NCBI RefSeq assembly: GCF_003572205.1
Contig: NZ_QXNY01000002.1
Location: 124,001 to 188,000 of the forward strand
DNA length: 64,000 nt
Reading direction: 5' to 3'
Origin: Algihabitans albus
Lineage (GTDB): Bacteria > Pseudomonadota > Alphaproteobacteria > Kiloniellales > DSM-21159
Shown: one piece after another, positions 1 through 64,000 of the stretch
Numbering within the stretch: the first letter of the stretch is position 1
Layout of the letters: every line of letters starts with the position of its first letter
Notes under the pieces: generated by a model
Database searches by the model: none
What the model saw: only the letters and a program-made list of their open reading frames with translations
What the model was told of the DNA's origin: nothing
Translations under genes and position numbers: made by a program

Positions 1-1
1 T

Positions 2-424
2 CTGCTACCCTACCAGCCGCAAGAACTCTTCGATCTGGTCGCCGACGTGGAGCGCTATCCCGAGTTCCTGCCCTGGTGCAAGGCGGCGCGCGTGCGTCAG
101 CGGGAATCCGAGGAGCGGCAGATCGTAGCGGACCTGGTCGTCGGGTTTCGCATGATTCGCGAGCGTTTCACCAGCCGGGTGGATCTCGAGCCCGAGGAGC
201 GCGTGATCCGCGTTCAGTACGTCGACGGCCCCTTCCGGTACCTGAACAACACATGGCAGTTCATCGAGCATAGCGACGGGTGCATGATCGATTTCTACGT
301 CGATTTCGAATTTCGGTCGCGCGTTCTGCAGAAGGTGCTGCAGCCCTTGTTCAACGAAGCCGTCCGCCGGATGGTTGCTGCCTTCGAAGGTCGCGCGCAG
401 GACCTCTACGGTCCGTCGAAGTAA
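2..424 (+). CDS. COQ10/RatA-like START-domain protein, 5' partial
   Basis: The frame is open from base 2, so the start lies outside the window; 140 residues are visible. The protein belongs to the COQ10/RatA (polyketide cyclase, START-like) family of small lipid-binding proteins, which in mitochondria and alphaproteobacteria assist ubiquinone function. The visible N-terminal signature is DVERYPEFLPWC, the conserved start of the fold, and the C-terminal FRSRVLQKVLQPLF helix is also typical. Compared with the usual length of about 150 residues, only about ten are missing. It ends 12 bases before the convergent CPBP protease gene. In related genomes this gene often follows lipA, which would lie upstream of the window. 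The family call is firm; the ubiquinone role is inferred from it. Confidence 0.85.
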   Translation: MLPYQPQELFDLVADVERYPEFLPWCKAARVRQRESEERQIVADLVVGFRMIRERFTSRVDLEPEERVIRVQYVDGPFRYLNNTWQFIEHSDGCMIDFYVDFEFRSRVLQKVLQPLFNEAVRRMVAAFEGRAQDLYGPSK

Positions 425-436
425 ACGATCGCGGCC

Positions 437-1264
437 TCAAAGCGCCTGCGTCGGGTCCGTGCCCATCGAGTCCGCGCCGACCGAGAGCGCGGCGAACATA
501 ATCATCGTCATAACGGCGTTGAAGGCGCCGTGCATGGCGACGCAGGGCCAAAGGCTGTCCTCCAGTTCGCGCAGCCGCGCCAGCAGAAGACCGACCAGAA
601 GCAGTGCGGGGATCAGTTGAGGAATGCCGTGGGCGACCGAAAAGACCGCCGCGGAGACCGCCATCGCGAGACCCGGTTTAAGGTGGTGGCGCAGCCAGCC
701 GTAGAGCACGCCCCGGAAGGCCACCTCCTCGACAAAAGGCACGAGGATCGACACCAACGGTAGAACCAGCAGGAACCCCCAGAGCGAAGGGCCCGCAGGT
801 GCCAGCATCTCGACCTGCGGATTGGTCTGATCGACGCCGAAGAGTACGAAAGTGACGGCATTGACCGCGATCGCCGGTAGCACGGCCCCGACGCCCCAGA
901 GGATGCCGCGCTTCAACCAGCCGGGCGGCATGGGACCGAGACCGAGCAGCCGGAGCGAGAGGCCTCGGCCGTGCCAGAGGACGACCATGAACACCGCGAG
1001 AAAGACCGCCGCCTGGCTGGCAAGCACCAAGGGGACGAGCACGGCGCTGGCCCGCCCGCCGGCGCTTGCGAGCCCCAGAGCACCCGCGACGACGATGACC
1101 AGGTAGCCCGCCCCCAGGAAACAGGCGACGGTCACCAGCACGTCGATCAGGTCCGGGCGCGCCGCGGGCCGTTGCGGTTTCGGCAAGCGGTCTGACGCCG
1201 GGCCATCGTCCGGCGGGAGGCGCTCGTGATCCAGTTGGCGTTGGGGCAGGCGGCTAGAAGGCAT
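437..1264 (-). CDS. CPBP-family intramembrane metalloprotease
   Basis: This is a polytopic membrane protein of about 275 residues of the CPBP (CAAX protease and bacteriocin-processing, Abi) family. The family motif is clear: EEVAFRG supplies the paired glutamates and arginine, and a later SVAHGIPQ segment supplies a conserved histidine. Six to eight hydrophobic stretches follow a charged, proline-rich N-terminus. The frame is open further upstream, but I chose the ATG at 1264 because it overlaps the pncC stop by only 11 bases, fitting translational coupling; an ATG at 1285 is an alternative. It is the last gene of the ispDF-pgpA-pncC minus-strand group. The substrate is unknown; bacterial members have been linked to immunity or maturation functions, and nothing nearby specifies one. 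Confidence 0.8.
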   Translation of the reverse strand: MPSSRLPQRQLDHERLPPDDGPASDRLPKPQRPAARPDLIDVLVTVACFLGAGYLVIVVAGALGLASAGGRASAVLVPLVLASQAAVFLAVFMVVLWHGRGLSLRLLGLGPMPPGWLKRGILWGVGAVLPAIAVNAVTFVLFGVDQTNPQVEMLAPAGPSLWGFLLVLPLVSILVPFVEEVAFRGVLYGWLRHHLKPGLAMAVSAAVFSVAHGIPQLIPALLLVGLLLARLRELEDSLWPCVAMHGAFNAVMTMIMFAALSVGADSMGTDPTQAL

Positions 1265-1742
1265 GGGCGAGGAGATGGAGCCCATGGCGCAGGGATGCCA
1301 GGCGCACGGCGGTGCGATCGCCCGAAAAAAGCTGGCGGTCGCTCTGGGCCGCATCCTCGCCCCGAAGGGCCAGTCCGAACCAGACGAGTCCCACCGGCTT
1401 CTCGACGCTGCCGCCGCCCGGTCCGGCGATCCCGGTCACAGACAGCGCGACCTGGGCATGGCTGGCCGCAAGCGCACCTTCGGCCATGGCTTGCGCCGTC
1501 TCGCCGCTGACCGCACCGAATCTGGAAAGCGTCGTTTCAGGCACACCCAGAAGCTCGGTCTTGGCGGCGTTGGAGTAGGTGACGAACCCCCGCTCGACCA
1601 CGTCGGAGGAGCCGGCGACTTCCGTCAGGGCGCCGGCGATCAGACCGCCGGTGCAGCTCTCCGCCGTCGCCAGCAGCTTGCCGGCGCTGCGATACCGCGA
1701 CAGCAGGGCCTCGGCGGTCTCTAGTACGTCCAGGGGAAACAT
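1254..1742 (-). CDS. pncC: CinA C-terminal domain protein, nicotinamide-nucleotide amidohydrolase
   Basis: This 162-residue stand-alone CinA C-terminal domain is the nicotinamide-nucleotide amidase PncC, which converts NMN to nicotinate mononucleotide in pyridine nucleotide salvage. Visible family motifs are ATAESCTGGLIAG near residue 27, a GFVTYSNAAK segment, and SVTGIAGPGGGS around residue 115. It lacks the N-terminal MoaB-like domain of full CinA, which is common in alphaproteobacteria. The start at 1742 is supported by AGGAAG eight bases upstream and by the family N-terminus. It begins inside the 3' end of pgpA (22-base overlap) and its own end overlaps the CPBP gene, so the genes probably share a transcript. 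Confidence 0.9.
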   Translation of the reverse strand: MFPLDVLETAEALLSRYRSAGKLLATAESCTGGLIAGALTEVAGSSDVVERGFVTYSNAAKTELLGVPETTLSRFGAVSGETAQAMAEGALAASHAQVALSVTGIAGPGGGSVEKPVGLVWFGLALRGEDAAQSDRQLFSGDRTAVRLASLRHGLHLLAHAF

Positions 1743-2254
1743 GAATGTCTTCCTAGCCAAACCCAGGCGGCGTAACAGACGATCATGGCGTAGGGCGCGG
1801 CCAGGATGTCGTCCAGCATGATGCCCAGCCCGCCCTTGATGCGTCGATCCGCCCAGTTCGCCGGCCAGGGTTTCAGTATGTCGGCGACACGGAACGCCAC
1901 GAAGGCCAATAGATAGAGTTTCAGGTCGAGGGCCACCGGGAAGATCACCAGCCACTGGGCGACCACTTCGTCGACCACGACTTCCCCCGGGTCGGCCCGC
2001 GCACCGGCGTACTTGGCACTGGCCCAGGTTCCTATGACGAAAAGCGCTGCCGCCGCCGCCAACAGAGCCCAGGGACCGCCGAGCCACACGAGAAGGACCG
2101 CGAAGGGCAGGGCGGCCAGGGATCCCCAGGTGCCCGGCGCCTTGGGCAGCAGCCCGGCGCCGAACCAGGTGGCGATCAGGCTTTCCAGTCGCCAGAAGGG
2201 CGGGCGCTGCCAGCCCGCCGGCTGTTGTAGGGAGTCCGCCGGTGTCTGTTTCAC
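1721..2254 (-). CDS. pgpA: Phosphatidylglycerophosphatase A
   Basis: This 177-residue integral membrane enzyme dephosphorylates phosphatidylglycerophosphate to phosphatidylglycerol at the inner membrane. Family hallmarks are [17 protein letters not shown] near residue 36, DEVVAQW in the middle (the acidic metal-binding segment, DE-GQW in relatives) and [12 protein letters not shown] near the C-terminus. Three or four hydrophobic segments are visible. The start is a GTG whose last bases form the TGA of ispDF (a GTGA overlap), so translation is probably coupled to ispDF; no good Shine-Dalgarno is seen. The 3' end overlaps pncC. Grouping of pgpA with cinA/pncC and ispDF recurs in alphaproteobacteria. 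Confidence 0.92.
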
Positions 2255-3432
2255 GGGCCGGGCGGCAGCTCGAGCGTCGCGGTCGCCTGGGCGGCAATGC
2301 CTTCCCCGCGGCCGGTGAAGCCCAGTTTTTCTGTGGTGGTCGCCTTGACGCTGATCCGCTCGACGGCGAGGCCCAGGATGTCCGCGACGCGCTGGCGCAT
2401 GGCGGGGCGATGCGGACTGATTTTGGGGGCCTCGCAGATGAGGGTGACGTCGCAGTGGAGCAGGCGCCCGCCGCGTGCCGTGACGAGAGTGCCGGCATGC
2501 TGCAGAAAGCGCGCCGACTCCGCACCGCGCCAGGTCGGGTCGCTAGGCGGAAAGTGGCTGCCGATATCGCCGTCGGCCAGCGCGCCCAAGATCGCGTCGG
2601 TCAGGGCATGCAGCGCCACGTCGGCATCCGAATGACCGACCAGGGCCTGGCTGTGGGGGATACGCAGGCCGCAGAGGATCACAGCCTCGCCCGGACCGAA
2701 GCGATGAACGTCGAAGCCCTGGCCGACCCGGACTTCGCCCGCCGGCGGTTGAGCCGATAATCCGGGGCGCAGCCAGCTCTCGGCTTCGCTCAGATCGGCC
2801 GCCGTCGTGATCTTCAGCAGCTTCGGTGAGCCCTCGACCAGGGCGACCGGCAGGCCGGCGGCTTCCGCCACCGCGGCGTCGTCGGTGAGTTGGCGCCCGG
2901 CGGCCGCGCGGTGCGCCGCCAAGATGGCTTGAAAGTGGAAGGCCTGCGGCGTCTGCGCGCGATAGAGGTCCGTTCGCGGCACCGTCTCGACGACCCGCGC
3001 GCCGGCGCCGCGCTTCAGCGTATCGGCAACCGGCAGCACGGGCAGAGCCCCTGGGGCCTGTTCCAAAGCGGACAGCAGGCGTTCGACGACATCAGCTTCG
3101 AGGAGAGGCCGCGCTGCGTCGTGAATCAGAATGTTAGAGGGGTTTTCCTCATGTAAACTCTCAAGTCCATGGCGGACGGACTCCTGCCGATCGGCACCGC
3201 CGTGCACCGGGGGCATCAGATCCAGCCCTGCGGCGGCCTCCGCGTAGGCGGTTTCGTCCTCCGGATGGATGACGGCCCGTACCGCCCCGATCCTGGGATG
3301 CGCGGCGAGGCGGGCCAGCGCATGGGTCAGGATCGGCCGGCCGGCCAGCGGCGTATACTGCTTCGGTGGGCCGCCGCCGAAGCGGCTGCCCCGTCCAGCC
3401 GCGACCACGATCGCCGCCGTCTTCCCGCTCAT
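2251..3432 (-). CDS. ispDF: Bifunctional IspD/IspF isoprenoid biosynthesis enzyme
   Basis: This 393-residue fusion catalyses two steps of the MEP pathway. The N-terminal half is MEP cytidylyltransferase (IspD) and the C-terminal half is MEcPP synthase (IspF). IspD is marked by [18 protein letters not shown] at residues 9-26 and IHDAARPL near 105. IspF begins with [11 protein letters not shown] around residue 235, continues with [12 protein letters not shown] (metal-binding Asp/His) and ends with [18 protein letters not shown]. The fusion is characteristic of alpha- and epsilonproteobacteria. The frame is open to 3615, but the ATG at 3432 has AAGGA seven bases upstream and matches the family N-terminus. 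It heads the minus-strand group and is divergent from the CcsA-like gene. Confidence 0.95.
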
Positions 3433-3634
3433 CGTTTGTTCCTTCTTTGCCATCACGCTCTGCTCTACAGCGCTTTCCGCGCCGGTGGAACCGTTTGCTG
3501 CCGGACGCCTGCTCAAGCCTTTGAGTCTGCCCGATCTTCTCTCGCGCAAGCGGGATCGTGGAAAGCGCTCCTGTTCGCCCGGAACAGGCGTTGGTACGGC
3601 TGTGCGCTCGGCCAAGGGGTGTTATATAGCGGCG

Positions 3635-4450
3635 ATGCCGATCGCTTTCCTGATCAACCTGACCGCTCTGGCTGCCTTGTTGCCGGCTGCGCTCTTGCCC
3701 TGGCGTTGGCGCAACGACCGTCCGGACATGGTCTTCTGGGCGGTTCTGGCTGTTGCCGTAGCGGGGCCGGTGGCGGCGATCTCCGTTCAACTCGGCGGCG
3801 GCTGGTCGACCGGGTTCGGCGCCGCACTGTGGCTATCGGTCGCCGTGTCGCTGGCCGCCTTCACCGCGTCGGCTGCCCTCTTACGGCAGGCTTGGCGTTT
3901 GGCCGCCTTGCTGCTGCCCTATCTCCTGTGCCTCGGCCTGCTGGGAACGATCTGGATCGCGGCCGAGACGGGACCCGAGCCGGCGTCGCTGCCGACCGAG
4001 TCCGAGGCGGACGTCTGGTTGCTTCTGCACATCGCCGTTTCTCTGACGACCTATGCGCTCGCGACCTTGGCCGCCGTGGCCGCCGCGGCGGTCTTCCTGC
4101 AGGAGCGTTCCCTCAAGCGAAAGCGCCGCAGCAGCCTGACGGAACGCTTGCCGTCGGTTGCCGATGCCGAGCGCCTGCAGTTCCACTTCCTGGCCGCCGC
4201 GGAGACGGTCCTGGGGCTCGGCATCCTGACCGGGGTCGGTTTGGCCTGGGTCCAGGCGCAGGCTTTGCCGCTCGATCACAAGACGCTTCTGTCCCTGCTG
4301 GCCTTCGCGGTGATCGGGCTGCTGCTCTACCTGCAAAGCCGCACAGGCTTGCGCGGCAAGCGCGCCGGCCGTCTGGTGCTGGTCGCCTACCTGCTGCTGA
4401 CATTGGCCTATCCCGGGGTCAAGTTCGTCACCGACATGCTGATCGTCTGA
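3635..4450 (+). CDS. CcsA/CcmC-like cytochrome c assembly family membrane protein
   Basis: This 271-residue protein has about eight hydrophobic segments and belongs to the cytochrome c assembly (CcmC/CcsA, YpjD) family, which handles haem at the membrane. The conserved C-terminal half has a LLLHIAVSLTTYAL segment (family histidine in a helix), then FHFLAAAETVLGLGILTG, then a loop with LDHKTLLSLLAF, although the typical WW-DPKE loop is not preserved as such. That makes a haem-export role less certain than membership. The ATG at 3635 begins the first membrane helix; the open frame upstream lies in the divergent ispDF promoter region and is unlikely to be translated. It precedes dusB by 169 bases. 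Confidence 0.75.
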   Translation: MPIAFLINLTALAALLPAALLPWRWRNDRPDMVFWAVLAVAVAGPVAAISVQLGGGWSTGFGAALWLSVAVSLAAFTASAALLRQAWRLAALLLPYLLCLGLLGTIWIAAETGPEPASLPTESEADVWLLLHIAVSLTTYALATLAAVAAAAVFLQERSLKRKRRSSLTERLPSVADAERLQFHFLAAAETVLGLGILTGVGLAWVQAQALPLDHKTLLSLLAFAVIGLLLYLQSRTGLRGKRAGRLVLVAYLLLTLAYPGVKFVTDMLIV

Positions 4451-4619
4451 CCCGGCCGGTTTCCGCGTCCAAGTGACTCGGACTTTAAATTCGCTCACGA
4501 ACAGTCTTTGCCAGGATCTGCGGCCAAGACTCGCGCCGACCTGGGAAAGAGCCGAATTCCCTACTTCGCTGTCGCGAAAAGACGTGCAAGGGCGTGTTCA
4601 AGCCGTTACAACACGCTCA

Positions 4620-5687
4620 ATGAATAAGCATTTAGCTTCGGATGCCTCAATGATGGGCATTCGGATCGACGAACTCTCTTTCGCTCCGGTGGTTTTGGCC
4701 CCCATGTCGGGTGTCACCGACCTGCCGTTCCGTCGCCTCGTCAAGCGGCTGGGCGCTGGTTTGGTGGTGTCGGAGATGATCGCGAGTCAGTCGATGATCC
4801 GGCAGACCAAGGAATCGCTGAAGCTCTCCAGCTCGACGCCGGAGGAGTTCCCCATGGCCGTGCAACTCGCGGGCCACGAGCCGGATGTGATGGCCGAGGC
4901 GGCGAGGCTCAATGCCGATCGCGGGGCGGCGATCATCGATATCAATTTCGGCTGCCCGGTGAAGAAGGTGGTCAACAAGCTGGCCGGCTCGGCGATGATG
5001 CGGGAGCCGGTTCTGGCGGGGCGCATCATGGCCGCTGTTGTGAAGGCGGTGGACCTGCCGGTGACCATGAAAATGCGCCTGGGCTGGGACGACGAGTGCC
5101 GCAATGCGCCGGAACTGGCGCGTATCGCCCGCGACTGCGGTGTGCGCCTGCTGACCGTTCACGGTCGGACCCGCTGCCAGCTCTACAACGGCAGCGCCGA
5201 CTGGCGGGCGGTGCGCGCCACCGTCGAGGCGACGGACCTGCCGGTGTTGGTGAACGGCGATATCGACAGCTTGGAGGCTATCGACCTGGCCTTGGCCCAG
5301 TCGGGCGCCGCTGGTGTCATGGTGGGGCGCGGCGCGCAAGGCCGCCCCTGGTTTCTGCGGCAGGCCATCGCCTGGCTGACCGAGCGGTGTCTGGACCCCG
5401 ATCCAAGCCTGCCGGAGCAACGCGATATCCTGCTCGAGCATTACGATGCCCTGCTCAGTCACCACGGCAGGGTGATGGGCAACCGCATCGCCCGCAAGCA
5501 CTTGGCCTGGTACGTGGCCGGTCTGACCGGTGCGAACGAGTTCCGCCGCCGGATCAACCGCGCCGAGGATCCGGGCGAGGTCCGCGCCTTGGTCCAAACT
5601 CTCTACGACCGCGCGTCTCAGGTAGGTGCGTCCCAAGTAGGCGCGTCCCAGGACAGCGCCACGGCTCCGGAGGTTCTGGCCGCATGA
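4620..5687 (+). CDS. dusB: tRNA-dihydrouridine synthase B (NifR3 family)
   Basis: This FMN-dependent enzyme of about 355 residues reduces uridine to dihydrouridine in the tRNA D-loop. Family motifs are APMSGVTDLPFRR near the N-terminus, INFGCPVKKVVNKLAGSAMMRE (catalytic cysteine in GCP), VKMRLGW-like MKMRLGWDD, TVHGRTRCQLYNG and GVMVGRGAQGRPW. The start is uncertain: ATGs at 4620, 4650 and 4653 are all possible and none has a strong Shine-Dalgarno. The last bases overlap the ntrB start (ATGA), matching the conserved nifR3-ntrBC operon. The C-terminus carries three imperfect 15-base repeats (5613-5657) encoding GASQV-like units, an unusual tail. Confidence 0.93.
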   Translation: MNKHLASDASMMGIRIDELSFAPVVLAPMSGVTDLPFRRLVKRLGAGLVVSEMIASQSMIRQTKESLKLSSSTPEEFPMAVQLAGHEPDVMAEAARLNADRGAAIIDINFGCPVKKVVNKLAGSAMMREPVLAGRIMAAVVKAVDLPVTMKMRLGWDDECRNAPELARIARDCGVRLLTVHGRTRCQLYNGSADWRAVRATVEATDLPVLVNGDIDSLEAIDLALAQSGAAGVMVGRGAQGRPWFLRQAIAWLTERCLDPDPSLPEQRDILLEHYDALLSHHGRVMGNRIARKHLAWYVAGLTGANEFRRRINRAEDPGEVRALVQTLYDRASQVGASQVGASQDSATAPEVLAA

Positions 5688-6784
5688 TGTCCGCGCAGGC
5701 TCTTCGCCGTGTCATCTCCGGCAGCGACATCGATCACAGCGCGATCCTCAACGCTCTGTCCGAACCGCTATTCGTCCTCGATGACGGCGGTCGCTTCGTC
5801 TATGTCAATCTGGCGGCCGAGCAGTTTCTGGGGCAGTCGTCGAAAACGCTGCTGAGCCGGCCGCTGACCGATCTGCTGTCCGCCGACCACCCGATCTTCA
5901 TGCTGGTCGAGCAGGCGCGGGCCGGCGGGCACTCCATCACGGAGTTCGGCGTGACCATCGAAACGCCGCGCATCGGCACCCGTCTGGTTGCGGTCGATGT
6001 GGCCGTCATCAGCGAGCATGAAGGGCACGTCGTGGTGGCTCTGCACGAGCGCTCGATCGAGCGCAAGCTGGACCACCAGCTCACCCATCGCAGTGCTGCG
6101 CGTTCGATCACCGGCATGGCCGCGCTGCTGGGGCACGAGATCAAGAACCCGCTGTCCGGCATCCGCGGTGCGGCTCAGCTTCTGGAGGCGTCCGCCGATC
6201 AAGGCGACCAGGTCTTGACGCGCCTGATCTGCGAGGAGGCGGACCGGATCGTCTCCCTGGTCGATCGCATGGAGATGTTCGCCGACGACCGCCCGATCGA
6301 GCGCGGTGCCGTCAATATCCATGAAGTTCTCGGTCACGTGCGCCGGCTCGCCGAGACGGGCTTTGCCGGCCAGGTGACCTTTCACGAGAGCTATGATCCG
6401 TCGCTGCCGCCGGTCTACGGCAACCGCGACCTGCTGATCCAGGCGCTTCTGAACCTGGTGAAGAATGCGACGGAAGCGGTGCCGAGGACCGGCGGCGAGA
6501 TTCGTCTGGCGACCCGCTATCAACAGGGCGTGCGCCTGGCGGTCCCGGGCGGCGGCAGCCGTGTCGACCTGCCTCTGGTCGTCACGATTCAGGATAGCGG
6601 AACCGGGATTCCTCAGGACCTGAGGGCCAGTCTGTTCGACCCCTTCGTCACCACCAAGCCCGCGGGCAAGGGGCTGGGCCTTGCATTGGTTGCCAAAGTC
6701 CTGGGGGACCACGGCGGCACCATCGAGTTTGACAGCGATGAGAAGGGCACGACCTTCAGGTTGATGCTGCCGAAAGCGCCCTGA
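5684..6784 (+). CDS. ntrB: Nitrogen regulation sensor kinase/phosphatase NtrB
   Basis: This is a cytoplasmic two-component histidine kinase of 366 residues that phosphorylates or dephosphorylates NtrC according to PII/nitrogen status. A PAS domain covers roughly residues 18-125 ([13 protein letters not shown]-type start). The HisKA domain has the phosphorylated His151 in [14 protein letters not shown]. The ATPase domain has the N-box [11 protein letters not shown]1 DSGTGIP and G2 GKGLGLAL. No membrane segment is present. The ATG overlaps the dusB stop by four bases and ntrC follows after 23 bases. It is the first half of a tandem NtrBC-NtrYX array. Confidence 0.95.
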
Positions 6785-6807
6785 GGGTCAGACGCGGGAG
6801 ACCGGCT

Positions 6808-8262
6808 ATGACTGCAGCCAAAATTCTCATCGCCGACGATGACCGTGCCATCCGCACGGTGTTGTCGCAGGCTTTGGGACGCGAAGGCTACGACGTTCGC
6901 ACGACCGATACGGCGGGAACGCTGTGGCAGTGGGTCAGGGACGGCGAGGGGGATCTGGTCATCACCGATGTGGTGATGCCGGATGACAACGGACTCGATC
7001 TGATTCCACGCATCAAAAAGGTCCGGCCGGAGCTGCGTATTCTGGTGATGAGCGCACAGAACACGCTTCTGACCGCCGTCAAGGCGACCGAACGCGGCGC
7101 CTTCGAGTACCTGCCCAAACCCTTCGACCTGCGGGAGCTGGTCGGCGCGGTCGAACGGGCTTTGTCGCAACCGCACGACGGGTCGGCCGCGACGACCGCG
7201 GCGGAGGATGACGAGAGGCTGCCTCTGATCGGCCGCTCGCCGGCCATGCAGGAGATCTATCGCGTTCTGGCGCGCCTCATGGGGACCGACCTCACGGTAA
7301 TGATCTACGGCGAGTCGGGAACGGGCAAGGAACTGGTTGCCCGCGCTCTGCACGACTACGGAAAGCGCCGGACCGGAGCCTTCGTCGCCATCAACATGGC
7401 GGCGATACCGCGCGAATTGATCGAGAGCGAGCTGTTCGGGCACGAAAAAGGCGCTTTCACGGGCGCTCAGGCGCGCAGCGCGGGGCGTTTCGAACAGGCG
7501 GCGGGCGGGACGCTGTTCCTCGACGAGATCGGCGACATGCCGCTGGAGGCACAGACCCGGCTGCTGCGTGTGCTGCAGGAAGGCGAGTATACGACCGTCG
7601 GTGGGCGCACGCCCATACGGGCCGACGTTCGAATCGTCGCGGCCACGCACCGCGACCTTCGCCAGATGGTGCGCGCCGGCGAGTTTCGCGAAGACCTTTT
7701 CTACCGCCTCAACGTCGTGCCGATCCGCCTGCCGCCGCTGCGCGAACGCGCGGAAGACATACCGGAACTGGTCCGCCACTTCTTTCGCCAGGTCGGCGGC
7801 GAAGGTCTGCCGACGAAGACTTTGACGGCCGAGGCCATGGCCTACCTGCGCAATCATACCTGGCAAGGCAATGTCCGGGAGTTGGAGAATCTCGTCCGAC
7901 GCCTGGCCGCGCTCTACAGCCAGGAAATGATCGATGTCGGCGTGATCCGAAGCGAACTGGCCGAGGCGCCGGGAGAGATTGCCAGCGGCGCACGGCTGCC
8001 GACCGCGACGCCGGGCGGCTCGTTGGGCGAGAGCGTCGAGCGGCATTTGCGGGACTACTTCGCCGCGCATAAGAACGAACTGCCGGCAAGCGGTCTTTAC
8101 GAGCGTATCCTGCGTGAGGTCGAACGGCCACTGATCGAGTTGACGCTGGCGGCGACGCGCGGCAATCAGCTGAAGGCTGCGGGCTTGCTCGGCCTCAATC
8201 GCAATACGCTCCGCAAGAAAATTCGCGACTTGGATATCGAGGTCGTTCGCGGCCTCAAGTAG
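6808..8262 (+). CDS. ntrC: Nitrogen regulation response regulator NtrC
   Basis: This 484-residue sigma-54 activator has a receiver domain at residues 1-120 with phospho-acceptor Asp54 in [11 protein letters not shown], and Lys in YLPKPFD. The AAA+ domain spans roughly 145-375 with Walker A GESGTGKE, the sigma-54-contacting GAFTGA loop intact in EKGAFTGAQ, and Walker [11 protein letters not shown]. The C-terminal Fis-type helix-turn-helix reads [16 protein letters not shown]. It should activate nitrogen-assimilation promoters when phosphorylated by NtrB. It is 23 bases after ntrB, and 190 bases separate it from ntrY. Confidence 0.96.
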
Positions 8263-8452
8263 GACCGGCCTCCGGATCGGAGCGAGTCCCAAGGCTCTTG
8301 GGGTTTTCCGGACTTCGAAACGCGACCGATAGGGCTGCATAATCCGATGGCCGACATCAATTATCTGTTGCGTTCTCGCAACAGAGTGGCCCAATAGACG
8401 CGTCCAAAGGTCAATTCTGGCAAGCGTCAATTCTGGAGGTCGATCCGCCGCC

Positions 8453-10819
8453 ATGACCGTCGAGGCGGACATAAAGGCCGATCAGGCCGCGGACGTGCCG
8501 GAGAGCAGCGCTCGGCCCGGCAGGGCGCAGGAAGCTCTCGAGCGTTCAACGGCATCGCGGCTCTGGCGGCGCTTTGCCGCCTGGGCCGGTCGGGCAAAGC
8601 TTGAACAGCGGCTGGCGATCCTGCTGCTGATCGCGGCCTTTGCCGTGGGTTTCATCACCTTTGCCGCCATGACGCGGCAAATCGAGGCGCTGGCCGATCC
8701 GCGCGACGTTCTGCTGCTGATCAATCTGAATTTGGTACTGCTGCTGGCCTTCGGTGTGCTCATTGCGCGGCGGGTTGCCATCCTCTGGATCGCCGGGCGT
8801 CGCAATGTCGCCGGGGCACGGCTGCATGCACGTCTCGTAGGCCTCTTTGCTCTCGTAACGGCCACACCGACGGTGATCGTCGCCGTTTTCTCGGTGTTGC
8901 TGTTCGACTACGGACTGCAGGGCTGGTTCAGTGAGAGGGTCAGCACGGCCCTGCGCGAGTCCATGGCCGTGGCGACCTCCTACCTAGAAGAACACGGCCG
9001 CGCGATCAACGCCGATGCCGTCGCCATGGCGGCCGAGGTCGACCGGGAACTGGCCACCGTCGGCGCCACGCCCGAGCAGCTCAATCGCTTCGTCGCCAAT
9101 CAGGCGGGCTTGCGGTCGCTGTCCGAGGCGATGGTTCTGACCCGCGACGGTCAGGTTCTCTCGCGCGCCGGCATCCCGCCCGCACTCGAGTACGAACCGC
9201 GTCTTCCGCCCGATTGGGCCATGGATTACGCCGACCGTGGCGAGGCGGTCATCGTTACCACCAAGAATGACGACCGGGTCAGAGCCCTGATGGCATTGGA
9301 GCGGCTGCGCGGCGGTTATCTGGTTGTCGAACGGTTCGTCGACCCCAGAGTTCTGGCGCACATGGACCAGTCGGCGACCGCCGTGCAGCTCTATCAACAG
9401 CTCGAAGGCGAGCGGAACTGGATGATCGTCACCTTTGCGATGATCTTCCTGGTCGTGGCGTTGCTCCTGCTGATGGCCGCCGTATGGGTCGGCCTCTCCT
9501 TCGCCGACCGCTTGAGCGCGCCGATCGGCCGCTTGATCTACGCGGCCGAGCGGGTGGGTCGCGGCGACCTGAGCGCGCGGGTGGACGAGCCGGAGTCCGA
9601 GCAGAGCGACGAGGTCGGCGTCCTGGCGAGCAGTTTCAACAGAATGACGTCGCAGCTGGATCGGCAAAGACGTGAGTTGCTGAATGCCAACCGGCAGCTC
9701 GAGGAACGCCGGCGCTTCATCGAAGCCGTGCTCTCCGGTGTGTCGTCGGGGGTGATCTCGCTCGACCGGGATGGCCGCGTGATGCTGCCCAACCGGGCGG
9801 CGTGCGACCTGCTGCAAGTGGATGCCGAGCAGCTTCGCGGGCGCAAGCTGGCCAATCTCTCCCGCGACGTGCGCGAACTGCTGCTTCGGGCGCGGCGGCG
9901 GCCGGGGCGCGTTCACGAAAGCCAGGTGGTGCTGCCGAGGCAGGACGGCGCCCGCACCCTCTTCGTTCGGGTGATGGCCGAGCGCGATGCGGAAGGCATC
10001 ATCGGCTATGTGGTGACCTTCGACGATGTCAGCGATTTGCTGTCCGCTCAGCGCAAGGCGGCCTGGGCCGACGTGGCGCGGCGCATCGCGCACGAAATCA
10101 AGAATCCTCTGACGCCGATTCAGCTCTCGGCCGAGCGCCTGAAGCGCAAATACCTCAAGCAAATCGACGAGGATGCCGAGACCTTCGGTGTTCTTTCGGA
10201 CACCATCGTGCGCCATGTCGGCGACATCGGCCGCATGGTGGACGAGTTCTCCTCCTTCGCGCGCATGCCGGCGCCGCAGATGCGGGAGACCGATCTACGC
10301 GGACTGCTGCGCGAAGCTGTGGTACTGCAGGACAGCGGGAATGCCGAGATCGACTTCGGTCTCGATTTGCCGGATAGACCCATTCTGCGCGCCCTGGACG
10401 CGGCCCAGATCAATCGGGCTTTGACCAACATCCTAAAGAACGCTGTGGAGTCCGTGGAGGCACGTGTCGCCGCGGAGCAGGAGGCCGGTGAGACTCCCCA
10501 GCCCGGCCGAATCGCCGTGAAGCTTGGCGAGTGCGAGGACGGCTGGAGCGTAACGGTGGTGGACAACGGCCGTGGTTTGCCGCGCGAAAACCGCGAGCGT
10601 TTGACGGAGCCCTACGTAACGACTCGCGAGAAAGGCACCGGCCTCGGCCTGGCCATCGTCAAGAAGATCATGGAAGACCACGGCGGCAGCCTGCGGCTTG
10701 CCGACAATCCGGAGGGAGGCGGCGCAGTAGTATGCCTGACTTTCTCGTCGGGCGACGAAACGCCTGGCACGGGAGACGCTCGGAGTTCCGAGCGCAGCCA
10801 CGCGACCCCAAATCTTTGA
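8453..10819 (+). CDS. ntrY: Membrane sensor histidine kinase NtrY
   Basis: This membrane-bound sensor kinase of 788 residues pairs with NtrX. Three hydrophobic helices occur in the first 150 residues and a fourth near 325-348, bracketing a periplasmic sensor region of about 170 residues. HAMP follows at about 345-410, PAS at about 415-525, then HisKA with the phosphorylatable His in RRIAHEIKNPLTPIQ and an ATPase domain with NILKNAVESV, DNGRGLP and GTGLGLAI. In alphaproteobacteria NtrYX responds to nitrogen and redox conditions. The start at 8453 follows a GGAGG-containing stretch (tctggaggtcg). A 16-base gap separates it from ntrX. Confidence 0.95.
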   Translation: MTVEADIKADQAADVPESSARPGRAQEALERSTASRLWRRFAAWAGRAKLEQRLAILLLIAAFAVGFITFAAMTRQIEALADPRDVLLLINLNLVLLLAFGVLIARRVAILWIAGRRNVAGARLHARLVGLFALVTATPTVIVAVFSVLLFDYGLQGWFSERVSTALRESMAVATSYLEEHGRAINADAVAMAAEVDRELATVGATPEQLNRFVANQAGLRSLSEAMVLTRDGQVLSRAGIPPALEYEPRLPPDWAMDYADRGEAVIVTTKNDDRVRALMALERLRGGYLVVERFVDPRVLAHMDQSATAVQLYQQLEGERNWMIVTFAMIFLVVALLLLMAAVWVGLSFADRLSAPIGRLIYAAERVGRGDLSARVDEPESEQSDEVGVLASSFNRMTSQLDRQRRELLNANRQLEERRRFIEAVLSGVSSGVISLDRDGRVMLPNRAACDLLQVDAEQLRGRKLANLSRDVRELLLRARRRPGRVHESQVVLPRQDGARTLFVRVMAERDAEGIIGYVVTFDDVSDLLSAQRKAAWADVARRIAHEIKNPLTPIQLSAERLKRKYLKQIDEDAETFGVLSDTIVRHVGDIGRMVDEFSSFARMPAPQMRETDLRGLLREAVVLQDSGNAEIDFGLDLPDRPILRALDAAQINRALTNILKNAVESVEARVAAEQEAGETPQPGRIAVKLGECEDGWSVTVVDNGRGLPRENRERLTEPYVTTREKGTGLGLAIVKKIMEDHGGSLRLADNPEGGGAVVCLTFSSGDETPGTGDARSSERSHATPNL

Positions 10820-10835
10820 GGAACTAGGCGACTCT

Positions 10836-12224
10836 ATGGCGGACGACATTCTGATCGTCGACGACGAGGCCGATATCCGGCTGCTGATCCAAGGCATCCT
10901 CGAGGACGAGGGCTATAGCGTGCGCACGGCGGCGGAGTCGGATGCCGCGCTGGAAGCGATCCGGGCCCGCCGGCCCAACCTGCTTGTGCTCGATATCTGG
11001 CTCAACAACTCGCGGCTCGACGGTCTCGAGCTTCTGCGTGCCTTGCAGCGCGAGCAACCCGGCCTGCCGGTGGTGATGATCTCCGGACACGGCACCATCG
11101 AAACGGCGGTCGAGGCGATCAAGGACGGCGCCTACGATTTCATCGAAAAGCCGTTCAAGGCGGACCGACTGCTGCTGATCGTGCAGCGCGCGATCGAGGC
11201 CGCGCGCCTGCGGCAGGAGAACGCCGAGCTGCGTTTGCGCGGCAGTACGGAGAACGAACTGATCGGTCGTTGCAGTGCGATCCAGCAACTCCGCCAAGGC
11301 CTGATGCGGGTCGCGCCGACCGGCAGCCGCGTCTTGATCACCGGGCCGGCCGGCGCCGGCAAGGAAGTTGCGGCGCGTCAGCTTCACCAAAGTTCGAAGC
11401 GCGCGAACGGTCCCTTCGTGGTGCTGAACTGCGCCACCATGCACCCGGAGCGGATCGAGCAGGAGCTGTTCGGCGTCGAGACCGGATCCAACGGTCAGGA
11501 CGGCGCCGGCAAGATCGGTACCTTCGAGCGCGCGCACGGCGGGACGCTGTTGCTCGACGAGGTCGCCGATATGCCCTTGGAGACCCAGGGCAAGATCGTC
11601 CGGGTTCTGCAGGATCAGTTCTTCACGCGCGTCGGCGGAAGCCGACACGTCGAAGTGGATGTGCGCGTGATCGCCGCGACCAACCGCGATCTTGGCGCCC
11701 TGATCGGCGATGGCCGTTTTCGCGAGGATCTTTTCTATCGGTTGAATGTCGTGCCGCTGCATGTTCCCTCCTTGCGCGAAAGACGCGACGACATACCGGC
11801 GCTGGTCGAGCATTTCCTGCAGCGGTCGGCGGACTCCGCCGGCATTGCCGGACGCCGGCTGGGCGATGATGCGATCACGGCCCTGCAAACCTATGAATGG
11901 CCGGGCAACGTGCGTCAGCTGCGCAACGTCATAGACTGGCTGCTGATCATGGCCCCCGGTGCCGCCGAGGAACCGGTTCGTGCCGAGCATCTGCCGCCCG
12001 ACGTTAGCTCTTCCGCGCCGCCCGTCCTACAAGGTTCGGGCGCGGCGGAGATCATGGCGCTGCCCCTGCGCCAAGCGCGCGAGCAGTTCGAACGGCAGTA
12101 TCTGGAGGCCCAGGTGACGCGCTTCGGTGGCAACATCTCGCGCACCGCCGCTTTCGTCGGAATGGAGCGGTCGGCGCTGCATCGCAAGCTGCGCTCGCTC
12201 GGCATCAACAGCGCCGACCGCTGA
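10836..12224 (+). CDS. ntrX: Response regulator NtrX
   Basis: This 462-residue response regulator is the partner of NtrY. The receiver domain has phospho-acceptor Asp53 in LVLDIWL and the lysine in FIEKPFKAD. The central AAA+ domain has a divergent Walker A (GPAGAGKE) and Walker B LLLDEVADMP. The C-terminal Fis helix-turn-helix contains FVGMERSALHRKL. Where NtrC has GAFTGA, this protein reads FGVETGSNGQDGAGKIG, so the sigma-54 contact loop is absent. That is known for alphaproteobacterial NtrX and suggests it regulates without sigma-54. It is followed by trkA after 39 bases, the usual order. Confidence 0.95.
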   Translation: MADDILIVDDEADIRLLIQGILEDEGYSVRTAAESDAALEAIRARRPNLLVLDIWLNNSRLDGLELLRALQREQPGLPVVMISGHGTIETAVEAIKDGAYDFIEKPFKADRLLLIVQRAIEAARLRQENAELRLRGSTENELIGRCSAIQQLRQGLMRVAPTGSRVLITGPAGAGKEVAARQLHQSSKRANGPFVVLNCATMHPERIEQELFGVETGSNGQDGAGKIGTFERAHGGTLLLDEVADMPLETQGKIVRVLQDQFFTRVGGSRHVEVDVRVIAATNRDLGALIGDGRFREDLFYRLNVVPLHVPSLRERRDDIPALVEHFLQRSADSAGIAGRRLGDDAITALQTYEWPGNVRQLRNVIDWLLIMAPGAAEEPVRAEHLPPDVSSSAPPVLQGSGAAEIMALPLRQAREQFERQYLEAQVTRFGGNISRTAAFVGMERSALHRKLRSLGINSADR

Positions 12225-12263
12225 CATCAACAAGGGCTTTTCCATGCCAACAGACGCTTCGCT

Positions 12264-13640
12264 ATGAAGGTCATCGTTTGCGGCGCCGGCCAGGTCGGCT
12301 TCAATATCGCGCGCTATCTGGCGAGTGAGAATGCCGACGTCACGGTGATCGATATTTCGCCGGACCTGGTGCAACGGATCTCCGACAGCCTGGACGTCAG
12401 CGGACTGGTCGGATTTGCGAGCCATCCGGAAGTGCTGAAGCAGGCGGGTGCGGCCGACGCCGACATGGTGATCGCCGTCACCTACGCGGATGAAGTCAAC
12501 ATGGTTGCCTGTCAGATCTGCCACTCGCTATTCGAGGTTCCGACGAAGATCGCCCGGGTGCGCCATCAGAGCTACCTGGATCCCGTTTGGTCCGACCTCT
12601 TCAGCCACGATAACCTGCCGATCGACGTGATCATCTCACCCGAGATCGAGGTTGCGCGCGCGATCAGCCGCCGCCTGTCGGTGCCCGGCGCGTTCGATGC
12701 GATCAGCCTCGCGGATGGCCGGATCTCCCTCATCGGCGTCCACGTGCTGGAAGACACGCCGATCATCAACACGCCGTTGCGTCAGCTCACCGAACTCTTT
12801 CCCGATCTGAACATCTCTATCGTCGGGATCGAACGCGACGGCAAGGGCATGGTCGCTCATGGTGACAGCGAGCTGCAGCCCGGTGACGATGCCTACTTCG
12901 TCTGCGACAGCGAGCATCTGACCCGGGCTTTGCTGACCTTCGGGCACGACGAGCGACAGGCGCGCCGCGTGGTGATCCTCGGCGGCGGCAACATCGGGCT
13001 CAATCTGGCGCAGATCATGGAGCAGGAGCAGCCCGAAGTGCAGCTCCGCCTGGTCGAGATGGACAAGCAGCGCGCCGAACTGGTCGCTCAGACCCTCAAG
13101 CGCTCCGTGGTGATTCACGGCGATGCCCTGGATCTCGAGATCCTCGGTGAATGCAATATCGGCAGTACGGAAACCGTGATAGCCGTGACGAACGACGACG
13201 AGGTGAACATTCTCGCGTCGCTTCTGGCCAAGCGGCACGGCTGCATGCGTGCCGTCACGCTGATCAACTCGACCAGTTACGGCCAGCTCGTCGGACCGCT
13301 GGGCATCGACACCGTGGTCAGCCCGCGCGGGATCACGGTTTCCACGATTCTTCAGCATGTGCGCCGCGGCCGCATCCGGGCCGTCTATTCCCTGTCGGAG
13401 GATCTCGGCGAGATTATCGAGGCCGAAGCCATGGAGACGAGCCGGCTGGTCGGCAAACCCCTGCGCGACGCCAAGCTGCCGGCAGGCGTGGTCGTGGGCG
13501 CCATTCTGCGCGACGAGGAGGTGATGGTACCGCGCGGAGATACGGTCATTCGCGCCGGGGATCTCGTGACCATCTTCGCGGCCAGTAACGCGGTCAAGAA
13601 GGTGGAGAAGCTCTTTGCCGTGAAGTTGGAGTTTTTCTAG
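12264..13640 (+). CDS. trkA: Trk potassium uptake system regulatory subunit TrkA
   Basis: This peripheral membrane protein of 458 residues gates TrkH/TrkG potassium uptake by binding NAD(H) and nucleotides. Two tandem RCK units are visible. The first starts MKVIVCGAGQVGFNIARYL with a Rossmann glycine motif and acidic end VTVIDIS. The second starts near residue 232 with VVILGGGNIGLNLAQ. Each is followed by a TrkA-C (RCK-C) domain, the last with GDTVIRAGDLVTIF. Length matches E. coli TrkA. No trkH is present nearby, so the channel must be elsewhere. Placement directly after ntrYX is conserved in the class. Confidence 0.95.
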   Translation: MKVIVCGAGQVGFNIARYLASENADVTVIDISPDLVQRISDSLDVSGLVGFASHPEVLKQAGAADADMVIAVTYADEVNMVACQICHSLFEVPTKIARVRHQSYLDPVWSDLFSHDNLPIDVIISPEIEVARAISRRLSVPGAFDAISLADGRISLIGVHVLEDTPIINTPLRQLTELFPDLNISIVGIERDGKGMVAHGDSELQPGDDAYFVCDSEHLTRALLTFGHDERQARRVVILGGGNIGLNLAQIMEQEQPEVQLRLVEMDKQRAELVAQTLKRSVVIHGDALDLEILGECNIGSTETVIAVTNDDEVNILASLLAKRHGCMRAVTLINSTSYGQLVGPLGIDTVVSPRGITVSTILQHVRRGRIRAVYSLSEDLGEIIEAEAMETSRLVGKPLRDAKLPAGVVVGAILRDEEVMVPRGDTVIRAGDLVTIFAASNAVKKVEKLFAVKLEFF

Positions 13641-13778
13641 GGGCTAAAGCTGCGTTCAGGAAAACCTCGGCGAGCGCCGTGCCACGCCCGCTCGCGGACT
13701 TCGCTGCGAAGACAAGCGCGCTATCTCCTGCTATGGAGCTACGGAAGTCCAATCCCTCTTCAGTCCGCCGGAGGAGCC

Positions 13779-14657
13779 ATGCCTCGTACTGCCTACGTAA
13801 ACGGTCGTTACCTGTCGCACGCCAAGGCGGCCGTCCATATCGAAGATCGCGGCTACCAGTTCGCCGACGGCGTCTACGAGGTGGTGCCCGTCCACAATGG
13901 CATTCTGGTCGATGAATCTTTGCATCTCGACCGGCTGGAGCGCTCTCTCGGCGAACTGCGGATCGCCATGCCGATGCGTCGCGAGGCCCTGAAGCTGATC
14001 AGCCGCGAGGTGATGCGCCGCAATCATCTCAGCAACGGTTTTCTCTACCTGCAGATCACGCGCGGTGTCGCGCCGCGGGATCATAAGTTTCCGGTCGCGG
14101 CCAAACCTGCGGTGGTCATGACGGTGCGTCAGATGAAGCCGGCGTCCAAGGAGAAGCTGGAGGCCGGTGTTTCCGTCATCACCGTCCCGGACATCCGCTG
14201 GGCGCGGCGCGATATCAAGTCGGTTTCGCTGCTGCCCAACTGCCTGGCCAAGCAGCAAGCCCACGAGGCCGGGGCGCTGGAGGCCTGGATGGTCGATGGC
14301 GAAGGACAGGTCACCGAGGGCACCTCGACCAACGCCTGGATCATTACCCAGGACAACGTGCTCGTAACCCGAAACGCCAATCAAGACATCCTGAACGGCA
14401 TCACCCGGGTGGCGCTGCTGGAGCGCGTGGCCGAAGAGGGCGTGACCTTCGAGGAGCGGTCTTTCACGGTGGAGGAGGCTTTGTCCGCCAAGGAGGCCTT
14501 CATCACCTCCTCGACCAACTACGTCATGCCGGTGACCGCGATCGACGGAAAAGCGGTCGGCAACGGTCATCCCGGCCTCCTCACCATGAAGTTGCGTGAG
14601 GCCTACGTGAGCTACATCGAGAGCGCCGGAGCCGGGCGTGCAAAGACCGCCGCATGA
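13779..14657 (+). CDS. D-amino acid aminotransferase (class IV PLP enzyme)
   Basis: This 292-residue fold-type IV aminotransferase is most like D-alanine aminotransferases (Dat), which interconvert D-amino acids and 2-oxoacids. Family features are AYVNGRYLSHAKAAVHIEDRG at the N-terminus with FADGVYEV, then RDIKSVSLLPNC holding the PLP-binding lysine (about residue 147), and EAWMVDGEGQVTEGTSTNAWI near residue 170. Branched-chain aminotransferase or ADC lyase activity cannot be excluded by eye. A GGAGG lies just before the ATG. The 3' end overlaps the HAD phosphatase gene (ATGA), implying a shared transcript; the gene follows trkA by 138 bases. Confidence 0.85.
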   Translation: MPRTAYVNGRYLSHAKAAVHIEDRGYQFADGVYEVVPVHNGILVDESLHLDRLERSLGELRIAMPMRREALKLISREVMRRNHLSNGFLYLQITRGVAPRDHKFPVAAKPAVVMTVRQMKPASKEKLEAGVSVITVPDIRWARRDIKSVSLLPNCLAKQQAHEAGALEAWMVDGEGQVTEGTSTNAWIITQDNVLVTRNANQDILNGITRVALLERVAEEGVTFEERSFTVEEALSAKEAFITSSTNYVMPVTAIDGKAVGNGHPGLLTMKLREAYVSYIESAGAGRAKTAA

Positions 14658-15361
14658 CGAGGTCTGAGACGATGGCCGAGGTGATGGCGCCTGACCTCGT
14701 GAGCAGCGGCATACCGCGCCCGCAAGCGCTGCTTTTCGATTGGGACAACACCCTGGTCGACACCTGGTCGACCATTCATCACGCGCTCACGGTCACCTTC
14801 GAGGCCATGGGAGAGCGCCCTTGGACTCTCGACGAGACCCGGGCGAAGGTTCGGCAGTCGGCGCGCGAGGCTTTCCCGGCGCTGTTCGGAACGCGGGCCG
14901 AGGAAGCCACGCGCCTCTTCTATGAAGCCTTCGAACGCGATCATCTGGCGCATCTGCGGGAACGCAGCGGGGCCGGTGCCATGCTCACCGAACTGTCGAA
15001 CAGGTCGGAATTGACGCTTGCCGTGGTGAGCAACAAAAGCGGCCGTTTTCTGCGGATCGAAGCCCAAGAGCTGGGGTGGACGGACCACTTCCATCGTTTG
15101 GTCGGCGCCACCGACGCGCCGCGCGACAAGCCGGCGCGCGATCCTATCGATTTGGCCTTGGGCGAGAGCGGTTGCGCGGCCGGACCCGGCGTATGGTTCG
15201 TCGGCGATACCGACGTGGATCTGCTCTGCGCCGTCAACGCCGGGTGCACGCCCATTCTGATTCGGGACGAACCGCCTGCCGCCGGGGAGTTTCCGGGGCA
15301 CGAACCAGCGGCGCATGTTGCCGACTTTTCCGCTCTTTTGAACTTGGCGCTCGGCCGGTGA
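14654..15361 (+). CDS. HAD-superfamily hydrolase, phosphoglycolate phosphatase-like
   Basis: This soluble HAD phosphatase of 235 residues has all four motifs. Motif I is LLFDWDNTLVDTW (nucleophile Asp29 and acid/base Asp31), motif II is AVVSNKSG, motif III is the lysine in PRDKPARDP, and motif IV is WFVGDTDVDL. The helical cap between motifs I and II places it with phosphoglycolate/beta-phosphoglucomutase-type enzymes. The substrate is unknown. The ATG overlaps the aminotransferase stop by four bases; a second ATG at 14672 is possible. In related genomes it sits between dat and hfq, as here. Confidence 0.85.
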   Translation: MTRSETMAEVMAPDLVSSGIPRPQALLFDWDNTLVDTWSTIHHALTVTFEAMGERPWTLDETRAKVRQSAREAFPALFGTRAEEATRLFYEAFERDHLAHLRERSGAGAMLTELSNRSELTLAVVSNKSGRFLRIEAQELGWTDHFHRLVGATDAPRDKPARDPIDLALGESGCAAGPGVWFVGDTDVDLLCAVNAGCTPILIRDEPPAAGEFPGHEPAAHVADFSALLNLALGR

Positions 15362-15558
15362 GTCCGAACTGAGGGAGCGGTGACAAAGAAAGGCGCCTCG
15401 GTTTCCTTTTAAACCAAGCTTCTGCATACTACTTCTCGGAGGTCGGTTCGCCACGAAAACTTGGCGCGCCGGGTCTTTGCGCGACAGCTTGCACCAGCCC
15501 GGTGAGCTGCGCGACAAACAACAATCGGGCTTGAACAAAAACAACAGGGACAGACGCA

Positions 15559-15819
15559 ATGGCCGGCGAGAAGTCGCAAAACGTGCAGGATGTTTTTCTT
15601 AATCACATCCGCAAAAACAAGGTTCCGGTCACGATCTTTCTGGTCAACGGTGTAAAGCTGCAAGGAATTGTAACCTGGTTCGACAACTTCTGCGTCCTGC
15701 TGCGGCGCGATGCGCATTCGCAGCTCGTCTACAAGCACGCCATTTCCACTGTGATGCCTTCGGCGCCGATCTCTCTGTTCGAGCCCAGCGAGCGCGAAGA
15801 GGCCTCGGCCGAGGCCTGA
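15559..15819 (+). CDS. hfq: RNA chaperone Hfq
   Basis: This 86-residue Sm-like protein forms hexamers that pair small RNAs with mRNAs. The Sm1 motif is seen in [22 protein letters not shown] and the Sm2 signature YKHAIST (with the characteristic YKH) near residue 57. Gln8-like and Phe-rich proximal-face residues are present. An AGGGACAG sequence precedes the ATG. It is 197 bases from the HAD gene, so it probably has its own promoter, and hflX follows 16 bases downstream, the conserved hfq-hflX pair. Confidence 0.97.
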
Positions 15820-15835
15820 GGCGGCGGGTTCGGAT

Positions 15836-17224
15836 TTGACGCGGAGCTCTGATCACCTGTGTGCAAACGGGCAGGGGCGGGGTCACCAGACGGGAACCGG
15901 CGAAGCCGGCGCGGCGACGAGAGCCTGCGTTATCCACCCCAATCTGCGGGACGGCCCGTCCGCTGACGATCCTCGCACCGCCGAGGCGCGTTTGGCCGAG
16001 GCCGTGGGCCTCGCACAGGCCATCGACCTCGCGGTGGTGCTGGAGACTGTGGTCCGGGTCGAGCGCAAGCGGCCGGCCACGCTCTTCGGCAGTGGCCAGG
16101 TGGAGCGCCTAGCCTCCGACATCGACCTCGCGGACGTCGAGGTTGCGGTTATCGATGCCCAGCTTTCACCGGTTCAGCAGCGTAACCTGGAGCGCTCGTT
16201 GAAGTGCAAGGTGATCGATCGCACCGGCCTGATCCTGGAAATCTTCGGGGAACGGGCCCGGACGAAGGAAGGTCAACTTCAGGTCGAGCTGGCGCACCTC
16301 AGCTACCAGCGCTCGCGCCTCGTGCGCTCCTGGACTCACTTGGAGCGGCAGCGCGGCGGTTTCGGCTTTCTGGGCGGTCCGGGCGAAAGTCAGCTCGAGA
16401 TCGACCGCCGGCTGATTACCGACCGCATCGCGCGGCTCAGGCGTGAGCTGGGACAGGTCAAGCGCACACGCGAACTGCACCGCTCGGCCCGCCGCAGGGT
16501 TCCTTATCCGGTGGTCGCCTTGGTGGGCTACACCAATGCCGGAAAGTCCACCCTCTTCAATCATCTCACGGAAGCGCAGGTTTTCGCGCGCGACCTTCTG
16601 TTCGCGACACTCGATCCGACCATGCGCCGTTTGGAGTTGCCGAGCGGACAGTCCGTGATCCTGTCCGATACCGTCGGCTTCATCTCCGATCTGCCGACCG
16701 ATCTCGTGGCGGCCTTTCGGGCGACGCTGGAGGAGGTGCTGGAGGCGGATCTCATCCTGCATGTTCGCGACATCGCGCATCCCGACAGCGAGGCTCAGCG
16801 TTTGAGCGTGCTGGAGGTGCTGTCGGATCTTGGTGTCGAGCCCGAGGCCGAGGGCAGTCAACCGGTTCTCGAAGTGCTCAACAAGATCGACCTGCTGGAC
16901 GCGGATTCCCGCGAAGTTCTGGCCGCGCAGGCCGGCCGGCGAGACGATCAGGTCTGTGTGTCGGCTGTCGAGGGATTGGGCCTGGAAGACCTGCTCGCGA
17001 TGGTCGAGCGGCGTCTGCAGGCCGCGCACCGCTCCATCGCCTGTTCGGTGAACCTCAGCGACGGCGCCGCGATCGCCTGGCTCTACCAGCACGGCCATGT
17101 CACCGGGCGGCGCGACGACGAAGGGCAAGCTCATCTGGTCGTGAGTCTCGCCCCGGCCGACCTCGAGCGCTTCCGCCGCCGTCACGGAGACGGCAGCCGT
17201 ATCAGAGATCTCGGCAGGCGCTAG
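15836..17224 (+). CDS. hflX: GTPase HflX
   Basis: This ribosome-associated GTPase of 462 residues splits or rescues ribosomes under stress. The N-terminal HflX domain carries TLFGSGQVERL, and a linker has GGPGESQLEIDRRLI. The G domain then shows G1 GYTNAGKSTLFN, G3 DTVGFISDLP and G4 NKID. The predicted start is a TTG at 15836, 16 bases after hfq; no better start in frame is seen, and the first 35 residues are poorly conserved, so translation may begin a little further in. Co-transcription with hfq is likely. Confidence 0.93.
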   Translation: MTRSSDHLCANGQGRGHQTGTGEAGAATRACVIHPNLRDGPSADDPRTAEARLAEAVGLAQAIDLAVVLETVVRVERKRPATLFGSGQVERLASDIDLADVEVAVIDAQLSPVQQRNLERSLKCKVIDRTGLILEIFGERARTKEGQLQVELAHLSYQRSRLVRSWTHLERQRGGFGFLGGPGESQLEIDRRLITDRIARLRRELGQVKRTRELHRSARRRVPYPVVALVGYTNAGKSTLFNHLTEAQVFARDLLFATLDPTMRRLELPSGQSVILSDTVGFISDLPTDLVAAFRATLEEVLEADLILHVRDIAHPDSEAQRLSVLEVLSDLGVEPEAEGSQPVLEVLNKIDLLDADSREVLAAQAGRRDDQVCVSAVEGLGLEDLLAMVERRLQAAHRSIACSVNLSDGAAIAWLYQHGHVTGRRDDEGQAHLVVSLAPADLERFRRRHGDGSRIRDLGRR

Positions 17225-17302
17225 CCGCGCTTCCCGTCGGCGACGGATGGGAATTGCGGCGGCGGCGGAGCACTAAGCTTTTATGATCGTGGCGGCTTTC
17301 GG

Positions 17303-17330
17303 TTGACACTCCGACAGCCCCTCATATATG
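17303..17330 (+). promoter_or_regulatory. Probable groESL promoter (-35/-10)
   Basis: A perfect TTGACA (17303-17308) lies 16 bases before TATATG (17325-17330), just upstream of the CIRCE operator and about 108 bases before groES. The CCCCTCATAT segment overlapping the -10 also resembles a heat-shock sigma (RpoH) -10, so dual use is possible. The assignment is by eye. Confidence 0.6.
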
Positions 17331-17334
17331 CACC

Positions 17335-17361
17335 TCAGCACTCTCGGCACGGGAGTGCTAA
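17335..17361 (+). promoter_or_regulatory. CIRCE operator (HrcA-binding inverted repeat)
   Basis: The left arm TCAGCACTC (17335-17343) and right arm GAGTGCTAA (17353-17361) are separated by nine bases, the CIRCE architecture. Only the second base of the left arm deviates from the consensus TTAGCACTC. Its position between the promoter and groES implies repression by HrcA under non-stress conditions; hrcA itself is not in this window. Confidence 0.9.
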
Positions 17362-17437
17362 CAGCCGGTCGCTGCAGACTGCGCGCGTCGGCTTTGCTTT
17401 GTAATCCATGACCAACCGCCCCAAAGGGAGGAGCTCC

Positions 17438-17725
17438 ATGAAGTTTCGGCCGTTGCACGACCGCGTGGTCGTCGAGCCTCTGCAAGACGAGGAAAAGACC
17501 ACCGGCGGCATCATCATTCCCGACACCGCCAAGGAAAAGCCGATGCAGGGCAAGGTCATTGCCGCGGGCCCCGGCTCGCGTGGCGATGACGGCAAGGTCA
17601 ATGCTCTCGACGTCAAGAAGAACGACCGGGTGCTCTACGGCAAGTGGTCGGGCACCGAGGTCAAGATCGACGGCAAGGATCTTTTGATCATGCGCGAGTC
17701 CGACATCATGGGCGTGATCCAGTAA
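17438..17725 (+). CDS. groES: Co-chaperonin GroES
   Basis: This 95-residue co-chaperonin forms the heptameric lid of GroEL. It begins [15 protein letters not shown], has the mobile-loop region [16 protein letters not shown] and ends with the family segment [13 protein letters not shown] chose the ATG at 17438 because it matches the family start and has GGGAGGAG just upstream; an in-frame ATG at 17408 adds ten unrelated residues. It follows the CIRCE element and precedes groEL by 54 bases in a standard heat-shock operon. Confidence 0.98.
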
Positions 17726-19441
<1,716 letters not shown>

Positions 19442-19476
19442 GCTCCTCCGTACCAGACAACCGCGTCCGAAGGATC

Positions 19477-19510
19477 GGGCCGCGGGGCGCAAGCCTCGCG
19501 GCCCTTTTCT
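19477..19510 (+). terminator. Intrinsic terminator of groESL
   Basis: A 12-base-pair stem (19477-19488 with 19493-19504, one G-U pair) closes a GCAA tetraloop and is followed by TTTTCTTT. It lies 36 bases after the groEL stop, a textbook rho-independent terminator. Confidence 0.92.
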
Positions 19511-19595
19511 TTATGGTCTGGGTTCGGGGTGGGCTTGGCCCGTATTCGGGGCGGCTTCTTGTGCGTTTCCGCTTGGGCCCTATTCTTGAGGCACG

Positions 19596-20456
19596 ATGCA
19601 GATCGATCCGCAAAAGGTTCAAGACGTGATTGCCGAGGTGGCCGCCGAGGTCGTGCTGCCGCGCTTTCGCGCGCTCGCGGCCCATGAGGTGCGCGACAAA
19701 GGCGTCAATGACTTCGTGACGGTGGCTGACGAGGAGGCCGAGGCGGCGCTGGCCGAGCGGCTGCCCGGGCTGCTGCCCGGCTCCTGGGTCCTGGGCGAGG
19801 AGATGGTGGCGCGCGGCGAGCTCTCCATGGAGGCCCTTGCGGAGAGCGACGCCCCGGTCTGGGTGGTCGATCCCGTCGACGGGACTTTTAACTTCGCCCA
19901 TGGCGATCCCGCCTTCGCCGTCATCGTCGCGCTTTGCCGGGGTGAGGAAACGCTGGCCGGCTGGATTCACGATCCGGTGCGGAACGTGACCGCGACGGCT
20001 GAGCGGGGCGGCGGGGCCTGGCTGGCCGGGACACGGCTGCGGGTGGCGCCGGCAGGCCCGCCTGCGGATCTCAGCGGCACGCTGCATGCCGGCTTCCGGG
20101 GCCGGGCAACCCTCAAGGCCAAGGTCGACCGTAACCGGGGCAAGGTCCGTCAGGTCCGCAGCCTGCGCTGTTCGGGGCAGGAATACATGCGACTGGCCGC
20201 CGGCGAGACTCACTTCACGCTCTTCAGCAGCACCAAGCCCTGGGATCACCTCGCCGGTGTCCAGCTGCACCAGGAAGCTGGCGGAGCCTCCTCCTTGCTC
20301 GACGGGCGTCCCTACCGGCCGCAGGACGGCCAGGGTATCGGTCTGCTTTCGGCGCCGGACGGGGAGTCCTGGCGGACCCTGCGCGAGACGCTCTTCGGAG
20401 CCGACTGGCGGCCGGAGGATGGAGACGCTCCCGCCGTGCAGGGTGTCTTCTCCTAA
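19596..20456 (+). CDS. Inositol monophosphatase family protein
   Basis: This Mg2+-dependent phosphatase of 286 residues belongs to the FIG/IMPase superfamily. Metal-site motifs are visible: the glutamate in VLGEEMV, WVVDPVDGTFNFAHG (motif DPvDGTxNF) near residue 90, and KPWDHLAGVQL (WDxxAG) near residue 210. Relatives act on inositol phosphates, histidinol phosphate or 3'-phosphoadenosine compounds; the substrate is not resolvable here. Its TAA stop overlaps, tail to tail, with the TAG of the AAA ATPase gene on the other strand (CTAA at 20453-20456). Confidence 0.85.
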   Translation: MQIDPQKVQDVIAEVAAEVVLPRFRALAAHEVRDKGVNDFVTVADEEAEAALAERLPGLLPGSWVLGEEMVARGELSMEALAESDAPVWVVDPVDGTFNFAHGDPAFAVIVALCRGEETLAGWIHDPVRNVTATAERGGGAWLAGTRLRVAPAGPPADLSGTLHAGFRGRATLKAKVDRNRGKVRQVRSLRCSGQEYMRLAAGETHFTLFSSTKPWDHLAGVQLHQEAGGASSLLDGRPYRPQDGQGIGLLSAPDGESWRTLRETLFGADWRPEDGDAPAVQGVFS

Positions 20457-21331
20457 AGCTCGATCGGGCGACCCAGGCGTCCTGCGAGGTCCTGGATGAA
20501 CTGCCAGGCCACACGGCCGGAGCGCGAGCCGCGGGTCACCGACCATTCCTTAGCCTCGGCGTGCAACTGCGCGGGCTCCACCTGCAAGCCGAAGTGGGCG
20601 GCGTAGCCCTCGACCATGGTCAGAAAGGTCTGCTGATCGCAGTTGTGGAATCCGAGCCAGAGCCCGAAGCGGTCGGAGAGACTGACCTTTTCCTCGACCG
20701 CCTCGCCGGGATTGATGGCGGTCGAGCGCTCGTTGTCGATCATGTCTCGGGCCATGAGGTGGCGCCGGTTCGAGGTGGCATAGAACAGCACGTTGGTCGG
20801 TCTGCCTTCGATTCCACCCTCCAGAACGGCCTTCAGCGACTTGTAGCTGGCGTCTTCCTGATCGAAGGAGAGGTCGTCGCAGAACAGCAGGAATCGCCGT
20901 GGCGTCTGATCGCGTAGCAGGTGGAGCAGGCGGGGCAGGGTCGGAATGTCCTCGCGGTGGATCTCCACCAGCGCCAGAGTCGGGTCGAGTTTCAGCGACT
21001 CGTTGACTTGAGCGTGGGCCGCCTTGACCAGCGAGGACTTGCCCATGCCGCGCGCGCCCCAAAGCAGCGCATTGTTCGCCGGCAGCCCGCGCGCGAAGCG
21101 CTCCGTATTGTTCAGCAGCAGTGTCGCTTGCCGGTCGATGCCGACCAGCAGCGGGAAGGCCACCCTGTTGATCTTCGGGACGGGCAATGGCCGTCCGGCC
21201 TCCGCGTCCCAGACGTAGCCGTCGGTGGCGATCTGCTCGGCTTCGCTCTCTTCGGCGGGTGACAGACGCTCCAGCGCCTCCGCGATTCGCGTTAGCAGGG
21301 GCGAAAGCTCTTCGGCATTGGACGGCGGCAT
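20453..21331 (-). CDS. DUF815-family AAA ATPase
   Basis: This 292-residue P-loop ATPase belongs to the DUF815 family found widely in proteobacteria and cyanobacteria, function unknown. The Walker A motif is GARGMGKSSLV, a Walker B-like acidic segment is FLLFCDDLSF, and ATSNRRHL provides the AAA sensor-1 region followed by an arginine-rich RFGLWLGF segment. The N-terminal 80 residues are predicted helical with no catalytic motif. The ATG at 21331 is preferred over a TTG at 21361. It converges on the inositol-phosphatase gene and is divergent from yajC. Confidence 0.85.
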   Translation of the reverse strand: MPPSNAEELSPLLTRIAEALERLSPAEESEAEQIATDGYVWDAEAGRPLPVPKINRVAFPLLVGIDRQATLLLNNTERFARGLPANNALLWGARGMGKSSLVKAAHAQVNESLKLDPTLALVEIHREDIPTLPRLLHLLRDQTPRRFLLFCDDLSFDQEDASYKSLKAVLEGGIEGRPTNVLFYATSNRRHLMARDMIDNERSTAINPGEAVEEKVSLSDRFGLWLGFHNCDQQTFLTMVEGYAAHFGLQVEPAQLHAEAKEWSVTRGSRSGRVAWQFIQDLAGRLGRPIEL

Positions 21332-21567
21332 CGAAAACCCCAAATGAGTCTGGAGATACAACTGGCAGGCGGCCGGGAAGCTAGTCTCCTCGGACAGCCT
21401 CGGTCAATCGGCCGGGGCCGGTTGCGCCGCTTCGGATTTTGCGGGTGAGCGTTGCAAAACCTGGGCGCGCGGCTATAGTCCGCCGGACTTTTCCGACCCG
21501 GTGGCCTGCGAGCGGCGCCTAGCCCGCGCCGTCAGGTCGACTGCGGTGCCAACAAGACGAGGACTCG

Positions 21568-22014
21568 ATGCTGATTTCTCCCGCATATGCTCAGGCCGGC
21601 GGCGCAGACGGTGGTTCTGCTTTGCTGACGTTCCTGCCGCTGATCCTGATTTTCGTGGTTTTCTATTTTCTTCTGATCCGGCCTCAGCAGAAGCGGCAGA
21701 AAGAACATAAGGCGATGGTGCAGGCCCTGCGCCGGGGCGACCGCGTGGTGACGGCCGGCGGTATCTACGGCACGGTCGCCCGCGTCATCTCCGACACCGA
21801 GGTCGATCTGGAGATCGCCGAGGGCGTGAAGGTGCGTATGCTGCGCGGCACGGTGCAGGAGATCGTCGGCAAGGGCCAGCCGGTCGAGCGCGGCAGCAAG
21901 GCACGCGGTCGGAAGAAGGAAGAAGCCGACGAGGCCCAGGACGAAGACGAGTGGGACGGCGAGGACGAGCAGTTGGCCGAGGACGACTCGTCGTCGGACC
22001 GCAAGCGCCGGTAA
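21568..22014 (+). CDS. yajC: Preprotein translocase subunit YajC
   Basis: This small single-pass membrane protein of 148 residues belongs to the SecDF-YajC complex that assists Sec-dependent export. It has a short N-terminus ending AYAQAGG, one hydrophobic helix (residues 19-39), then the family core FLLIRPQQKRQKEHKAMV, GDRVVTAGGIYG and a basic region. The C-terminus is an unusually long, highly acidic tail (EDEWDGEDEQLAEDD) compared with about 110 residues in E. coli. It is followed by secD after 79 bases in the standard order. Confidence 0.95.
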   Translation: MLISPAYAQAGGADGGSALLTFLPLILIFVVFYFLLIRPQQKRQKEHKAMVQALRRGDRVVTAGGIYGTVARVISDTEVDLEIAEGVKVRMLRGTVQEIVGKGQPVERGSKARGRKKEEADEAQDEDEWDGEDEQLAEDDSSSDRKRR

Positions 22015-22093
22015 ACTGGTCGATAAACGAGGCGACCGCTCCCGGCGCAGCGACAATCCCGGCGCCCGGCGTTAAAAAAGGTCTGGAATTTCA

Positions 22094-23662
22094 ATGGTCC
22101 AGTTTTCCCGCTGGCAGCTCATGGCCGTTCTAGCCGTCGTGCTGCTCGGTTTCGCGTTTGCCTTGCCGAACCTCCTGCCGCGACAGATCACCGAAAGTCT
22201 GCCGTCCTGGCTGCCCAATCAGCAGGTAAGTCTCGGCCTCGATCTGCAAGGTGGATCCTCGCTGTTGCTCGAGGTCGACATGGACACGGTTTTCGAGGAG
22301 GAACTGGACAACCTCGTCGACACGGTGCGGAGCGAGCTGCGGCAGGAGCGGATCGGCTACACCGGTCTGCGCAGCGAGGGCGACAGCGTTTTCTTCACGC
22401 TGCGCGATCCCGGCCAGGCGCAGGCGGCACAGGAGGCACTGCTGGTCTTCACCGGCGACGCTCTGCTGCGGATCAACGACAGCACGGGCGAGGGCGAAAT
22501 CGAGCTGACGGCGCAGGTCAAGCAGGAGCGCCAGATCACCGTCCTGCAGCAGTCGATCGAGATCGTGCGCCGCCGGATCGACGAACTGGGCACCCGCGAG
22601 CCGGCCATTCAGCGACAAGGTGAGGAGCGGATCCTGGTCCAGGTGCCCGGCGTCGAGAATCCGGAACGCCTCATCGATCTGTTGGGGCAGACGGCGCAGC
22701 TCAGCTTCCGCATGGTCAACGGCGACGTCCAGCCAGGTATCGACCCTGTCCCGCCGGGCTCCGAACTGCTGCCGATGGAAGACGACGGCATGGGTGCGTC
22801 GCAGATCGTCGTTCGCAAACGGATCCTGGTGTCCGGCGAGAACCTGACCGATGCCCAGCCGACCTTCCAGGACGGCGAACCGGTGGTCAGCTTCCGCTTC
22901 GACTCGACCGGAGCCCAGCGCTTCGGTCAGGTGACGCAGGAGAATGTCGGACGGCCTTTCGCGATCGTACTCGACGAGGCGGTGATCTCGGCGCCGGTCA
23001 TCCGCGAACCGATCCTGGGCGGAAGCGGGGTGATCAGCGGCAGCTTCACGGTTCAGGGCGCGCAAGACCTGGCGCTGCTGCTGCGTGCCGGCGCCCTGCC
23101 GGCACCCTTGACCGTCATCGAACAGCGCTCTGTCGGTCCGGGGCTCGGTGCCGACTCGATTCGGGCCGGCGAATTCGCGGCGGTCCTCGGCCTTCTTCTG
23201 GTCATCGTCTTCATGGGCTCGGCCTATGGCCTCTTCGGCCTCTTCGCCAACGTCGCCCTGATCATCAACCTGATCCTGCTGACGGCTGCGCTCTCCGGGC
23301 TCCAGGCGACGCTGACCTTGCCGGGTATCGCGGGCATCGTGCTGACCATCGGCATGGCGGTGGACGCCAACGTCCTGATCTTCGAGCGCATACGCGAGGA
23401 GGCGCGTCTCGGGCGCGGGCCTGTCTCCGCGATCGATGCGGGCTACAAGCGGGCGATCACCACGATTATCGACTCCAACCTGACGACCCTGATCGCCGCC
23501 TTGCTGCTGTTCCAGTTCGGCTCGGGTCCGATCCGCGGCTTCGCCGTGACACTTGCCATCGGCATTCTTACGTCGATGTTCACGGCCATCATGGTGACCC
23601 GCCTTCTGGTGGTCACCTGGCTGCGCCGCCGGCGCACGCCCGCCAAGGCTCTGCCGATCTGA
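22094..23662 (+). CDS. secD: Protein translocase subunit SecD
   Basis: This membrane protein of 522 residues works with SecF to use proton motive force to complete protein export. Its N-terminal helix is followed by LGLDLQGGSSLLLEVD (family D1 motif) and a large periplasmic domain with IVRRRIDELGTREPAIQRQG. The C-terminal half has five membrane helices with the IAGIVLTIGMAVDANVLIFERIREE motif that carries the conserved Asp-Arg pair. Length fits compact alphaproteobacterial SecD proteins. It lies between yajC and secF (24-base gap). Confidence 0.97.
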   Translation: MVQFSRWQLMAVLAVVLLGFAFALPNLLPRQITESLPSWLPNQQVSLGLDLQGGSSLLLEVDMDTVFEEELDNLVDTVRSELRQERIGYTGLRSEGDSVFFTLRDPGQAQAAQEALLVFTGDALLRINDSTGEGEIELTAQVKQERQITVLQQSIEIVRRRIDELGTREPAIQRQGEERILVQVPGVENPERLIDLLGQTAQLSFRMVNGDVQPGIDPVPPGSELLPMEDDGMGASQIVVRKRILVSGENLTDAQPTFQDGEPVVSFRFDSTGAQRFGQVTQENVGRPFAIVLDEAVISAPVIREPILGGSGVISGSFTVQGAQDLALLLRAGALPAPLTVIEQRSVGPGLGADSIRAGEFAAVLGLLLVIVFMGSAYGLFGLFANVALIINLILLTAALSGLQATLTLPGIAGIVLTIGMAVDANVLIFERIREEARLGRGPVSAIDAGYKRAITTIIDSNLTTLIAALLLFQFGSGPIRGFAVTLAIGILTSMFTAIMVTRLLVVTWLRRRRTPAKALPI

Positions 23663-23686
23663 GCCGTTTCGAGTAGGACCCACGTC

Positions 23687-24661
23687 ATGGCCTTGATCCG
23701 ACTGCTTCCGATCGACCCGAAGCTCGACTTCCTCGGGAAGCGGCAGCTTTTCATGCTGTTCTCCGCCTTTCTGGTCTTGGGATCGATCGGGACCTTCTTC
23801 GTTCAGGGCCTGAACTTCGGGGTCGACTTCCGGGGCGGCATTCTGATGGAGGTGGAAACCGGCGAGCCGGCCGATCTGGGCCAGTTGCGCGCGGACCTTG
23901 GCGACCTCGACCTCGGCGAGATCACGCTTCAGGAATTCGGCGAACCGACCGTGCTGCTGCTCAACATCAGCCGGCAGGACGGCGGTGATGCGGACCAGCG
24001 GGCCGCCATCGAGCTGGTGCAGCAGACGCTGGGCGAGCAGGTGGTCGAATACCGCCGGACCGAGTTCGTCGGACCGAAGGTGGGCGCCGAGCTTCGCCAG
24101 GCCGGTATTTTGGCGACCGTGCTCGCGCTGGGAGCCATCGGCATCTACATCTGGCTGCGGTTCGAGTGGCAGTTCGGCCTGGCGGCGCTGGTTGCCCTGG
24201 CGCATGACGTGATCGCCACCATCGGCTTCTTCGCGATCACTCAGATCGAGTTCAATCTGGCGACCCTCGCGGCCGTCTTGACCATTGCCGGCTATTCGAT
24301 CAACGACACGGTCGTGGTGTTCGACCGTGTCCGCGAGAAGCTCCGAAAATTCAAGAAGATGCCGATGCCGGAGCTGCTCAATCTGGCGATCAACAAGACC
24401 CTGACGCGCACGCTGCTGACCTCCGTGACCACGCTTCTTGCCCTTGTTGCGCTGTCGGTGTTCGGCGGCGAGGTGATCCGTGGCTTCACGATGGGCCTGA
24501 TCTGGGGCGTGGTGATCGGTACCTACTCCTCGGTCGCCCTGGCCGTTCCGCTGCTGCTCTACATGGGCTTGCGGCGCGAACAACTGACCGGCGGAGATGG
24601 CGACGAAGCGCAGACTCTGCCGAAAGGGGCGGTTGAAAGCGGCGCGAAGTCGCCGACCTGA
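23687..24661 (+). CDS. secF: Protein translocase subunit SecF
   Basis: This 324-residue partner of SecD has a first membrane helix near residues 22-42 followed by GLNFGVDFRGGILMEVE. The periplasmic domain includes EFVGPKVGAELRQAG. Five C-terminal helices include the LTIAGYSINDTVVVFDRVREKLR motif. Downstream, five bases after the stop, lies the NDUFAF3-like gene, so the transcript probably continues into it. Confidence 0.97.
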   Translation: MALIRLLPIDPKLDFLGKRQLFMLFSAFLVLGSIGTFFVQGLNFGVDFRGGILMEVETGEPADLGQLRADLGDLDLGEITLQEFGEPTVLLLNISRQDGGDADQRAAIELVQQTLGEQVVEYRRTEFVGPKVGAELRQAGILATVLALGAIGIYIWLRFEWQFGLAALVALAHDVIATIGFFAITQIEFNLATLAAVLTIAGYSINDTVVVFDRVREKLRKFKKMPMPELLNLAINKTLTRTLLTSVTTLLALVALSVFGGEVIRGFTMGLIWGVVIGTYSSVALAVPLLLYMGLRREQLTGGDGDEAQTLPKGAVESGAKSPT

Positions 24662-24666
24662 GAGTC

Positions 24667-25050
24667 ATGAAGGAAGACGATCTCACATCGTCACTGCCGG
24701 AGGGTCGGCAGCTCGTCGAGGGCTACGGACCCGGCCGCTTCACGGTCGCGGGCCAGCTTCACGAGGGCGCGCTCCTGTTGACCATGAACGAGACCAGCGC
24801 CTGGGCCGTGGGCTCGCACGACGAGATCACGCTCGAAAGCTTGGCTTTCATCCTCGACAAGAGCCCGTCCTACGAGGTTCTGCTGATCGGAACCGGCGCC
24901 AAGTCGGTGTTGCTGCCCAAGGCCTTGCGCAGCGCGATTCGGGAGAAGGGACCGGTGGCCGAGTGCATGGGCACCGGCGCCGCGGCGCGGACCTTCAATC
25001 TGCTGCAGACCGAGGGCCGCCGGGTCGCGGCGGCTCTGATCGCCGTCTGA
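24667..25050 (+). CDS. Mth938-like domain (DUF498) protein, NDUFAF3 homologue
   Basis: This 127-residue single-domain protein has the Mth938/DUF498 fold. The family signatures are the LLIGTGAKSVLLP strand-turn and TFNLLQTEGRRVAAALI at the C-terminus, matching the human complex I assembly factor NDUFAF3. It starts five bases after secF, so it is coupled to the protein-export genes. A homologue of another complex I assembly factor, NDUFAF6, lies 0.9 kb downstream. A role in assembling NADH dehydrogenase at the membrane is inferred from family and context, not shown by the sequence. Confidence 0.85.
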   Translation: MKEDDLTSSLPEGRQLVEGYGPGRFTVAGQLHEGALLLTMNETSAWAVGSHDEITLESLAFILDKSPSYEVLLIGTGAKSVLLPKALRSAIREKGPVAECMGTGAAARTFNLLQTEGRRVAAALIAV

Positions 25051-25133
25051 CGAGGCGACTTGACCTCTCGTCGGCTTGGCTCGGCGCGTCGCCTGACAAG
25101 GCGATGAGGATCCAGGGGCGGATCGCTCTGCTC

Positions 25134-25174
25134 AAGAAAAAAGGGCCGGCTCGCATCGAGCCGGCCCTTTCGTT
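25134..25174. terminator. Bidirectional intrinsic terminator between the NDUFAF3-like gene and sodB
   Basis: A perfect 11-base-pair stem (25143-25153 with 25157-25167) with a CAT loop is preceded by AAGAAAAAA and followed by TTTCGTT. Read on the minus strand this gives a strong U-run after the hairpin, 31 bases past the sodB stop; on the plus strand the run is weaker and could end the secDF transcript. Confidence 0.88.
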
Positions 25175-25197
25175 GTCGTCTTCACGGGCAACCTTGC

Positions 25198-25797
25198 TCA
25201 GGCCTTCGCAAAGTTCTCGTTGACGAAATCCCAGTTGACCAGGTTGTCGAAGAAGGACTGGACGTAGTCGGGCCGGCGGTTCTGGTAGTCCAGGTAGTAG
25301 GCGTGCTCCCAGACGTCGACCGTCAGCAGCGGGGTCATGCCGTCGTGCGCCAGCGGGGTATCGGCATCGTCGGTATTGACGATCTCGAGGCCGCCGCCGG
25401 TCTTGACCAGCCAGGTCCAGCCTGAGCCGAAGTTGCCTGCGGCCTTTGCCTTGAACTGACTGACGAAGTCGGCGTAGCTGCCGAAGGCCTTGTCGATGGC
25501 CTCCGCGACGGCACCCTTCGGAGCGCCACCGCCGCCCGGCGCCATGCCGTGCCAGAAGAAGGTGTGGTTCCAGATCTGGGCAGACTGGTTGAACAGGGTC
25601 TTGTCGCCCTTGGCCTTGGCCGCGGCGATCACCTCTTCGACCGGCTTGCCGTCAAGCTCCGTACCCGCGACCAGCTCGTTGGTCTTGGTGATGTAGGCGT
25701 TGTGGTGCTTGCCATGATGGAACTCGAGAGTCTTCGCGGAATAATGGGGCTCGAGCGCGTCCTTGGCATAGGGCAACTCGGGCAATTGGAACGGCAT
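25198..25797 (-). CDS. sodB: Superoxide dismutase, Fe type
   Basis: This 199-residue cytoplasmic enzyme converts superoxide to peroxide and oxygen. Metal ligands are His27 (EFHHGKHH), His in IWNHTFFW, and Asp and His in DVWEHAYYLDY. The glutamine in SAQIWNHTFFW corresponds to the Gln69 position typical of iron enzymes, so Fe is favoured, though cambialistic use cannot be excluded. I placed the start at 25797, which has AAGGAGAG upstream and matches the family N-terminus; the frame extends to 25860. It is transcribed against the flanking genes and ends at a bidirectional terminator. Confidence 0.96.
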   Translation of the reverse strand: MPFQLPELPYAKDALEPHYSAKTLEFHHGKHHNAYITKTNELVAGTELDGKPVEEVIAAAKAKGDKTLFNQSAQIWNHTFFWHGMAPGGGGAPKGAVAEAIDKAFGSYADFVSQFKAKAAGNFGSGWTWLVKTGGGLEIVNTDDADTPLAHDGMTPLLTVDVWEHAYYLDYQNRRPDYVQSFFDNLVNWDFVNENFAKA

Positions 25798-25976
25798 GAC
25801 GTCTCTCCTTACGTCGATCATATTGGCCAGGATGGAAATCCGGTGAGCGCGGTTGCGCATTGGATCGTTCGCGTGTTTTACCGCGACCGGCCCCGCTTAC
25901 ATAGGCGAAGGTACGCTTATGTGAACCATTTGAATTCTATGGGGTTCCATGTCCACTGCGACGTTCGGGCGCTGCG

Positions 25977-26825
25977 ATGCCCAGTAACGCTCTTTCCTAC
26001 TGCGCTCAGGAGGTCCGGACGCGCGACCGCGACCGCTTTCTGGCTTGCCTTTTCGCGCCGGCCGAGCGGCGCGAAGCCCTGTTCGCCCTCTATGCCTTCA
26101 ACCTGGAGGTGGCCAAGACCGCGGAGCTCGTCAGCGAGCCGACGCTCGGTCAAATCCGCCTGCAGTGGTGGCGCGAGGCGCTGGATCAGATTTATCTGGG
26201 CGGGCCTGTGCGTGAGCACCAGGTGGTCGAGCCCTTGGCGGCGGCCATCCGCGATCGCGGTCTCGAGCGCGCGGCTTTCGAGCGTCTGCTGGAGGCCCGC
26301 GAGGCCGATCTCGACCCGGCGGCGCCCTCGGACCTCGCCGCGCTGGAGCGCTACGCCGAAGGAACCAGCGCGACGCTGCAGAGGCTGGCCCTGACCGTTC
26401 TCGGCTGCGAGGGGGAGGCCGCGCAGGCAGCCGCCCGACATGTCGGCGTCGCCTGGGCCCTGACCGGTCTGTTGCGGGCGGTGCCGTTCCATGCGCGCCA
26501 GAAACGGCTTTACCTGCCGGAAGATCATCTTGCCGTGACCGGGGTGAAAATCGCCGAGCTGTTCGAGCTGCAAAGCTCCGATGCGCTCACCGGCGTGGTC
26601 ATGCGCCTGGCGAAACGGGCGCGAGAACACCTGGCTGAAGCCCGTCACCGGCACCGCGAGGTCTCGCGGGAGGCTTTGCCGGCTCTGCTGCCGGCGCGCT
26701 TGGCCGACGGCTATCTGACACGGCTGGAGCGATCCGGTTTCGATCCCTTCGATTCGCGGGTTCAGATGGCATTGCCGAACCGCGCCCTGCGGCTGTGGTG
26801 GGCGGCGGCCCGGAACCGATACTGA
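25977..26825 (+). CDS. Squalene/phytoene synthase-fold protein, NDUFAF6 homologue
   Basis: This 282-residue protein has the squalene/phytoene synthase fold (LYAFNLEVAKTAELVSEP, QWWREALDQIYLG, RLYLPEDHL). The catalytic aspartate motifs are missing: the usual DxxxD position reads FNLEVAKTAEL, and the second (NxxRDxxxD) reads LTGLLRAVPFHAR. This matches NDUFAF6, the complex I assembly factor, rather than an active prenyltransferase. It sits downstream of the secDF-NDUFAF3-like genes, separated by the opposing sodB. It is therefore unlikely to be a hopanoid or carotenoid gene, and no such genes are nearby. Confidence 0.8.
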   Translation: MPSNALSYCAQEVRTRDRDRFLACLFAPAERREALFALYAFNLEVAKTAELVSEPTLGQIRLQWWREALDQIYLGGPVREHQVVEPLAAAIRDRGLERAAFERLLEAREADLDPAAPSDLAALERYAEGTSATLQRLALTVLGCEGEAAQAAARHVGVAWALTGLLRAVPFHARQKRLYLPEDHLAVTGVKIAELFELQSSDALTGVVMRLAKRAREHLAEARHRHREVSREALPALLPARLADGYLTRLERSGFDPFDSRVQMALPNRALRLWWAAARNRY

Positions 26826-26871
26826 CCTCGGAACCGATACTCTTTACGGCGGGCGAGGACCGCCGAAAGCA

Positions 26872-26903
26872 CGGCGCCCGCGGGAAGTTGCCCGCGGGCG
26901 CCG
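26872..26903. terminator. Terminator-like hairpin between convergent genes
   Basis: A perfect 13-base-pair GC-rich stem (26872-26884 with 26891-26903) with a six-base loop lies in the 102-base gap between the convergent NDUFAF6-like and binding-protein genes. No proper T-run follows on either strand, so it may block or stabilise 3' ends without being a canonical rho-independent terminator. Confidence 0.6.
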
Positions 26904-26927
26904 GCAATCGCACGCAACGGAACGCGA

Positions 26928-28148
26928 CTACATGTCGGGCGCGAGCACCTCGCGGGTGACGATCTCGCCGCCTTCGATGGCCCAGAACGCGAAGGTGCCG
27001 GGCACGTCGCCCTTGGCATCGAAATCCTGGCTGCCGCCGGCGCCGACGTAGTCGACGTCCTCTCCGGCCGCGATCGTGGCCTTCGCCTTCTCCCATTCGC
27101 CCGGCAGAATCTCGACGCCGGGTGCGCTGGAGACCTCGCGCAGGGCGTCGCGGATCGCCGTGCCGTCGGTGGAGCCGGCCTTTTCAATCGCTAAAGCCAG
27201 GACGAAAGCGGCATCGTAGGCCGTGTCGATAAAGGGTTTCGGCGGCAACTCGCCGTACTCCGCCTCGTAGGCATCGCGGAAGGTGACCGCGGCGGGGCTG
27301 TCCGCGACGGCTTGCGGAGCGGTGCCGATCGAACCGTCCATGAAGTCCGCGCCGATCGCCGAGATCACGTCGGGCGTCTTCATGCCGTCGGTGAAGATGA
27401 AGGAGTCGAAGAAGCCTCCCTCGAGCGACTGCCGAAGGATGGCTACGCCGTTTTCGGGATAGCCGATCAGAACCAGAGCCTCGGCCCCGTCGCCGGCTGC
27501 GTTCTGCAACTCGCCGCGGTAGGAGGCGTTGCCCGGCTCGTAGGCCAGGTTGGCGGCGATCGTTCCGCCATTGGCCTCGAAGGCTCCGGTGAAGGCGGTC
27601 GCCAAGCCTTCGCCGTAATCGTTGTTGATGTAGAGCACCGAGACCGTATCGAAGCCTTCGGTCTTGGCGACCTGCGCCAGCACCACGCCCTGCAGGCTGT
27701 CCGCCGGCACCGTGCGGAAGAAGAAGTCCTTGTCGTCGATGTCGCTGAGCACCGGGGCCGTCGAAGCGCTGGACACCTGTGGGATGCCGAGCGGTCCGGT
27801 CACGGAGGTGGCGACGGGCCCCGAGTTCCCCGACGAGAGGGCCCCGACGATGGCGATGACGCTATCGACGTTCACCAGCTTCTGAGCGGCGTCGACAGCC
27901 GTTTGAGCCGCAGTTTGGGTATCGCCGACAACAACGGTGAGCGTGCGGTCGTCGAGCAGCCCGCCCTGTGCGTTGATCTCCTTCAGCGCCAGTTCGATCC
28001 CGGACAGCGACGAGGGGCCGAAAGCCTGCAGGTCGCCGGTCATCGGCATCAGGGCGCCGATTTTGACGTCTTGTGCGGCAGCCGGGCCGGTGGCGAGCAG
28101 TATGCCTGCCAGACCGGCAAGGGCTAGCGATGACTTGCCGAACGTCAT
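26928..28148 (-). CDS. Branched-chain amino acid-type ABC transporter substrate-binding protein
   Basis: This periplasmic binding protein of 406 residues is of the LivK/peripla_BP_6 type. A signal peptide is clear: a basic start, hydrophobic core LALAGLAGILLA, and cleavage near AAAQD. The mature start VKIGALMPMTGDLQAFG and the GGLLDDRTLTVVVGDTQT segment are typical of the family. The ligand could be a branched-chain amino acid, amide or other small molecule. No permease or ATPase genes are adjacent, so it is an orphan. A 12-base tandem repeat lies just upstream of its Shine-Dalgarno (GGGAG). Confidence 0.88.
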   Translation of the reverse strand: MTFGKSSLALAGLAGILLATGPAAAQDVKIGALMPMTGDLQAFGPSSLSGIELALKEINAQGGLLDDRTLTVVVGDTQTAAQTAVDAAQKLVNVDSVIAIVGALSSGNSGPVATSVTGPLGIPQVSSASTAPVLSDIDDKDFFFRTVPADSLQGVVLAQVAKTEGFDTVSVLYINNDYGEGLATAFTGAFEANGGTIAANLAYEPGNASYRGELQNAAGDGAEALVLIGYPENGVAILRQSLEGGFFDSFIFTDGMKTPDVISAIGADFMDGSIGTAPQAVADSPAAVTFRDAYEAEYGELPPKPFIDTAYDAAFVLALAIEKAGSTDGTAIRDALREVSSAPGVEILPGEWEKAKATIAAGEDVDYVGAGGSQDFDAKGDVPGTFAFWAIEGGEIVTREVLAPDM

Positions 28149-28159
28149 GTCTCAATCTC

Positions 28160-28183
28160 CCTGGTTGTTTACCTGGTTGTTTA
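28160..28183 (-). repeat. Perfect 12-base tandem repeat in the leader of the binding-protein gene
   Basis: CCTGGTTGTTTA occurs twice back to back (28160-28171 and 28172-28183). On the coding strand this reads TAAACAACCAGG twice, directly followed by GGAGATTGAGAC and the start codon. The copy nearest the gene touches the ribosome-binding site, so it could be an operator, a small-RNA pairing site or a simple duplication. Confidence 0.8.
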
Positions 28184-28415
28184 TCCGTCTTTCGCCGGCG
28201 CCGGGCGGAGGTTATCGGCGCCGGCGGATTCAATCGCATCCTCCGCCAGAAGGTGCGCTTGCCATACTATATCCAGGGTTGCCCCCGATCTGTACAGGTC
28301 TGCGCAAGAAGAGCTGTGACGCAGCCTCGGCGGAGCCACGGTCTCGCAGGACCGCGACAGGGCGATACCGCACAGTCGATCCGGGTCGATGCGGCGCGCG
28401 CCGGGCGGGGGCGTG

Positions 28416-28847
28416 CTACCTGCGCTTTTTGCGGCGTCCGCCCTTGGTGCCCAGGCCGATCTGCTTGGCGAAAGCCGAACGTTGCTTGGCGTAGCTGGGC
28501 GCCACCATCGGATAGTCGGCCGGAAGCCCCCACTTGGCCCGATAGTCTTCCGGTGTCATCCCATAGGTGGTCCGCAGATGACGCTTCAGCATCTTCAGCT
28601 TGCGGCCGTCTTCCAGGCAGATCAGGTGATCCGGTTGAATGGATTTGTTGATCGGGACCACGGGTGTCGGCGCTTCGGGTTCGATCGCGGAGGCATTGAG
28701 TTCCGCTAGTGCCCGGTGGACGGACCCGATCAGCCCAGTCACGTCGGCGGTCGGCAGAGAGTTGTTCCGCACGTAGGCTGACACCACCGCCGCGGTCATT
28801 CTCAGCACTTCGGCTTCGCTGACATCTTCTCGCGTTTCTTCGGTCAT
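28416..28847 (-). CDS. MucR/Ros-family transcriptional regulator
   Basis: This 143-residue DNA-binding protein is of the MucR family, global H-NS-like regulators of envelope, motility and cell-cycle genes in alphaproteobacteria. The N-terminal region (VVSAYVRNNSLPTADVTGLI) is the oligomerisation part. The C-terminal region has ICLEDGRKLKMLKRHL, MTPEDYRAKWGLPADYPMVAP and a basic tail. The prokaryotic zinc finger appears degenerate: the second cysteine is Asp (CLEDG) and the last histidine position is Tyr (RTTYG). The start at 28847 was chosen by family N-terminus; a GTG at 28862 is also possible. Autoregulation at the AT-rich upstream region is plausible. Confidence 0.88.
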   Translation of the reverse strand: MTEETREDVSEAEVLRMTAAVVSAYVRNNSLPTADVTGLIGSVHRALAELNASAIEPEAPTPVVPINKSIQPDHLICLEDGRKLKMLKRHLRTTYGMTPEDYRAKWGLPADYPMVAPSYAKQRSAFAKQIGLGTKGGRRKKRR

Positions 28848-29185
28848 TCTCAGCCGCCCCACTTAAGACCCCCAATGATCGTCACACTACGCGAAAGACT
28901 CGTTACTGAAAAGCATAAAGGTACGCTGTCTATTATTGAATAAGTCCCGCTTCACCTTAAGGAGATCACGACGAAAGCGATGCTGACGAGAGTGGAAAGG
29001 GCCACTTTGTCGAATCTCGCGAAAGTCTAGAAATTCGGGGTGGGAAGTCGAATTATGAAGTCCAGGCCTTGTGGTGAGCTTTGACGGCGAACCGACATAT
29101 GGTAGCGTTCAGGCCACGTCGGGGGGCGAAGGCCACCTCCACGATCCATCCACATCGGAGCCTGCGGGCACGGCGACTGAGAGTC
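28848..29185. other. Divergent intergenic region between mucR and rpiB
   Basis: This 338-base stretch holds no convincing gene. The segment 28909-28945 is clearly AT-rich in a GC-rich genome and contains TATTATTGAATAA, the kind of T/A-step-rich DNA MucR proteins bind, so it may include the autoregulated mucR promoter. A 16-codon ORF (28980-29030) has AAGGAG too far upstream to count as a good gene. Part of the region nearest rpiB is an in-frame upstream extension without a ribosome-binding site. Confidence 0.5.
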
Positions 29186-29626
29186 ATGACCGACAAGACC
29201 GTTGCGCTGGCTGCTGATCACGCTGGCTATGAATTGAAGCAGTGCTTGGCGAAGGAGTTGACCTCGCTCGGCTACAGCCTGCTCGACCTGGGCACGAATG
29301 GACCCGAGTCGGTCGACTATCCAGACTACGGCAAGGCGATCGCCACCGCCCTGGCATCGAAGAAGGCGCCGTGCGGCGTGATCGTCTGCGGGACCGGTAT
29401 CGGCATTTCGATCGCCGCCAACCGTAATCCCGCCGTTCGTGCGGCCCTGTGTCACGACACGACAACGGCCCGCTTGGCGCGTCAGCACAACGATGCCAAC
29501 GTCCTGGCGATTGGCGCCCGCATCACAGGGCTGGAAACAGCCAAGGACATTCTGCTCGCCTTTCTCGACACCCCTTTCGAGGGCGGACGTCATGCCGGCC
29601 GTGTGGAGAAGCTCGGCGCGCCCTAG
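29186..29626 (+). CDS. rpiB: Ribose 5-phosphate isomerase B
   Basis: This 146-residue enzyme interconverts ribose 5-phosphate and ribulose 5-phosphate in the pentose phosphate pathway. It begins with [14 protein letters not shown] and has the catalytic cysteine (Cys68) in [16 protein letters not shown] and the phosphate-binding [18 protein letters not shown] segment. I chose the ATG at 29186 by family N-terminus; the frame extends upstream to 29081 without support. It precedes glyA by 100 bases, the usual rpiB-glyA-nrdR order in the class. Confidence 0.95.
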
Positions 29627-29726
29627 GGCCTCCGCTTCGGTTTTTGCGACGCCCGGCGCGATGTCCTGGCGCGATATCCCGGTACGGTTCGCCGCTAAAC
29701 AGAGTTTCAGACAGAAGGTGACTGCC

Positions 29727-31049
29727 ATGAGCCCCTCAGACGCCGCGCAAAACCTGGAAAGCATGCCGAGCGCTTTTTTCTCGGCTTCGGTCCGCGAGAG
29801 CGATCCCGATCTGGCGGAAGCCTTGCGCGACGAGTTGGGTCGCCAGCAGAACCAGATCGAGCTGATCGCCAGCGAGAACATCGTCTCTCGCGCGGTTCTG
29901 GAGGCCCAAGGGTCGGTGCTGACGAACAAATATGCGGAAGGCTATCCGGGGCGCCGCTACTACGGCGGTTGCGAACACGTCGATGTGGTCGAGACCCTGG
30001 CGATCGAACGTGCCAAGAAGCTGTTCGATTGCAGCTTCGTGAACGTACAACCGCATTCGGGCGCGCAGGCCAACCAGACGGTCATGCTGGCGCTGTTGAA
30101 GCCGGGCGATACGATCCTGGGCATGTCTCTCTCGGCGGGCGGTCATCTGACCCATGGCGCGGCACCGAACCTTTCCGGAAAGTGGTTCGACGCAATTCAG
30201 TACGGGGTGCGCAAGGACGACGGTCTGATCGATTTCGACGAGGTCGAGCGGCTGGCGCGCGCGCACAAGCCGAAGATGATCATCGCCGGCGGGTCGGCCT
30301 ATCCGCGCATCATCGACTTCGCCCGCTTTCGCCAGATCGCCGACGAGGTCGGCGCCTACTTCCTGGTGGACATGGCGCACTTCGCCGGGCTCGTGGCCGG
30401 CGGCGTCCATCCCAGCCCGCTGCCCCATGCTCACATCGTCACGACCACCACGCACAAGACCTTGCGCGGCGCGCGGGGCGGCATGGTGCTGTCGAACGAT
30501 CCCGATCTCGGCAAGAAGATCAACTCCGCGGCTTTTCCGGGTTTGCAGGGCGGGCCGCTGATGCATGCCATCGCGGGCAAGGCGGCCGCTTTCGGCGAGG
30601 CGCTCAGGCCCGAGTTCAAGACCTACAGCCGTCAGATCGTCGAGAACGCTCGGGCGCTGGCCGGAACCTTGATGGAGGCGGGTTTCGACATGGTCACCGG
30701 CGGGACGGACAATCATCTCTGCCTGGTGGACCTGCGGCCGCGGGCGCTGACGGGCAAGGCCGCCGAGGCGAGCTTGGATCGGGCCGGTATCACCTGCAAC
30801 AAGAACGGTGTGCCCTTCGATCCGGAGAAGCCGATGGTCACCAGCGGCATTCGTCTCGGAACCCCGGCGGGCACGACGCGCGGGTTCGGCACGGCGGAGT
30901 TCGTGCGGGTCGGACAGTTCATCGATCAGGTGCTCGATGGGCTGCGCCGTAGCGGTGAAGAGGGCAACGCGGCCTTGGAAGCAGAGGTCAAGGCGGAGGT
31001 GAAGACGCTCTGCCAACGTTTTCCGATTTATCCGGATTTGGAAGTCTAG
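29727..31049 (+). CDS. glyA: Serine hydroxymethyltransferase
   Basis: This 440-residue PLP enzyme converts serine and tetrahydrofolate to glycine and 5,10-methylene-THF. Motifs include [37 protein letters not shown] and the PLP lysine in [16 protein letters not shown]-terminal [15 protein letters not shown] is also conserved. The ATG at 29727 has AAGGTG upstream; the frame is open from 29439 but that part overlaps rpiB. It is followed by nrdR at 58 bases. It supplies one-carbon units next to the riboflavin genes. Confidence 0.97.
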
Positions 31050-31106
31050 TCGTAGTCCACCACACGCCTGCGTGGTGTTTCGGGGATATTGGGGGAGAAG
31101 TTTGGA

Positions 31107-31577
31107 ATGCGCTGCCCGTTCTGTGGCAACGAGGATACCCAGGTAAAGGATTCACGGCCGACCGAGGACAATGCCGCAATCCGCCGACGCCGCCAGTGTC
31201 CGAACTGCGGCGCTCGCTTTACGACCTTCGAGCGCGTTCAGCTTCGCGAGTTGACCGTGCTGAAGAGCAAGAGCCGTAAGGAGCCGTTCGATCGCGAGAA
31301 GATCTTGCGGTCGATGCTGATCGCGCTGCAGAAACGACAGGTCGACCGCGATCGCGTCGAGCGGGTCGCGAATGGCATCGTCCGGCGTCTGGAATCGTCC
31401 GGTGAAAGCGAGATCCCCTCGAAGCTGATCGGCGAGATGGTGATGGATGCGCTGGCGACTCTGGACCCGATCGGCTACGTCCGCTTCGCGAGCGTTTACA
31501 GGAACTTCCGCGAAGTCGGCGACTTCGAGGACTTCATCGGTAAGCTCGGCGTCGAGGCCGAAGACCAGACGCACTGA
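31107..31577 (+). CDS. nrdR: Transcriptional repressor NrdR
   Basis: This 156-residue repressor controls ribonucleotide reductase genes in response to ATP/dATP. The N-terminal zinc ribbon has the CPFC and CPNC cysteine pairs ([29 protein letters not shown]). The following ATP-cone domain carries [16 protein letters not shown]. The ATG at 31107 matches the family N-terminus and has GGGGGAGAAG nearby; a TTG at 31089 is an unlikely alternative. Its TGA shares a base with the ribD ATG (TGATG), so it begins the riboflavin operon. Confidence 0.97.
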
Positions 31578-32740
31578 TGCCGCCCGGTCAGGTTCCGCCC
31601 GGTCTGCCGCCGTCCGGTGACCCGAGATCCGTCTCCTGGAGCCCACAAGACCACGCCTTGATGGCGACGGCCCTGCGTCTGGCGGAGCGCGGTCTCGGCC
31701 GCGTCGCTCCGAATCCATCGGTCGGCTGCGTCCTGGCGCGTGACGGTCGCGTGGTCGGGCGCGGCTGGACCCAGCCCGGCGGGCGTCCTCACGGCGAAAC
31801 GGAAGCCCTGCTTCGCGCCGGTGCGGCGGCCAAGGGGGCAACGGCTTACGTCAACCTCGAGCCCTGTGCCCATTGGGGCAAGACGCCGCCTTGCACGGAG
31901 GCCTTGATCAAGGCGGGTATCGCGCGCGCCGTGGTGTCCTGCGAGGACCCGGATCCCCGGGTGTCGGGGCGCGGGCTGCAACAACTGCGCGACGCCGGCA
32001 TCTCGGTCGAGGTCGGTTTGATGGCCGAGGAAGCCTGCAGCCTGAACGAGGGGTTCTTTCTGCGCATCAGCCGACAGCGGCCGCTTGTCACCTTGAAGCT
32101 CGCGACCACGCTGGATGGGCGCATCGCGACTCAGCGCGGCGAGAGCAAGTGGATCACCGGCGAAGCCGCACGGGCACGCGCGCACCTGCTGCGCGCCGAT
32201 CACGATGCGGTGCTCGTCGGTGCCGGGACGGCGGGCGTCGACGACCCGCAGCTTGACGTTCGACTGCCCGGGTTGACGTCCTGCAACCCCCTTCGGGTGC
32301 TGCTCGACGGCCGCTTGCGGACCCCCTTGACCCACAAGATGATCGCCGGGGCCGACCGGCAGCCGACCTGGCTTTTCACGCGGGACGACAATCCGAAGGA
32401 TCGCTTGACCGCGCTCCGCGAGGCGGGCGTCGAGGTTCTGACCGTCGGCCTGGATGCGGCGGAGCGTCTCGACGTGACGGAGGTGCTGGCAGTGCTCGCC
32501 GAGCGTGGCATCACGCGCCTGTTGGTCGAGGGTGGCGGCCAAGTCGCCGCTGGATTTCTGCGCGCGGACCTCGTCGATCGCTTGGCGTGGTTCCAGGCTG
32601 GCCGACTGATCGGCGGCGACGGCCTGCCTGCTGTTGCGGGCTTCGGGCTCGACCGTCTGGTCGAAGCGCCGGCTTTCGACTTCGAAGGCTTCGAACGCCT
32701 CGGTCCGGATCTTCTGGAATGCTGGCGCCGGGCGAGCTAA
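31577..32740 (+). CDS. ribD: Bifunctional riboflavin deaminase/reductase RibD
   Basis: This 387-residue enzyme performs the deamination and reduction steps that give 5-amino-6-ribitylamino-uracil phosphate. The N-terminal deaminase has zinc ligands in PHGETEAL and EPCAHWGKTPPC. The C-terminal reductase begins VTLKLATTLDGRIAT and includes GAGTAGVDDPQLDVRLPG and LLVEGGGQVAAGFL. The first 25 residues are proline-rich and not conserved. The start overlaps the nrdR stop by one base and ribE follows after 10 bases. Confidence 0.95.
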   Translation: MPPGQVPPGLPPSGDPRSVSWSPQDHALMATALRLAERGLGRVAPNPSVGCVLARDGRVVGRGWTQPGGRPHGETEALLRAGAAAKGATAYVNLEPCAHWGKTPPCTEALIKAGIARAVVSCEDPDPRVSGRGLQQLRDAGISVEVGLMAEEACSLNEGFFLRISRQRPLVTLKLATTLDGRIATQRGESKWITGEAARARAHLLRADHDAVLVGAGTAGVDDPQLDVRLPGLTSCNPLRVLLDGRLRTPLTHKMIAGADRQPTWLFTRDDNPKDRLTALREAGVEVLTVGLDAAERLDVTEVLAVLAERGITRLLVEGGGQVAAGFLRADLVDRLAWFQAGRLIGGDGLPAVAGFGLDRLVEAPAFDFEGFERLGPDLLECWRRAS

Positions 32741-32750
32741 ATCCTTCGTC

Positions 32751-33377
32751 ATGTTCACGGGAATCGTTACGGATCTGGGCGCGGTACGCAGCATCGAGCG
32801 GCGGGGCGACACGCGCTTCGCCTTCGAAACCGGCTATGACACGGCGACGATTGCCTTGGGTGCTTCGGTTGCCTGCAACGGTTGCTGCCTGACGGTGGTG
32901 GATCGGGGGCAAGGGTGGTTCGCGGTCGATGCTTCGGCCGAGACGCTGTCGAAGACCACCCTTGGCGCTTGGCGCGAAGGGACGCCGGTGAACTTCGAAC
33001 GTGCCTTGGCGCTGGGCGAGGAACTGGGCGGTCACCTGGTCTCCGGCCATATCGACGCGACGGCGGGGGTGGAAACGGTTGTTCAGGAGGGCGGGTCCTG
33101 GCGTTTCAGGATTGCCGTCGGTCCGGAGATCGCGCCCTACATCGCCTCCAAGGGCTCCGTCGCCCTGGACGGCGTGTCCTTGACGGTCAACGACGTCGAG
33201 GACCGGGAAGGGGACGGGGAGGGCGGCGGTGCGACCTTCGGGGTGAACGTCATCCCGCACACCTACGCGGTCACGACCTTCGGACGTTTGCGCGGCGGGG
33301 ACCGGGTGAACCTGGAAATCGACTTGTTCGCACGCTACGTTGCGCGGCTGCTGGCCAGCCGCGCGGTCGGCGTCTGA
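32751..33377 (+). CDS. ribE: Riboflavin synthase alpha chain
   Basis: This 208-residue enzyme dismutates two 6,7-dimethyl-8-ribityllumazine molecules to riboflavin. It begins with the universal MFTGIVTDLG, then shows SVACNGCCLTV, and the repeat of the fold gives GHLVSGHID and SVALDGVSLTVND. A glycine/acidic insertion (EDREGDGEGGGA) in the second barrel is unusual but keeps frame. The start at 32751 is fixed by the invariant N-terminus. It lies ten bases after ribD and 32 before ribBX. Confidence 0.95.
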   Translation: MFTGIVTDLGAVRSIERRGDTRFAFETGYDTATIALGASVACNGCCLTVVDRGQGWFAVDASAETLSKTTLGAWREGTPVNFERALALGEELGGHLVSGHIDATAGVETVVQEGGSWRFRIAVGPEIAPYIASKGSVALDGVSLTVNDVEDREGDGEGGGATFGVNVIPHTYAVTTFGRLRGGDRVNLEIDLFARYVARLLASRAVGV

Positions 33378-33409
33378 CGCCAGCTTTCTGGATTTGTAGC
33401 GAAGACTCC

Positions 33410-34561
33410 ATGGTGAATCCCAACCCGCAGGACCCTTGGCGCGTCACCTTCGGTGAGCTGGCCTCGCCGATCGAGGCGGTGATCGAGGAGGCGCGCAACG
33501 GCCGCATGTTCATCCTGGTCGACGACGAAGACCGGGAGAACGAAGGGGACCTGGTGATCCCGGCGCAGATGTGTACGCCGGAGGCGGTCAACTTCATGGC
33601 CACCTACGGTCGCGGTTTGATCTGCCTGGCCATGACGCGCGAGCGGATCGAACAGCTCGATCTGCCGATGATGGCGCGCAGCAACGAAACGCGTCATCAG
33701 ACGGCCTTTACCGTGTCGATCGAGGCCCGCGAGGGTGTCACCACAGGGATTTCCGCGCCGGATCGGGCCCGAACGATCAGGGTTGCGATCGATCCGAACA
33801 GCCGGCCGAAGGATATCGTCACGCCGGGCCACATCTTCCCGTTGATGGCGCGCGACGGCGGCGTTCTGGTGCGAACCGGCCATACGGAGGCCGCCGTTGA
33901 CCTTGCCCGCCTGGCGGGGCTCATTCCGGCCGGTGTGATCTGCGAGATCATGAACGAAGACGGGACCATGGCCCGGCGCGACGACTTGATCGCCTTCGCG
34001 CAGCGCCACGGCCTCAAGATTGCGACCATCGCCGATTTGATCGCCTATCGCCGCAAACACGACAAGCTGGTCGAGCGGCGACTGGACCGCAATTTCGCGA
34101 GCCGCCACGGCGGCGATTTCACCATGACGATCTATCGCAACACCGTCACCGGCGCCGAGCACGTGGCGCTTTGGCGCGGGCAGATCGACGACGGCGCGCC
34201 GGTTCCGGTGCGGGTCCACGCCCTTAACCTCTTCGACGACCTGCTGGGCGATCTGTCGCTTGGCCGGGGCGGCGAACTGGAGGCGGCGCTGGAGGTGATC
34301 GGCAACTCCGGGCGTGGGGTCGCGGTTTTGATCCGCCAACCCTACGCGAGTAGCCTGGAAGAAGAGATCAAGGCGCGCTTGGACGAGGGCGGGCGTCCCT
34401 CCGTGCAACTGCGCGACTACGGGGAGGGGGCACAGATCCTGCTGGACCTCGGCGTTCGGGACATGGTCCTTCTGCACAACACCAAGCACACCATCGTCGG
34501 GCTCGAAGGCTACGGCCTGCGCGTCGTCGGCCAACTGCCCCTGGACGGCGAGCCTGCATGA
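33410..34561 (+). CDS. ribBX: 3,4-dihydroxy-2-butanone-4-phosphate synthase with degenerate GCHII-like domain (RibBX type)
   Basis: This 383-residue two-domain protein makes dihydroxybutanone phosphate from ribulose 5-phosphate. The N-terminal DHBP synthase shows [38 protein letters not shown] and [14 protein letters not shown], all conserved. The C-terminal half is GTP cyclohydrolase II-like, but where active RibA has the HSECLTGD and CDCG zinc cysteines it reads [15 protein letters not shown] and LGRGGELE. With no zinc cysteines it cannot be a normal cyclohydrolase. This is the RibBX arrangement described in proteobacteria, so a genuine ribA should exist elsewhere. It lies between ribE and ribH. 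Confidence 0.9.
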
Positions 34562-34658
34562 CTGTCATCGGGTAGGATCGCGGATCGGCCGGCGGTGCGG
34601 CTCGGCCTCAGCCGGACGGTAAAACGCGTCGCGCTAAGTAACGGAGTAGGTAGGTTTC

Positions 34659-35123
34659 ATGGACGACCGCCCACACATTATGGTGGTGGAGGCTCGCTTC
34701 TACAGCGAGATCGCCGACGAACTGAGGGCCGGCGCGATCGAGGCGCTGGAGACGGCGGATGCCACCTACGAGTGCTTTGAAGTGCCTGGCGCCTTCGAGG
34801 TTCCGGCGGCGATCCAGTACGCCATTCGCTCCATGGATTTCTTCGCCGGCCGCCGTCGTTTCGACGGCTATGTGGCTCTCGGCTGCGTGATCCGCGGCGA
34901 GACCTCGCATTACGACTATGTCTGTGGCGAAAGCGCTCGCGGCCTCCAGGATCTGGCGGTGCGCTACAGCCTTGCGCTCGGTTACGGCATCCTGACGGTT
35001 GAGAACGCCGATCAGGCCTGGGCCCGCGCCGCGCGCGATCGGAAGAACAAGGGTGGTGAAGCGGCGCGCGCTTGCCTTCAGATGCTAGATCTCAAGCGCC
35101 GTTTTCGGCTCTTTCCCCGCTGA
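34659..35123 (+). CDS. ribH: 6,7-dimethyl-8-ribityllumazine synthase
   Basis: This 154-residue enzyme condenses the RibD product with dihydroxybutanone phosphate. Motifs are VVEARFYSEIADEL at the N-terminus, EVPGAFEVPAAIQ around residue 44, and ALGCVIRGETSHYDYVC around residue 72, with the catalytic histidine in SHYDY. GILTVENADQAWARA is the family C-terminal block. It follows ribBX by 97 bases and precedes nusB by eight bases, the widespread ribH-nusB linkage. Confidence 0.96.
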   Translation: MDDRPHIMVVEARFYSEIADELRAGAIEALETADATYECFEVPGAFEVPAAIQYAIRSMDFFAGRRRFDGYVALGCVIRGETSHYDYVCGESARGLQDLAVRYSLALGYGILTVENADQAWARAARDRKNKGGEAARACLQMLDLKRRFRLFPR

Positions 35124-35131
35124 GAGACGTG

Positions 35132-35608
35132 ATGGCCCCCGCACCCCGACACGATCCCGCGCGCAGGCGGCGTATCGCCCGGCTCGCCGCGGCGCAGGCG
35201 CTCTATCAGATCGAGGTGGCGGGAGTCGGCGCCGACGCTGTGTTGCTGGAGTTCCTGCAGCACCGGCTGGAGGAGGAGATCGACGAGGGTTTGCGGCTGG
35301 CCGATATGGATCGCGACCTTTTCAGCGATCTGGTCAAGGGCGTTTCGTCGCGAAAACCAGGGCTGGACGAGATGCTGACGCCCCTGCTTGCGCCCGACTG
35401 GACGCTTGGGCGTCTCGAGCTTCTCTTGCGGGTCATCTTGCGCGCGGGCGCCTACGAATTGGCGCACCGGTCCGACGTGCCGCCGAAAGTCGCGATCAGC
35501 GAGTACGTGGAACTGGCCCACGACTTCTTCGGGGGGCGCGAGCCGGCCCTGGTCAATGGCGTTTTGGATCGTTTGGCCCGTCTGGTCAGAGCCGAGGCGT
35601 TCGGTTGA
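35132..35608 (+). CDS. nusB: Transcription antitermination factor NusB
   Basis: This all-helical RNA-binding protein of 158 residues works with NusE at boxA in rRNA antitermination. Family segments are RLAAAQALYQIEVAG near the N-terminus, LLRVILRAGAYEL in the middle and VAISEYVELAHDFFGGREPALVNGVLDRLAR at the end. The ATG at 35132 is eight bases after ribH; the longer frame begins inside ribH. thiL starts four bases downstream. Confidence 0.94.
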   Translation: MAPAPRHDPARRRRIARLAAAQALYQIEVAGVGADAVLLEFLQHRLEEEIDEGLRLADMDRDLFSDLVKGVSSRKPGLDEMLTPLLAPDWTLGRLELLLRVILRAGAYELAHRSDVPPKVAISEYVELAHDFFGGREPALVNGVLDRLARLVRAEAFG

Positions 35609-35612
35609 ATCC

Positions 35613-36593
35613 ATGGGCGCGCGCGACGAATTTGCTGTGATCGCGCGTCATTTCGCACCTTTGGCGAAGGACGCGCCGGGGGCCTTCGGCTTGACCAACG
35701 ACGCCGCCGTGATCGCGCCCGACGGTGCGCGCGGACTGGTGACCACGATCGATACCCTGGTCGAGGGGGTTCATTTCCTGCCGGACGATCCCGCCGATCT
35801 CGTGGCCCGGAAGCTTTTGAGGACCAATCTTTCGGATCTGGCGGCCATGGGGGCCAGTCCCGAGAGCTATCTGCTGACGATGGCGCTGGACAAGGCGCGC
35901 GACGAGAGCTGGATCGAGCGCTTCGCCGCAGGTCTTGCCGCCGATCAGGCCAGCTACGGTCTTGTCATGTTGGGTGGCGATACCGTCTCGACACCCGGTC
36001 CCGTGACCCTGTCCCTGGCTGCTTTCGGGCGGGTTCCGGACGGGAGGGTACTCGAGCGTGGAACCGCCGAACCGGGGGCCTTCGTCTACGTCACCGGCAC
36101 GATCGGGGATGGCGCGCTGGGTCTTCTGGTTCGACAAGGCCGCCTCACCGGCCTGCCGGAGCGAGAGCGTGCCTTTCTCGAAACGCGCTACCGCCTCCCC
36201 GAGCCGCGAACCGCGCTCGGGCCGGGTTTGTTGGACCTTGCCACCGCTTGTCTGGATATCTCCGATGGCCTGGTGGCGGATCTCGGCCATATCGCGAAGA
36301 CCTCCGGGGTCGGCATGGAAGTTCGGTCCGCCGACGTCCCGCTGTCGGAGGCGGCGGGATCGGTACTCGCCGACGATCCGGACTGTCTGCCTTTGATTCT
36401 AACCGGCGGAGACGATTACGAACTGGCCTTTACGGCGGCGCCGGAGAATGCCGAGGCGATTGCGGCCTTGAGCCGCGAGACGGGCGTCCCGGTCGCCTGT
36501 ATCGGCCGGACCCTCGAGGAACCGGGAGTTACGGTGCTGGATCGAGAGGGCCGCCGGTTGGAGCTGGAAAGCCCCGGCTGGGTTCACTTCTAG
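35613..36593 (+). CDS. thiL: Thiamine-monophosphate kinase
   Basis: This 326-residue enzyme phosphorylates thiamine monophosphate to the pyrophosphate cofactor. It belongs to the PurM/AIR synthase fold. Motifs: LTNDAAVIAP and TIDTLVEGVHF for Mg/nucleotide binding, RTNLSDLAAMGASP, LGGDTVSTPGP, LDISDGLVADLGHIA and ILTGGDDYELAFTA. It follows nusB by four bases as in many alphaproteobacteria and closes the riboflavin/nusB/thiL run. Confidence 0.95.
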   Translation: MGARDEFAVIARHFAPLAKDAPGAFGLTNDAAVIAPDGARGLVTTIDTLVEGVHFLPDDPADLVARKLLRTNLSDLAAMGASPESYLLTMALDKARDESWIERFAAGLAADQASYGLVMLGGDTVSTPGPVTLSLAAFGRVPDGRVLERGTAEPGAFVYVTGTIGDGALGLLVRQGRLTGLPERERAFLETRYRLPEPRTALGPGLLDLATACLDISDGLVADLGHIAKTSGVGMEVRSADVPLSEAAGSVLADDPDCLPLILTGGDDYELAFTAAPENAEAIAALSRETGVPVACIGRTLEEPGVTVLDREGRRLELESPGWVHF

Positions 36594-36667
36594 CCGACTT
36601 TACTCGGCCTTTACCACGCCTAGGGGAGTCTGGGCCGGCGACTTAAACTCCGGTTCAGAGCTCGAAA

Positions 36668-37126
36668 ATGAAGCGCCTCGTAATTCTGCTGGTCCTACTC
36701 GCCCTTCTGGGTGGCGGTGGCTTTGCCGCCTGGACCTACGGTATGCCGCTCTACGAGAAGATGCAGGCGGAAAAGGCGGCGATAAAACCGGCGCCGCTTT
36801 ACGTCAGTCTGGACAAACTGCTGGTCCCGGTGATCGAAAACAACCGCGTGACGCATCATCTGACGCTGGCAATTTCCGTCGAGGTGGCAGGCCCGGAGGC
36901 CGATGCGAAGCTACGCGAGGCCATGCCGCGGGTCATCGACGCCTTCAACACCGAGCTTTACGGTTTGATGTCGCTGGAGTTCGTCCGCCAGGGCGGGGCG
37001 GAACTGCCGCTCGTCAAGCAGCGCCTCCTGTTGGTCAGCGAGCGCGAACTCGGCCCTGGCGTGATCACCGACGTTTTGATCCGGTCGGTCGACCGGGTCA
37101 AGGGCCAGCGCGATTTACAAAGCTGA
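36668..37126 (+). CDS. FliL-like single-pass membrane protein
   Basis: This 152-residue protein has an N-terminal membrane helix (residues 4-24, rich in Leu and Gly) and a periplasmic FliL-like domain. The characteristic pattern is YVSLDKLLVPVIENNRVTHHL, an AKLREAMPRVIDAFNTELYG stretch and KQRLLLVSERELGPG at the end. FliL associates with the flagellar stator, but no flagellar genes are near. It is flanked by thiL and an MFS gene, so it may be a stand-alone paralogue with another membrane role. Confidence 0.7.
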   Translation: MKRLVILLVLLALLGGGGFAAWTYGMPLYEKMQAEKAAIKPAPLYVSLDKLLVPVIENNRVTHHLTLAISVEVAGPEADAKLREAMPRVIDAFNTELYGLMSLEFVRQGGAELPLVKQRLLLVSERELGPGVITDVLIRSVDRVKGQRDLQS

Positions 37127-37180
37127 CCTGTCGCTCTGCAGGTGGCGCCGGAGAAGTGCTGTCGCTAAGCTCTCGCCGCC

Positions 37181-38392
37181 ATGACGGAATCCATAGCTCA
37201 GCCCTTCTCGGGAGACCGCAATCCCACAGTCCGCAACGTCGCGGTGCTGGCCGCCTGCATGGCCTTGACGATCAGTTCGCTCAGCCTGCTGATGACCGTT
37301 TCGGCGGTGGTCGGCTACATGCTCGCCGCCGATCCGAAGTTCGCGACCTTCCCCTTGGCTCTGCAGTTTCTGGCGGTGCTCTGCAGCACTATACCGGCCT
37401 CCTTCTTCATGCAGCGCTTCGGCCGCCGGGCCGGTTTCACGCTCGGAGCGTTCTGCGGCCTCGTGGGGAGTCTGATCTCCGCTGCCGCGGTTTGGTACGG
37501 CAGTTTCGTGCTGCTCTGCGTTGGCTCCGGGTTTTTGGGCGTGATGGCGGTGCACGGCGGCTTCTATCGCTTCGCCGCCGCGGACACGGCCAGCCCCGGC
37601 TTTCGACCCAAGGCCATCTCTCTGGTCATGGCCGGTGGCGTCGGGGCGGCGGTTCTGGGGCCGGAGCTGGCAAAGCACACACGCGATCTCTTTGAGCCGC
37701 TGCTGTTCTTCGGCGGGTTTCTGGCGATCGCGGTTCTGAACCTTCTTGTGATGGCGTTGCTCCAGTTGATCCGCATCCCGACGCCCGTCCGTGCGGCGGG
37801 CGGTGCTAGCGGGCGGCCCTTGCTGGAGATTGCCAGTCAGCCGGCCTTTATCGTCGCGGTCCTCGCCGCCATGGTCGGCTACGGCGCCATGAACCTGATC
37901 ATGGTGCCGACGCCACTGGCGATGCTCGGCTGCGACCATCCTTTCGAAGTTGCGGCCTTCGTGATCCAGCTACACGTACTGGGTATGTACGCGCCCTCCT
38001 TCTTCACCGGCCATTTGATCCAGAAGTTCGGGCACCTGCCGGTTCTCGGACTCGGCGTGCTCCTGATCCTGGGCTGCGTCGGCGTCAATCTGTCGGGCGT
38101 CGAGGTGACCCACTTTTCGGTCGCTTTGATCTTCTTGGGCCTGGGCTGGAACTTCCTCTACATCGGCGGCACCAGCTTGGTGACGGAAACGTACCGGCCC
38201 GAAGAAAAGGCCAAGGTGCAGGCGCTCAACGACACCCTGATCTGGGGCACCGTCGCGATCACGGCCTTTTCGTCCGGCGCCCTCTACAACGGCCTGGGAT
38301 GGGCGGCGGTCAACCTCGCGGTGGTGGTGCCTCTGCTGCTTGTCCTCGCCGCGCTGGCCTGGCTCGGAACGCGCCGGACCGCGACCGCCTGA
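37181..38392 (+). CDS. MFS transporter
   Basis: This 403-residue inner-membrane protein has about twelve hydrophobic helices in two halves, consistent with the major facilitator superfamily. A conserved-type cytoplasmic loop follows helix 2 ([14 protein letters not shown], resembling the MFS motif A). Related alphaproteobacterial proteins are annotated only as MFS or YbfB/Rv-like; the substrate is unknown. It begins 54 bases after the FliL-like gene and ends 211 bases before hppA. Confidence 0.8.
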
Positions 38393-38603
38393 AGGTCCTG
38401 GACAAACACTGCCGTTTCGCTGGTATCTCCCCGGTTTCTTTGACTCTGTTGCCATAACGAGGCACTTCTGCCATGGTCCGCGCGCCTCGTTTCGGAGCGG
38501 GGCGCACTGGGTATTTCACACCACTTTCGAGTGTCCGCGTGACCGTCCGAACGATGGTTGGAAAGCGTGGGCAGTCGGTTCGGGCAAACGGGGGAAGCGT
38601 CTC

Positions 38604-40715
<2,112 letters not shown>

Positions 40716-40738
40716 CGAGTGGCAGGTAAAACGACGAA

Positions 40739-40767
40739 GGGCCCGGAGATCTCTCCGGGCCCTTTTT
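40739..40767 (+). terminator. Intrinsic terminator after hppA
   Basis: A near-perfect palindrome of 11 pairs (40739-40749 with 40752-40762) is followed by TTTTT, 24 bases past the hppA stop. The minus strand carries only a weak T-rich stretch, so its use for bamE, which converges here, is uncertain. Confidence 0.88.
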
Positions 40768-40822
40768 CGTTTGCGCGGCGCCGAGCCAGGGGTGGCCGAA
40801 CGCCCCTCCTGGATGCAGGGTT

Positions 40823-41281
40823 CTACTCCCCCGTCGATCCGGGGAAGCGGCCTAGGTTGCCGAACAGTTGCTGCAGGACCGTCAGTTCCCGGCCCTCGGT
40901 CGGGGTTTCCCGATCGACCAGATCGACGCTGCGGCCGTCCTCGATGGTGTTCAGGCGGGTTTCCTGAACCAGTCCGCGCTCGTCGAAGGTGACGATCAGC
41001 ACACTGCGGTCGGTGACGTCGGGCCGGAGGAACGCGAACTGTTCCTGGCGCTGACCGATGTAGTACCAGGTGCGATCCTGGAAGCTGGAGAGAGTCGAAG
41101 GCGTCCCCAGGATCCGAACCACGTCGTCACGGGTCGACAGACCCGGCTGGATCTCAACCACTTGCTCGACATCCGGCAGGTTGCCGCGCACGTCGACGCG
41201 CTCCGCGCAGCCGGCGAGCAGAAAAGCGGCTGTGCCGGCGAACAGCAGCCGGCGAAGATGAGGTAACGTAAACTCGAACAT
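40823..41281 (-). CDS. bamE: Outer membrane protein assembly factor BamE
   Basis: This 152-residue lipoprotein belongs to the BamE/SmpA/OmlA family, which helps the BAM complex insert outer-membrane proteins. A lipobox LLAGC (Cys25) follows the signal helix. The mature domain has IQPGLSTRDDVVRILGTPS and DRTWYYIGQRQEQFAFLRPDV, characteristic of the SmpA fold. I chose the ATG at 41281 that gives the signal sequence; the open frame extends to 41428. It is divergent from the CBP3-type chaperone gene, as in other alphaproteobacteria. Confidence 0.92.
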   Translation of the reverse strand: MFEFTLPHLRRLLFAGTAAFLLAGCAERVDVRGNLPDVEQVVEIQPGLSTRDDVVRILGTPSTLSSFQDRTWYYIGQRQEQFAFLRPDVTDRSVLIVTFDERGLVQETRLNTIEDGRSVDLVDRETPTEGRELTVLQQLFGNLGRFPGSTGE

Positions 41282-41402
41282 GGTCTTTACATCCGTCCTG
41301 GCAACGTCGCCTTGACCTCTGGCCGGAATCTGCCATTTGACGGTCAACGGTCCGGGGCGACTCTCTAAATAATGCCGAAGCCCCACGAAAGGCGAGGCGA
41401 TT

Positions 41403-42008
41403 GTGCTGACACGACTGTTTAGCCGCAACCCCTTGAAGACTCCCGGCGACCGCCGCGGGGACGAGGCGGCGCGTGCTCTCTACGATACGATCGTGATCCA
41501 GGCGCGCCAGCCTGGATTCTATACGGATATGGCGATTCCGGACAGCGTCGACGGCCGCTTCGAGCTCCTCGCGCTGCATTCCTTCCTCGTTTTTCATCGC
41601 TTGAAGCAGGATCGCAGCGCAACCGAGGATTTGTCGCAACGCCTGTTCGATATCATGGCTTTCCATCTCGACCAGTCGGTTCGGAACAGTGGTGCGGGCG
41701 ATCACGGCAGCGCAACGCGCCTCAAGGCCATGGGCGAGGCTTTGATGGGCCGCTACCGGGCCTACGAGCAAGCGCTGGCTGCGCGGGAGCCCTCGGATCT
41801 GGAGGCTGCGCTGACCCGTAATCTCTACGGCAGCGGTGACCAGCCCAGCCCCTTGCAGATCCAAGGCATGGCAGCCTATCTGCGACGGGAGAAACGGGAT
41901 CTGTCGGATCAGGCGATTGCCGAGCTTCTCGTCGGCCGGATCGTCTTCGGCCCCCCGCCTTCGGTGGAGGAGGCATCCTCCGAAACTGCGGTCACCGAGA
42001 TCGGCTGA
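41403..42008 (+). CDS. Ubiquinol-cytochrome c chaperone family protein (CBP3/UQCC1-like)
   Basis: This 201-residue protein matches the ubiquinol-cytochrome c chaperone family, whose mitochondrial members CBP3/UQCC1 assist cytochrome b maturation in complex III. Typical segments are ALYDTIVIQARQPGFYTDMAIPDSVDGRFELL, then SQRLFDIMAFHLDQSVRNSGAGD, and MGRYRAYEQAL. The start is a GTG at 41403. It sits between divergent bamE and the YceD gene, the standard class order. The role in assembling cytochrome bc1 is inferred from the family. Confidence 0.88.
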   Translation: MLTRLFSRNPLKTPGDRRGDEAARALYDTIVIQARQPGFYTDMAIPDSVDGRFELLALHSFLVFHRLKQDRSATEDLSQRLFDIMAFHLDQSVRNSGAGDHGSATRLKAMGEALMGRYRAYEQALAAREPSDLEAALTRNLYGSGDQPSPLQIQGMAAYLRREKRDLSDQAIAELLVGRIVFGPPPSVEEASSETAVTEIG

Positions 42009-42071
42009 AAGACGCCGCTTAAGGGCCGGTTAGAGAGCTTCGGTCGCGGCCGGGAATGGAAGGAAACGACC

Positions 42072-42713
42072 ATGCGGAAGGGGAGTCAGGGCCTGGCCGA
42101 AGGCAGGCTGCGCGGGCCGGATCCGGAGTTTTCGCGCCCCTTTGCGCTGGACAAGCTCGGGGCGCAGACGGCCCTCGTCGAAATCGAGGCGAAACCCCTG
42201 GAACGCGCGGCCCTGGCGGTACGTTTCGATCTGAAGAGTCTGGACCGCCTGAGCGCGGATCTTCAGGTGAATCGGGTCGGGGCCGGGTTGGTCCGCGTTG
42301 CCGGCCGTTTGCGGTCAGAGGGCGCGCAGGTCTGCGTGGTGAGCTTGGAGCCGGTGCCTTTCGCTCTCGAATTGCCGGTTTCCTTGAGCTTCGCGACGGA
42401 GTCTCAGCTTCAGGATGCCGGGGAGGTCCTGGTCGATGCCGAGGGCGACGATCCGCCGGAGCCGATCGAGCATGGAGCGATCGATCTGGGGGAAGCGATG
42501 GCGCAGACTTTGGCGGTCGCGCTCGATCCCTTTCCGCGCGCGGCGGAGGCTGTGTTGAACCGAAGCGAGTTCGGGCCCGATGGCGCTCCGGACGCGCAAC
42601 AGACCGATGGAGCGGGCGCTGCCGCTTCGTCGAATCGGGAGATCTCTCCCTTCGCGGTGCTTGAACAGCTCCGACCGGGACGGGCGGGAAGAGGTGAGGG
42701 GCGTAAGAGGTAG
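42072..42713 (+). CDS. YceD (DUF177) family protein
   Basis: This 213-residue protein belongs to the DUF177/YceD family, almost always encoded just before rpmF and linked to 23S rRNA accumulation or ribosome assembly. Visible family patterns are FDLKSLDRLSADLQV, a LELPVSLSF strand and the acidic EPIEHGAIDLGEAMAQTLAVALDPFPR block. The first 15 and last 40 residues are low-complexity. It precedes rpmF by 232 bases. Confidence 0.85.
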   Translation: MRKGSQGLAEGRLRGPDPEFSRPFALDKLGAQTALVEIEAKPLERAALAVRFDLKSLDRLSADLQVNRVGAGLVRVAGRLRSEGAQVCVVSLEPVPFALELPVSLSFATESQLQDAGEVLVDAEGDDPPEPIEHGAIDLGEAMAQTLAVALDPFPRAAEAVLNRSEFGPDGAPDAQQTDGAGAAASSNREISPFAVLEQLRPGRAGRGEGRKR

Positions 42714-42945
42714 CTTGTGACAAAGACGCCGCGCGCGAGGCCGGCGCCCTTGCCGCTCCCTTTCGTTTTGGGCTAAGAGGGGCTGGAATGCCAGCGTCCC
42801 CTAGGGGTGCTGGGTGTGTAAAGCGCAGGGTCCGGGGCTTCGGGGTGGGGCGGTCTTGACGCCCGGCCGCGCTGCTTTTTTGTACCAAGGGCATGTTCTC
42901 GAGAGGGAGCACAGTTCGACCTTGCAAGAATAAGGATGTAGAAAG

Positions 42946-43131
42946 ATGGCTGTACCCAAGAAGAAGGTGTCGAAGTCGCGCCGCGATATGCGCCGCGCCC
43001 ACGACGCATTGAAGACCCCGAGTTATGTCGAAGACCAGGATAGCGGCGAGTTGCGTCGCCCGCATCATATCGACCTGAAGACCGGGATGTATCGCGGTCG
43101 TCAGATCCTAGAGCCAAAGGACGAGTTCTAA
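42946..43131 (+). CDS. rpmF: 50S ribosomal protein L32
   Basis: This 61-residue zinc-free L32 starts [22 protein letters not shown], the conserved alphaproteobacterial form without the C-x2-C ribbons, and contains [22 protein letters not shown]-type stretch (aaggatgtagaaag) precedes the start. It lies between the YceD gene and plsX, the widely conserved yceD-rpmF-plsX-fabH order. Confidence 0.98.
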
Positions 43132-43178
43132 GTCGCCGCCGTCGGGTTCGCCTGCGGCACTTGGAACCTATAGAGGCT

Positions 43179-44228
43179 GTGAGCGCTCGTTTAGTCATCG
43201 CGTTGGACGCCATGGGAGGCGATCACGCGCCGGCCGTTGTGATACGGGGCGCGAATATGGCCTTGCGCCGTAAGCCCGACCTGGATTTCGTCTTCTATGG
43301 ACGCGAAGAGCAGATCCGCCCGCTTCTGAACAAGTTGAAGAAGCTGAAGAAGGTCTCGCGGATCGTTCATACCGATGAGGTCGTCGATTCGAACGAGCGT
43401 GCGTCGGTGGCCCTGCGGAGCGGCCGCAACTCCTCGATGCGGCTGGCGATCAACGCCGTGAGAGACGGCGAGGCGGATGCCTGCGTTTCGGCCGGCAACA
43501 CCGGCGCCTTGATGGCGATGGCCAAGTTCGCCTTGAAGATGGTGCAAGGGATTGACCGTCCCGCCATGGCCTCCTTCTTCCCGACGCTGCGCGGCGAGTC
43601 GGTGATGCTGGACCTGGGCGCCAATGTTGCCTGCGACGCCGAAAACCTGGTCGAGTTCACGGTTATGGGCAACGCATTCATCCGTTCGGTCCTGGGACTG
43701 CAGGAGCCGAGCTTCGGACTGCTGAACGTCGGCTCGGAGGAGCAGAAGGGGCACGAGGAACTGCGGGAGGCGGCCGCTATCCTGCGCGAGGTCAATCTGC
43801 CGGGCCGCTTCTACGGCTTCGTCGAGGGCGATGACATCGCCACCGGTACGACGGATGTCGTGGTGACGGACGGCTTTTCCGGCAATGTCGCGCTGAAGAC
43901 CGCGGAGGGGACCGTAAAACTCTATACCGAGTTTCTCCGCCGCACCTTCCGATCCTCGCCGCTCGCCCAGTTGGGCTACCTTCTGGCCAAGCCGGCGATG
44001 CGTAAGTTGCGCAAGCGCGTGGACCCCCGCCGCTACAACGGCGCCGTCCTGCTGGGCCTGAACGGCATTGCCGTGAAAAGCCATGGAGGAAGCGATGCGC
44101 TAGGTTTCGCGCATGCTGTTACACTTGCTGTCGATTTGGCGCGCCATCGCTTCATCGATTCGATTCGTGCCGATATCGGAAAACTCGACCGTCGCTCTTC
44201 CAGTCCCGCCCAGGCTGCAGCCGTCTAA
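43179..44228 (+). CDS. plsX: Phosphate acyltransferase PlsX
   Basis: This 349-residue enzyme makes acyl-phosphate from acyl-ACP for phospholipid synthesis. Conserved parts are VIALDAMGGDHAPAVVIRGA, SVALRSGRNSSMRLAINAV, SAGNTGALMAMAKFALK and VVTDGFSGNVALKTAEGT. The start is uncertain: a GTG at 43179 has AGAGG just upstream, and a TTG at 43161 would add six residues. It precedes fabH by 33 bases. Confidence 0.95.
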   Translation: MSARLVIALDAMGGDHAPAVVIRGANMALRRKPDLDFVFYGREEQIRPLLNKLKKLKKVSRIVHTDEVVDSNERASVALRSGRNSSMRLAINAVRDGEADACVSAGNTGALMAMAKFALKMVQGIDRPAMASFFPTLRGESVMLDLGANVACDAENLVEFTVMGNAFIRSVLGLQEPSFGLLNVGSEEQKGHEELREAAAILREVNLPGRFYGFVEGDDIATGTTDVVVTDGFSGNVALKTAEGTVKLYTEFLRRTFRSSPLAQLGYLLAKPAMRKLRKRVDPRRYNGAVLLGLNGIAVKSHGGSDALGFAHAVTLAVDLARHRFIDSIRADIGKLDRRSSSPAQAAAV

Positions 44229-44261
44229 ACCGGCTCCGGCCCAAGTTCCCCGGATCCCCTG

Positions 44262-45236
44262 ATGCCCTTGCGTTCGCAAGTGATTGGACACGGCGCCTAT
44301 CTGCCGGAGACCGTTTGGACCAACGACGAGCTGGCCCGAAAGGTCGACACTTCGGACGACTGGATCGTCAAGCGTACCGGCATTCGTCAGCGCCACATCG
44401 CGGCCGAGGGCGAGCTGACATCCGACCTGGCCGTCGCCGCCTGCCGTCAGGCGCTCGAACGCGCCGGCGTGCCGGCCCAGGCCGTCGATCTGATCGTCTG
44501 CGCCACGGCCACGCCGGACGAGACCTTTCCCGCGACGGCGACCCGGGTACAGGCGCAGCTCGGCACCACCGGCGGCGCCGCCTTCGACGTTCAGGCGGTC
44601 TGCAGCGGCTTCGTCTACGGTTTGGCGGTGGCCGACAACTTCCTGCGTCTGGGCCAGGCCAAGACGGCCTTGGTCGTCGGCGCAGAAACCTTCAGCCGTA
44701 TTCTCGATTGGGACGACCGTGGGACCTGTGTGCTCTTCGGCGACGGCGCCGGCGCCGTTTTGCTGCGGGCCGAACCCGGTCAAGGCGGCAACGACGACCG
44801 TGGCATCCTCTCGACCCATCTCTACTCCGACGGCCGGCACCACGACGCGCTTTACGTCGACGGAGGGCCGTCTTCGACCCAGACCACAGGACATCTGCGG
44901 ATGGAGGGACGAGAGGTGTTCCGGCATGCCGTCGTTCGCATGGCCGAAGCGATCGATGCCGCCTTGGAGGCGAACGCGCTCACGCCCGGCGATATCGACT
45001 GGCTGGTGCCGCATCAGGCCAACGTCCGCATCATCGAGGCGATGGCCAAGCGGCTGAACCTTCCGATGGATCAAGTCGTGGTCACGGTCGACAAACACGC
45101 CAACACCTCGGCCGCTTCGATCCCGCTGGCGCTTGACGAGGCTGCCGGCGACGGCCGCCTGCAGCCCAGCGATCTACTGTTGCTTGAGGCCATGGGCGGC
45201 GGTTTCACCTGGGGATCGGCGATTCTGCGTTGGTAG
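44262..45236 (+). CDS. fabH: 3-oxoacyl-ACP synthase III
   Basis: This 324-residue condensing enzyme starts fatty-acid synthesis from acetyl-CoA and malonyl-ACP. The catalytic Cys114 lies in [13 protein letters not shown], the histidine in [15 protein letters not shown], and the asparagine in [15 protein letters not shown]. The N-terminus [14 protein letters not shown] and [15 protein letters not shown] are typical. It follows plsX and precedes ihfA by 97 bases, an ordinary housekeeping cluster. Confidence 0.96.
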
Positions 45237-45333
45237 TTGGCGAGCTTGTCCCGTTCTTTGCACACTTCGCGTGATTGACCGCTTGAACGCTCTCAAGTAA
45301 CCTCTTGTTTCAGCTTATAGAGGAGAGGCGCCG

Positions 45334-45636
45334 ATGAGCGGGTCGACCATTACTCGGGCCGATCTCAGTGAGGCCGTGTACGAAGAGGTTGGCCTATCTC
45401 GAAACGAGTCTGCGGATTTGGTCGAGGCGGTCCTCGACGAGATTTCCTCCGCTCTGGTCGCTGGCGATACCGTGAAGATTTCGTCCTTCGGCAGTTTCTC
45501 CGTACGTCACAAAGGCGAGCGCGTTGGGCGCAATCCCAAGACCGGCGAGGAAGTTCCGATCTTGCCGCGCAGGGTCTTGGTGTTCCGCGCTTCGCATGTG
45601 CTGAAACACAAGATCAACCAAGCCGAACACGGCTAA
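45334..45636 (+). CDS. ihfA: Integration host factor subunit alpha
   Basis: This 100-residue DNA-bending protein is of the HU/IHF family. The family signatures [44 protein letters not shown] and [15 protein letters not shown] are clear; the proline-tipped arm and GRNPKTG motif are the DNA-contact region. AGGAG precedes the ATG (agaggagaggcgccg). It partners with IhfB encoded elsewhere. merR follows 36 bases downstream. Confidence 0.95.
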
Positions 45637-45672
45637 TTCCTTTCAGTTTAGCAGCGCGGGACCGAGCAACTC

Positions 45673-46134
45673 GTGACCGATCAAGTCGTTTCCGGACGTG
45701 CCACGCGCGAGAGCGATCAGACAACGGGCCAGTCAGGCGGTCGGAGCGGCGGCCGGGCCGGCGGTAAGTCGGCAGACGCCTTTCGCACCATCAGCGAGGT
45801 GTCCGACGAGTTAGACATCCCTCAACATGTCCTGCGTTTCTGGGAAACCAAGTTCAGCCAAGTCCGCCCGCTGAAACGCGGCGGCGGGCGGCGTTACTAC
45901 CGACCGAGCGATATCGGGCTGTTGCGGCGCATTCGGGACCTGCTCTATCGCGAAGGCTACACCATCAAGGGCGTGCAGAAACTGCTGCGCGAGAGCAAGG
46001 GTGAAGCTCTTGCCGCTCCAGCCGAGACGCGAACGGCGCCGGAATTGACCGCCGCGGTTCGTACCGAGTTGACCGGCTTACGCGACGAACTGGCGACCTT
46101 GCGCGATCTTTTGCGCAAGGCGGCTGGAACCTAG
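45673..46134 (+). CDS. MerR-family transcriptional regulator
   Basis: This 153-residue DNA-binding protein has an N-terminal winged helix of the MerR type ([56 protein letters not shown]). The first 35 residues are Gly/Ser/Arg-rich linker. The C-terminus is a short helix with no metal or effector cysteines. It is the usual partner of ihfA at this locus in alphaproteobacteria and its target is unknown. The start is a GTG at 45673. Confidence 0.88.
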
Positions 46135-46460
46135 AGTCTGAATCGCCCAGAGCGATTCTGCTCTTTCCTGTATTTCGAGAGCGAGTCACGTCCTAGAGCA
46201 GCATCGCCCTAGATGGACTCGCTCTGGCGATCCCACCAGGACGTGAAAATCCTACTCTCAGCATCAGGTTAGAGGGCGATTCACGTCTCAGGCGGAAGCG
46301 AAGCGCTTCCGCCTGAGACGATCGCGCTCTAGGACGGCCCTGGCGAGGCGGTCTGGCGGACGTTGGACAAGGCTCGTGTTGTCAGCCGTAGCCGCGACCG
46401 CTATATAGCGGTCCTCGCGTCAGGCCGCCTTTCCAGGAGCGGTTCATCCGGCCGAGAGTT
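46135..46460. repeat. Palindrome-rich intergenic region upstream of tRNA-Pro
   Basis: No gene is visible in this 326-base stretch. Instead it holds nested inverted repeats: GAATCGC/GCGATTC (46140-46146, 46152-46158), a perfect 10-base pair (46178-46187 with 46216-46225), TCACGTCCT/AGGACGTGA (46186-46194, 46238-46246) and a perfect 17-base hairpin with a three-base AAG loop (46284-46300 with 46304-46320). Segments of the type GAGCGATTCACGTC recur. This looks like a REP-like palindromic repeat block and may also act as the merR transcript end; no T-run follows the large hairpin. Confidence 0.75.
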
Positions 46461-46537
46461 CGGGACGTAGCGCAGCCTGGTAGCGCACCAGTCTGGGGGA
46501 CTGGGGGTCGCAGGTTCGAATCCTGCCGTCCCGACCA
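46461..46537 (+). tRNA. tRNA-Pro (anticodon GGG)
   Basis: The 77-base cloverleaf is complete. The acceptor stem CGGGACG pairs with CGTCCCG, the D-arm is GCGC...GCGC, and the anticodon stem CCAGT/ACTGG holds the loop CTGGGGG with anticodon GGG. The T-arm GCAGG-TTCGAAT-CCTGC follows, and the 3' end A-CCA is encoded. It reads CCC codons (and CCU by wobble). A T-rich stretch follows but no clear terminator hairpin. Confidence 0.97.
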
Positions 46538-46570
46538 TTTCGCATTGATTTTTATTCTTAAAAAAATTCG

Positions 46571-46843
46571 TTAATTATTTGTTTTTTCGTATTTTTCGAC
46601 CAAGTTGCGTCCTGCCAGAGTCAGGCGGCAGACCAGCCAATCCGGTTTGATCGGGTTTTCGAACCAGGGCTCCGCCCAGCCCCGCTCGATACAGCTTCGG
46701 ATCGTACTGCCGGGGTAGCGCTGACCCCGGTCGTCGAACAAGGGCAGCTTTCCGCCCGGTTGGCCGAGGCCGCGCCGCAGGTAGGCCCGCTGGGCCGCTG
46801 TCGGGCTTCTTCGTCCGCCTGCACCGCTTCGCATTGCCGCCAT
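46571..46843 (-). CDS. Small uncharacterised protein
   Basis: This 90-residue protein is probably real. Its composition is protein-like (LRRGLGQPGGKLPLFDDRGQ, IRSCIERGWAEPWFENPI, LVCRLTLAGRNLVEKYEK) and the frame is uninterrupted in a region otherwise short of ORFs. The C-terminal pattern resembles a winged-helix edge (TLAGRNLVEKYE), as in small regulators of DUF type. It starts at an ATG 90 bases from divergent cutA and ends 34 bases from tRNA-Pro. I recognise similar proteins in Rhodospirillales but no function. Confidence 0.6.
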   Translation of the reverse strand: MAAMRSGAGGRRSPTAAQRAYLRRGLGQPGGKLPLFDDRGQRYPGSTIRSCIERGWAEPWFENPIKPDWLVCRLTLAGRNLVEKYEKTNN

Positions 46844-46932
46844 CCCAGCACCCCTGACCCTAGGGTAGCCGCGTCTCCCTCGATGCGCCAGCGAGCGATA
46901 CCTTTAAAGTCTCACACCTCGAGACCTCAGCG

Positions 46933-47319
46933 ATGGATCGGAAAGCAATGACTTACAAGCTGCTCTACGTGACGGCCGAGACAGCCGGCGAGGCCAAGGC
47001 GATCGGCGGAGCTCTGGTCGCGGCGCGACTGGCTGCCTGCGCCAACGTGATCGAGGGAATGACCCCGATCTTCTGGTGGAACGGGCAGGTGCAGGAAGGT
47101 TCGGAGGCGGTCCTGATCGCGAAAACCCGCACCGATCTGGTGCCGGCGGCGACACGGCTGATCGTCGAGGCTCACAGCTACGAACTGCCCTGCGTGGTCG
47201 CGCTGCCGATCGAGGCCGGTCACCAGCCTTTCCTCGATTGGATCGGTCGTGAGACGGAGGCAGCCGGCTCGTCGCGCCCCGGCGCGGATCCGAGCAGCAC
47301 TGCAGGCGGCGGTCCCTGA
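46933..47319 (+). CDS. cutA: Divalent-cation tolerance protein CutA
   Basis: This 128-residue trimeric PII-like protein is linked to copper tolerance. Conserved pieces are VTAETAGEAKAIGGALVAARLAACANV and WWNGQVQEGSEAVLIAKTR, followed by HSYELPCVVALPIEAG. The start may be ATG 46933 or 46948. The last 20 residues form a low-complexity Ser/Gly tail. It precedes the MFS gene by 88 bases. Confidence 0.92.
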   Translation: MDRKAMTYKLLYVTAETAGEAKAIGGALVAARLAACANVIEGMTPIFWWNGQVQEGSEAVLIAKTRTDLVPAATRLIVEAHSYELPCVVALPIEAGHQPFLDWIGRETEAAGSSRPGADPSSTAGGGP

Positions 47320-47407
47320 CGGCAAGCCAGCCATGCGAGGCCCAGCCTTGCTCCGGCCGGGCGCGCGCGGCAAGGTGCGGACGATTCCTCGGTCATAGGC
47401 GAAGTCC

Positions 47408-48613
47408 ATGTCTGCGCCCTCCGCCCGGTTGTCGCTGATCTTCAGCTGTCTGGGTCACCTCTACGTCCACCTCTTCACGGCCTTCTACTTCGTGATCGTG
47501 CTGTCGCTGGAAGAGGTCTGGAGCCTGCCCTACCACGAGCTGATCGAGCTATGGGCGCTCGGCGCGCTCCTCGTCGGTCTGGCGGCTCTGCCTGCCGGTT
47601 GGCTGGGCGACCGCTGGTCGGCCCGGGGCATGATGGTGGTCTACTTCCTGGGAATGGGCGCGTCCGCCATCGTCTGCGGCCTGGTCGACCAGCCGACGGC
47701 CCTGCTCATCGGCCTGGCGGCGATCGGCCTCTTTGCCTCGATCTACCATCCGGTGGGGATCGCCTGGCTGGTCAAGTCGGCGGCCAAGCGCGGCAAGGCT
47801 CTCGGCATCAACGGTGTGTTCGGTGCCGTCGGCGTGGCTTCGGCGGGACTGGTGGCCGGAGCCCTGATCGATCTCTTTTCCTGGCGGGCGGCCTTCATCG
47901 TGCCCGGCCTCTTCAGTGTCGCGACCGGACTTCTGCTCTGGATCGCCATCGCACGGGGGCTGGTGGCCGAGGGCGCCGGCGATACGGTCGCCCACAAGCC
48001 CTCCGGGCGCGGTGAGCTGCTTCGCGTGTTTCTGGTCCTGGTACTCACGATGACCGTGATGGGGCTGCTGTTCCAGGCGACGCAGGCCGCCTTGCCGAAA
48101 GTCTTCGACCTGCGGCTCCGCGATATGGTGGGCGAGGGGGCCTTCGGTATCGGTGCCGTGGTGGCGGCGGTCTACACCGTCGGCGGCGTGATGCAGATCC
48201 TCGGCGGCTACATGGCCGACCGGCTGCCCTTGAAGCCGCTCTACATCGGCGCATTCCTTCTGCAGGTTCCGGTGTTGGTCGCGATCGGGCTGTTGGGTGG
48301 ACTGCCGCTCGTCTTGGCCGCGGCGCTCACGGTTCTGCTCTCGACGGCCGCGCTTCCGGCCGAGAACATGCTGCTTGCCCGCTACACGCCGGAGCGCCAC
48401 AGGAGCCTCGCTTACGGCGCCAAGTTCGTACTTGCCTTCGGCACCGCGCCAGCGGCGATCTGGGCCGTTGCGGAAATCAAACAGGTCACGGACGAGTTTA
48501 CCTGGCTCTTCGTTCTGGCCGCCGCCCTGGCGCTGATTGCGACGCTGGCGGCGGTCTTCTTGCCAAGCGATCGCGAAGCCGAAACCGCGGTCGCGCCACA
48601 GCCGGCCGAATAA
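47408..48613 (+). CDS. MFS transporter
   Basis: This 401-residue protein has about twelve membrane helices and a conserved loop after helix 2 (GDRWSARGMMVVYF, MFS motif A-like). Helices 5-6 show VKSAAKRGKALGINGVFGAVG. The overall pattern is that of efflux-type facilitators such as fosmidomycin-resistance proteins, but the substrate is unknown. It lies between cutA and a VOC protein gene in the same direction. Confidence 0.82.
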   Translation: MSAPSARLSLIFSCLGHLYVHLFTAFYFVIVLSLEEVWSLPYHELIELWALGALLVGLAALPAGWLGDRWSARGMMVVYFLGMGASAIVCGLVDQPTALLIGLAAIGLFASIYHPVGIAWLVKSAAKRGKALGINGVFGAVGVASAGLVAGALIDLFSWRAAFIVPGLFSVATGLLLWIAIARGLVAEGAGDTVAHKPSGRGELLRVFLVLVLTMTVMGLLFQATQAALPKVFDLRLRDMVGEGAFGIGAVVAAVYTVGGVMQILGGYMADRLPLKPLYIGAFLLQVPVLVAIGLLGGLPLVLAAALTVLLSTAALPAENMLLARYTPERHRSLAYGAKFVLAFGTAPAAIWAVAEIKQVTDEFTWLFVLAAALALIATLAAVFLPSDREAETAVAPQPAE

Positions 48614-48637
48614 CCGAGAAAGTAAGGGGAGAGTGCA

Positions 48638-49021
48638 ATGCCGCTGGTCGAAAGTCTCGATCACCTGGTGCTGACCGTCGAGGACATCGAGAGAACCTGC
48701 AGTTTCTACGAAACGGCCTTGGGTCTGGAACGCGAAACTTTCGGTGAGGGCCGTACGGCCCTGCGGTTCGGCCGGCAGAAGATCAACCTGCACCCCAATC
48801 CCAGCCCGATCGACACCAAGGCCGGTCATCCGACACCCGGTTCCGCCGATATCTGTTTCATCGCCGCGGTGCCGCTGGAACAGGTCCGGCGGACTCTCGA
48901 GGCCGCGGGTATCCCGCTCGTGGCCGGTCCCGTGGCGAGGGTCGGTGCGCTTGGCCCCGTGACTTCGCTCTACATTCGCGATCCCGACGACAACCTGGTC
49001 GAGATCGCCACCTACGACTGA
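48638..49021 (+). CDS. VOC-family protein, GLOD5-like
   Basis: This 127-residue vicinal-oxygen-chelate protein has two beta-alpha-beta-beta-beta units. The first starts ESLDHLVLTVEDIERTCSFYETALGLE, with a candidate metal histidine in DHLVL. The end has YIRDPDDNLVEIATYD with a candidate metal glutamate. The sequence is close to vertebrate GLOD5. The reaction is not known. AGGGGAGAG precedes the start. Confidence 0.85.
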   Translation: MPLVESLDHLVLTVEDIERTCSFYETALGLERETFGEGRTALRFGRQKINLHPNPSPIDTKAGHPTPGSADICFIAAVPLEQVRRTLEAAGIPLVAGPVARVGALGPVTSLYIRDPDDNLVEIATYD

Positions 49022-49059
49022 CGTCACCTGCGACCGAAGCTGGGCTGCCTGGAGGGGAA

Positions 49060-49545
49060 TCAGGTCCGAAGGCGTCGGCGCACGCGGTTGGCCGCCAGGT
49101 CCAGCGCGGACAGGAAGGTCGAGCGATCCTTCTTGGAGAAAGGCGCCGGCCCGCCGAGGATCTCGCCTCCGGCGCGCAGGTCCTGCATGAGATTGCGGAC
49201 CGCCAGGGACATGCCGATCGAGTCCGACGAAAAGACGCGTCCGTTGGGGGCCAGGACGTAGGCGCCCGACTTCACGCAGCGGCTGGCGAGCGGAACGTCG
49301 TTGGTGACGACGATGTCGCTTGGGCCGGCCCGTTCCGCGATCCAGTCGTCGGCCGCATCGAAGCGGTCGCTCACGACCACCAGCTCGACGTCCGGGCGAT
49401 CGCGCGGCACGCTCATGATGTCGTTGGCGACCAGGTAGACCTTCAGGCCGTAGCGCTCGGCGACGCGGTAGATCTCCGTCTTCACCGGGCAAGCGTCGGC
49501 ATCGACGTAGATGGAAAGGTCTGCGGTTGAGGGGTCCGCGCTCAT
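49060..49545 (-). CDS. UPF0178/YaiI-family protein
   Basis: This 161-residue protein belongs to the UPF0178 (YaiI/YqxD, DUF188) family related to PIN-type nucleases. It begins [21 protein letters not shown], with acidic residues of the PIN-like site, and has [24 protein letters not shown] in the middle and [15 protein letters not shown] at the end. The ATG at 49545 matches the family N-terminus; the frame continues to 49731 without support. It is divergent from dmdA. The biochemical role is unknown. Confidence 0.85.
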
Positions 49546-49780
49546 TTCGGCTCCATGATGACGCAAATCACTACGCGGCCTTGTCTGTAGCATCGCAGTC
49601 AATTCGCTCCGACTTTTCGAGTCCAGATCGGATTTCCCGCCCGCGTCGAAACCACCTCGTGAATCCGGCCGACGCCATCTTGTCCAGGAACGCCATCTCC
49701 ATGTCGCGGCTGTCGTGGCAGGACCGCGCAATCTCGGCTACTCAAGCCGGAGTGATGTCGCGTGCGGAGGGCCGGATGCA

Positions 49781-50899
49781 ATGCGGAACTTTAACCTGAC
49801 ACCGTCGCGCCGCGTCCGGCGCACGCCCTTTTCCGACCGGGTCGAGCGGGCCGGTGTCGAGGCCTACACGGTCTACAATCACATGCTGCTGCCGACGGCC
49901 TTCCAGTCCGCGGAGGCCGACTACCATCATCTCAAGCGCCACGTGCAGGTCTGGGACGTGAGCTGTCAGCGGCAGATCGAGGTACGGGGACGCGATGCGT
50001 CCCGCTTGCTGCAGATGCTGACGCCCCGCGACCTGCGATCGATGATGCCGGGTCGTTGCTACTATACGCCGATGGTCGATGAAACCGGCGGGATGTTGAA
50101 CGATCCCGTTACGGTGAAGCTGGCCGAGGACCGGTATTGGATCTCCATCGCCGACAGCGATCTGCTGTTTTGGGTCAAGGGACTTGCCTACGGCTTCCGC
50201 CTTGAAGTCGATATCACGGAGCCCGACGTTTCACCCCTGGCGGTGCAGGGGCCGCAGGCCGAAGAGTTGATGTCGCGTGTCTTCGGCGCCAGCGTACGCG
50301 AGATCCGGTTCTTCCGCTTCAGCCGTCTGCCCTTTCAGGGACAGGAATTGGTCGTTGCGCGGTCAGGTTATTCGAAGCAGGGCGGCTTCGAAATCTATCT
50401 CGAGCCGGCGGAGCTGGCGGAACCTCTCTGGGATGCCTTGATGACCAAGGGGGCGGATCTGCAGGTCAAGGCCGGCTGTCCGAACCTGATCGAGCGCATC
50501 GAAGCGCAGTTGCTCTCCTACGGCAACGACATGACTCGGGAGAACACGCCGCAGGAATGCGGCCTCGGGCGCTTCTGCGACACGCTGACAGCCATCGGCT
50601 GCGTCGGGCGCGACGCCTTGCTGCGGACGGCCATGGAAGGGCCGGTCCGTCAGATCCGCAGCCTTGCCGTCGAGGGCGATCCGGTCGCGCCCTGCCTCGA
50701 CCCCTGGCCGCTCTTCGCGCCAGGGACCACGACGCAGGTCGGGCAGGTGACCTCGGCTGCCTGGTCGCCAGACTTCAACACCAACGTGGCGATCGGCATG
50801 GTCCAGCTCAGCCATTGGACCGGCGGCACCCAGGTCGAGGCTGAAACACCCGATGGCCGCCGAACTTCGATCGTGCAGAATTCTGCATTTATTCAATAA
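49781..50899 (+). CDS. dmdA: Dimethylsulfoniopropionate demethylase DmdA (GcvT family)
   Basis: This 372-residue folate-dependent aminomethyltransferase-fold protein has strong resemblance to DmdA, which demethylates DMSP to methylmercaptopropionate using tetrahydrofolate. Signature segments include SRRVRRTPFSDRVERAGV, AYTVYNHMLLPTAF, HLKRHVQVWDVSCQRQ, DVSPLAVQGPQAEEL and SYGNDMTRENTPQECGL. The start at 49781 matches this family; GGAGGG lies 11 bases upstream. The next gene is on the opposite strand and none of dmdB, dmdC or acuI is adjacent, so only this step of DMSP use is visible here. Confidence 0.85.
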   Translation: MRNFNLTPSRRVRRTPFSDRVERAGVEAYTVYNHMLLPTAFQSAEADYHHLKRHVQVWDVSCQRQIEVRGRDASRLLQMLTPRDLRSMMPGRCYYTPMVDETGGMLNDPVTVKLAEDRYWISIADSDLLFWVKGLAYGFRLEVDITEPDVSPLAVQGPQAEELMSRVFGASVREIRFFRFSRLPFQGQELVVARSGYSKQGGFEIYLEPAELAEPLWDALMTKGADLQVKAGCPNLIERIEAQLLSYGNDMTRENTPQECGLGRFCDTLTAIGCVGRDALLRTAMEGPVRQIRSLAVEGDPVAPCLDPWPLFAPGTTTQVGQVTSAAWSPDFNTNVAIGMVQLSHWTGGTQVEAETPDGRRTSIVQNSAFIQ

Positions 50900-50976
50900 A
50901 GCAATAAAATAAAGATATTTTCTAATTTTTTACATGAATTAAATCGCACGACCTGCGACCGAGCTGTTCGGTCCGA

Positions 50977-52062
50977 TCACACGATGGGTAGTTCGTCCGT
51001 CAGCTCTGCGGTCGTGCCGGTTTCGTAGTCGGCTTCCGGTTCGAAGGCGTCGAGCGAGCGGGCGACCACCTTGGTACCTTGATGGCAAGCCACATGAAAG
51101 AGAGCGTCGCCTTCGTGGACCAGAGGAAGGTTGCTCCTGCCGATGACGATGCCATCGACCGTGCAGTGGATCGTCTTCTCGTTGTCGCCGAAGGGATTGG
51201 CGATGGCGCCCAGGGCCTCCCCCGCCTTGACCTGGCTTCCCAACGCCTTGGTCGCGCGAAACAGCCCGCTTTGCGGCGCCCTGATCCATCTGCTCGAGCC
51301 TATGACGAGCGGCTTGCTGGCGACCTTTTTTCTGCGGGGCGGTGCGACTGGCAGCATTTCCAAGGCGCGCATGACGCGCACGATTCCCTTTACCCCGGCG
51401 CGGATGCAGGCCTCGTTGAAGCGCAGGGCCTCGCCGGCTTCGTAGACGATGACCGGTACGTTGTTTCGGGCTGCCGCTTCGCGCAGGCTGCCCTCGCGAA
51501 AACCCGTGTTGATCACCACCGGTACGCCGAAGGCCAGGGCCAGTTTTTCTGTCTCGGGATTGTCGAGGTCGCCGCGGATCTGGGGGAAGTTGTCACGATG
51601 GATCGCGCCGGTGTGGAGATCGATACCGTGCGTCGACTTGCTGACCACCTCATCGACGAACAACCGTGCCAGACGCCCGGCTACGGATCCGCCGACGCTT
51701 CCCGGAAAGGAGCGATTGAGATCTCGGCGGTCTGGCAGATATCGAGATTGAAAGACGAAGCCCAGCACGTTCACGATGGGGACGGCAATCAAGGTACCGC
51801 GCAACTGACGGAGCGTGCTGAGGCGAAGCAGACGGCGGATGATCTCGACGCCGTTGATCTCGTCGCCATGGATTGCCGCGCAGACGAAAAGCCGCGGACC
51901 GTCGGTGCGGCCATGCACGACCTGAACCGGCATGGTCACCGGTGTATGGGTAGAGAGGTCGGTGATCGGCAGGTCGATGGTCGCCTGCCGGCCCGGTTGA
52001 ACTTCGACTCCGCCGACGGTGATCGACTCCCGCTTCGATCGCTTGGACAAGTTCAGCTCCAT
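50977..52062 (-). CDS. M14-family succinylglutamate desuccinylase/aspartoacylase
   Basis: This 361-residue zinc-dependent deacylase/peptidase is of the AstE/AspA (M14) type. Metal ligands are His65 and Glu68 in IHGDEINGVE and the histidine in IDLHTGAIH; a DRRDLNRSFPG segment supplies the substrate-binding arginine. The C-terminal extension has a HPr/biotinyl-like beta region (SGLFRATKALGSQVKAGEALGAI). It lies at the downstream end of the minus-strand RimK/MscS/MgtE block, 72 bases after mgtE's stop, and could remove amino acids added by RimK. The substrate is not resolvable. Confidence 0.88.
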   Translation of the reverse strand: MELNLSKRSKRESITVGGVEVQPGRQATIDLPITDLSTHTPVTMPVQVVHGRTDGPRLFVCAAIHGDEINGVEIIRRLLRLSTLRQLRGTLIAVPIVNVLGFVFQSRYLPDRRDLNRSFPGSVGGSVAGRLARLFVDEVVSKSTHGIDLHTGAIHRDNFPQIRGDLDNPETEKLALAFGVPVVINTGFREGSLREAAARNNVPVIVYEAGEALRFNEACIRAGVKGIVRVMRALEMLPVAPPRRKKVASKPLVIGSSRWIRAPQSGLFRATKALGSQVKAGEALGAIANPFGDNEKTIHCTVDGIVIGRSNLPLVHEGDALFHVACHQGTKVVARSLDAFEPEADYETGTTAELTDELPIV

Positions 52063-52134
52063 GGCGGTCTTTTGATCTCCGCTGCTGTCCCGTTGCGGGA
52101 CCTTCCCTGATGGCGTGAGGGCGGCCGGGACGAC

Positions 52135-53442
52135 TTAGAGTATTCCCATCAGCAGCGTCGCAATTCCGAGGAAGGAAAAGAACCCCGCAACGTCGGTGAC
52201 CGTTGTCAGGATAATGGAGGAGGATTGCGCCGGATCTTGTCCCAGCCGCTTCAGCATAATGGGAATGACGGCGCCCGCGAATCCCGCGGCAACCATCGCC
52301 AGGATCATCGAGACCGCGATGACAGCCACGAGACCGAAAGATCCGCTCCAGATGAACACGCCCAAACCGCAGGTCATGGCGATCGAAACGCCATTGATGA
52401 AACCTGTGCTGACCTCTTTGGTCATGACCTTGAACCAGTGATGCGCGGAAATCTCCCGAAGCGCGAGCCCGCGCATGGTCACTGCGAGCGCTTGAGCGCC
52501 GGCGTTGCCCGACTGACCGGCAACGACGGGCAGGAGGATGGCAAGCGCGGTGACTTGCGCGATCGTGTCCTCGAACAGCCCGACCACGGCCGCGGCCAGA
52601 AAAGCCGTCAGGAGATTGATCTGCAGCCAGGGTTGGCGTTTGCGGACGGCGAAAGATACCTTTGACAAGGCCCGCTCGTCCCGGCTCGCGCCCACCATTG
52701 TCTGGACCGCGCCGCTCGCCGCCTCCTCCAGCGCCTTCACCAGGCTCGAATAGCGCACAACGCCGACCAGGCCGCCACTGACATCGATCACCGGGATGTT
52801 CGGCAGCCGGGTCTTCTCCAGAACCTCGACGACTTCGTGCCGCGGTGCCGTGACCTGAACGACGACGGTCACCGGTTCGGCGATCTCGCGCAGAGTCTGA
52901 TCCAGGTCGGCCACCGCCAAGTCGTGGATCGCGACCCGTGCGGAAAGCCGGTTGTCGTCGTCGACCAGGAAGAGCGTGTGCAGGCCTCTCAGCTTCGATC
53001 GGCGCAGGCGCTCCAGCGCTTGGGACACCTTCATACCGGGCCGAAAAACACCGACACGCGTCTCCATGAGCCGACCGGCCGAGTCGTCCGGATAGGTCAG
53101 GAGATCCTGCAGTTCCTTGCGCAGGCTGGCGTCCAGCATCTCCAGGTAGGACTGCCGTTCCTCCTCGCTGTACTGACCGAGGAGGACCAGGGTCGCATTG
53201 GGGCTCATGCTTTCAAGCAAGCCGGTCGCTGTGGGTTTGGGCAGATAGGACAACAGCTTCGCGGCCACATCGGGCGCCAGCCAACCGAACAGTGGCGCGA
53301 TGGAGGGAATCGGCTGTTCGGCCAGAATCTCCGCGACCTCGCCGGGCGGCATCGCCTCCACCTGCTTGGCCGCATCGAGCGGGAAGTCGCGGATGTAGCT
53401 GCGGTTGAGATACTGGACGGCTTGGACGGCAGCACCGGTCAT
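52135..53442 (-). CDS. mgtE: Magnesium transporter MgtE
   Basis: This 435-residue Mg2+ channel/transporter has the full family architecture: an N-terminal superhelical domain (residues 1-120), tandem CBS domains (about 125-250) and five membrane helices from about 275. The pore helices contain ILLPVVAGQSGNAGAQALAVTMRGLAL and TTVTDVAGFFSFLGIA, the last carrying the conserved pore aspartate. It starts one base after the stop of an MgtE N/CBS protein that has no pore, so both are translated from one mRNA. Confidence 0.93.
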   Translation of the reverse strand: MTGAAVQAVQYLNRSYIRDFPLDAAKQVEAMPPGEVAEILAEQPIPSIAPLFGWLAPDVAAKLLSYLPKPTATGLLESMSPNATLVLLGQYSEEERQSYLEMLDASLRKELQDLLTYPDDSAGRLMETRVGVFRPGMKVSQALERLRRSKLRGLHTLFLVDDDNRLSARVAIHDLAVADLDQTLREIAEPVTVVVQVTAPRHEVVEVLEKTRLPNIPVIDVSGGLVGVVRYSSLVKALEEAASGAVQTMVGASRDERALSKVSFAVRKRQPWLQINLLTAFLAAAVVGLFEDTIAQVTALAILLPVVAGQSGNAGAQALAVTMRGLALREISAHHWFKVMTKEVSTGFINGVSIAMTCGLGVFIWSGSFGLVAVIAVSMILAMVAAGFAGAVIPIMLKRLGQDPAQSSSIILTTVTDVAGFFSFLGIATLLMGIL

Positions 53443-53443
53443 C

Positions 53444-54292
53444 TCACCTCTCCCCCTTGTCCGACAGTCTCGTCAGACCCGGTTCGGTCGCTGCCGCGTT
53501 CACCAAACCCATTATGCTGATCAGGAAGGCCTGGACCATGTGCGAGAGCACGACGTTGATCTGCACCGTGCTGACCTCGCCACTGTCGGCAACGAGGCCT
53601 TCGCGCAGACTGTCGAAATGCAGGACGCCGAGCAGACGCCGGCTGCGGTCGGCGACAGGTAGCGACAGTGCACTGTCCCAGGCTTGCAGGGTTACCACAC
53701 TCGTCAGCGGCGCCTGGGGCGATAGAGCGACGAAGTCCTTCTCCAGCAGATCTCCCAGCAGGTCCTTGTCGTCGGCGCTGAGCAGCGCGTCCATATCGAG
53801 CGTGCCAAGCAGTTTGCGATCGGCGTCGACCGCGAAGATCGCGGAGCCGACACGCGTGCCCAGGCCGCGTATGCCCGCCAGGCAGTCCTTGACGGAAGCG
53901 TCGACGGGAAAAATCGCGCGCGGTGCGTCCATCCAAGCCCCAACGGTTCCCGTGCCGTAGGCGAGGTAACGGCGCAGGCTCGCCGCCTCTCGCTTCGGAA
54001 GCGCCGACAGAATCTCCATGACTTGCTGTTGCGACAGAGTCCTTAGCAGCACCGAACGCGCGCTGGCCGTCATTTGGGATAAGAAAGCTGCTGCCTTGAG
54101 CGGCGCGCAGCGCACCAGCAGGGCGGATGCCTGGATGGGCTGCATGTAGCTGAGAACCAAGGCCGCGGAAGCCTCGGGCGATGCCTCTATGAACGCGGCG
54201 GCATCGGCGGGCTCGATCTGCTCGAGCACGCGGGCGGCGCCGCTCGGATGGTTCTGCAGGAATGCGAGACTTAGTTCGGAGGCTCTACTCAT
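53444..54292 (-). CDS. MgtE N-terminal/CBS-domain protein lacking the transport domain
   Basis: This 282-residue protein matches the cytoplasmic part of MgtE. An N-domain of about 110 residues (RVLEQIEPADAAAFIEASPEA, QVMEILSALPKREAASLRRYL) is followed by a CBS pair (SAIFAVDADRKLLGTLDMDALL, LGVLHFDSLREGLV). It then ends with a single hydrophobic stretch (VVLSHMVQAFLISIMGLV) instead of the five-helix pore. It is not a truncated pseudogene: the frame is clean and GAGGAGG lies before the start. It overlaps mscS by 8 bases and precedes mgtE by one base. A regulatory partner of MgtE is a reasonable inference. Confidence 0.82.
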   Translation of the reverse strand: MSRASELSLAFLQNHPSGAARVLEQIEPADAAAFIEASPEASAALVLSYMQPIQASALLVRCAPLKAAAFLSQMTASARSVLLRTLSQQQVMEILSALPKREAASLRRYLAYGTGTVGAWMDAPRAIFPVDASVKDCLAGIRGLGTRVGSAIFAVDADRKLLGTLDMDALLSADDKDLLGDLLEKDFVALSPQAPLTSVVTLQAWDSALSLPVADRSRRLLGVLHFDSLREGLVADSGEVSTVQINVVLSHMVQAFLISIMGLVNAAATEPGLTRLSDKGER

Positions 54293-55124
54293 CTTTGACC
54301 TCCTCGGCGAGCAGCGCAGTGGTTTGATCGTTGAAGATTTTTCCCGGCACGACCACTCGCCCTTCACGGGTGGCGAGAACGACGCTGACGGGCGTCAGCT
54401 CGAGAATCTCGCCCTCCACTTCACCCATGCGGGCTTGCTGCCCGGGCCGATAATGCTGCTGGAGATAGTGCGATCCGATCAGATTGCTGACGAAGCTGCT
54501 GGCCCCGAGCGCAAAAGCCAGCGATAGACTGCCGACGACCGCTGCGACGACGATGGCGATCAGGGTGATCAGCAGCGTCACGTCGATTCCGACCTGGTTT
54601 ATGCCCAGGACCAAGGCGGTTATCAGGATCGCGGCCTGCACGCTGCGCCCGAAGAGTTCGGCATGCGCGACGCCCGCCGATGCGACGGCGGCCGAGGTCA
54701 GGTCGCGCGCCAGCGAACTGATCAGCAGCCCGACCAGGATGATCAGACCGCCGGCCAAGAGCGTCGGAAGATAGGCAACCACCCGGTCGAGCCAGGCCGA
54801 GAAGGCATCCAACCCAAGGACCCTGGTCGCCGCGGTAATGAAGAAGAGGATGATCACCCAGAAGATGATGTTCCCCAGCAGTTTGACGCCGGCATTCGAG
54901 ATCCGCAGGTGACGCGCCCGCTCGGGGCCGAAGCGCCGGTCGAAGAAGCGGTTCAGCCAGTTTGACGACCTGATACCGGCCGAGCGCAGGACCCGTGCGA
55001 TCCCCCATCCGACGATCAGGATGGCCAGTGCGCCACCAAGAGTCGGAAGGAATTCGACGAACTGACCGAGGAAGCCCGATGCCGTCGCGCTGACTTCCCT
55101 GATCCAAAGGGACACTTCATCCAT
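54285..55124 (-). CDS. MscS-family mechanosensitive channel
   Basis: This 279-residue protein has four or more membrane helices followed by a short beta domain, the layout of small-conductance MscS-type channels. The pore-helix region reads VVGSLSLAFALGASSFVSNLIGS and the beta domain has VEGEILELTPVSVVL and VVVPGKIFND, as in MscS. It would release solutes on osmotic downshift. Good Shine-Dalgarno GGGAG precedes the ATG. It is followed in the same direction by the MgtE-like genes and preceded by a hairpin and rimK. Confidence 0.88.
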   Translation of the reverse strand: MDEVSLWIREVSATASGFLGQFVEFLPTLGGALAILIVGWGIARVLRSAGIRSSNWLNRFFDRRFGPERARHLRISNAGVKLLGNIIFWVIILFFITAATRVLGLDAFSAWLDRVVAYLPTLLAGGLIILVGLLISSLARDLTSAAVASAGVAHAELFGRSVQAAILITALVLGINQVGIDVTLLITLIAIVVAAVVGSLSLAFALGASSFVSNLIGSHYLQQHYRPGQQARMGEVEGEILELTPVSVVLATREGRVVVPGKIFNDQTTALLAEEVKDE

Positions 55125-55148
55125 AACTCGTCTCCCGCATCACTGCGA

Positions 55149-55196
55149 CGCCGCCTTGGAAGTCTCCCAAGGCAGCGGAAGTCTTCCAAGGCGGCG
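55149..55196 (-). other. Long inverted repeat between rimK and mscS
   Basis: Arms of 14 bases (55149-55162 and 55183-55196) are perfectly complementary, with a 20-base loop that contains a further near-copy of the CCAAGGC core. On the minus strand it lies 10 bases past the rimK stop and 24 before the mscS start. There is no T-run, so it could be an RNA processing or stability element rather than a terminator. Confidence 0.7.
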
Positions 55197-55206
55197 CACG
55201 ATCTTG

Positions 55207-56112
55207 CTATCCCCGACCTCGGGTCTTGGTCCGATTGGGCCGGGCGTTTTTCTCGAGAAACAGAATGATACTGCCCGCGACGTCGATGCCAGTGGCCTTC
55301 TCGACACCTTCGAGCCCCGGCGAAGAGTTGACCTCCATGACCACGGGGCCGTGGTTCGACCGAAGCATGTCCACGCCGCAGACATTGAGCCCCATCACGT
55401 TCGCCGCGCGCACGGCGGTCGAGCGCTCCTCCGGAGTGATCTTGATCGACTGCGCCACGCCGCCCCGGTGCAGGTTCGAGCGGAAATCGCCCTCCGCGCC
55501 CTTGCGCATCATGGAGGCCACGACTCTTTCGCCGACGACGAGGCATCGGATGTCCTGACTTCCGGCCTCCTTGACGAACTCTTGGACCAGGATATTGGCT
55601 TTGAGCCCGCCGAAGGCCTGAATCATACTTTTGGCGGCTGCCGGCGTTTCGCCCAGCACGACCCCGATTCCCTGGGTTCCTTCGAGCAGTTTGATGATTA
55701 CCGGAGCGCCGCCGAGTACGTTGAGGATGTCGTCGGCTTGGCTGGTCGAATGGGCGAAGACCGTGACCGGCAGGCCAATGCCCTGGCGCGCGAGGAGTTG
55801 AAGGCTGCGCAGTTTGTCTCGAGAGCGGGCGATGGCCACCGATTCGTTGAGTGGATAGACTCCCATCACCTCGAACTGACGAAGGACGGCCGTGCCGAAG
55901 AAGGTAATCGAGGCGCCTATGCGCGGGATCACGGCATCGAAGCCTTCCAGCTTTTCGCCTTTGTACCGCATCTCCGGTCGATGGGAGGCAATGTTGATAT
56001 AGACCCGCAGGGTGTCGATCACCTCGATCTCGTGCCCGCGGTCCTTCGCTGCTTCGACGAGACGTTGGTGGGAGTAGAGGCTCGCATTTCGGGCCATCAG
56101 CGCGATTTTCAC
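55207..56112 (-). CDS. rimK: RimK-type ATP-grasp alpha-L-glutamate ligase
   Basis: This 301-residue ATP-grasp ligase resembles RimK, which adds glutamates to ribosomal protein S6, and related enzymes that make peptide-like products. The ATP-grasp core is visible: [55 protein letters not shown] and [22 protein letters not shown], the last holding the Mg2+-binding Glu and Asn. It follows the retropepsin-like gene by 13 bases in what looks like an operon. The acceptor is unknown; S6 is only one candidate. Confidence 0.9.
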
Positions 56113-56125
56113 GGGCTTTTCCTCT

Positions 56126-56617
56126 CTACTTTGACCTGCTGGATACTGGCTTGCCGGAGCGTTGTTTGCCGCTTGTCAGAGTGAAGGAGCGTCCAGGATC
56201 GACCAGAAGATGCTGCCGCAGCGCCTGGCGGCCAAGCAGCATGCGAAAGCTCATCTGGTCGCGGTTGGTCAGGGTCATCTCGATCGGCCACTCTTCCCCG
56301 CCGACCTTCAAGGAGGTCTCGACGACGTAGCGATGTTCCTTCTCACCGTTCGAGGAGACCACGACGCGTTCGTCGATCAAGACGGCCTCGCACAACACCT
56401 CAGGGTCCCTGAGCCGCTGTAGCGGATGCACACGGAAGCGCAGCAAGCGGCGACCGCCGCGTTGAAATTGCTCGATACGAAAGGCATGCAGCGCCGAAGT
56501 CCGAGCACCGGTATCGATTTTGGCCTTGATCTTCTCTATGCCGAGTTCGGGCATGGCGACCCACTCGCGCCACCCGACGACGGTTTTCTTCGGTTTTGCT
56601 CGACCTATCGAAACCAA
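56126..56617 (-). CDS. Retropepsin-like ATP-dependent zinc protease family protein (RimB/DUF785 type)
   Basis: This 163-residue protein belongs to the DUF785 family of retropepsin-like proteases found next to rimK (RimB in pseudomonads). The active-site-type motif is [14 protein letters not shown] with Asp35, followed by a beta-rich body and MLLGRQAL near the C-terminus. The last 20 residues are basic. It starts the minus-strand cluster and precedes rimK by 13 bases. Such proteins are thought to act on RimK-modified targets; that role is inferred here. Confidence 0.85.
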
Positions 56618-57114
56618 GCCTTACGGTCCTGCGCTCAGCGCGCTTAGCGGTTCAGATGACCGCCAGCGGCAGGATGAAGCCGACTCTAAGCCTGTGGCCC
56701 CAAGAGTGCGCCATCAACGACGACGGCTCTGCGCTGCCTTGGGACCGCGAGAAGACTTCAGGCTCAGGTTTGCGAGTTGTCGGTCTCAGAAAATACCTAA
56801 ACGGGGCGGCTGTCATAAAGTTCCATTGATACACCAAAGTACCAACGTCACTAGCCACCGTCTTCAATTGTTTGCACTCGGCAAACTGATCTATCACAAA
56901 CTATCCGTGAGCTTTTTGACCCAGGTTCAGGTCACGCACGGCGGTTTCGGAGAACATTATATCGACTATTTTTTCTTTGGGGGAGAAACTATTTTTGAGT
57001 GCGATCGCTGCGAAATGAAGATCCGATTTGCAAGGACGCCTGGCCGCGATGGCCGAACGTCAAGTCAGCCGCCGGAGACCTGGTCTCGTCAGAGACGAGA
57101 CCAGATCCAACGAC
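56618..57114. other. Gene-free interval between the rimB-type gene and metY
   Basis: This 497-base interval has no convincing gene on either strand. The part from about 56840 to 57010 is AT-richer than the surroundings and has poly-T tracts (ATTTTTTCTTT). The upstream end probably holds the promoter of the minus-strand RimK cluster. A perfect 11-base-pair hairpin lies at 57080-57104 just past the metY stop. Open frames here have shadow-like composition. Confidence 0.6.
57080..57104 (-). terminator. Hairpin at the 3' end of metY
   Basis: CTGGTCTCGTC and GACGAGACCAG form an 11-base-pair perfect stem with an AGA loop, 10 bases after the metY stop on the minus strand. No T-run follows, so it may be a 3'-end stabiliser or a rho-associated structure rather than a canonical intrinsic terminator. 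Confidence 0.6.
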
Positions 57115-58416
57115 TTACTCCGCCGCTTTTCTCTCCGCCTGCATCAGCGCCTGATCGAGATCGGCGATGATGTCGTCGAGCGTTTCGATGCCGATCGACA
57201 GGCGCACCACCTCGGGGCCGGCGCCGGCGGCCATCTGCTGTTCCAGAGTCAACTGACGGTGCGTGGTCGAGGCGGGGTGGATGATCAGCGAGCGGGTATC
57301 GCCGATATTGGCGAGGTGGCTCAGCATCTCGCAGTTCTCGACCACCGCGCGACCGGCCTCGTAGCCGCCCTTGACGCCGAAAGTGAAGACGGCGCCCGCG
57401 CCCTTGGGCAGGTACCGGTCGGTCAGCGGCTTGTATTTGCTAGAGCCCAGGCCGGCGTAGGAGACCCACTCGACCTGCGGATGTCCCTCCAGGAACTCGG
57501 CCACCGCCAGCGCGTTGATGCAGTGTCGCTCCATGCGCAGCGACAGAGTCTCGCTGCCGAGCAGGGTCAGCCAGGCGTTCATGGGGGATTGGCAGGGCCC
57601 CAGATCGCGCAGGCCGACCGCATGGGCATGCATGGTGAAGGCCAGATCCCCGAAGGTCTCGTAGAAGTTCAGCCCGTGGTAAGCCTCTTCGGGGCCGGCC
57701 AAGCTGGGAAACTTGTTGTTCCGGGACCAGTCGAAGCGGCCGGAGTCGATGATGGCGCCGCCCATGGCGGTCCCATTGCCGGTCAGAAACTTGGTGGTCG
57801 AATGCACCACCAGCGTGGCGCCGAAATCGATCGGCCGGCAGAGGTAGGGCGTGGCCATGGTGTTGTCGACGATGAGCGGGATCCCGGCCTTGTCCGCAAT
57901 GGCTGCGATCGCTTCCAGGTCCGTGACGACGCCGCCGGGATTGGCGAGGGATTCGCAGAAGATCGCCTTGCTCTTCGGACCTACAGCGGCGCGCACGGCC
58001 TCGTGATCGTCGAAGTCGACGAACCGGACGGCCCAGCCGAACTTCCGGAAAGACTTCGAGAGCTGGGTGATCGAACCGCCGTAGAGGCGGGTCGAGGCGA
58101 TTACTTCCTCGCCCGCTTCCATCAAGGGGAACAGTGCGAGCAGTTGCGCCGAGTGGCCGGAAGAACAGGCCGTGCCGCCCCGTCCGCCCTCCAGCGCAGC
58201 GAGCCGCTCCTCCAAGGCCGACACCGTCGGGTTGGTCAGTCGCGAATAGATGAAACCGAAGCTCTGGAGATTGAAAAGACTGGCCGCGTGGTCGGCATCT
58301 TCGAAGACGTAGGAGGTGGTCTGATAGATCGGTGTCTGCCGCGCGCCTGTGACCGGATCCGGCTGAGTGCCGGCATGAAGCTGCAATGTCTCGAAACCGG
58401 GTGTGTCGCTACTCAT
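57115..58416 (-). CDS. metY: O-acetylhomoserine aminocarboxypropyltransferase (sulfhydrylase)
   Basis: This 433-residue PLP enzyme makes homocysteine from O-acetylhomoserine and sulfide in methionine synthesis. Features are FETLQLHAGTQPDPVTGARQ at the N-terminus, the YIYSRLTNPTVSALEERLA segment (here FIYSRLTNPT), and the PLP lysine in VVHSTTKFLTGNGTAMGG. EEAYHGLNFYETFG and LSIGIETLDDIIADLDQAL are conserved. It lies 28 bases after the CoA-binding gene on the same strand and ends at a hairpin. Confidence 0.95.
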   Translation of the reverse strand: MSSDTPGFETLQLHAGTQPDPVTGARQTPIYQTTSYVFEDADHAASLFNLQSFGFIYSRLTNPTVSALEERLAALEGGRGGTACSSGHSAQLLALFPLMEAGEEVIASTRLYGGSITQLSKSFRKFGWAVRFVDFDDHEAVRAAVGPKSKAIFCESLANPGGVVTDLEAIAAIADKAGIPLIVDNTMATPYLCRPIDFGATLVVHSTTKFLTGNGTAMGGAIIDSGRFDWSRNNKFPSLAGPEEAYHGLNFYETFGDLAFTMHAHAVGLRDLGPCQSPMNAWLTLLGSETLSLRMERHCINALAVAEFLEGHPQVEWVSYAGLGSSKYKPLTDRYLPKGAGAVFTFGVKGGYEAGRAVVENCEMLSHLANIGDTRSLIIHPASTTHRQLTLEQQMAAGAGPEVVRLSIGIETLDDIIADLDQALMQAERKAAE

Positions 58417-58444
58417 GATCGCAGTGCCTCCCTCGGTGGTTCCT

Positions 58445-58942
58445 TCACGCGCCGAGCTTGCGGCGCTTGGAGCTTATGATGCCGGAATTGAAGCCGCCCC
58501 ACGAGAGCTCGGCGTTCAGGCGGCCGAATTCGATCTTTGGGCAGCGGTCCATCACCACTTGCAGTCCGGCGGCCTCGGCGCGCGCGGCCGCTGGCTCGTT
58601 GCGCACGCCGAGCTGCATCCAGATAGTGCGGATCGCTTTGCTATCCTTCAAGGCAATTGCCTCCTCGACGATGGCACCGGCCGCCTCCGAATTGCGGAAG
58701 ATGTCGACCAGCTCGAAGCTGTCGGGGATCTCCGCCAGACTGGCGTAGCAGGTCTCGTTCAGAAGGGGTTTTCCAGCCTGTCCGGGGTTGACCGGGATCA
58801 CCCGATAGCCCTTTGTCTGCAGGTACTTCATCGCGAAGTGGCTGGGCCGGTTCCAGTTGGCGGAGGCGCCGACCATCGCAATGGTCTTGGTCTCCTTGAG
58901 GATACGGCGCAGGTAGCTGTCGGCGTAACTGTCGTGAGTCAT
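58445..58942 (-). CDS. CoA-binding domain protein (YccU-like)
   Basis: This 165-residue protein has the single CoA-binding Rossmann domain of the YccU family. Visible motifs are TKTIAMVGASANWNRPSHFAMKYLQ near the N-terminus, YRVIPVNPGQAGKPLLNETCYASL, and VVMDRCPKIEF near the end. The ATG at 58942 is the family-like start; the frame extends to 58972. It precedes metY by 28 bases; pairing with metY is common. A direct metabolic role is unknown. Confidence 0.88.
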   Translation of the reverse strand: MTHDSYADSYLRRILKETKTIAMVGASANWNRPSHFAMKYLQTKGYRVIPVNPGQAGKPLLNETCYASLAEIPDSFELVDIFRNSEAAGAIVEEAIALKDSKAIRTIWMQLGVRNEPAAARAEAAGLQVVMDRCPKIEFGRLNAELSWGGFNSGIISSKRRKLGA

Positions 58943-59157
58943 CGTAATCCAGGCTTCGGCGAAAGAGGGCATTGCGTGGTCGGTTGGACGAACGCCGGAG
59001 CGGCGATGTTCGGGCGACTGCCGACAAGATGCTCCGAATTCCGGGAAACGATCAACTTTCGTGCGTTCGGCTTCTCCAGCGAGCGAACTTCCAAGGCGTC
59101 GGTCTGGGACGCGACAGGGTCAAAGCGACTCGGAGAGCGGAAAGAGGGGCGTTGGGA

Positions 59158-60159
59158 ATGGCGACGATCGAGACCTTCTGGCCGGGCCTGCGCAGGCAGC
59201 CGCACGAGAGCGCTCGGGCGCACATGGCGAGCAGGGTCCCGCGGGCAGAAACCGGCGACAGCGCCGCCGTGGTTCTGGACGACCTGCGTGGACGGCACTT
59301 CGATTGCGCAGAGGCAGTCTTCGTAACCGACCGCGACGGCCGTCTGGAAGGGATCGTCCATATCAGCGATCTGCTGGCGGCACGCCCCGACCAGGCGATG
59401 GCGGAGCTCATGGAGCCAGAGCATACGGCCGTTCATCCGGATCAGGATCAGGAAGCCGTCGCGCTGGCCGCGCTGCGCCTCGGCCTGGTTGCGGTTCCGG
59501 TGGTGGATCATGCCGGCCTGCTGCTCGGCGCCGTACCGCCTCAGGCGCTGGCTCTCATTCTTCGCCGTGAGCACGACGAGGATCTGCAACGTCTCGCTGG
59601 CATCTCGCGGGATGGCGACGACATCGCGCGGGGCGCTCTGGAGGCACCGCTTGGCGATCGACTGAAGCGCCGCCTGCCGTGGCTGGTGATCGGCCTGCTG
59701 GCCTCGTCGCTAGCGACCCTCGTGGTCGCGCGCTTCGAACACACCTTGAATGCGAACGTCGCCGTCGCCTTCTTCGTGCCGGCCCTGGTCTACATCGCCG
59801 GGGCGATCGGCACCCAGGCCGTGTCTGTCGCCGTTCGCGGCCTCGGTGCCCGTCGCATGGCGATGGGGCCTCTTCTGCTGCGGGAACTGGCAACGGGCAG
59901 CTTGATTGGTTTGGCACTGGGGTCGATCGTCGTGTTGCCGGTCTGGTGGATCTTCGACGACGGGCTGTTGGCGCTCGCCGTGGCGCTGGCCGTGCTCGGC
60001 GCCGGTACGGTTTCGGCCGTCATCGGCCTGGCGCTGCCCTGGGGCTTTCAGCGCCTGGGTTTCGACCCCGCGCTGGGCAGCGGCCCGATCTGCACCATCC
60101 TGCAGGATGTGCTCAGTCTGCTGATCTACTTCACGGTGGTGACCCTGTTGCTGCTCTAA
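59158..60159 (+). CDS. MgtE-type divalent cation transporter, short form with CBS domains
   Basis: This 333-residue protein has a CBS pair at about residues 15-130 (AEAVFVTDRDGRLEGIVHISDLL, LVAVPVVDHAGLLLGAV) and five membrane helices from about 165. The MgtE pore signature is seen as FFVPALVYIAGAIGTQAVSVAVRG, and a helix near the end has an aspartate (ILQDVLSLLIYF). It lacks the N-terminal superhelical domain of the full MgtE at 52135. It is divergent from the CoA-binding gene and converges with a Sel1-like gene, with stop codons overlapping (CTAA at 60156-60159). Confidence 0.82.
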   Translation: MATIETFWPGLRRQPHESARAHMASRVPRAETGDSAAVVLDDLRGRHFDCAEAVFVTDRDGRLEGIVHISDLLAARPDQAMAELMEPEHTAVHPDQDQEAVALAALRLGLVAVPVVDHAGLLLGAVPPQALALILRREHDEDLQRLAGISRDGDDIARGALEAPLGDRLKRRLPWLVIGLLASSLATLVVARFEHTLNANVAVAFFVPALVYIAGAIGTQAVSVAVRGLGARRMAMGPLLLRELATGSLIGLALGSIVVLPVWWIFDDGLLALAVALAVLGAGTVSAVIGLALPWGFQRLGFDPALGSGPICTILQDVLSLLIYFTVVTLLLL

Positions 60160-61199
60160 CGCACGCCATAGGCCCTTAGCGCATCCAGCATGCAGGCGTC
60201 GAAATGTCCGCTGGCTTCGTAGTTGTTGATGACGAGGCGCTGCAGAGTCGGCGCGGGGCAATCGACGTTCGAGGCGAGGAAGGCGACCTCCCAGTTGGCC
60301 CAGTCGCGGCTTTCTTCGAACGCCTCCTGCAGCCAGCGGTCTGTTCGGCCCAACGGCGTGGAGAGATCGGCCCGTTTGCGCTCCCACCAGATGCGGGCGT
60401 CGTCCTCGGCCCGCCGGATCGCATCCCTTTCGAGGGATTCGCCCAGCTCTCTGGCACTGCGCGCCAGACCCTCGCCCAGGTTTTCCTGCGCGGTCATCAG
60501 CCAGCGCAAGGCCTCCTCCCGACCGCCGACCACGGAGGGTTCCGTCGCGCCGGCCCGGGCGAGCGGGAGAAGCGCCGTGGGGTCGCCCAGGTCGGTTGCG
60601 CGAATCAGCCAGCGGACGCCGCGTTCCTCGTCGACCGGAAGGCCGTTGCCATAGAGGTAGCGGACGCCCAGCGCGATCGCGGCCGAAGAGCGGCCGGCCT
60701 CCGCCGCGAGTTCCAGCCAAGCGACGGCGTCTTCCGGCCGTGCCTGGCTCTCCGCGTAGGCGCCGAAGCGTGCGGCACCGAGCCATTCCTGAGCGACGGC
60801 CAGCCCCGCCGCGGCACCGCGTTCGGCATAGTGCATGCGCGTTGCCAGATTCTGGCCGCGGCTGACCATGGCCTCCAGGGCACCGGGATGGCCGGCATCC
60901 GCCGTCGTCCCGAGCCAGGCCTGCAGCTGTTCGTCGGCCGCTTCGCGACTGGCGTGGGCGCGGCGCCAGCCCTCCATCGCCAGGCTCTTTGACAGCTGCG
61001 CGTCGGTCGCCAACAGATAGCGGGCGTCGCCGTCGCCTTGCTCGGCGAGCGGCAGCAGGATGTCGGCGGCGGACTCGGCGTCACCAGCGAGCAGGAGGTC
61101 GACGCCGATCTGCAGGTCGCCCAGCGGCACCTGAGCGCGCAGCGGCGCGGCGAGAAGCAGACAGCAGAAGAGAGGTAGGACGAAGCGGGGCAGGTTCAT
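60156..61199 (-). CDS. Secreted Sel1/TPR-like repeat protein
   Basis: This 347-residue protein has a signal peptide (hydrophobic FVLPLFCCLLLAA, cleavage near LRAQ) and helical repeats of the Sel1/TPR type: units such as AESAADILLPLAEQGDGDARYLLA, AVAWLELAAEAGRSSAAIALGVRYLYGNG and GVRWLIRATDLGDPTALLPLA. It probably acts as a periplasmic scaffold. The C-terminal 100 residues are not clearly repeats and contain three cysteines. Its partners are unknown. Confidence 0.78.
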   Translation of the reverse strand: MNLPRFVLPLFCCLLLAAPLRAQVPLGDLQIGVDLLLAGDAESAADILLPLAEQGDGDARYLLATDAQLSKSLAMEGWRRAHASREAADEQLQAWLGTTADAGHPGALEAMVSRGQNLATRMHYAERGAAAGLAVAQEWLGAARFGAYAESQARPEDAVAWLELAAEAGRSSAAIALGVRYLYGNGLPVDEERGVRWLIRATDLGDPTALLPLARAGATEPSVVGGREEALRWLMTAQENLGEGLARSARELGESLERDAIRRAEDDARIWWERKRADLSTPLGRTDRWLQEAFEESRDWANWEVAFLASNVDCPAPTLQRLVINNYEASGHFDACMLDALRAYGVR

Positions 61200-61288
61200 C
61201 GCCTCTGCCTAGCGCAGTCGACGGGCCGGGTGCAATCAGGGTCGCGAAAAGATCCCCATGAGACGGGTTTCAGCGGCGTGCCGCCCGA

Positions 61289-62107
61289 TCAGCGATCCTT
61301 CCACACCGGTTTGCGCTTCTCGATGAAGGCATCCAGACCCTCGCCGGCGTCTTCGGCCATCATGTTACAGGCCATGATCTCGGCGGCATAGGCATAGGCC
61401 TCGTCCAGGCTCTTTTCGCGCTGCCGGTAGAACATCTGCTTGCCCATCCGCACGGCCACCGCCGATTTGGCCAGGATCTTGCCGGTCATATCGGCCACAG
61501 CGGCATCGAGTTCCGCCGCCGGAACGACACGGTTGACCAGCCCCCATTGCAGCGCTTGCTCCGCACTTATGAAATCGCCGGTCACCAGCATTTCGAAGGC
61601 CGGCTTGGTGGGAACGTTCCGGCTCAGCGCCACGGCCGGGGTCGAGCAGAAGAGGCCGGCGTTGATCCCGCTGGTCGCGAAGCGCGCCTCTTCGGCTGCC
61701 ACGGCCAGGTCGCAGGTCGCCACCAGCTGACAGCCCGCCGCCGTCGCGAGGCCCTGGACCTTGGCGATAACCGGCTGTGGCAGGCGTACGATGGCCAGCA
61801 TCATATCGCTACAGGCCGCGAACAGGCGCCGGTAGTACCCTTCCTCCGGCGTTCCGCGCATCTGCTTCAGATCGTGTCCGGGGCAGAAGGCCTTGCCGGC
61901 GCTCTCGATCACCACGACGCGCAGAGTGTCGTCCTGGGCGATCCGGCCCAGTTCCTCCGTCAGTGCGGCGAGCAGCTCTTCGGAAAGGGCGTTGTAGGCC
62001 CTTGGCCGATTGAGGGTCAGCCTTGCGACCCCGGCCGTATCCTGGCGAAGCAGGATCGGCGTTTCCTCCGTGTGACCGGAGTCCAGTTGCATGGCGTCCT
62101 CGGGCAT
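61289..62107 (-). CDS. Enoyl-CoA hydratase/isomerase family protein, ECHDC3-like
   Basis: This 272-residue crotonase-fold protein closely resembles mitochondrial ECHDC3. Motifs are LNRPRAYNALSEEL, the CoA oxyanion-hole segment GKAFCPGHDLKQM, and GLATAAGCQLVATCDLAVA. In classical hydratases two glutamates catalyse; here the second lies in KPAFEMLVTG (kept), but the first, in the QPE position, reads ATSGIN and is absent. So normal hydratase activity is doubtful. GGAAGGAA precedes the ATG at 62107. It faces the thioesterase gene across a 113-base divergent region. Confidence 0.85.
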   Translation of the reverse strand: MPEDAMQLDSGHTEETPILLRQDTAGVARLTLNRPRAYNALSEELLAALTEELGRIAQDDTLRVVVIESAGKAFCPGHDLKQMRGTPEEGYYRRLFAACSDMMLAIVRLPQPVIAKVQGLATAAGCQLVATCDLAVAAEEARFATSGINAGLFCSTPAVALSRNVPTKPAFEMLVTGDFISAEQALQWGLVNRVVPAAELDAAVADMTGKILAKSAVAVRMGKQMFYRQREKSLDEAYAYAAEIMACNMMAEDAGEGLDAFIEKRKPVWKDR

Positions 62108-62220
62108 GGAGTTCCTTCCCGGTCGTGTCTGGTTGCAGGCAGTGGAAAAGTCTGGGCCTTCCGCCGGGGGCCTTGCAAGCGCTATGACAGGAAAAACGAC
62201 ATGGGAAGGGGAGCGTCCGC

Positions 62221-62673
62221 ATGACCAGCCGAACGACAGCCGAGCGCCTGCCGTTGATCGACAAGGATATGATCAAGCGGGAACTGGACCCGCAGCTCCC
62301 CCTGGTCGAGAAACTTGGAATGGAGACCGTGGAGTTGGGCTGGGGCCGTTGCCAGGCCCGTTTGCCGGATCATGCGGATCTGCTGCGTCCGGGCGGGACG
62401 ATCAGCGGCCCGGCGATGATGGCGCTGGCAGACTATGCCATGTGGATCGCGGTCATGGCGGCGATCGGCCGGCTCGAACTGGCGGTCACCACCAATCTCT
62501 CGATCAATTTCCTGCGCAAGCCGCAGCCGGGCGCCTTGATCGGTGACTGCCGTCTGTTGAAGGTCGGCCAGCGGCTGGCCTATGGCGAGGTCTCGATCTA
62601 CGCCGAGGGCGGCGACCCGGGCAGCCCGGTCGCGCATGTCACCTCGACCTACTCCATACCGCCACGGTCGTGA
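62221..62673 (+). CDS. PaaI-family thioesterase
   Basis: This 150-residue hotdog-fold acyl-CoA thioesterase shows LGWGRCQARLPDHADLLRPGGTISGPAMMALADYA, with the family glycine pair and active-site aspartate (ALADYAMW). The C-terminal strands LSINFLRKPQPGALIGDCRLLKVG are typical. It may hydrolyse acyl-CoAs. The ATG at 62221 has GGGGAG nearby. It is divergent from the ECHDC3-like gene and ends 40 bases from the convergent DsbA-like gene. Confidence 0.85.
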   Translation: MTSRTTAERLPLIDKDMIKRELDPQLPLVEKLGMETVELGWGRCQARLPDHADLLRPGGTISGPAMMALADYAMWIAVMAAIGRLELAVTTNLSINFLRKPQPGALIGDCRLLKVGQRLAYGEVSIYAEGGDPGSPVAHVTSTYSIPPRS

Positions 62674-62713
62674 GCCGCAGTCGCTCCGCTTGCCCGCGTT
62701 CGATCAAACTGAC

Positions 62714-63358
62714 TCACGCTTCGGCAGCTTGCGCGCCTTCGCGGCCGAGGTCGAAGAGCTTGTGCAGCACTTCCGGTGGCTGGGCGCCGGGTACCGCATG
62801 GCGGCGATTCACGATGAAGGTCGGAACACCGGTGATGCCGGCCTGGCGCCCGCCGAGGTCTTCGCTCTCGACGGCGCTGCGCTCTTCGTCGCTGGCAAGA
62901 AAGCGTGCGGCTTCCTGAGCGTCGATCCCCGCCTCGGCGGCGAGTTCGACGAGCAGGGCCGTATCGCCGATGTCGCTGCCCTCCAGGAAGTAGGCTCTGA
63001 ACAGCCGTTCGACCACAGCCTCTTCGCGGTCGAGGCGTGCGGCGAGACGAATGAGGCGATGGGCGTTGACGGTGTTGGGGGTGCGCCGGATTTTGTCGAA
63101 GGCGAAATCGATTCCGACCTCTGCCCCCACGGTGCCGATCTGATTGTACAGACGCTGAGCGTTCTCGGCGCCACCGAACTTCTGTTCGAGATAGGCCTGA
63201 CGCCCCATACCCTCGGCTGGCATATCGGGGTTGAGCTGAAAGGCGCGCCAGCGCACCACGAGCCCCGGCTGCGGCCGCTCGGCAAAGGCCGCCTCGAGTC
63301 GGCGCTTGCCGATGAAACACCAGGGACAGATCACATCGGAGAAGATATCGAGTTCCAT
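62714..63358 (-). CDS. DsbA-family (FrnE-like) oxidoreductase
   Basis: This 214-residue thioredoxin-fold protein is of the DsbA/FrnE type. The active-site motif is CPWC (Cys11, Cys14) right at the N-terminus (FSDVICPWCFIGKRR), with the cis-Pro loop GITGVPTFIVN further on. No signal peptide is present, so a cytoplasmic role (polyketide/thiol chemistry or 2-hydroxychromene-2-carboxylate-like isomerisation) is likely. The ATG at 63358 fits the family; the frame extends to 63484. It is divergent from the acyl-CoA synthetase. Confidence 0.9.
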   Translation of the reverse strand: MELDIFSDVICPWCFIGKRRLEAAFAERPQPGLVVRWRAFQLNPDMPAEGMGRQAYLEQKFGGAENAQRLYNQIGTVGAEVGIDFAFDKIRRTPNTVNAHRLIRLAARLDREEAVVERLFRAYFLEGSDIGDTALLVELAAEAGIDAQEAARFLASDEERSAVESEDLGGRQAGITGVPTFIVNRRHAVPGAQPPEVLHKLFDLGREGAQAAEA

Positions 63359-63482
63359 GGCCTCCAGAGTGGAACGCCTGGGCCGAACCCGCAAGTCACG
63401 AGCTTGCGAGACTGGTTCGCTTGGCGGTAGGCCTCTATGCTCGCGGGCAAGTAACGAGAAGAGCGAGGGAAGGGAGCGCCTC

Positions 63483-64000
63483 ATGGCCGACGCCGGCCAG
63501 CTGTCGATCTACGAACGCGATCTCGATCGCAGCGCCGCCAACTGGGCCGCCCTCTCGCCGCTGAGCTTCCTCAAGCGCGCCGAACGCGTTTACCCGAACA
63601 AGCCAGCCGTCATTCACGACCGTGTCTACAGCTACGCCGAACTTGGCGCGCGGGCGCGCCGCCTTGCCTCGGCTCTGCGGCGGCGCGGGATCGGCCGGGG
63701 CGATACCGTCTCCGTCATGGCGCCCAACGTGCCCGCGTTGCTGGAGGCGCACTTCGGCGTTCCGCTGGCCGGTGCCGTGCTCAATCCCCTGAACATCCGC
63801 CTGGACGCCGCGAACCTCGCCTTCATTCTGGAACACGGCGAAGCCAAGGTCCTGATCACCGACCGGGAGTTCGCCCCGACGATCGAGCGCGCGCTCAAGC
63901 AGGTCTCCAAGCGCCCCCTGGTGATCGACATCGACGATCCCCTGACGGAAGCGCAGGGCGGCGAACGCGGTGCCAGGCTTGGCGAGCTGGACTACGAAGC
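63483..64000 (+). CDS. Acyl-CoA synthetase (AMP-forming), 3' partial
   Basis: The open frame starts at ATG 63483 with GGAAGGGAG upstream and runs off the window end, so only about 172 residues are seen. The N-terminus matches AMP-dependent acyl-CoA synthetases: SAANWAALSPLSFLKRAERVYP, then SYAELGARARRLASALRRRGIGRGD, VSVMAPNVPALLEAHFGVPLAGAVLNPLN and ANLAFILEHGEAKVLI. The catalytic AMP-binding motif and C-terminal domain lie outside. The fatty-acid substrate is unknown. Confidence 0.88.
   Translation, partial: MADAGQLSIYERDLDRSAANWAALSPLSFLKRAERVYPNKPAVIHDRVYSYAELGARARRLASALRRRGIGRGDTVSVMAPNVPALLEAHFGVPLAGAVLNPLNIRLDAANLAFILEHGEAKVLITDREFAPTIERALKQVSKRPLVIDIDDPLTEAQGGERGARLGELDYE

Follow-up and report, generated by a model that had tools for sequence, protein, structure and literature searches.

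A conserved operon encoding an MgtE without its Mg2+-sensor acids, a pore-less MgtE paralogue and an MscS-like protein, often adjacent to rimB-rimK-astE in Alphaproteobacteria

Introduction

MgtE is known from textbooks as a Mg2+ channel that limits itself: internal Mg2+ closes it. The locus described here encodes an MgtE that shares with the T. thermophilus protein (2yvx, 2zy9, 5x9h) the pore domain, the pore aspartate D432 and the N-CBS-TM layout, but that lacks the sensor acids of sites Mg2, Mg4, Mg6 and Mg7 and is accompanied by a pore-less paralogue and an MscS-like neighbour. This neighbour has the pore helix and beta domain of the small mechanosensitive channels MscS and YnaI, and differs from them in its other N-terminal helices, in the absence of the C-terminal alpha-beta cage and in matching PF05552 only.

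The flanking enzymes have described relatives as well. As in the Pseudomonas rimABK system, in so far as the available part of its description goes (PMC11957791), rimB adjoins rimK and RimK scores over the S6-ligase cut-off; here, in contrast, there is an AstE-type third member, RimB reaches 139 bits against a cut-off of 200, and the Glu end of S6 is not conserved among the relatives. The same excerpt reports that RimB stimulates RimK and cleaves polyglutamate. The P. aeruginosa rloABC system also combines a retropepsin, an ATP-grasp enzyme and a membrane protein, and has a hypo-osmotic phenotype: in the accessible text of PMC12239564, the RloA proteins, secreted relatives of RimB, are required for hypo-osmotic survival, and glutamate-polyglutamate homeostasis is floated as a possibility for the system. 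In rlo, however, that text gives the membrane part as an inactive transglutaminase and the protease as secreted. The AstE/AspA/DoeB deacylases (3cdx, 6twl) share their fold family and zinc motif (HGDE, DLH, YEAGE) with our AstE-type protein, which nevertheless falls far short of the DoeB cut-off (69 against 402.7 bits) and is linked to rimK. The gene families themselves are already known. Our searches of the open-licence literature brought up no account of mscS-mgtN-mgtE as an operon, nor of an MgtE that naturally lacks its sensor and has a pore-less partner, and no paper pairing rimK with "succinylglutamate desuccinylase".

The locus

The window, the whole 64,000-nucleotide stretch analysed, covers C2:124001-188000 of an alphaproteobacterial genome of 4.68 Mb (G000). 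All six open reading frames are found in the window sequence on the minus strand, running from 56617 to 50977. We coin the name mgtN (protein MgtN) for the pore-less MgtE paralogue.

56126..56617, minus strand: rimB, retropepsin-like aspartic endopeptidase with a DTGA motif; TTG start; the sole PF05618 gene found in the host genome
55207..56112, minus strand: rimK, ATP-grasp alpha-L-glutamate ligase; GTG start
55132..55201, minus strand: very stable RNA hairpin within the 82-nt rimK-mscS gap (-44.5 kcal/mol, z -5.3), without a T-tract
54285..55124, minus strand: mscS-like gene; transmembrane helices, MscS pore helix and beta domain, without the C-terminal cage domain
53444..54292, minus strand: mgtN; N domain, CBS pair and a single C-terminal hydrophobic or amphipathic helix
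52135..53442, minus strand: operon mgtE; pore intact, cytosolic Mg2+-sensor acids gone
50977..52062, minus strand: candidate zinc deacylase/exopeptidase of the astE/aspA type, grouped with rimB-rimK in most relatives

The initial annotation had placed and named these six genes correctly, including the pore-less MgtE-type protein and the RimK-protease pair; Pfam and NCBIfam supply the families, and its "M14 deacylase" carries the AstE/AspA catalytic domain PF24827. It had also rightly singled out the channel genes as an unusual addition with an osmotic or Mg2+ flavour. These genes, mscS-mgtN-mgtE, lie between rimK and astE: 13 nt separate rimB from rimK and 72 nt separate mgtE from astE, and within the trio mscS and mgtN overlap by 8 nt and mgtN and mgtE lie 1 nt apart. 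The hairpin in the rimK-mscS gap may split or stabilise the transcript; no terminator-like site was found there on the minus strand of the window, and the corresponding gaps of L112 and L113 have no obvious sequence likeness to it.

Conservation of the mscS-mgtN-mgtE operon

Loci were collected by searching 58 relatives with MgtN and 289 genomes of the class with an MgtN profile, and by a contig scan with a profile of the MscS-like protein. In the contig scan, 32 of 50 loci (L062-L093) encode the same MscS subfamily as the window. An MgtN-like gene directly follows mscS in all 31 that have a next gene (L082 ends right after mscS), and MgtE is third in all 29 that reach that far, with order and strand unchanged. 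The carriers belong to the Kiloniellaceae, other Rhodospirillales, and the Beta- and Gammaproteobacteria. The scan's seeds had come via MgtN, so it was not blind, but two controls meet this concern. Partner genes accompany none of the 18 loci with a different MscS type (L094-L111). A survey of 274 gammaproteobacterial genomes with MscS only gave 27 matches in 25 genomes. At E <= 1e-60, MgtN adjoins 18 of 18 (3 of them seeds) and MgtE also 17, the remaining one being at a contig end; among the nine weaker matches, MgtN is beside two and absent at seven, of which one lies at the edge of its contig.

In 26 of 31 loci the end of the mscS frame overlaps the start of mgtN, 8 nt being the commonest overlap; the spacing of mgtN and mgtE lies between -14 and +23 nt in 30 loci (L066, at a contig end, is excluded). 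These overlaps and small gaps make this a translationally coupled operon. One genome, G019, has an operon-type MgtE (L121) with neither MscS nor MgtN upstream on its contig, perhaps through misassembly. The operon is a module in its own right, widespread in the Beta- and Gammaproteobacteria and mostly without nearby rim genes.

The operon MgtE keeps its pore and has largely lost its sensor acids

We aligned 35 operon MgtEs and 34 other MgtEs, which are related rather than independent rows, on the numbering of T. thermophilus MgtE. The second set derives from 44 loci, eight of which had no frame above 400 aa, while two of the other 36 (L039 and L040) proved to be operon MgtEs; L121 of G019, which also lacks the seven sensor acids counted below, is left out of the 35. 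The pore is preserved throughout: all 35 operon MgtEs have an acid at D418, D432 and E359, and D432, G328, N329 and Q333, in the pore domain with its G-N-x-G-x-Q region, are likewise present in every one.

The cytosolic sensor is another matter. At E59, D91, D95, D214, D246, D247 and E258, acids occur in 0, 0, 2, 0, 5, 2 and 0 of the 35 operon MgtEs, as against 27, 33, 28, 28, 32, 33 and 30 of the 34 others. Each operon MgtE retains 0 to 2 of these acids and each of the others 3 to 7. The host itself encodes both kinds: its ordinary MgtE (C2:735 kb) retains the full set of seven, and the window operon MgtE none; the latter lacks E59, D91, D95, D214, D226, D246, D247, D250, E255, E258 and D259. 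A further 15 operon MgtEs from Gammaproteobacteria show the same pattern at the columns that they cover, with an acid at E59, D91 and D95 in 1, 0 and 0. This loss of the Mg2+ sensor is the main point of the present analysis and was invisible to the initial annotation.

According to the available part of PMC5882242, T. thermophilus MgtE stays unclosed even at 20 mM Mg2+ when it carries D91A/D247A (site Mg4) or D95A (Mg6), and E258Q, D259N, E59A and D432A define Mg2, Mg3, Mg7 and Mg1, respectively; the role of D214 and D246 is taken from the column pattern alone. Because the published Mg4 and Mg6 mutants fail to close, the operon MgtE should not shut itself with Mg2+, and judged by its sequence the window protein is an MgtE pore protein rather than a Mg2+-self-gated MgtE. 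The loss is uneven across the set: E216, E217, E255 and D259 are retained in 27, 30, 28 and 26 of the 35, and the window protein has lost E216, E255 and D259. Many operon MgtEs may therefore still have some of the sites and, since E255 and D259 are often retained, sensing may be reduced rather than absent in some of them. The ATP-site residues of T. thermophilus MgtE are poorly retained in operon and other MgtEs alike, and are uninformative.

MgtN and the MscS-like protein

MgtN matches MgtE_N, with a CBS match just below the cut-off (23.8 against 24). It has no transmembrane pore domain: PF01769 is absent and a single C-terminal helix takes the end of the protein. In the window's group this helix is hydrophobic, and in other MgtNs it is rather amphipathic. 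Its predicted structure is that of an MgtE cytosolic half (pLDDT 85), and the Foldseek list includes 2zy9 with a TM-score of 0.73. In a quick tree the MgtNs fall into a single clade (99% support) that excludes the operon MgtEs and the others; the set leaves out L068 (cut) and L071, L088, L089, L090 and L092 (where the MgtE frame had been taken instead), and L084 has no MgtN row. Their sensor acids, too, are mostly absent.

For the MscS-like protein, PF05552 is the only Pfam match, and for proteins of this type tension gating is not a given. Long N-terminal helices are followed by an MscS-like pore helix and a beta domain, after which the protein stops, without the C-terminal alpha-beta cage (PF21082). 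The pore helix and beta domain were recovered weakly by sequence (E about 8e-4) and by fold at E 4e-8, the predicted fold match to MscS being local (TM-score about 0.3, pTM 0.54).

The rimB-rimK-astE module

RimB matches PF05618 (E 2e-38) and, at 139.2 bits against 200, lies below the NCBIfam RimB equivalog cut-off, RimB still being its best match. RimK has PF08443 and Rimk_N and, at 442.6 bits, exceeds the 331-bit cut-off of the NCBIfam S6-glutamate-ligase model. In the AstE-type protein the zinc ligands of the catalytic domain are present, and the motif residues HGDE, DLH and YE are invariant in 13 of 13 rows. This subfamily occurs at E <= 1e-60 in 31 of the 289 class genomes. When 30 of its loci (three of them search seeds) were inspected with 1.5 kb on either side, rimK and rimB directly adjoined astE in 22; the others are the window, where the mscS cassette lies between, and seven without a rim gene in the span. 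Thus rimB-rimK-astE is a conserved module, widespread without the channel genes.

The ribosomal-protein part of the initial annotation's tag idea is in doubt for the group as a whole: S6 ends in Glu in the host, but in just 3 of 10 rim-bearing genomes examined (the host, G039 and G239). This tells against S6 as a shared target, and its tagging is a doubtful candidate for the function that the rim genes have in common.

Adjacency of the two modules

Twelve alphaproteobacterial genomes, found via MgtN, have both mscS-mgtN-mgtE and a RimB. RimB lies within 8 kb of the operon in ten of them, across seven families. The arrangement varies. The operon is placed between rimB-rimK and astE in the window, L112 and L113, after rimB-rimK-astE in L062-L066 and L114, and before it in L075, whereas in L081 and L084 the modules are divergent with a CNNM gene between them. 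In the gammaproteobacterial L076 they are convergent. The two exceptions are G177, whose RimB is 700 kb from the operon on the same contig, and G039, where the 8 kb upstream have no rim gene. RimB was not found in four operon genomes (G120, G290, G138 and G252). Among the 32 genomes of the contig scan it is present in 21, in nine of them within the stretch inspected, several overlapping the twelve-genome set.

Other families, both within the order and across the class, have the same six genes in one place, and their co-location is therefore beyond chance; the initial annotation had staked its proposal on such a neighbourhood not being rare, and on this count it held. Most gammaproteobacterial operons, however, lack any rim gene within 8 kb, and this, with the distant RimB of G177, indicates that the modules function apart. 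The modules are habitually neighbours in the Alphaproteobacteria, with a single gammaproteobacterial example, and their staying together despite rearrangement points to a shared use rather than to a single machine.

A model and its alternatives

The best explanation, which we put forward tentatively as plausible but short of probable, is that the operon encodes a sensor-less multi-subunit Mg2+ channel gated by MgtN and the MscS-like protein, and that it serves one physiological task with the polyglutamate module beside it. The gene order, its conservation, the frame overlaps, the lost residues and the folds are observed; the complex, its gating by tension, the AstE substrate and the common physiology are inferred from them. 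MgtE would be the pore and would not close on internal Mg2+. A Mg2+ channel unable to close itself would be harmful, and another gate is therefore expected; MgtN and the MscS-like protein are the candidates because they are strictly linked to the operon MgtE. As a copy of the MgtE cytosolic half, MgtN could take the place of a second such half, and together with the cage-less MscS-like protein, whose membrane part could bring in tension, it would form the gate, and Mg2+ flux would then most likely follow membrane tension or turgor. In the neighbouring module, RimK would build poly-alpha-glutamate or glutamyl tails, RimB would cut them internally, and the AstE-type enzyme would probably trim or deacylate them, and could close the polyglutamate cycle. 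Poly-alpha-glutamate would be a large anionic pool binding Mg2+ and K+, and the repeated adjacency of the modules suggests that their shared task would be to match Mg2+ and glutamate pools during osmotic change. The fullest form of this model is unlikely to hold as a whole: a tension-gated Mg2+ channel in which an MgtE without its own sensor answers to one of the MscS type, with a pore-less copy of MgtE as the link, often near polyglutamate enzymes, with Mg2+ and a polyanion buffer tracking turgor.

Other readings of the operon have to be weighed against this one. MgtN might act by itself as a gate in trans on the MgtE cytosolic half, with a nucleotide or other ligand in its CBS domains, while the MscS-like protein is merely co-expressed for osmotic relief. 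MgtN is indeed a fold copy of that domain and is translationally coupled on both sides, and binding of ATP by the CBS domains of MgtE is described in the available part of PMC5529423; but the MscS-like subfamily is tied to MgtN as strictly as MgtE is, and the poor retention of ATP-site residues in operon and other MgtEs indicates no ligand. We regard this as somewhat unlikely. The operon MgtE may also simply have lost its regulation. That the three genes encode separate stress proteins in one operon and form no complex (a leaky Mg2+ channel, a small osmotic channel and a stray regulator) would suit the CNNM/CorC, CorA and second MscS genes near some loci, which give the impression of a loose ion-homeostasis neighbourhood; the invariant order, the overlapping frames and the joint loss of sensor acids from MgtE and MgtN all argue against it, and we think it improbable. 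The most inclusive proposal, that of the initial annotation, is that all six genes form a single membrane-coupled system for making, trimming and removing peptide or protein tags. Six-gene blocks do exist in several families, but each module is also conserved without the other; we reject this as the main reading and give it very little chance.

A conserved clade of MgtE that keeps its pore and drops its sensor, always accompanied by a pore-less copy of itself and by an MscS-like protein that has no cage, offers a naturally occurring test of how such channels are gated. It would tie Mg2+ entry to the osmotic state, and it would give an ionic context to the poorly understood rimB-rimK system.

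Genes flanking the block

The gap between rimK and mscS (window 55132-55201) contains a hairpin of extreme stability, with a z of -5.3 against shuffled sequences. A further MgtE gene lies near the six-gene block, with CBS and pore matches and without an MgtE_N match:

window 58972-60159, plus strand, further MgtE

Another MgtE likewise adjoins the block of locus L114. A CNNM/CorC-type gene adjoins the mscS-mgtN-mgtE operon in five loci (L079, L081, L082, L084 and L091), and CorA and cation-efflux genes come after it in four Kiloniellaceae loci (L062-L065).

Directly 5' of rimB, 11 loci (the three below and eight others) carry a gene for a small protein, two members of which gave no Pfam match when scanned. 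The window was searched for this protein, and no copy was found there.

L112:10142-10465, small protein gene upstream of rimB
L113:6926-7243, small protein gene upstream of rimB
L063:5020-5412, small protein gene upstream of rimB

Distribution of the operon

One operon-type MgtE stands without its partner genes, in genome G019:

L121:1260-2582, operon-type MgtE

Neither mgtN nor mscS is present upstream on its contig, and unrelated sequence is reached within the initial codons. This arrangement may reflect a deletion or a misassembly; the G019 genome is fragmented. Within the host's genus, the MgtN search of two genomes (G001 and G002) returned only ordinary-type MgtE among the matches listed, and the operon is thus patchy even inside this genus.
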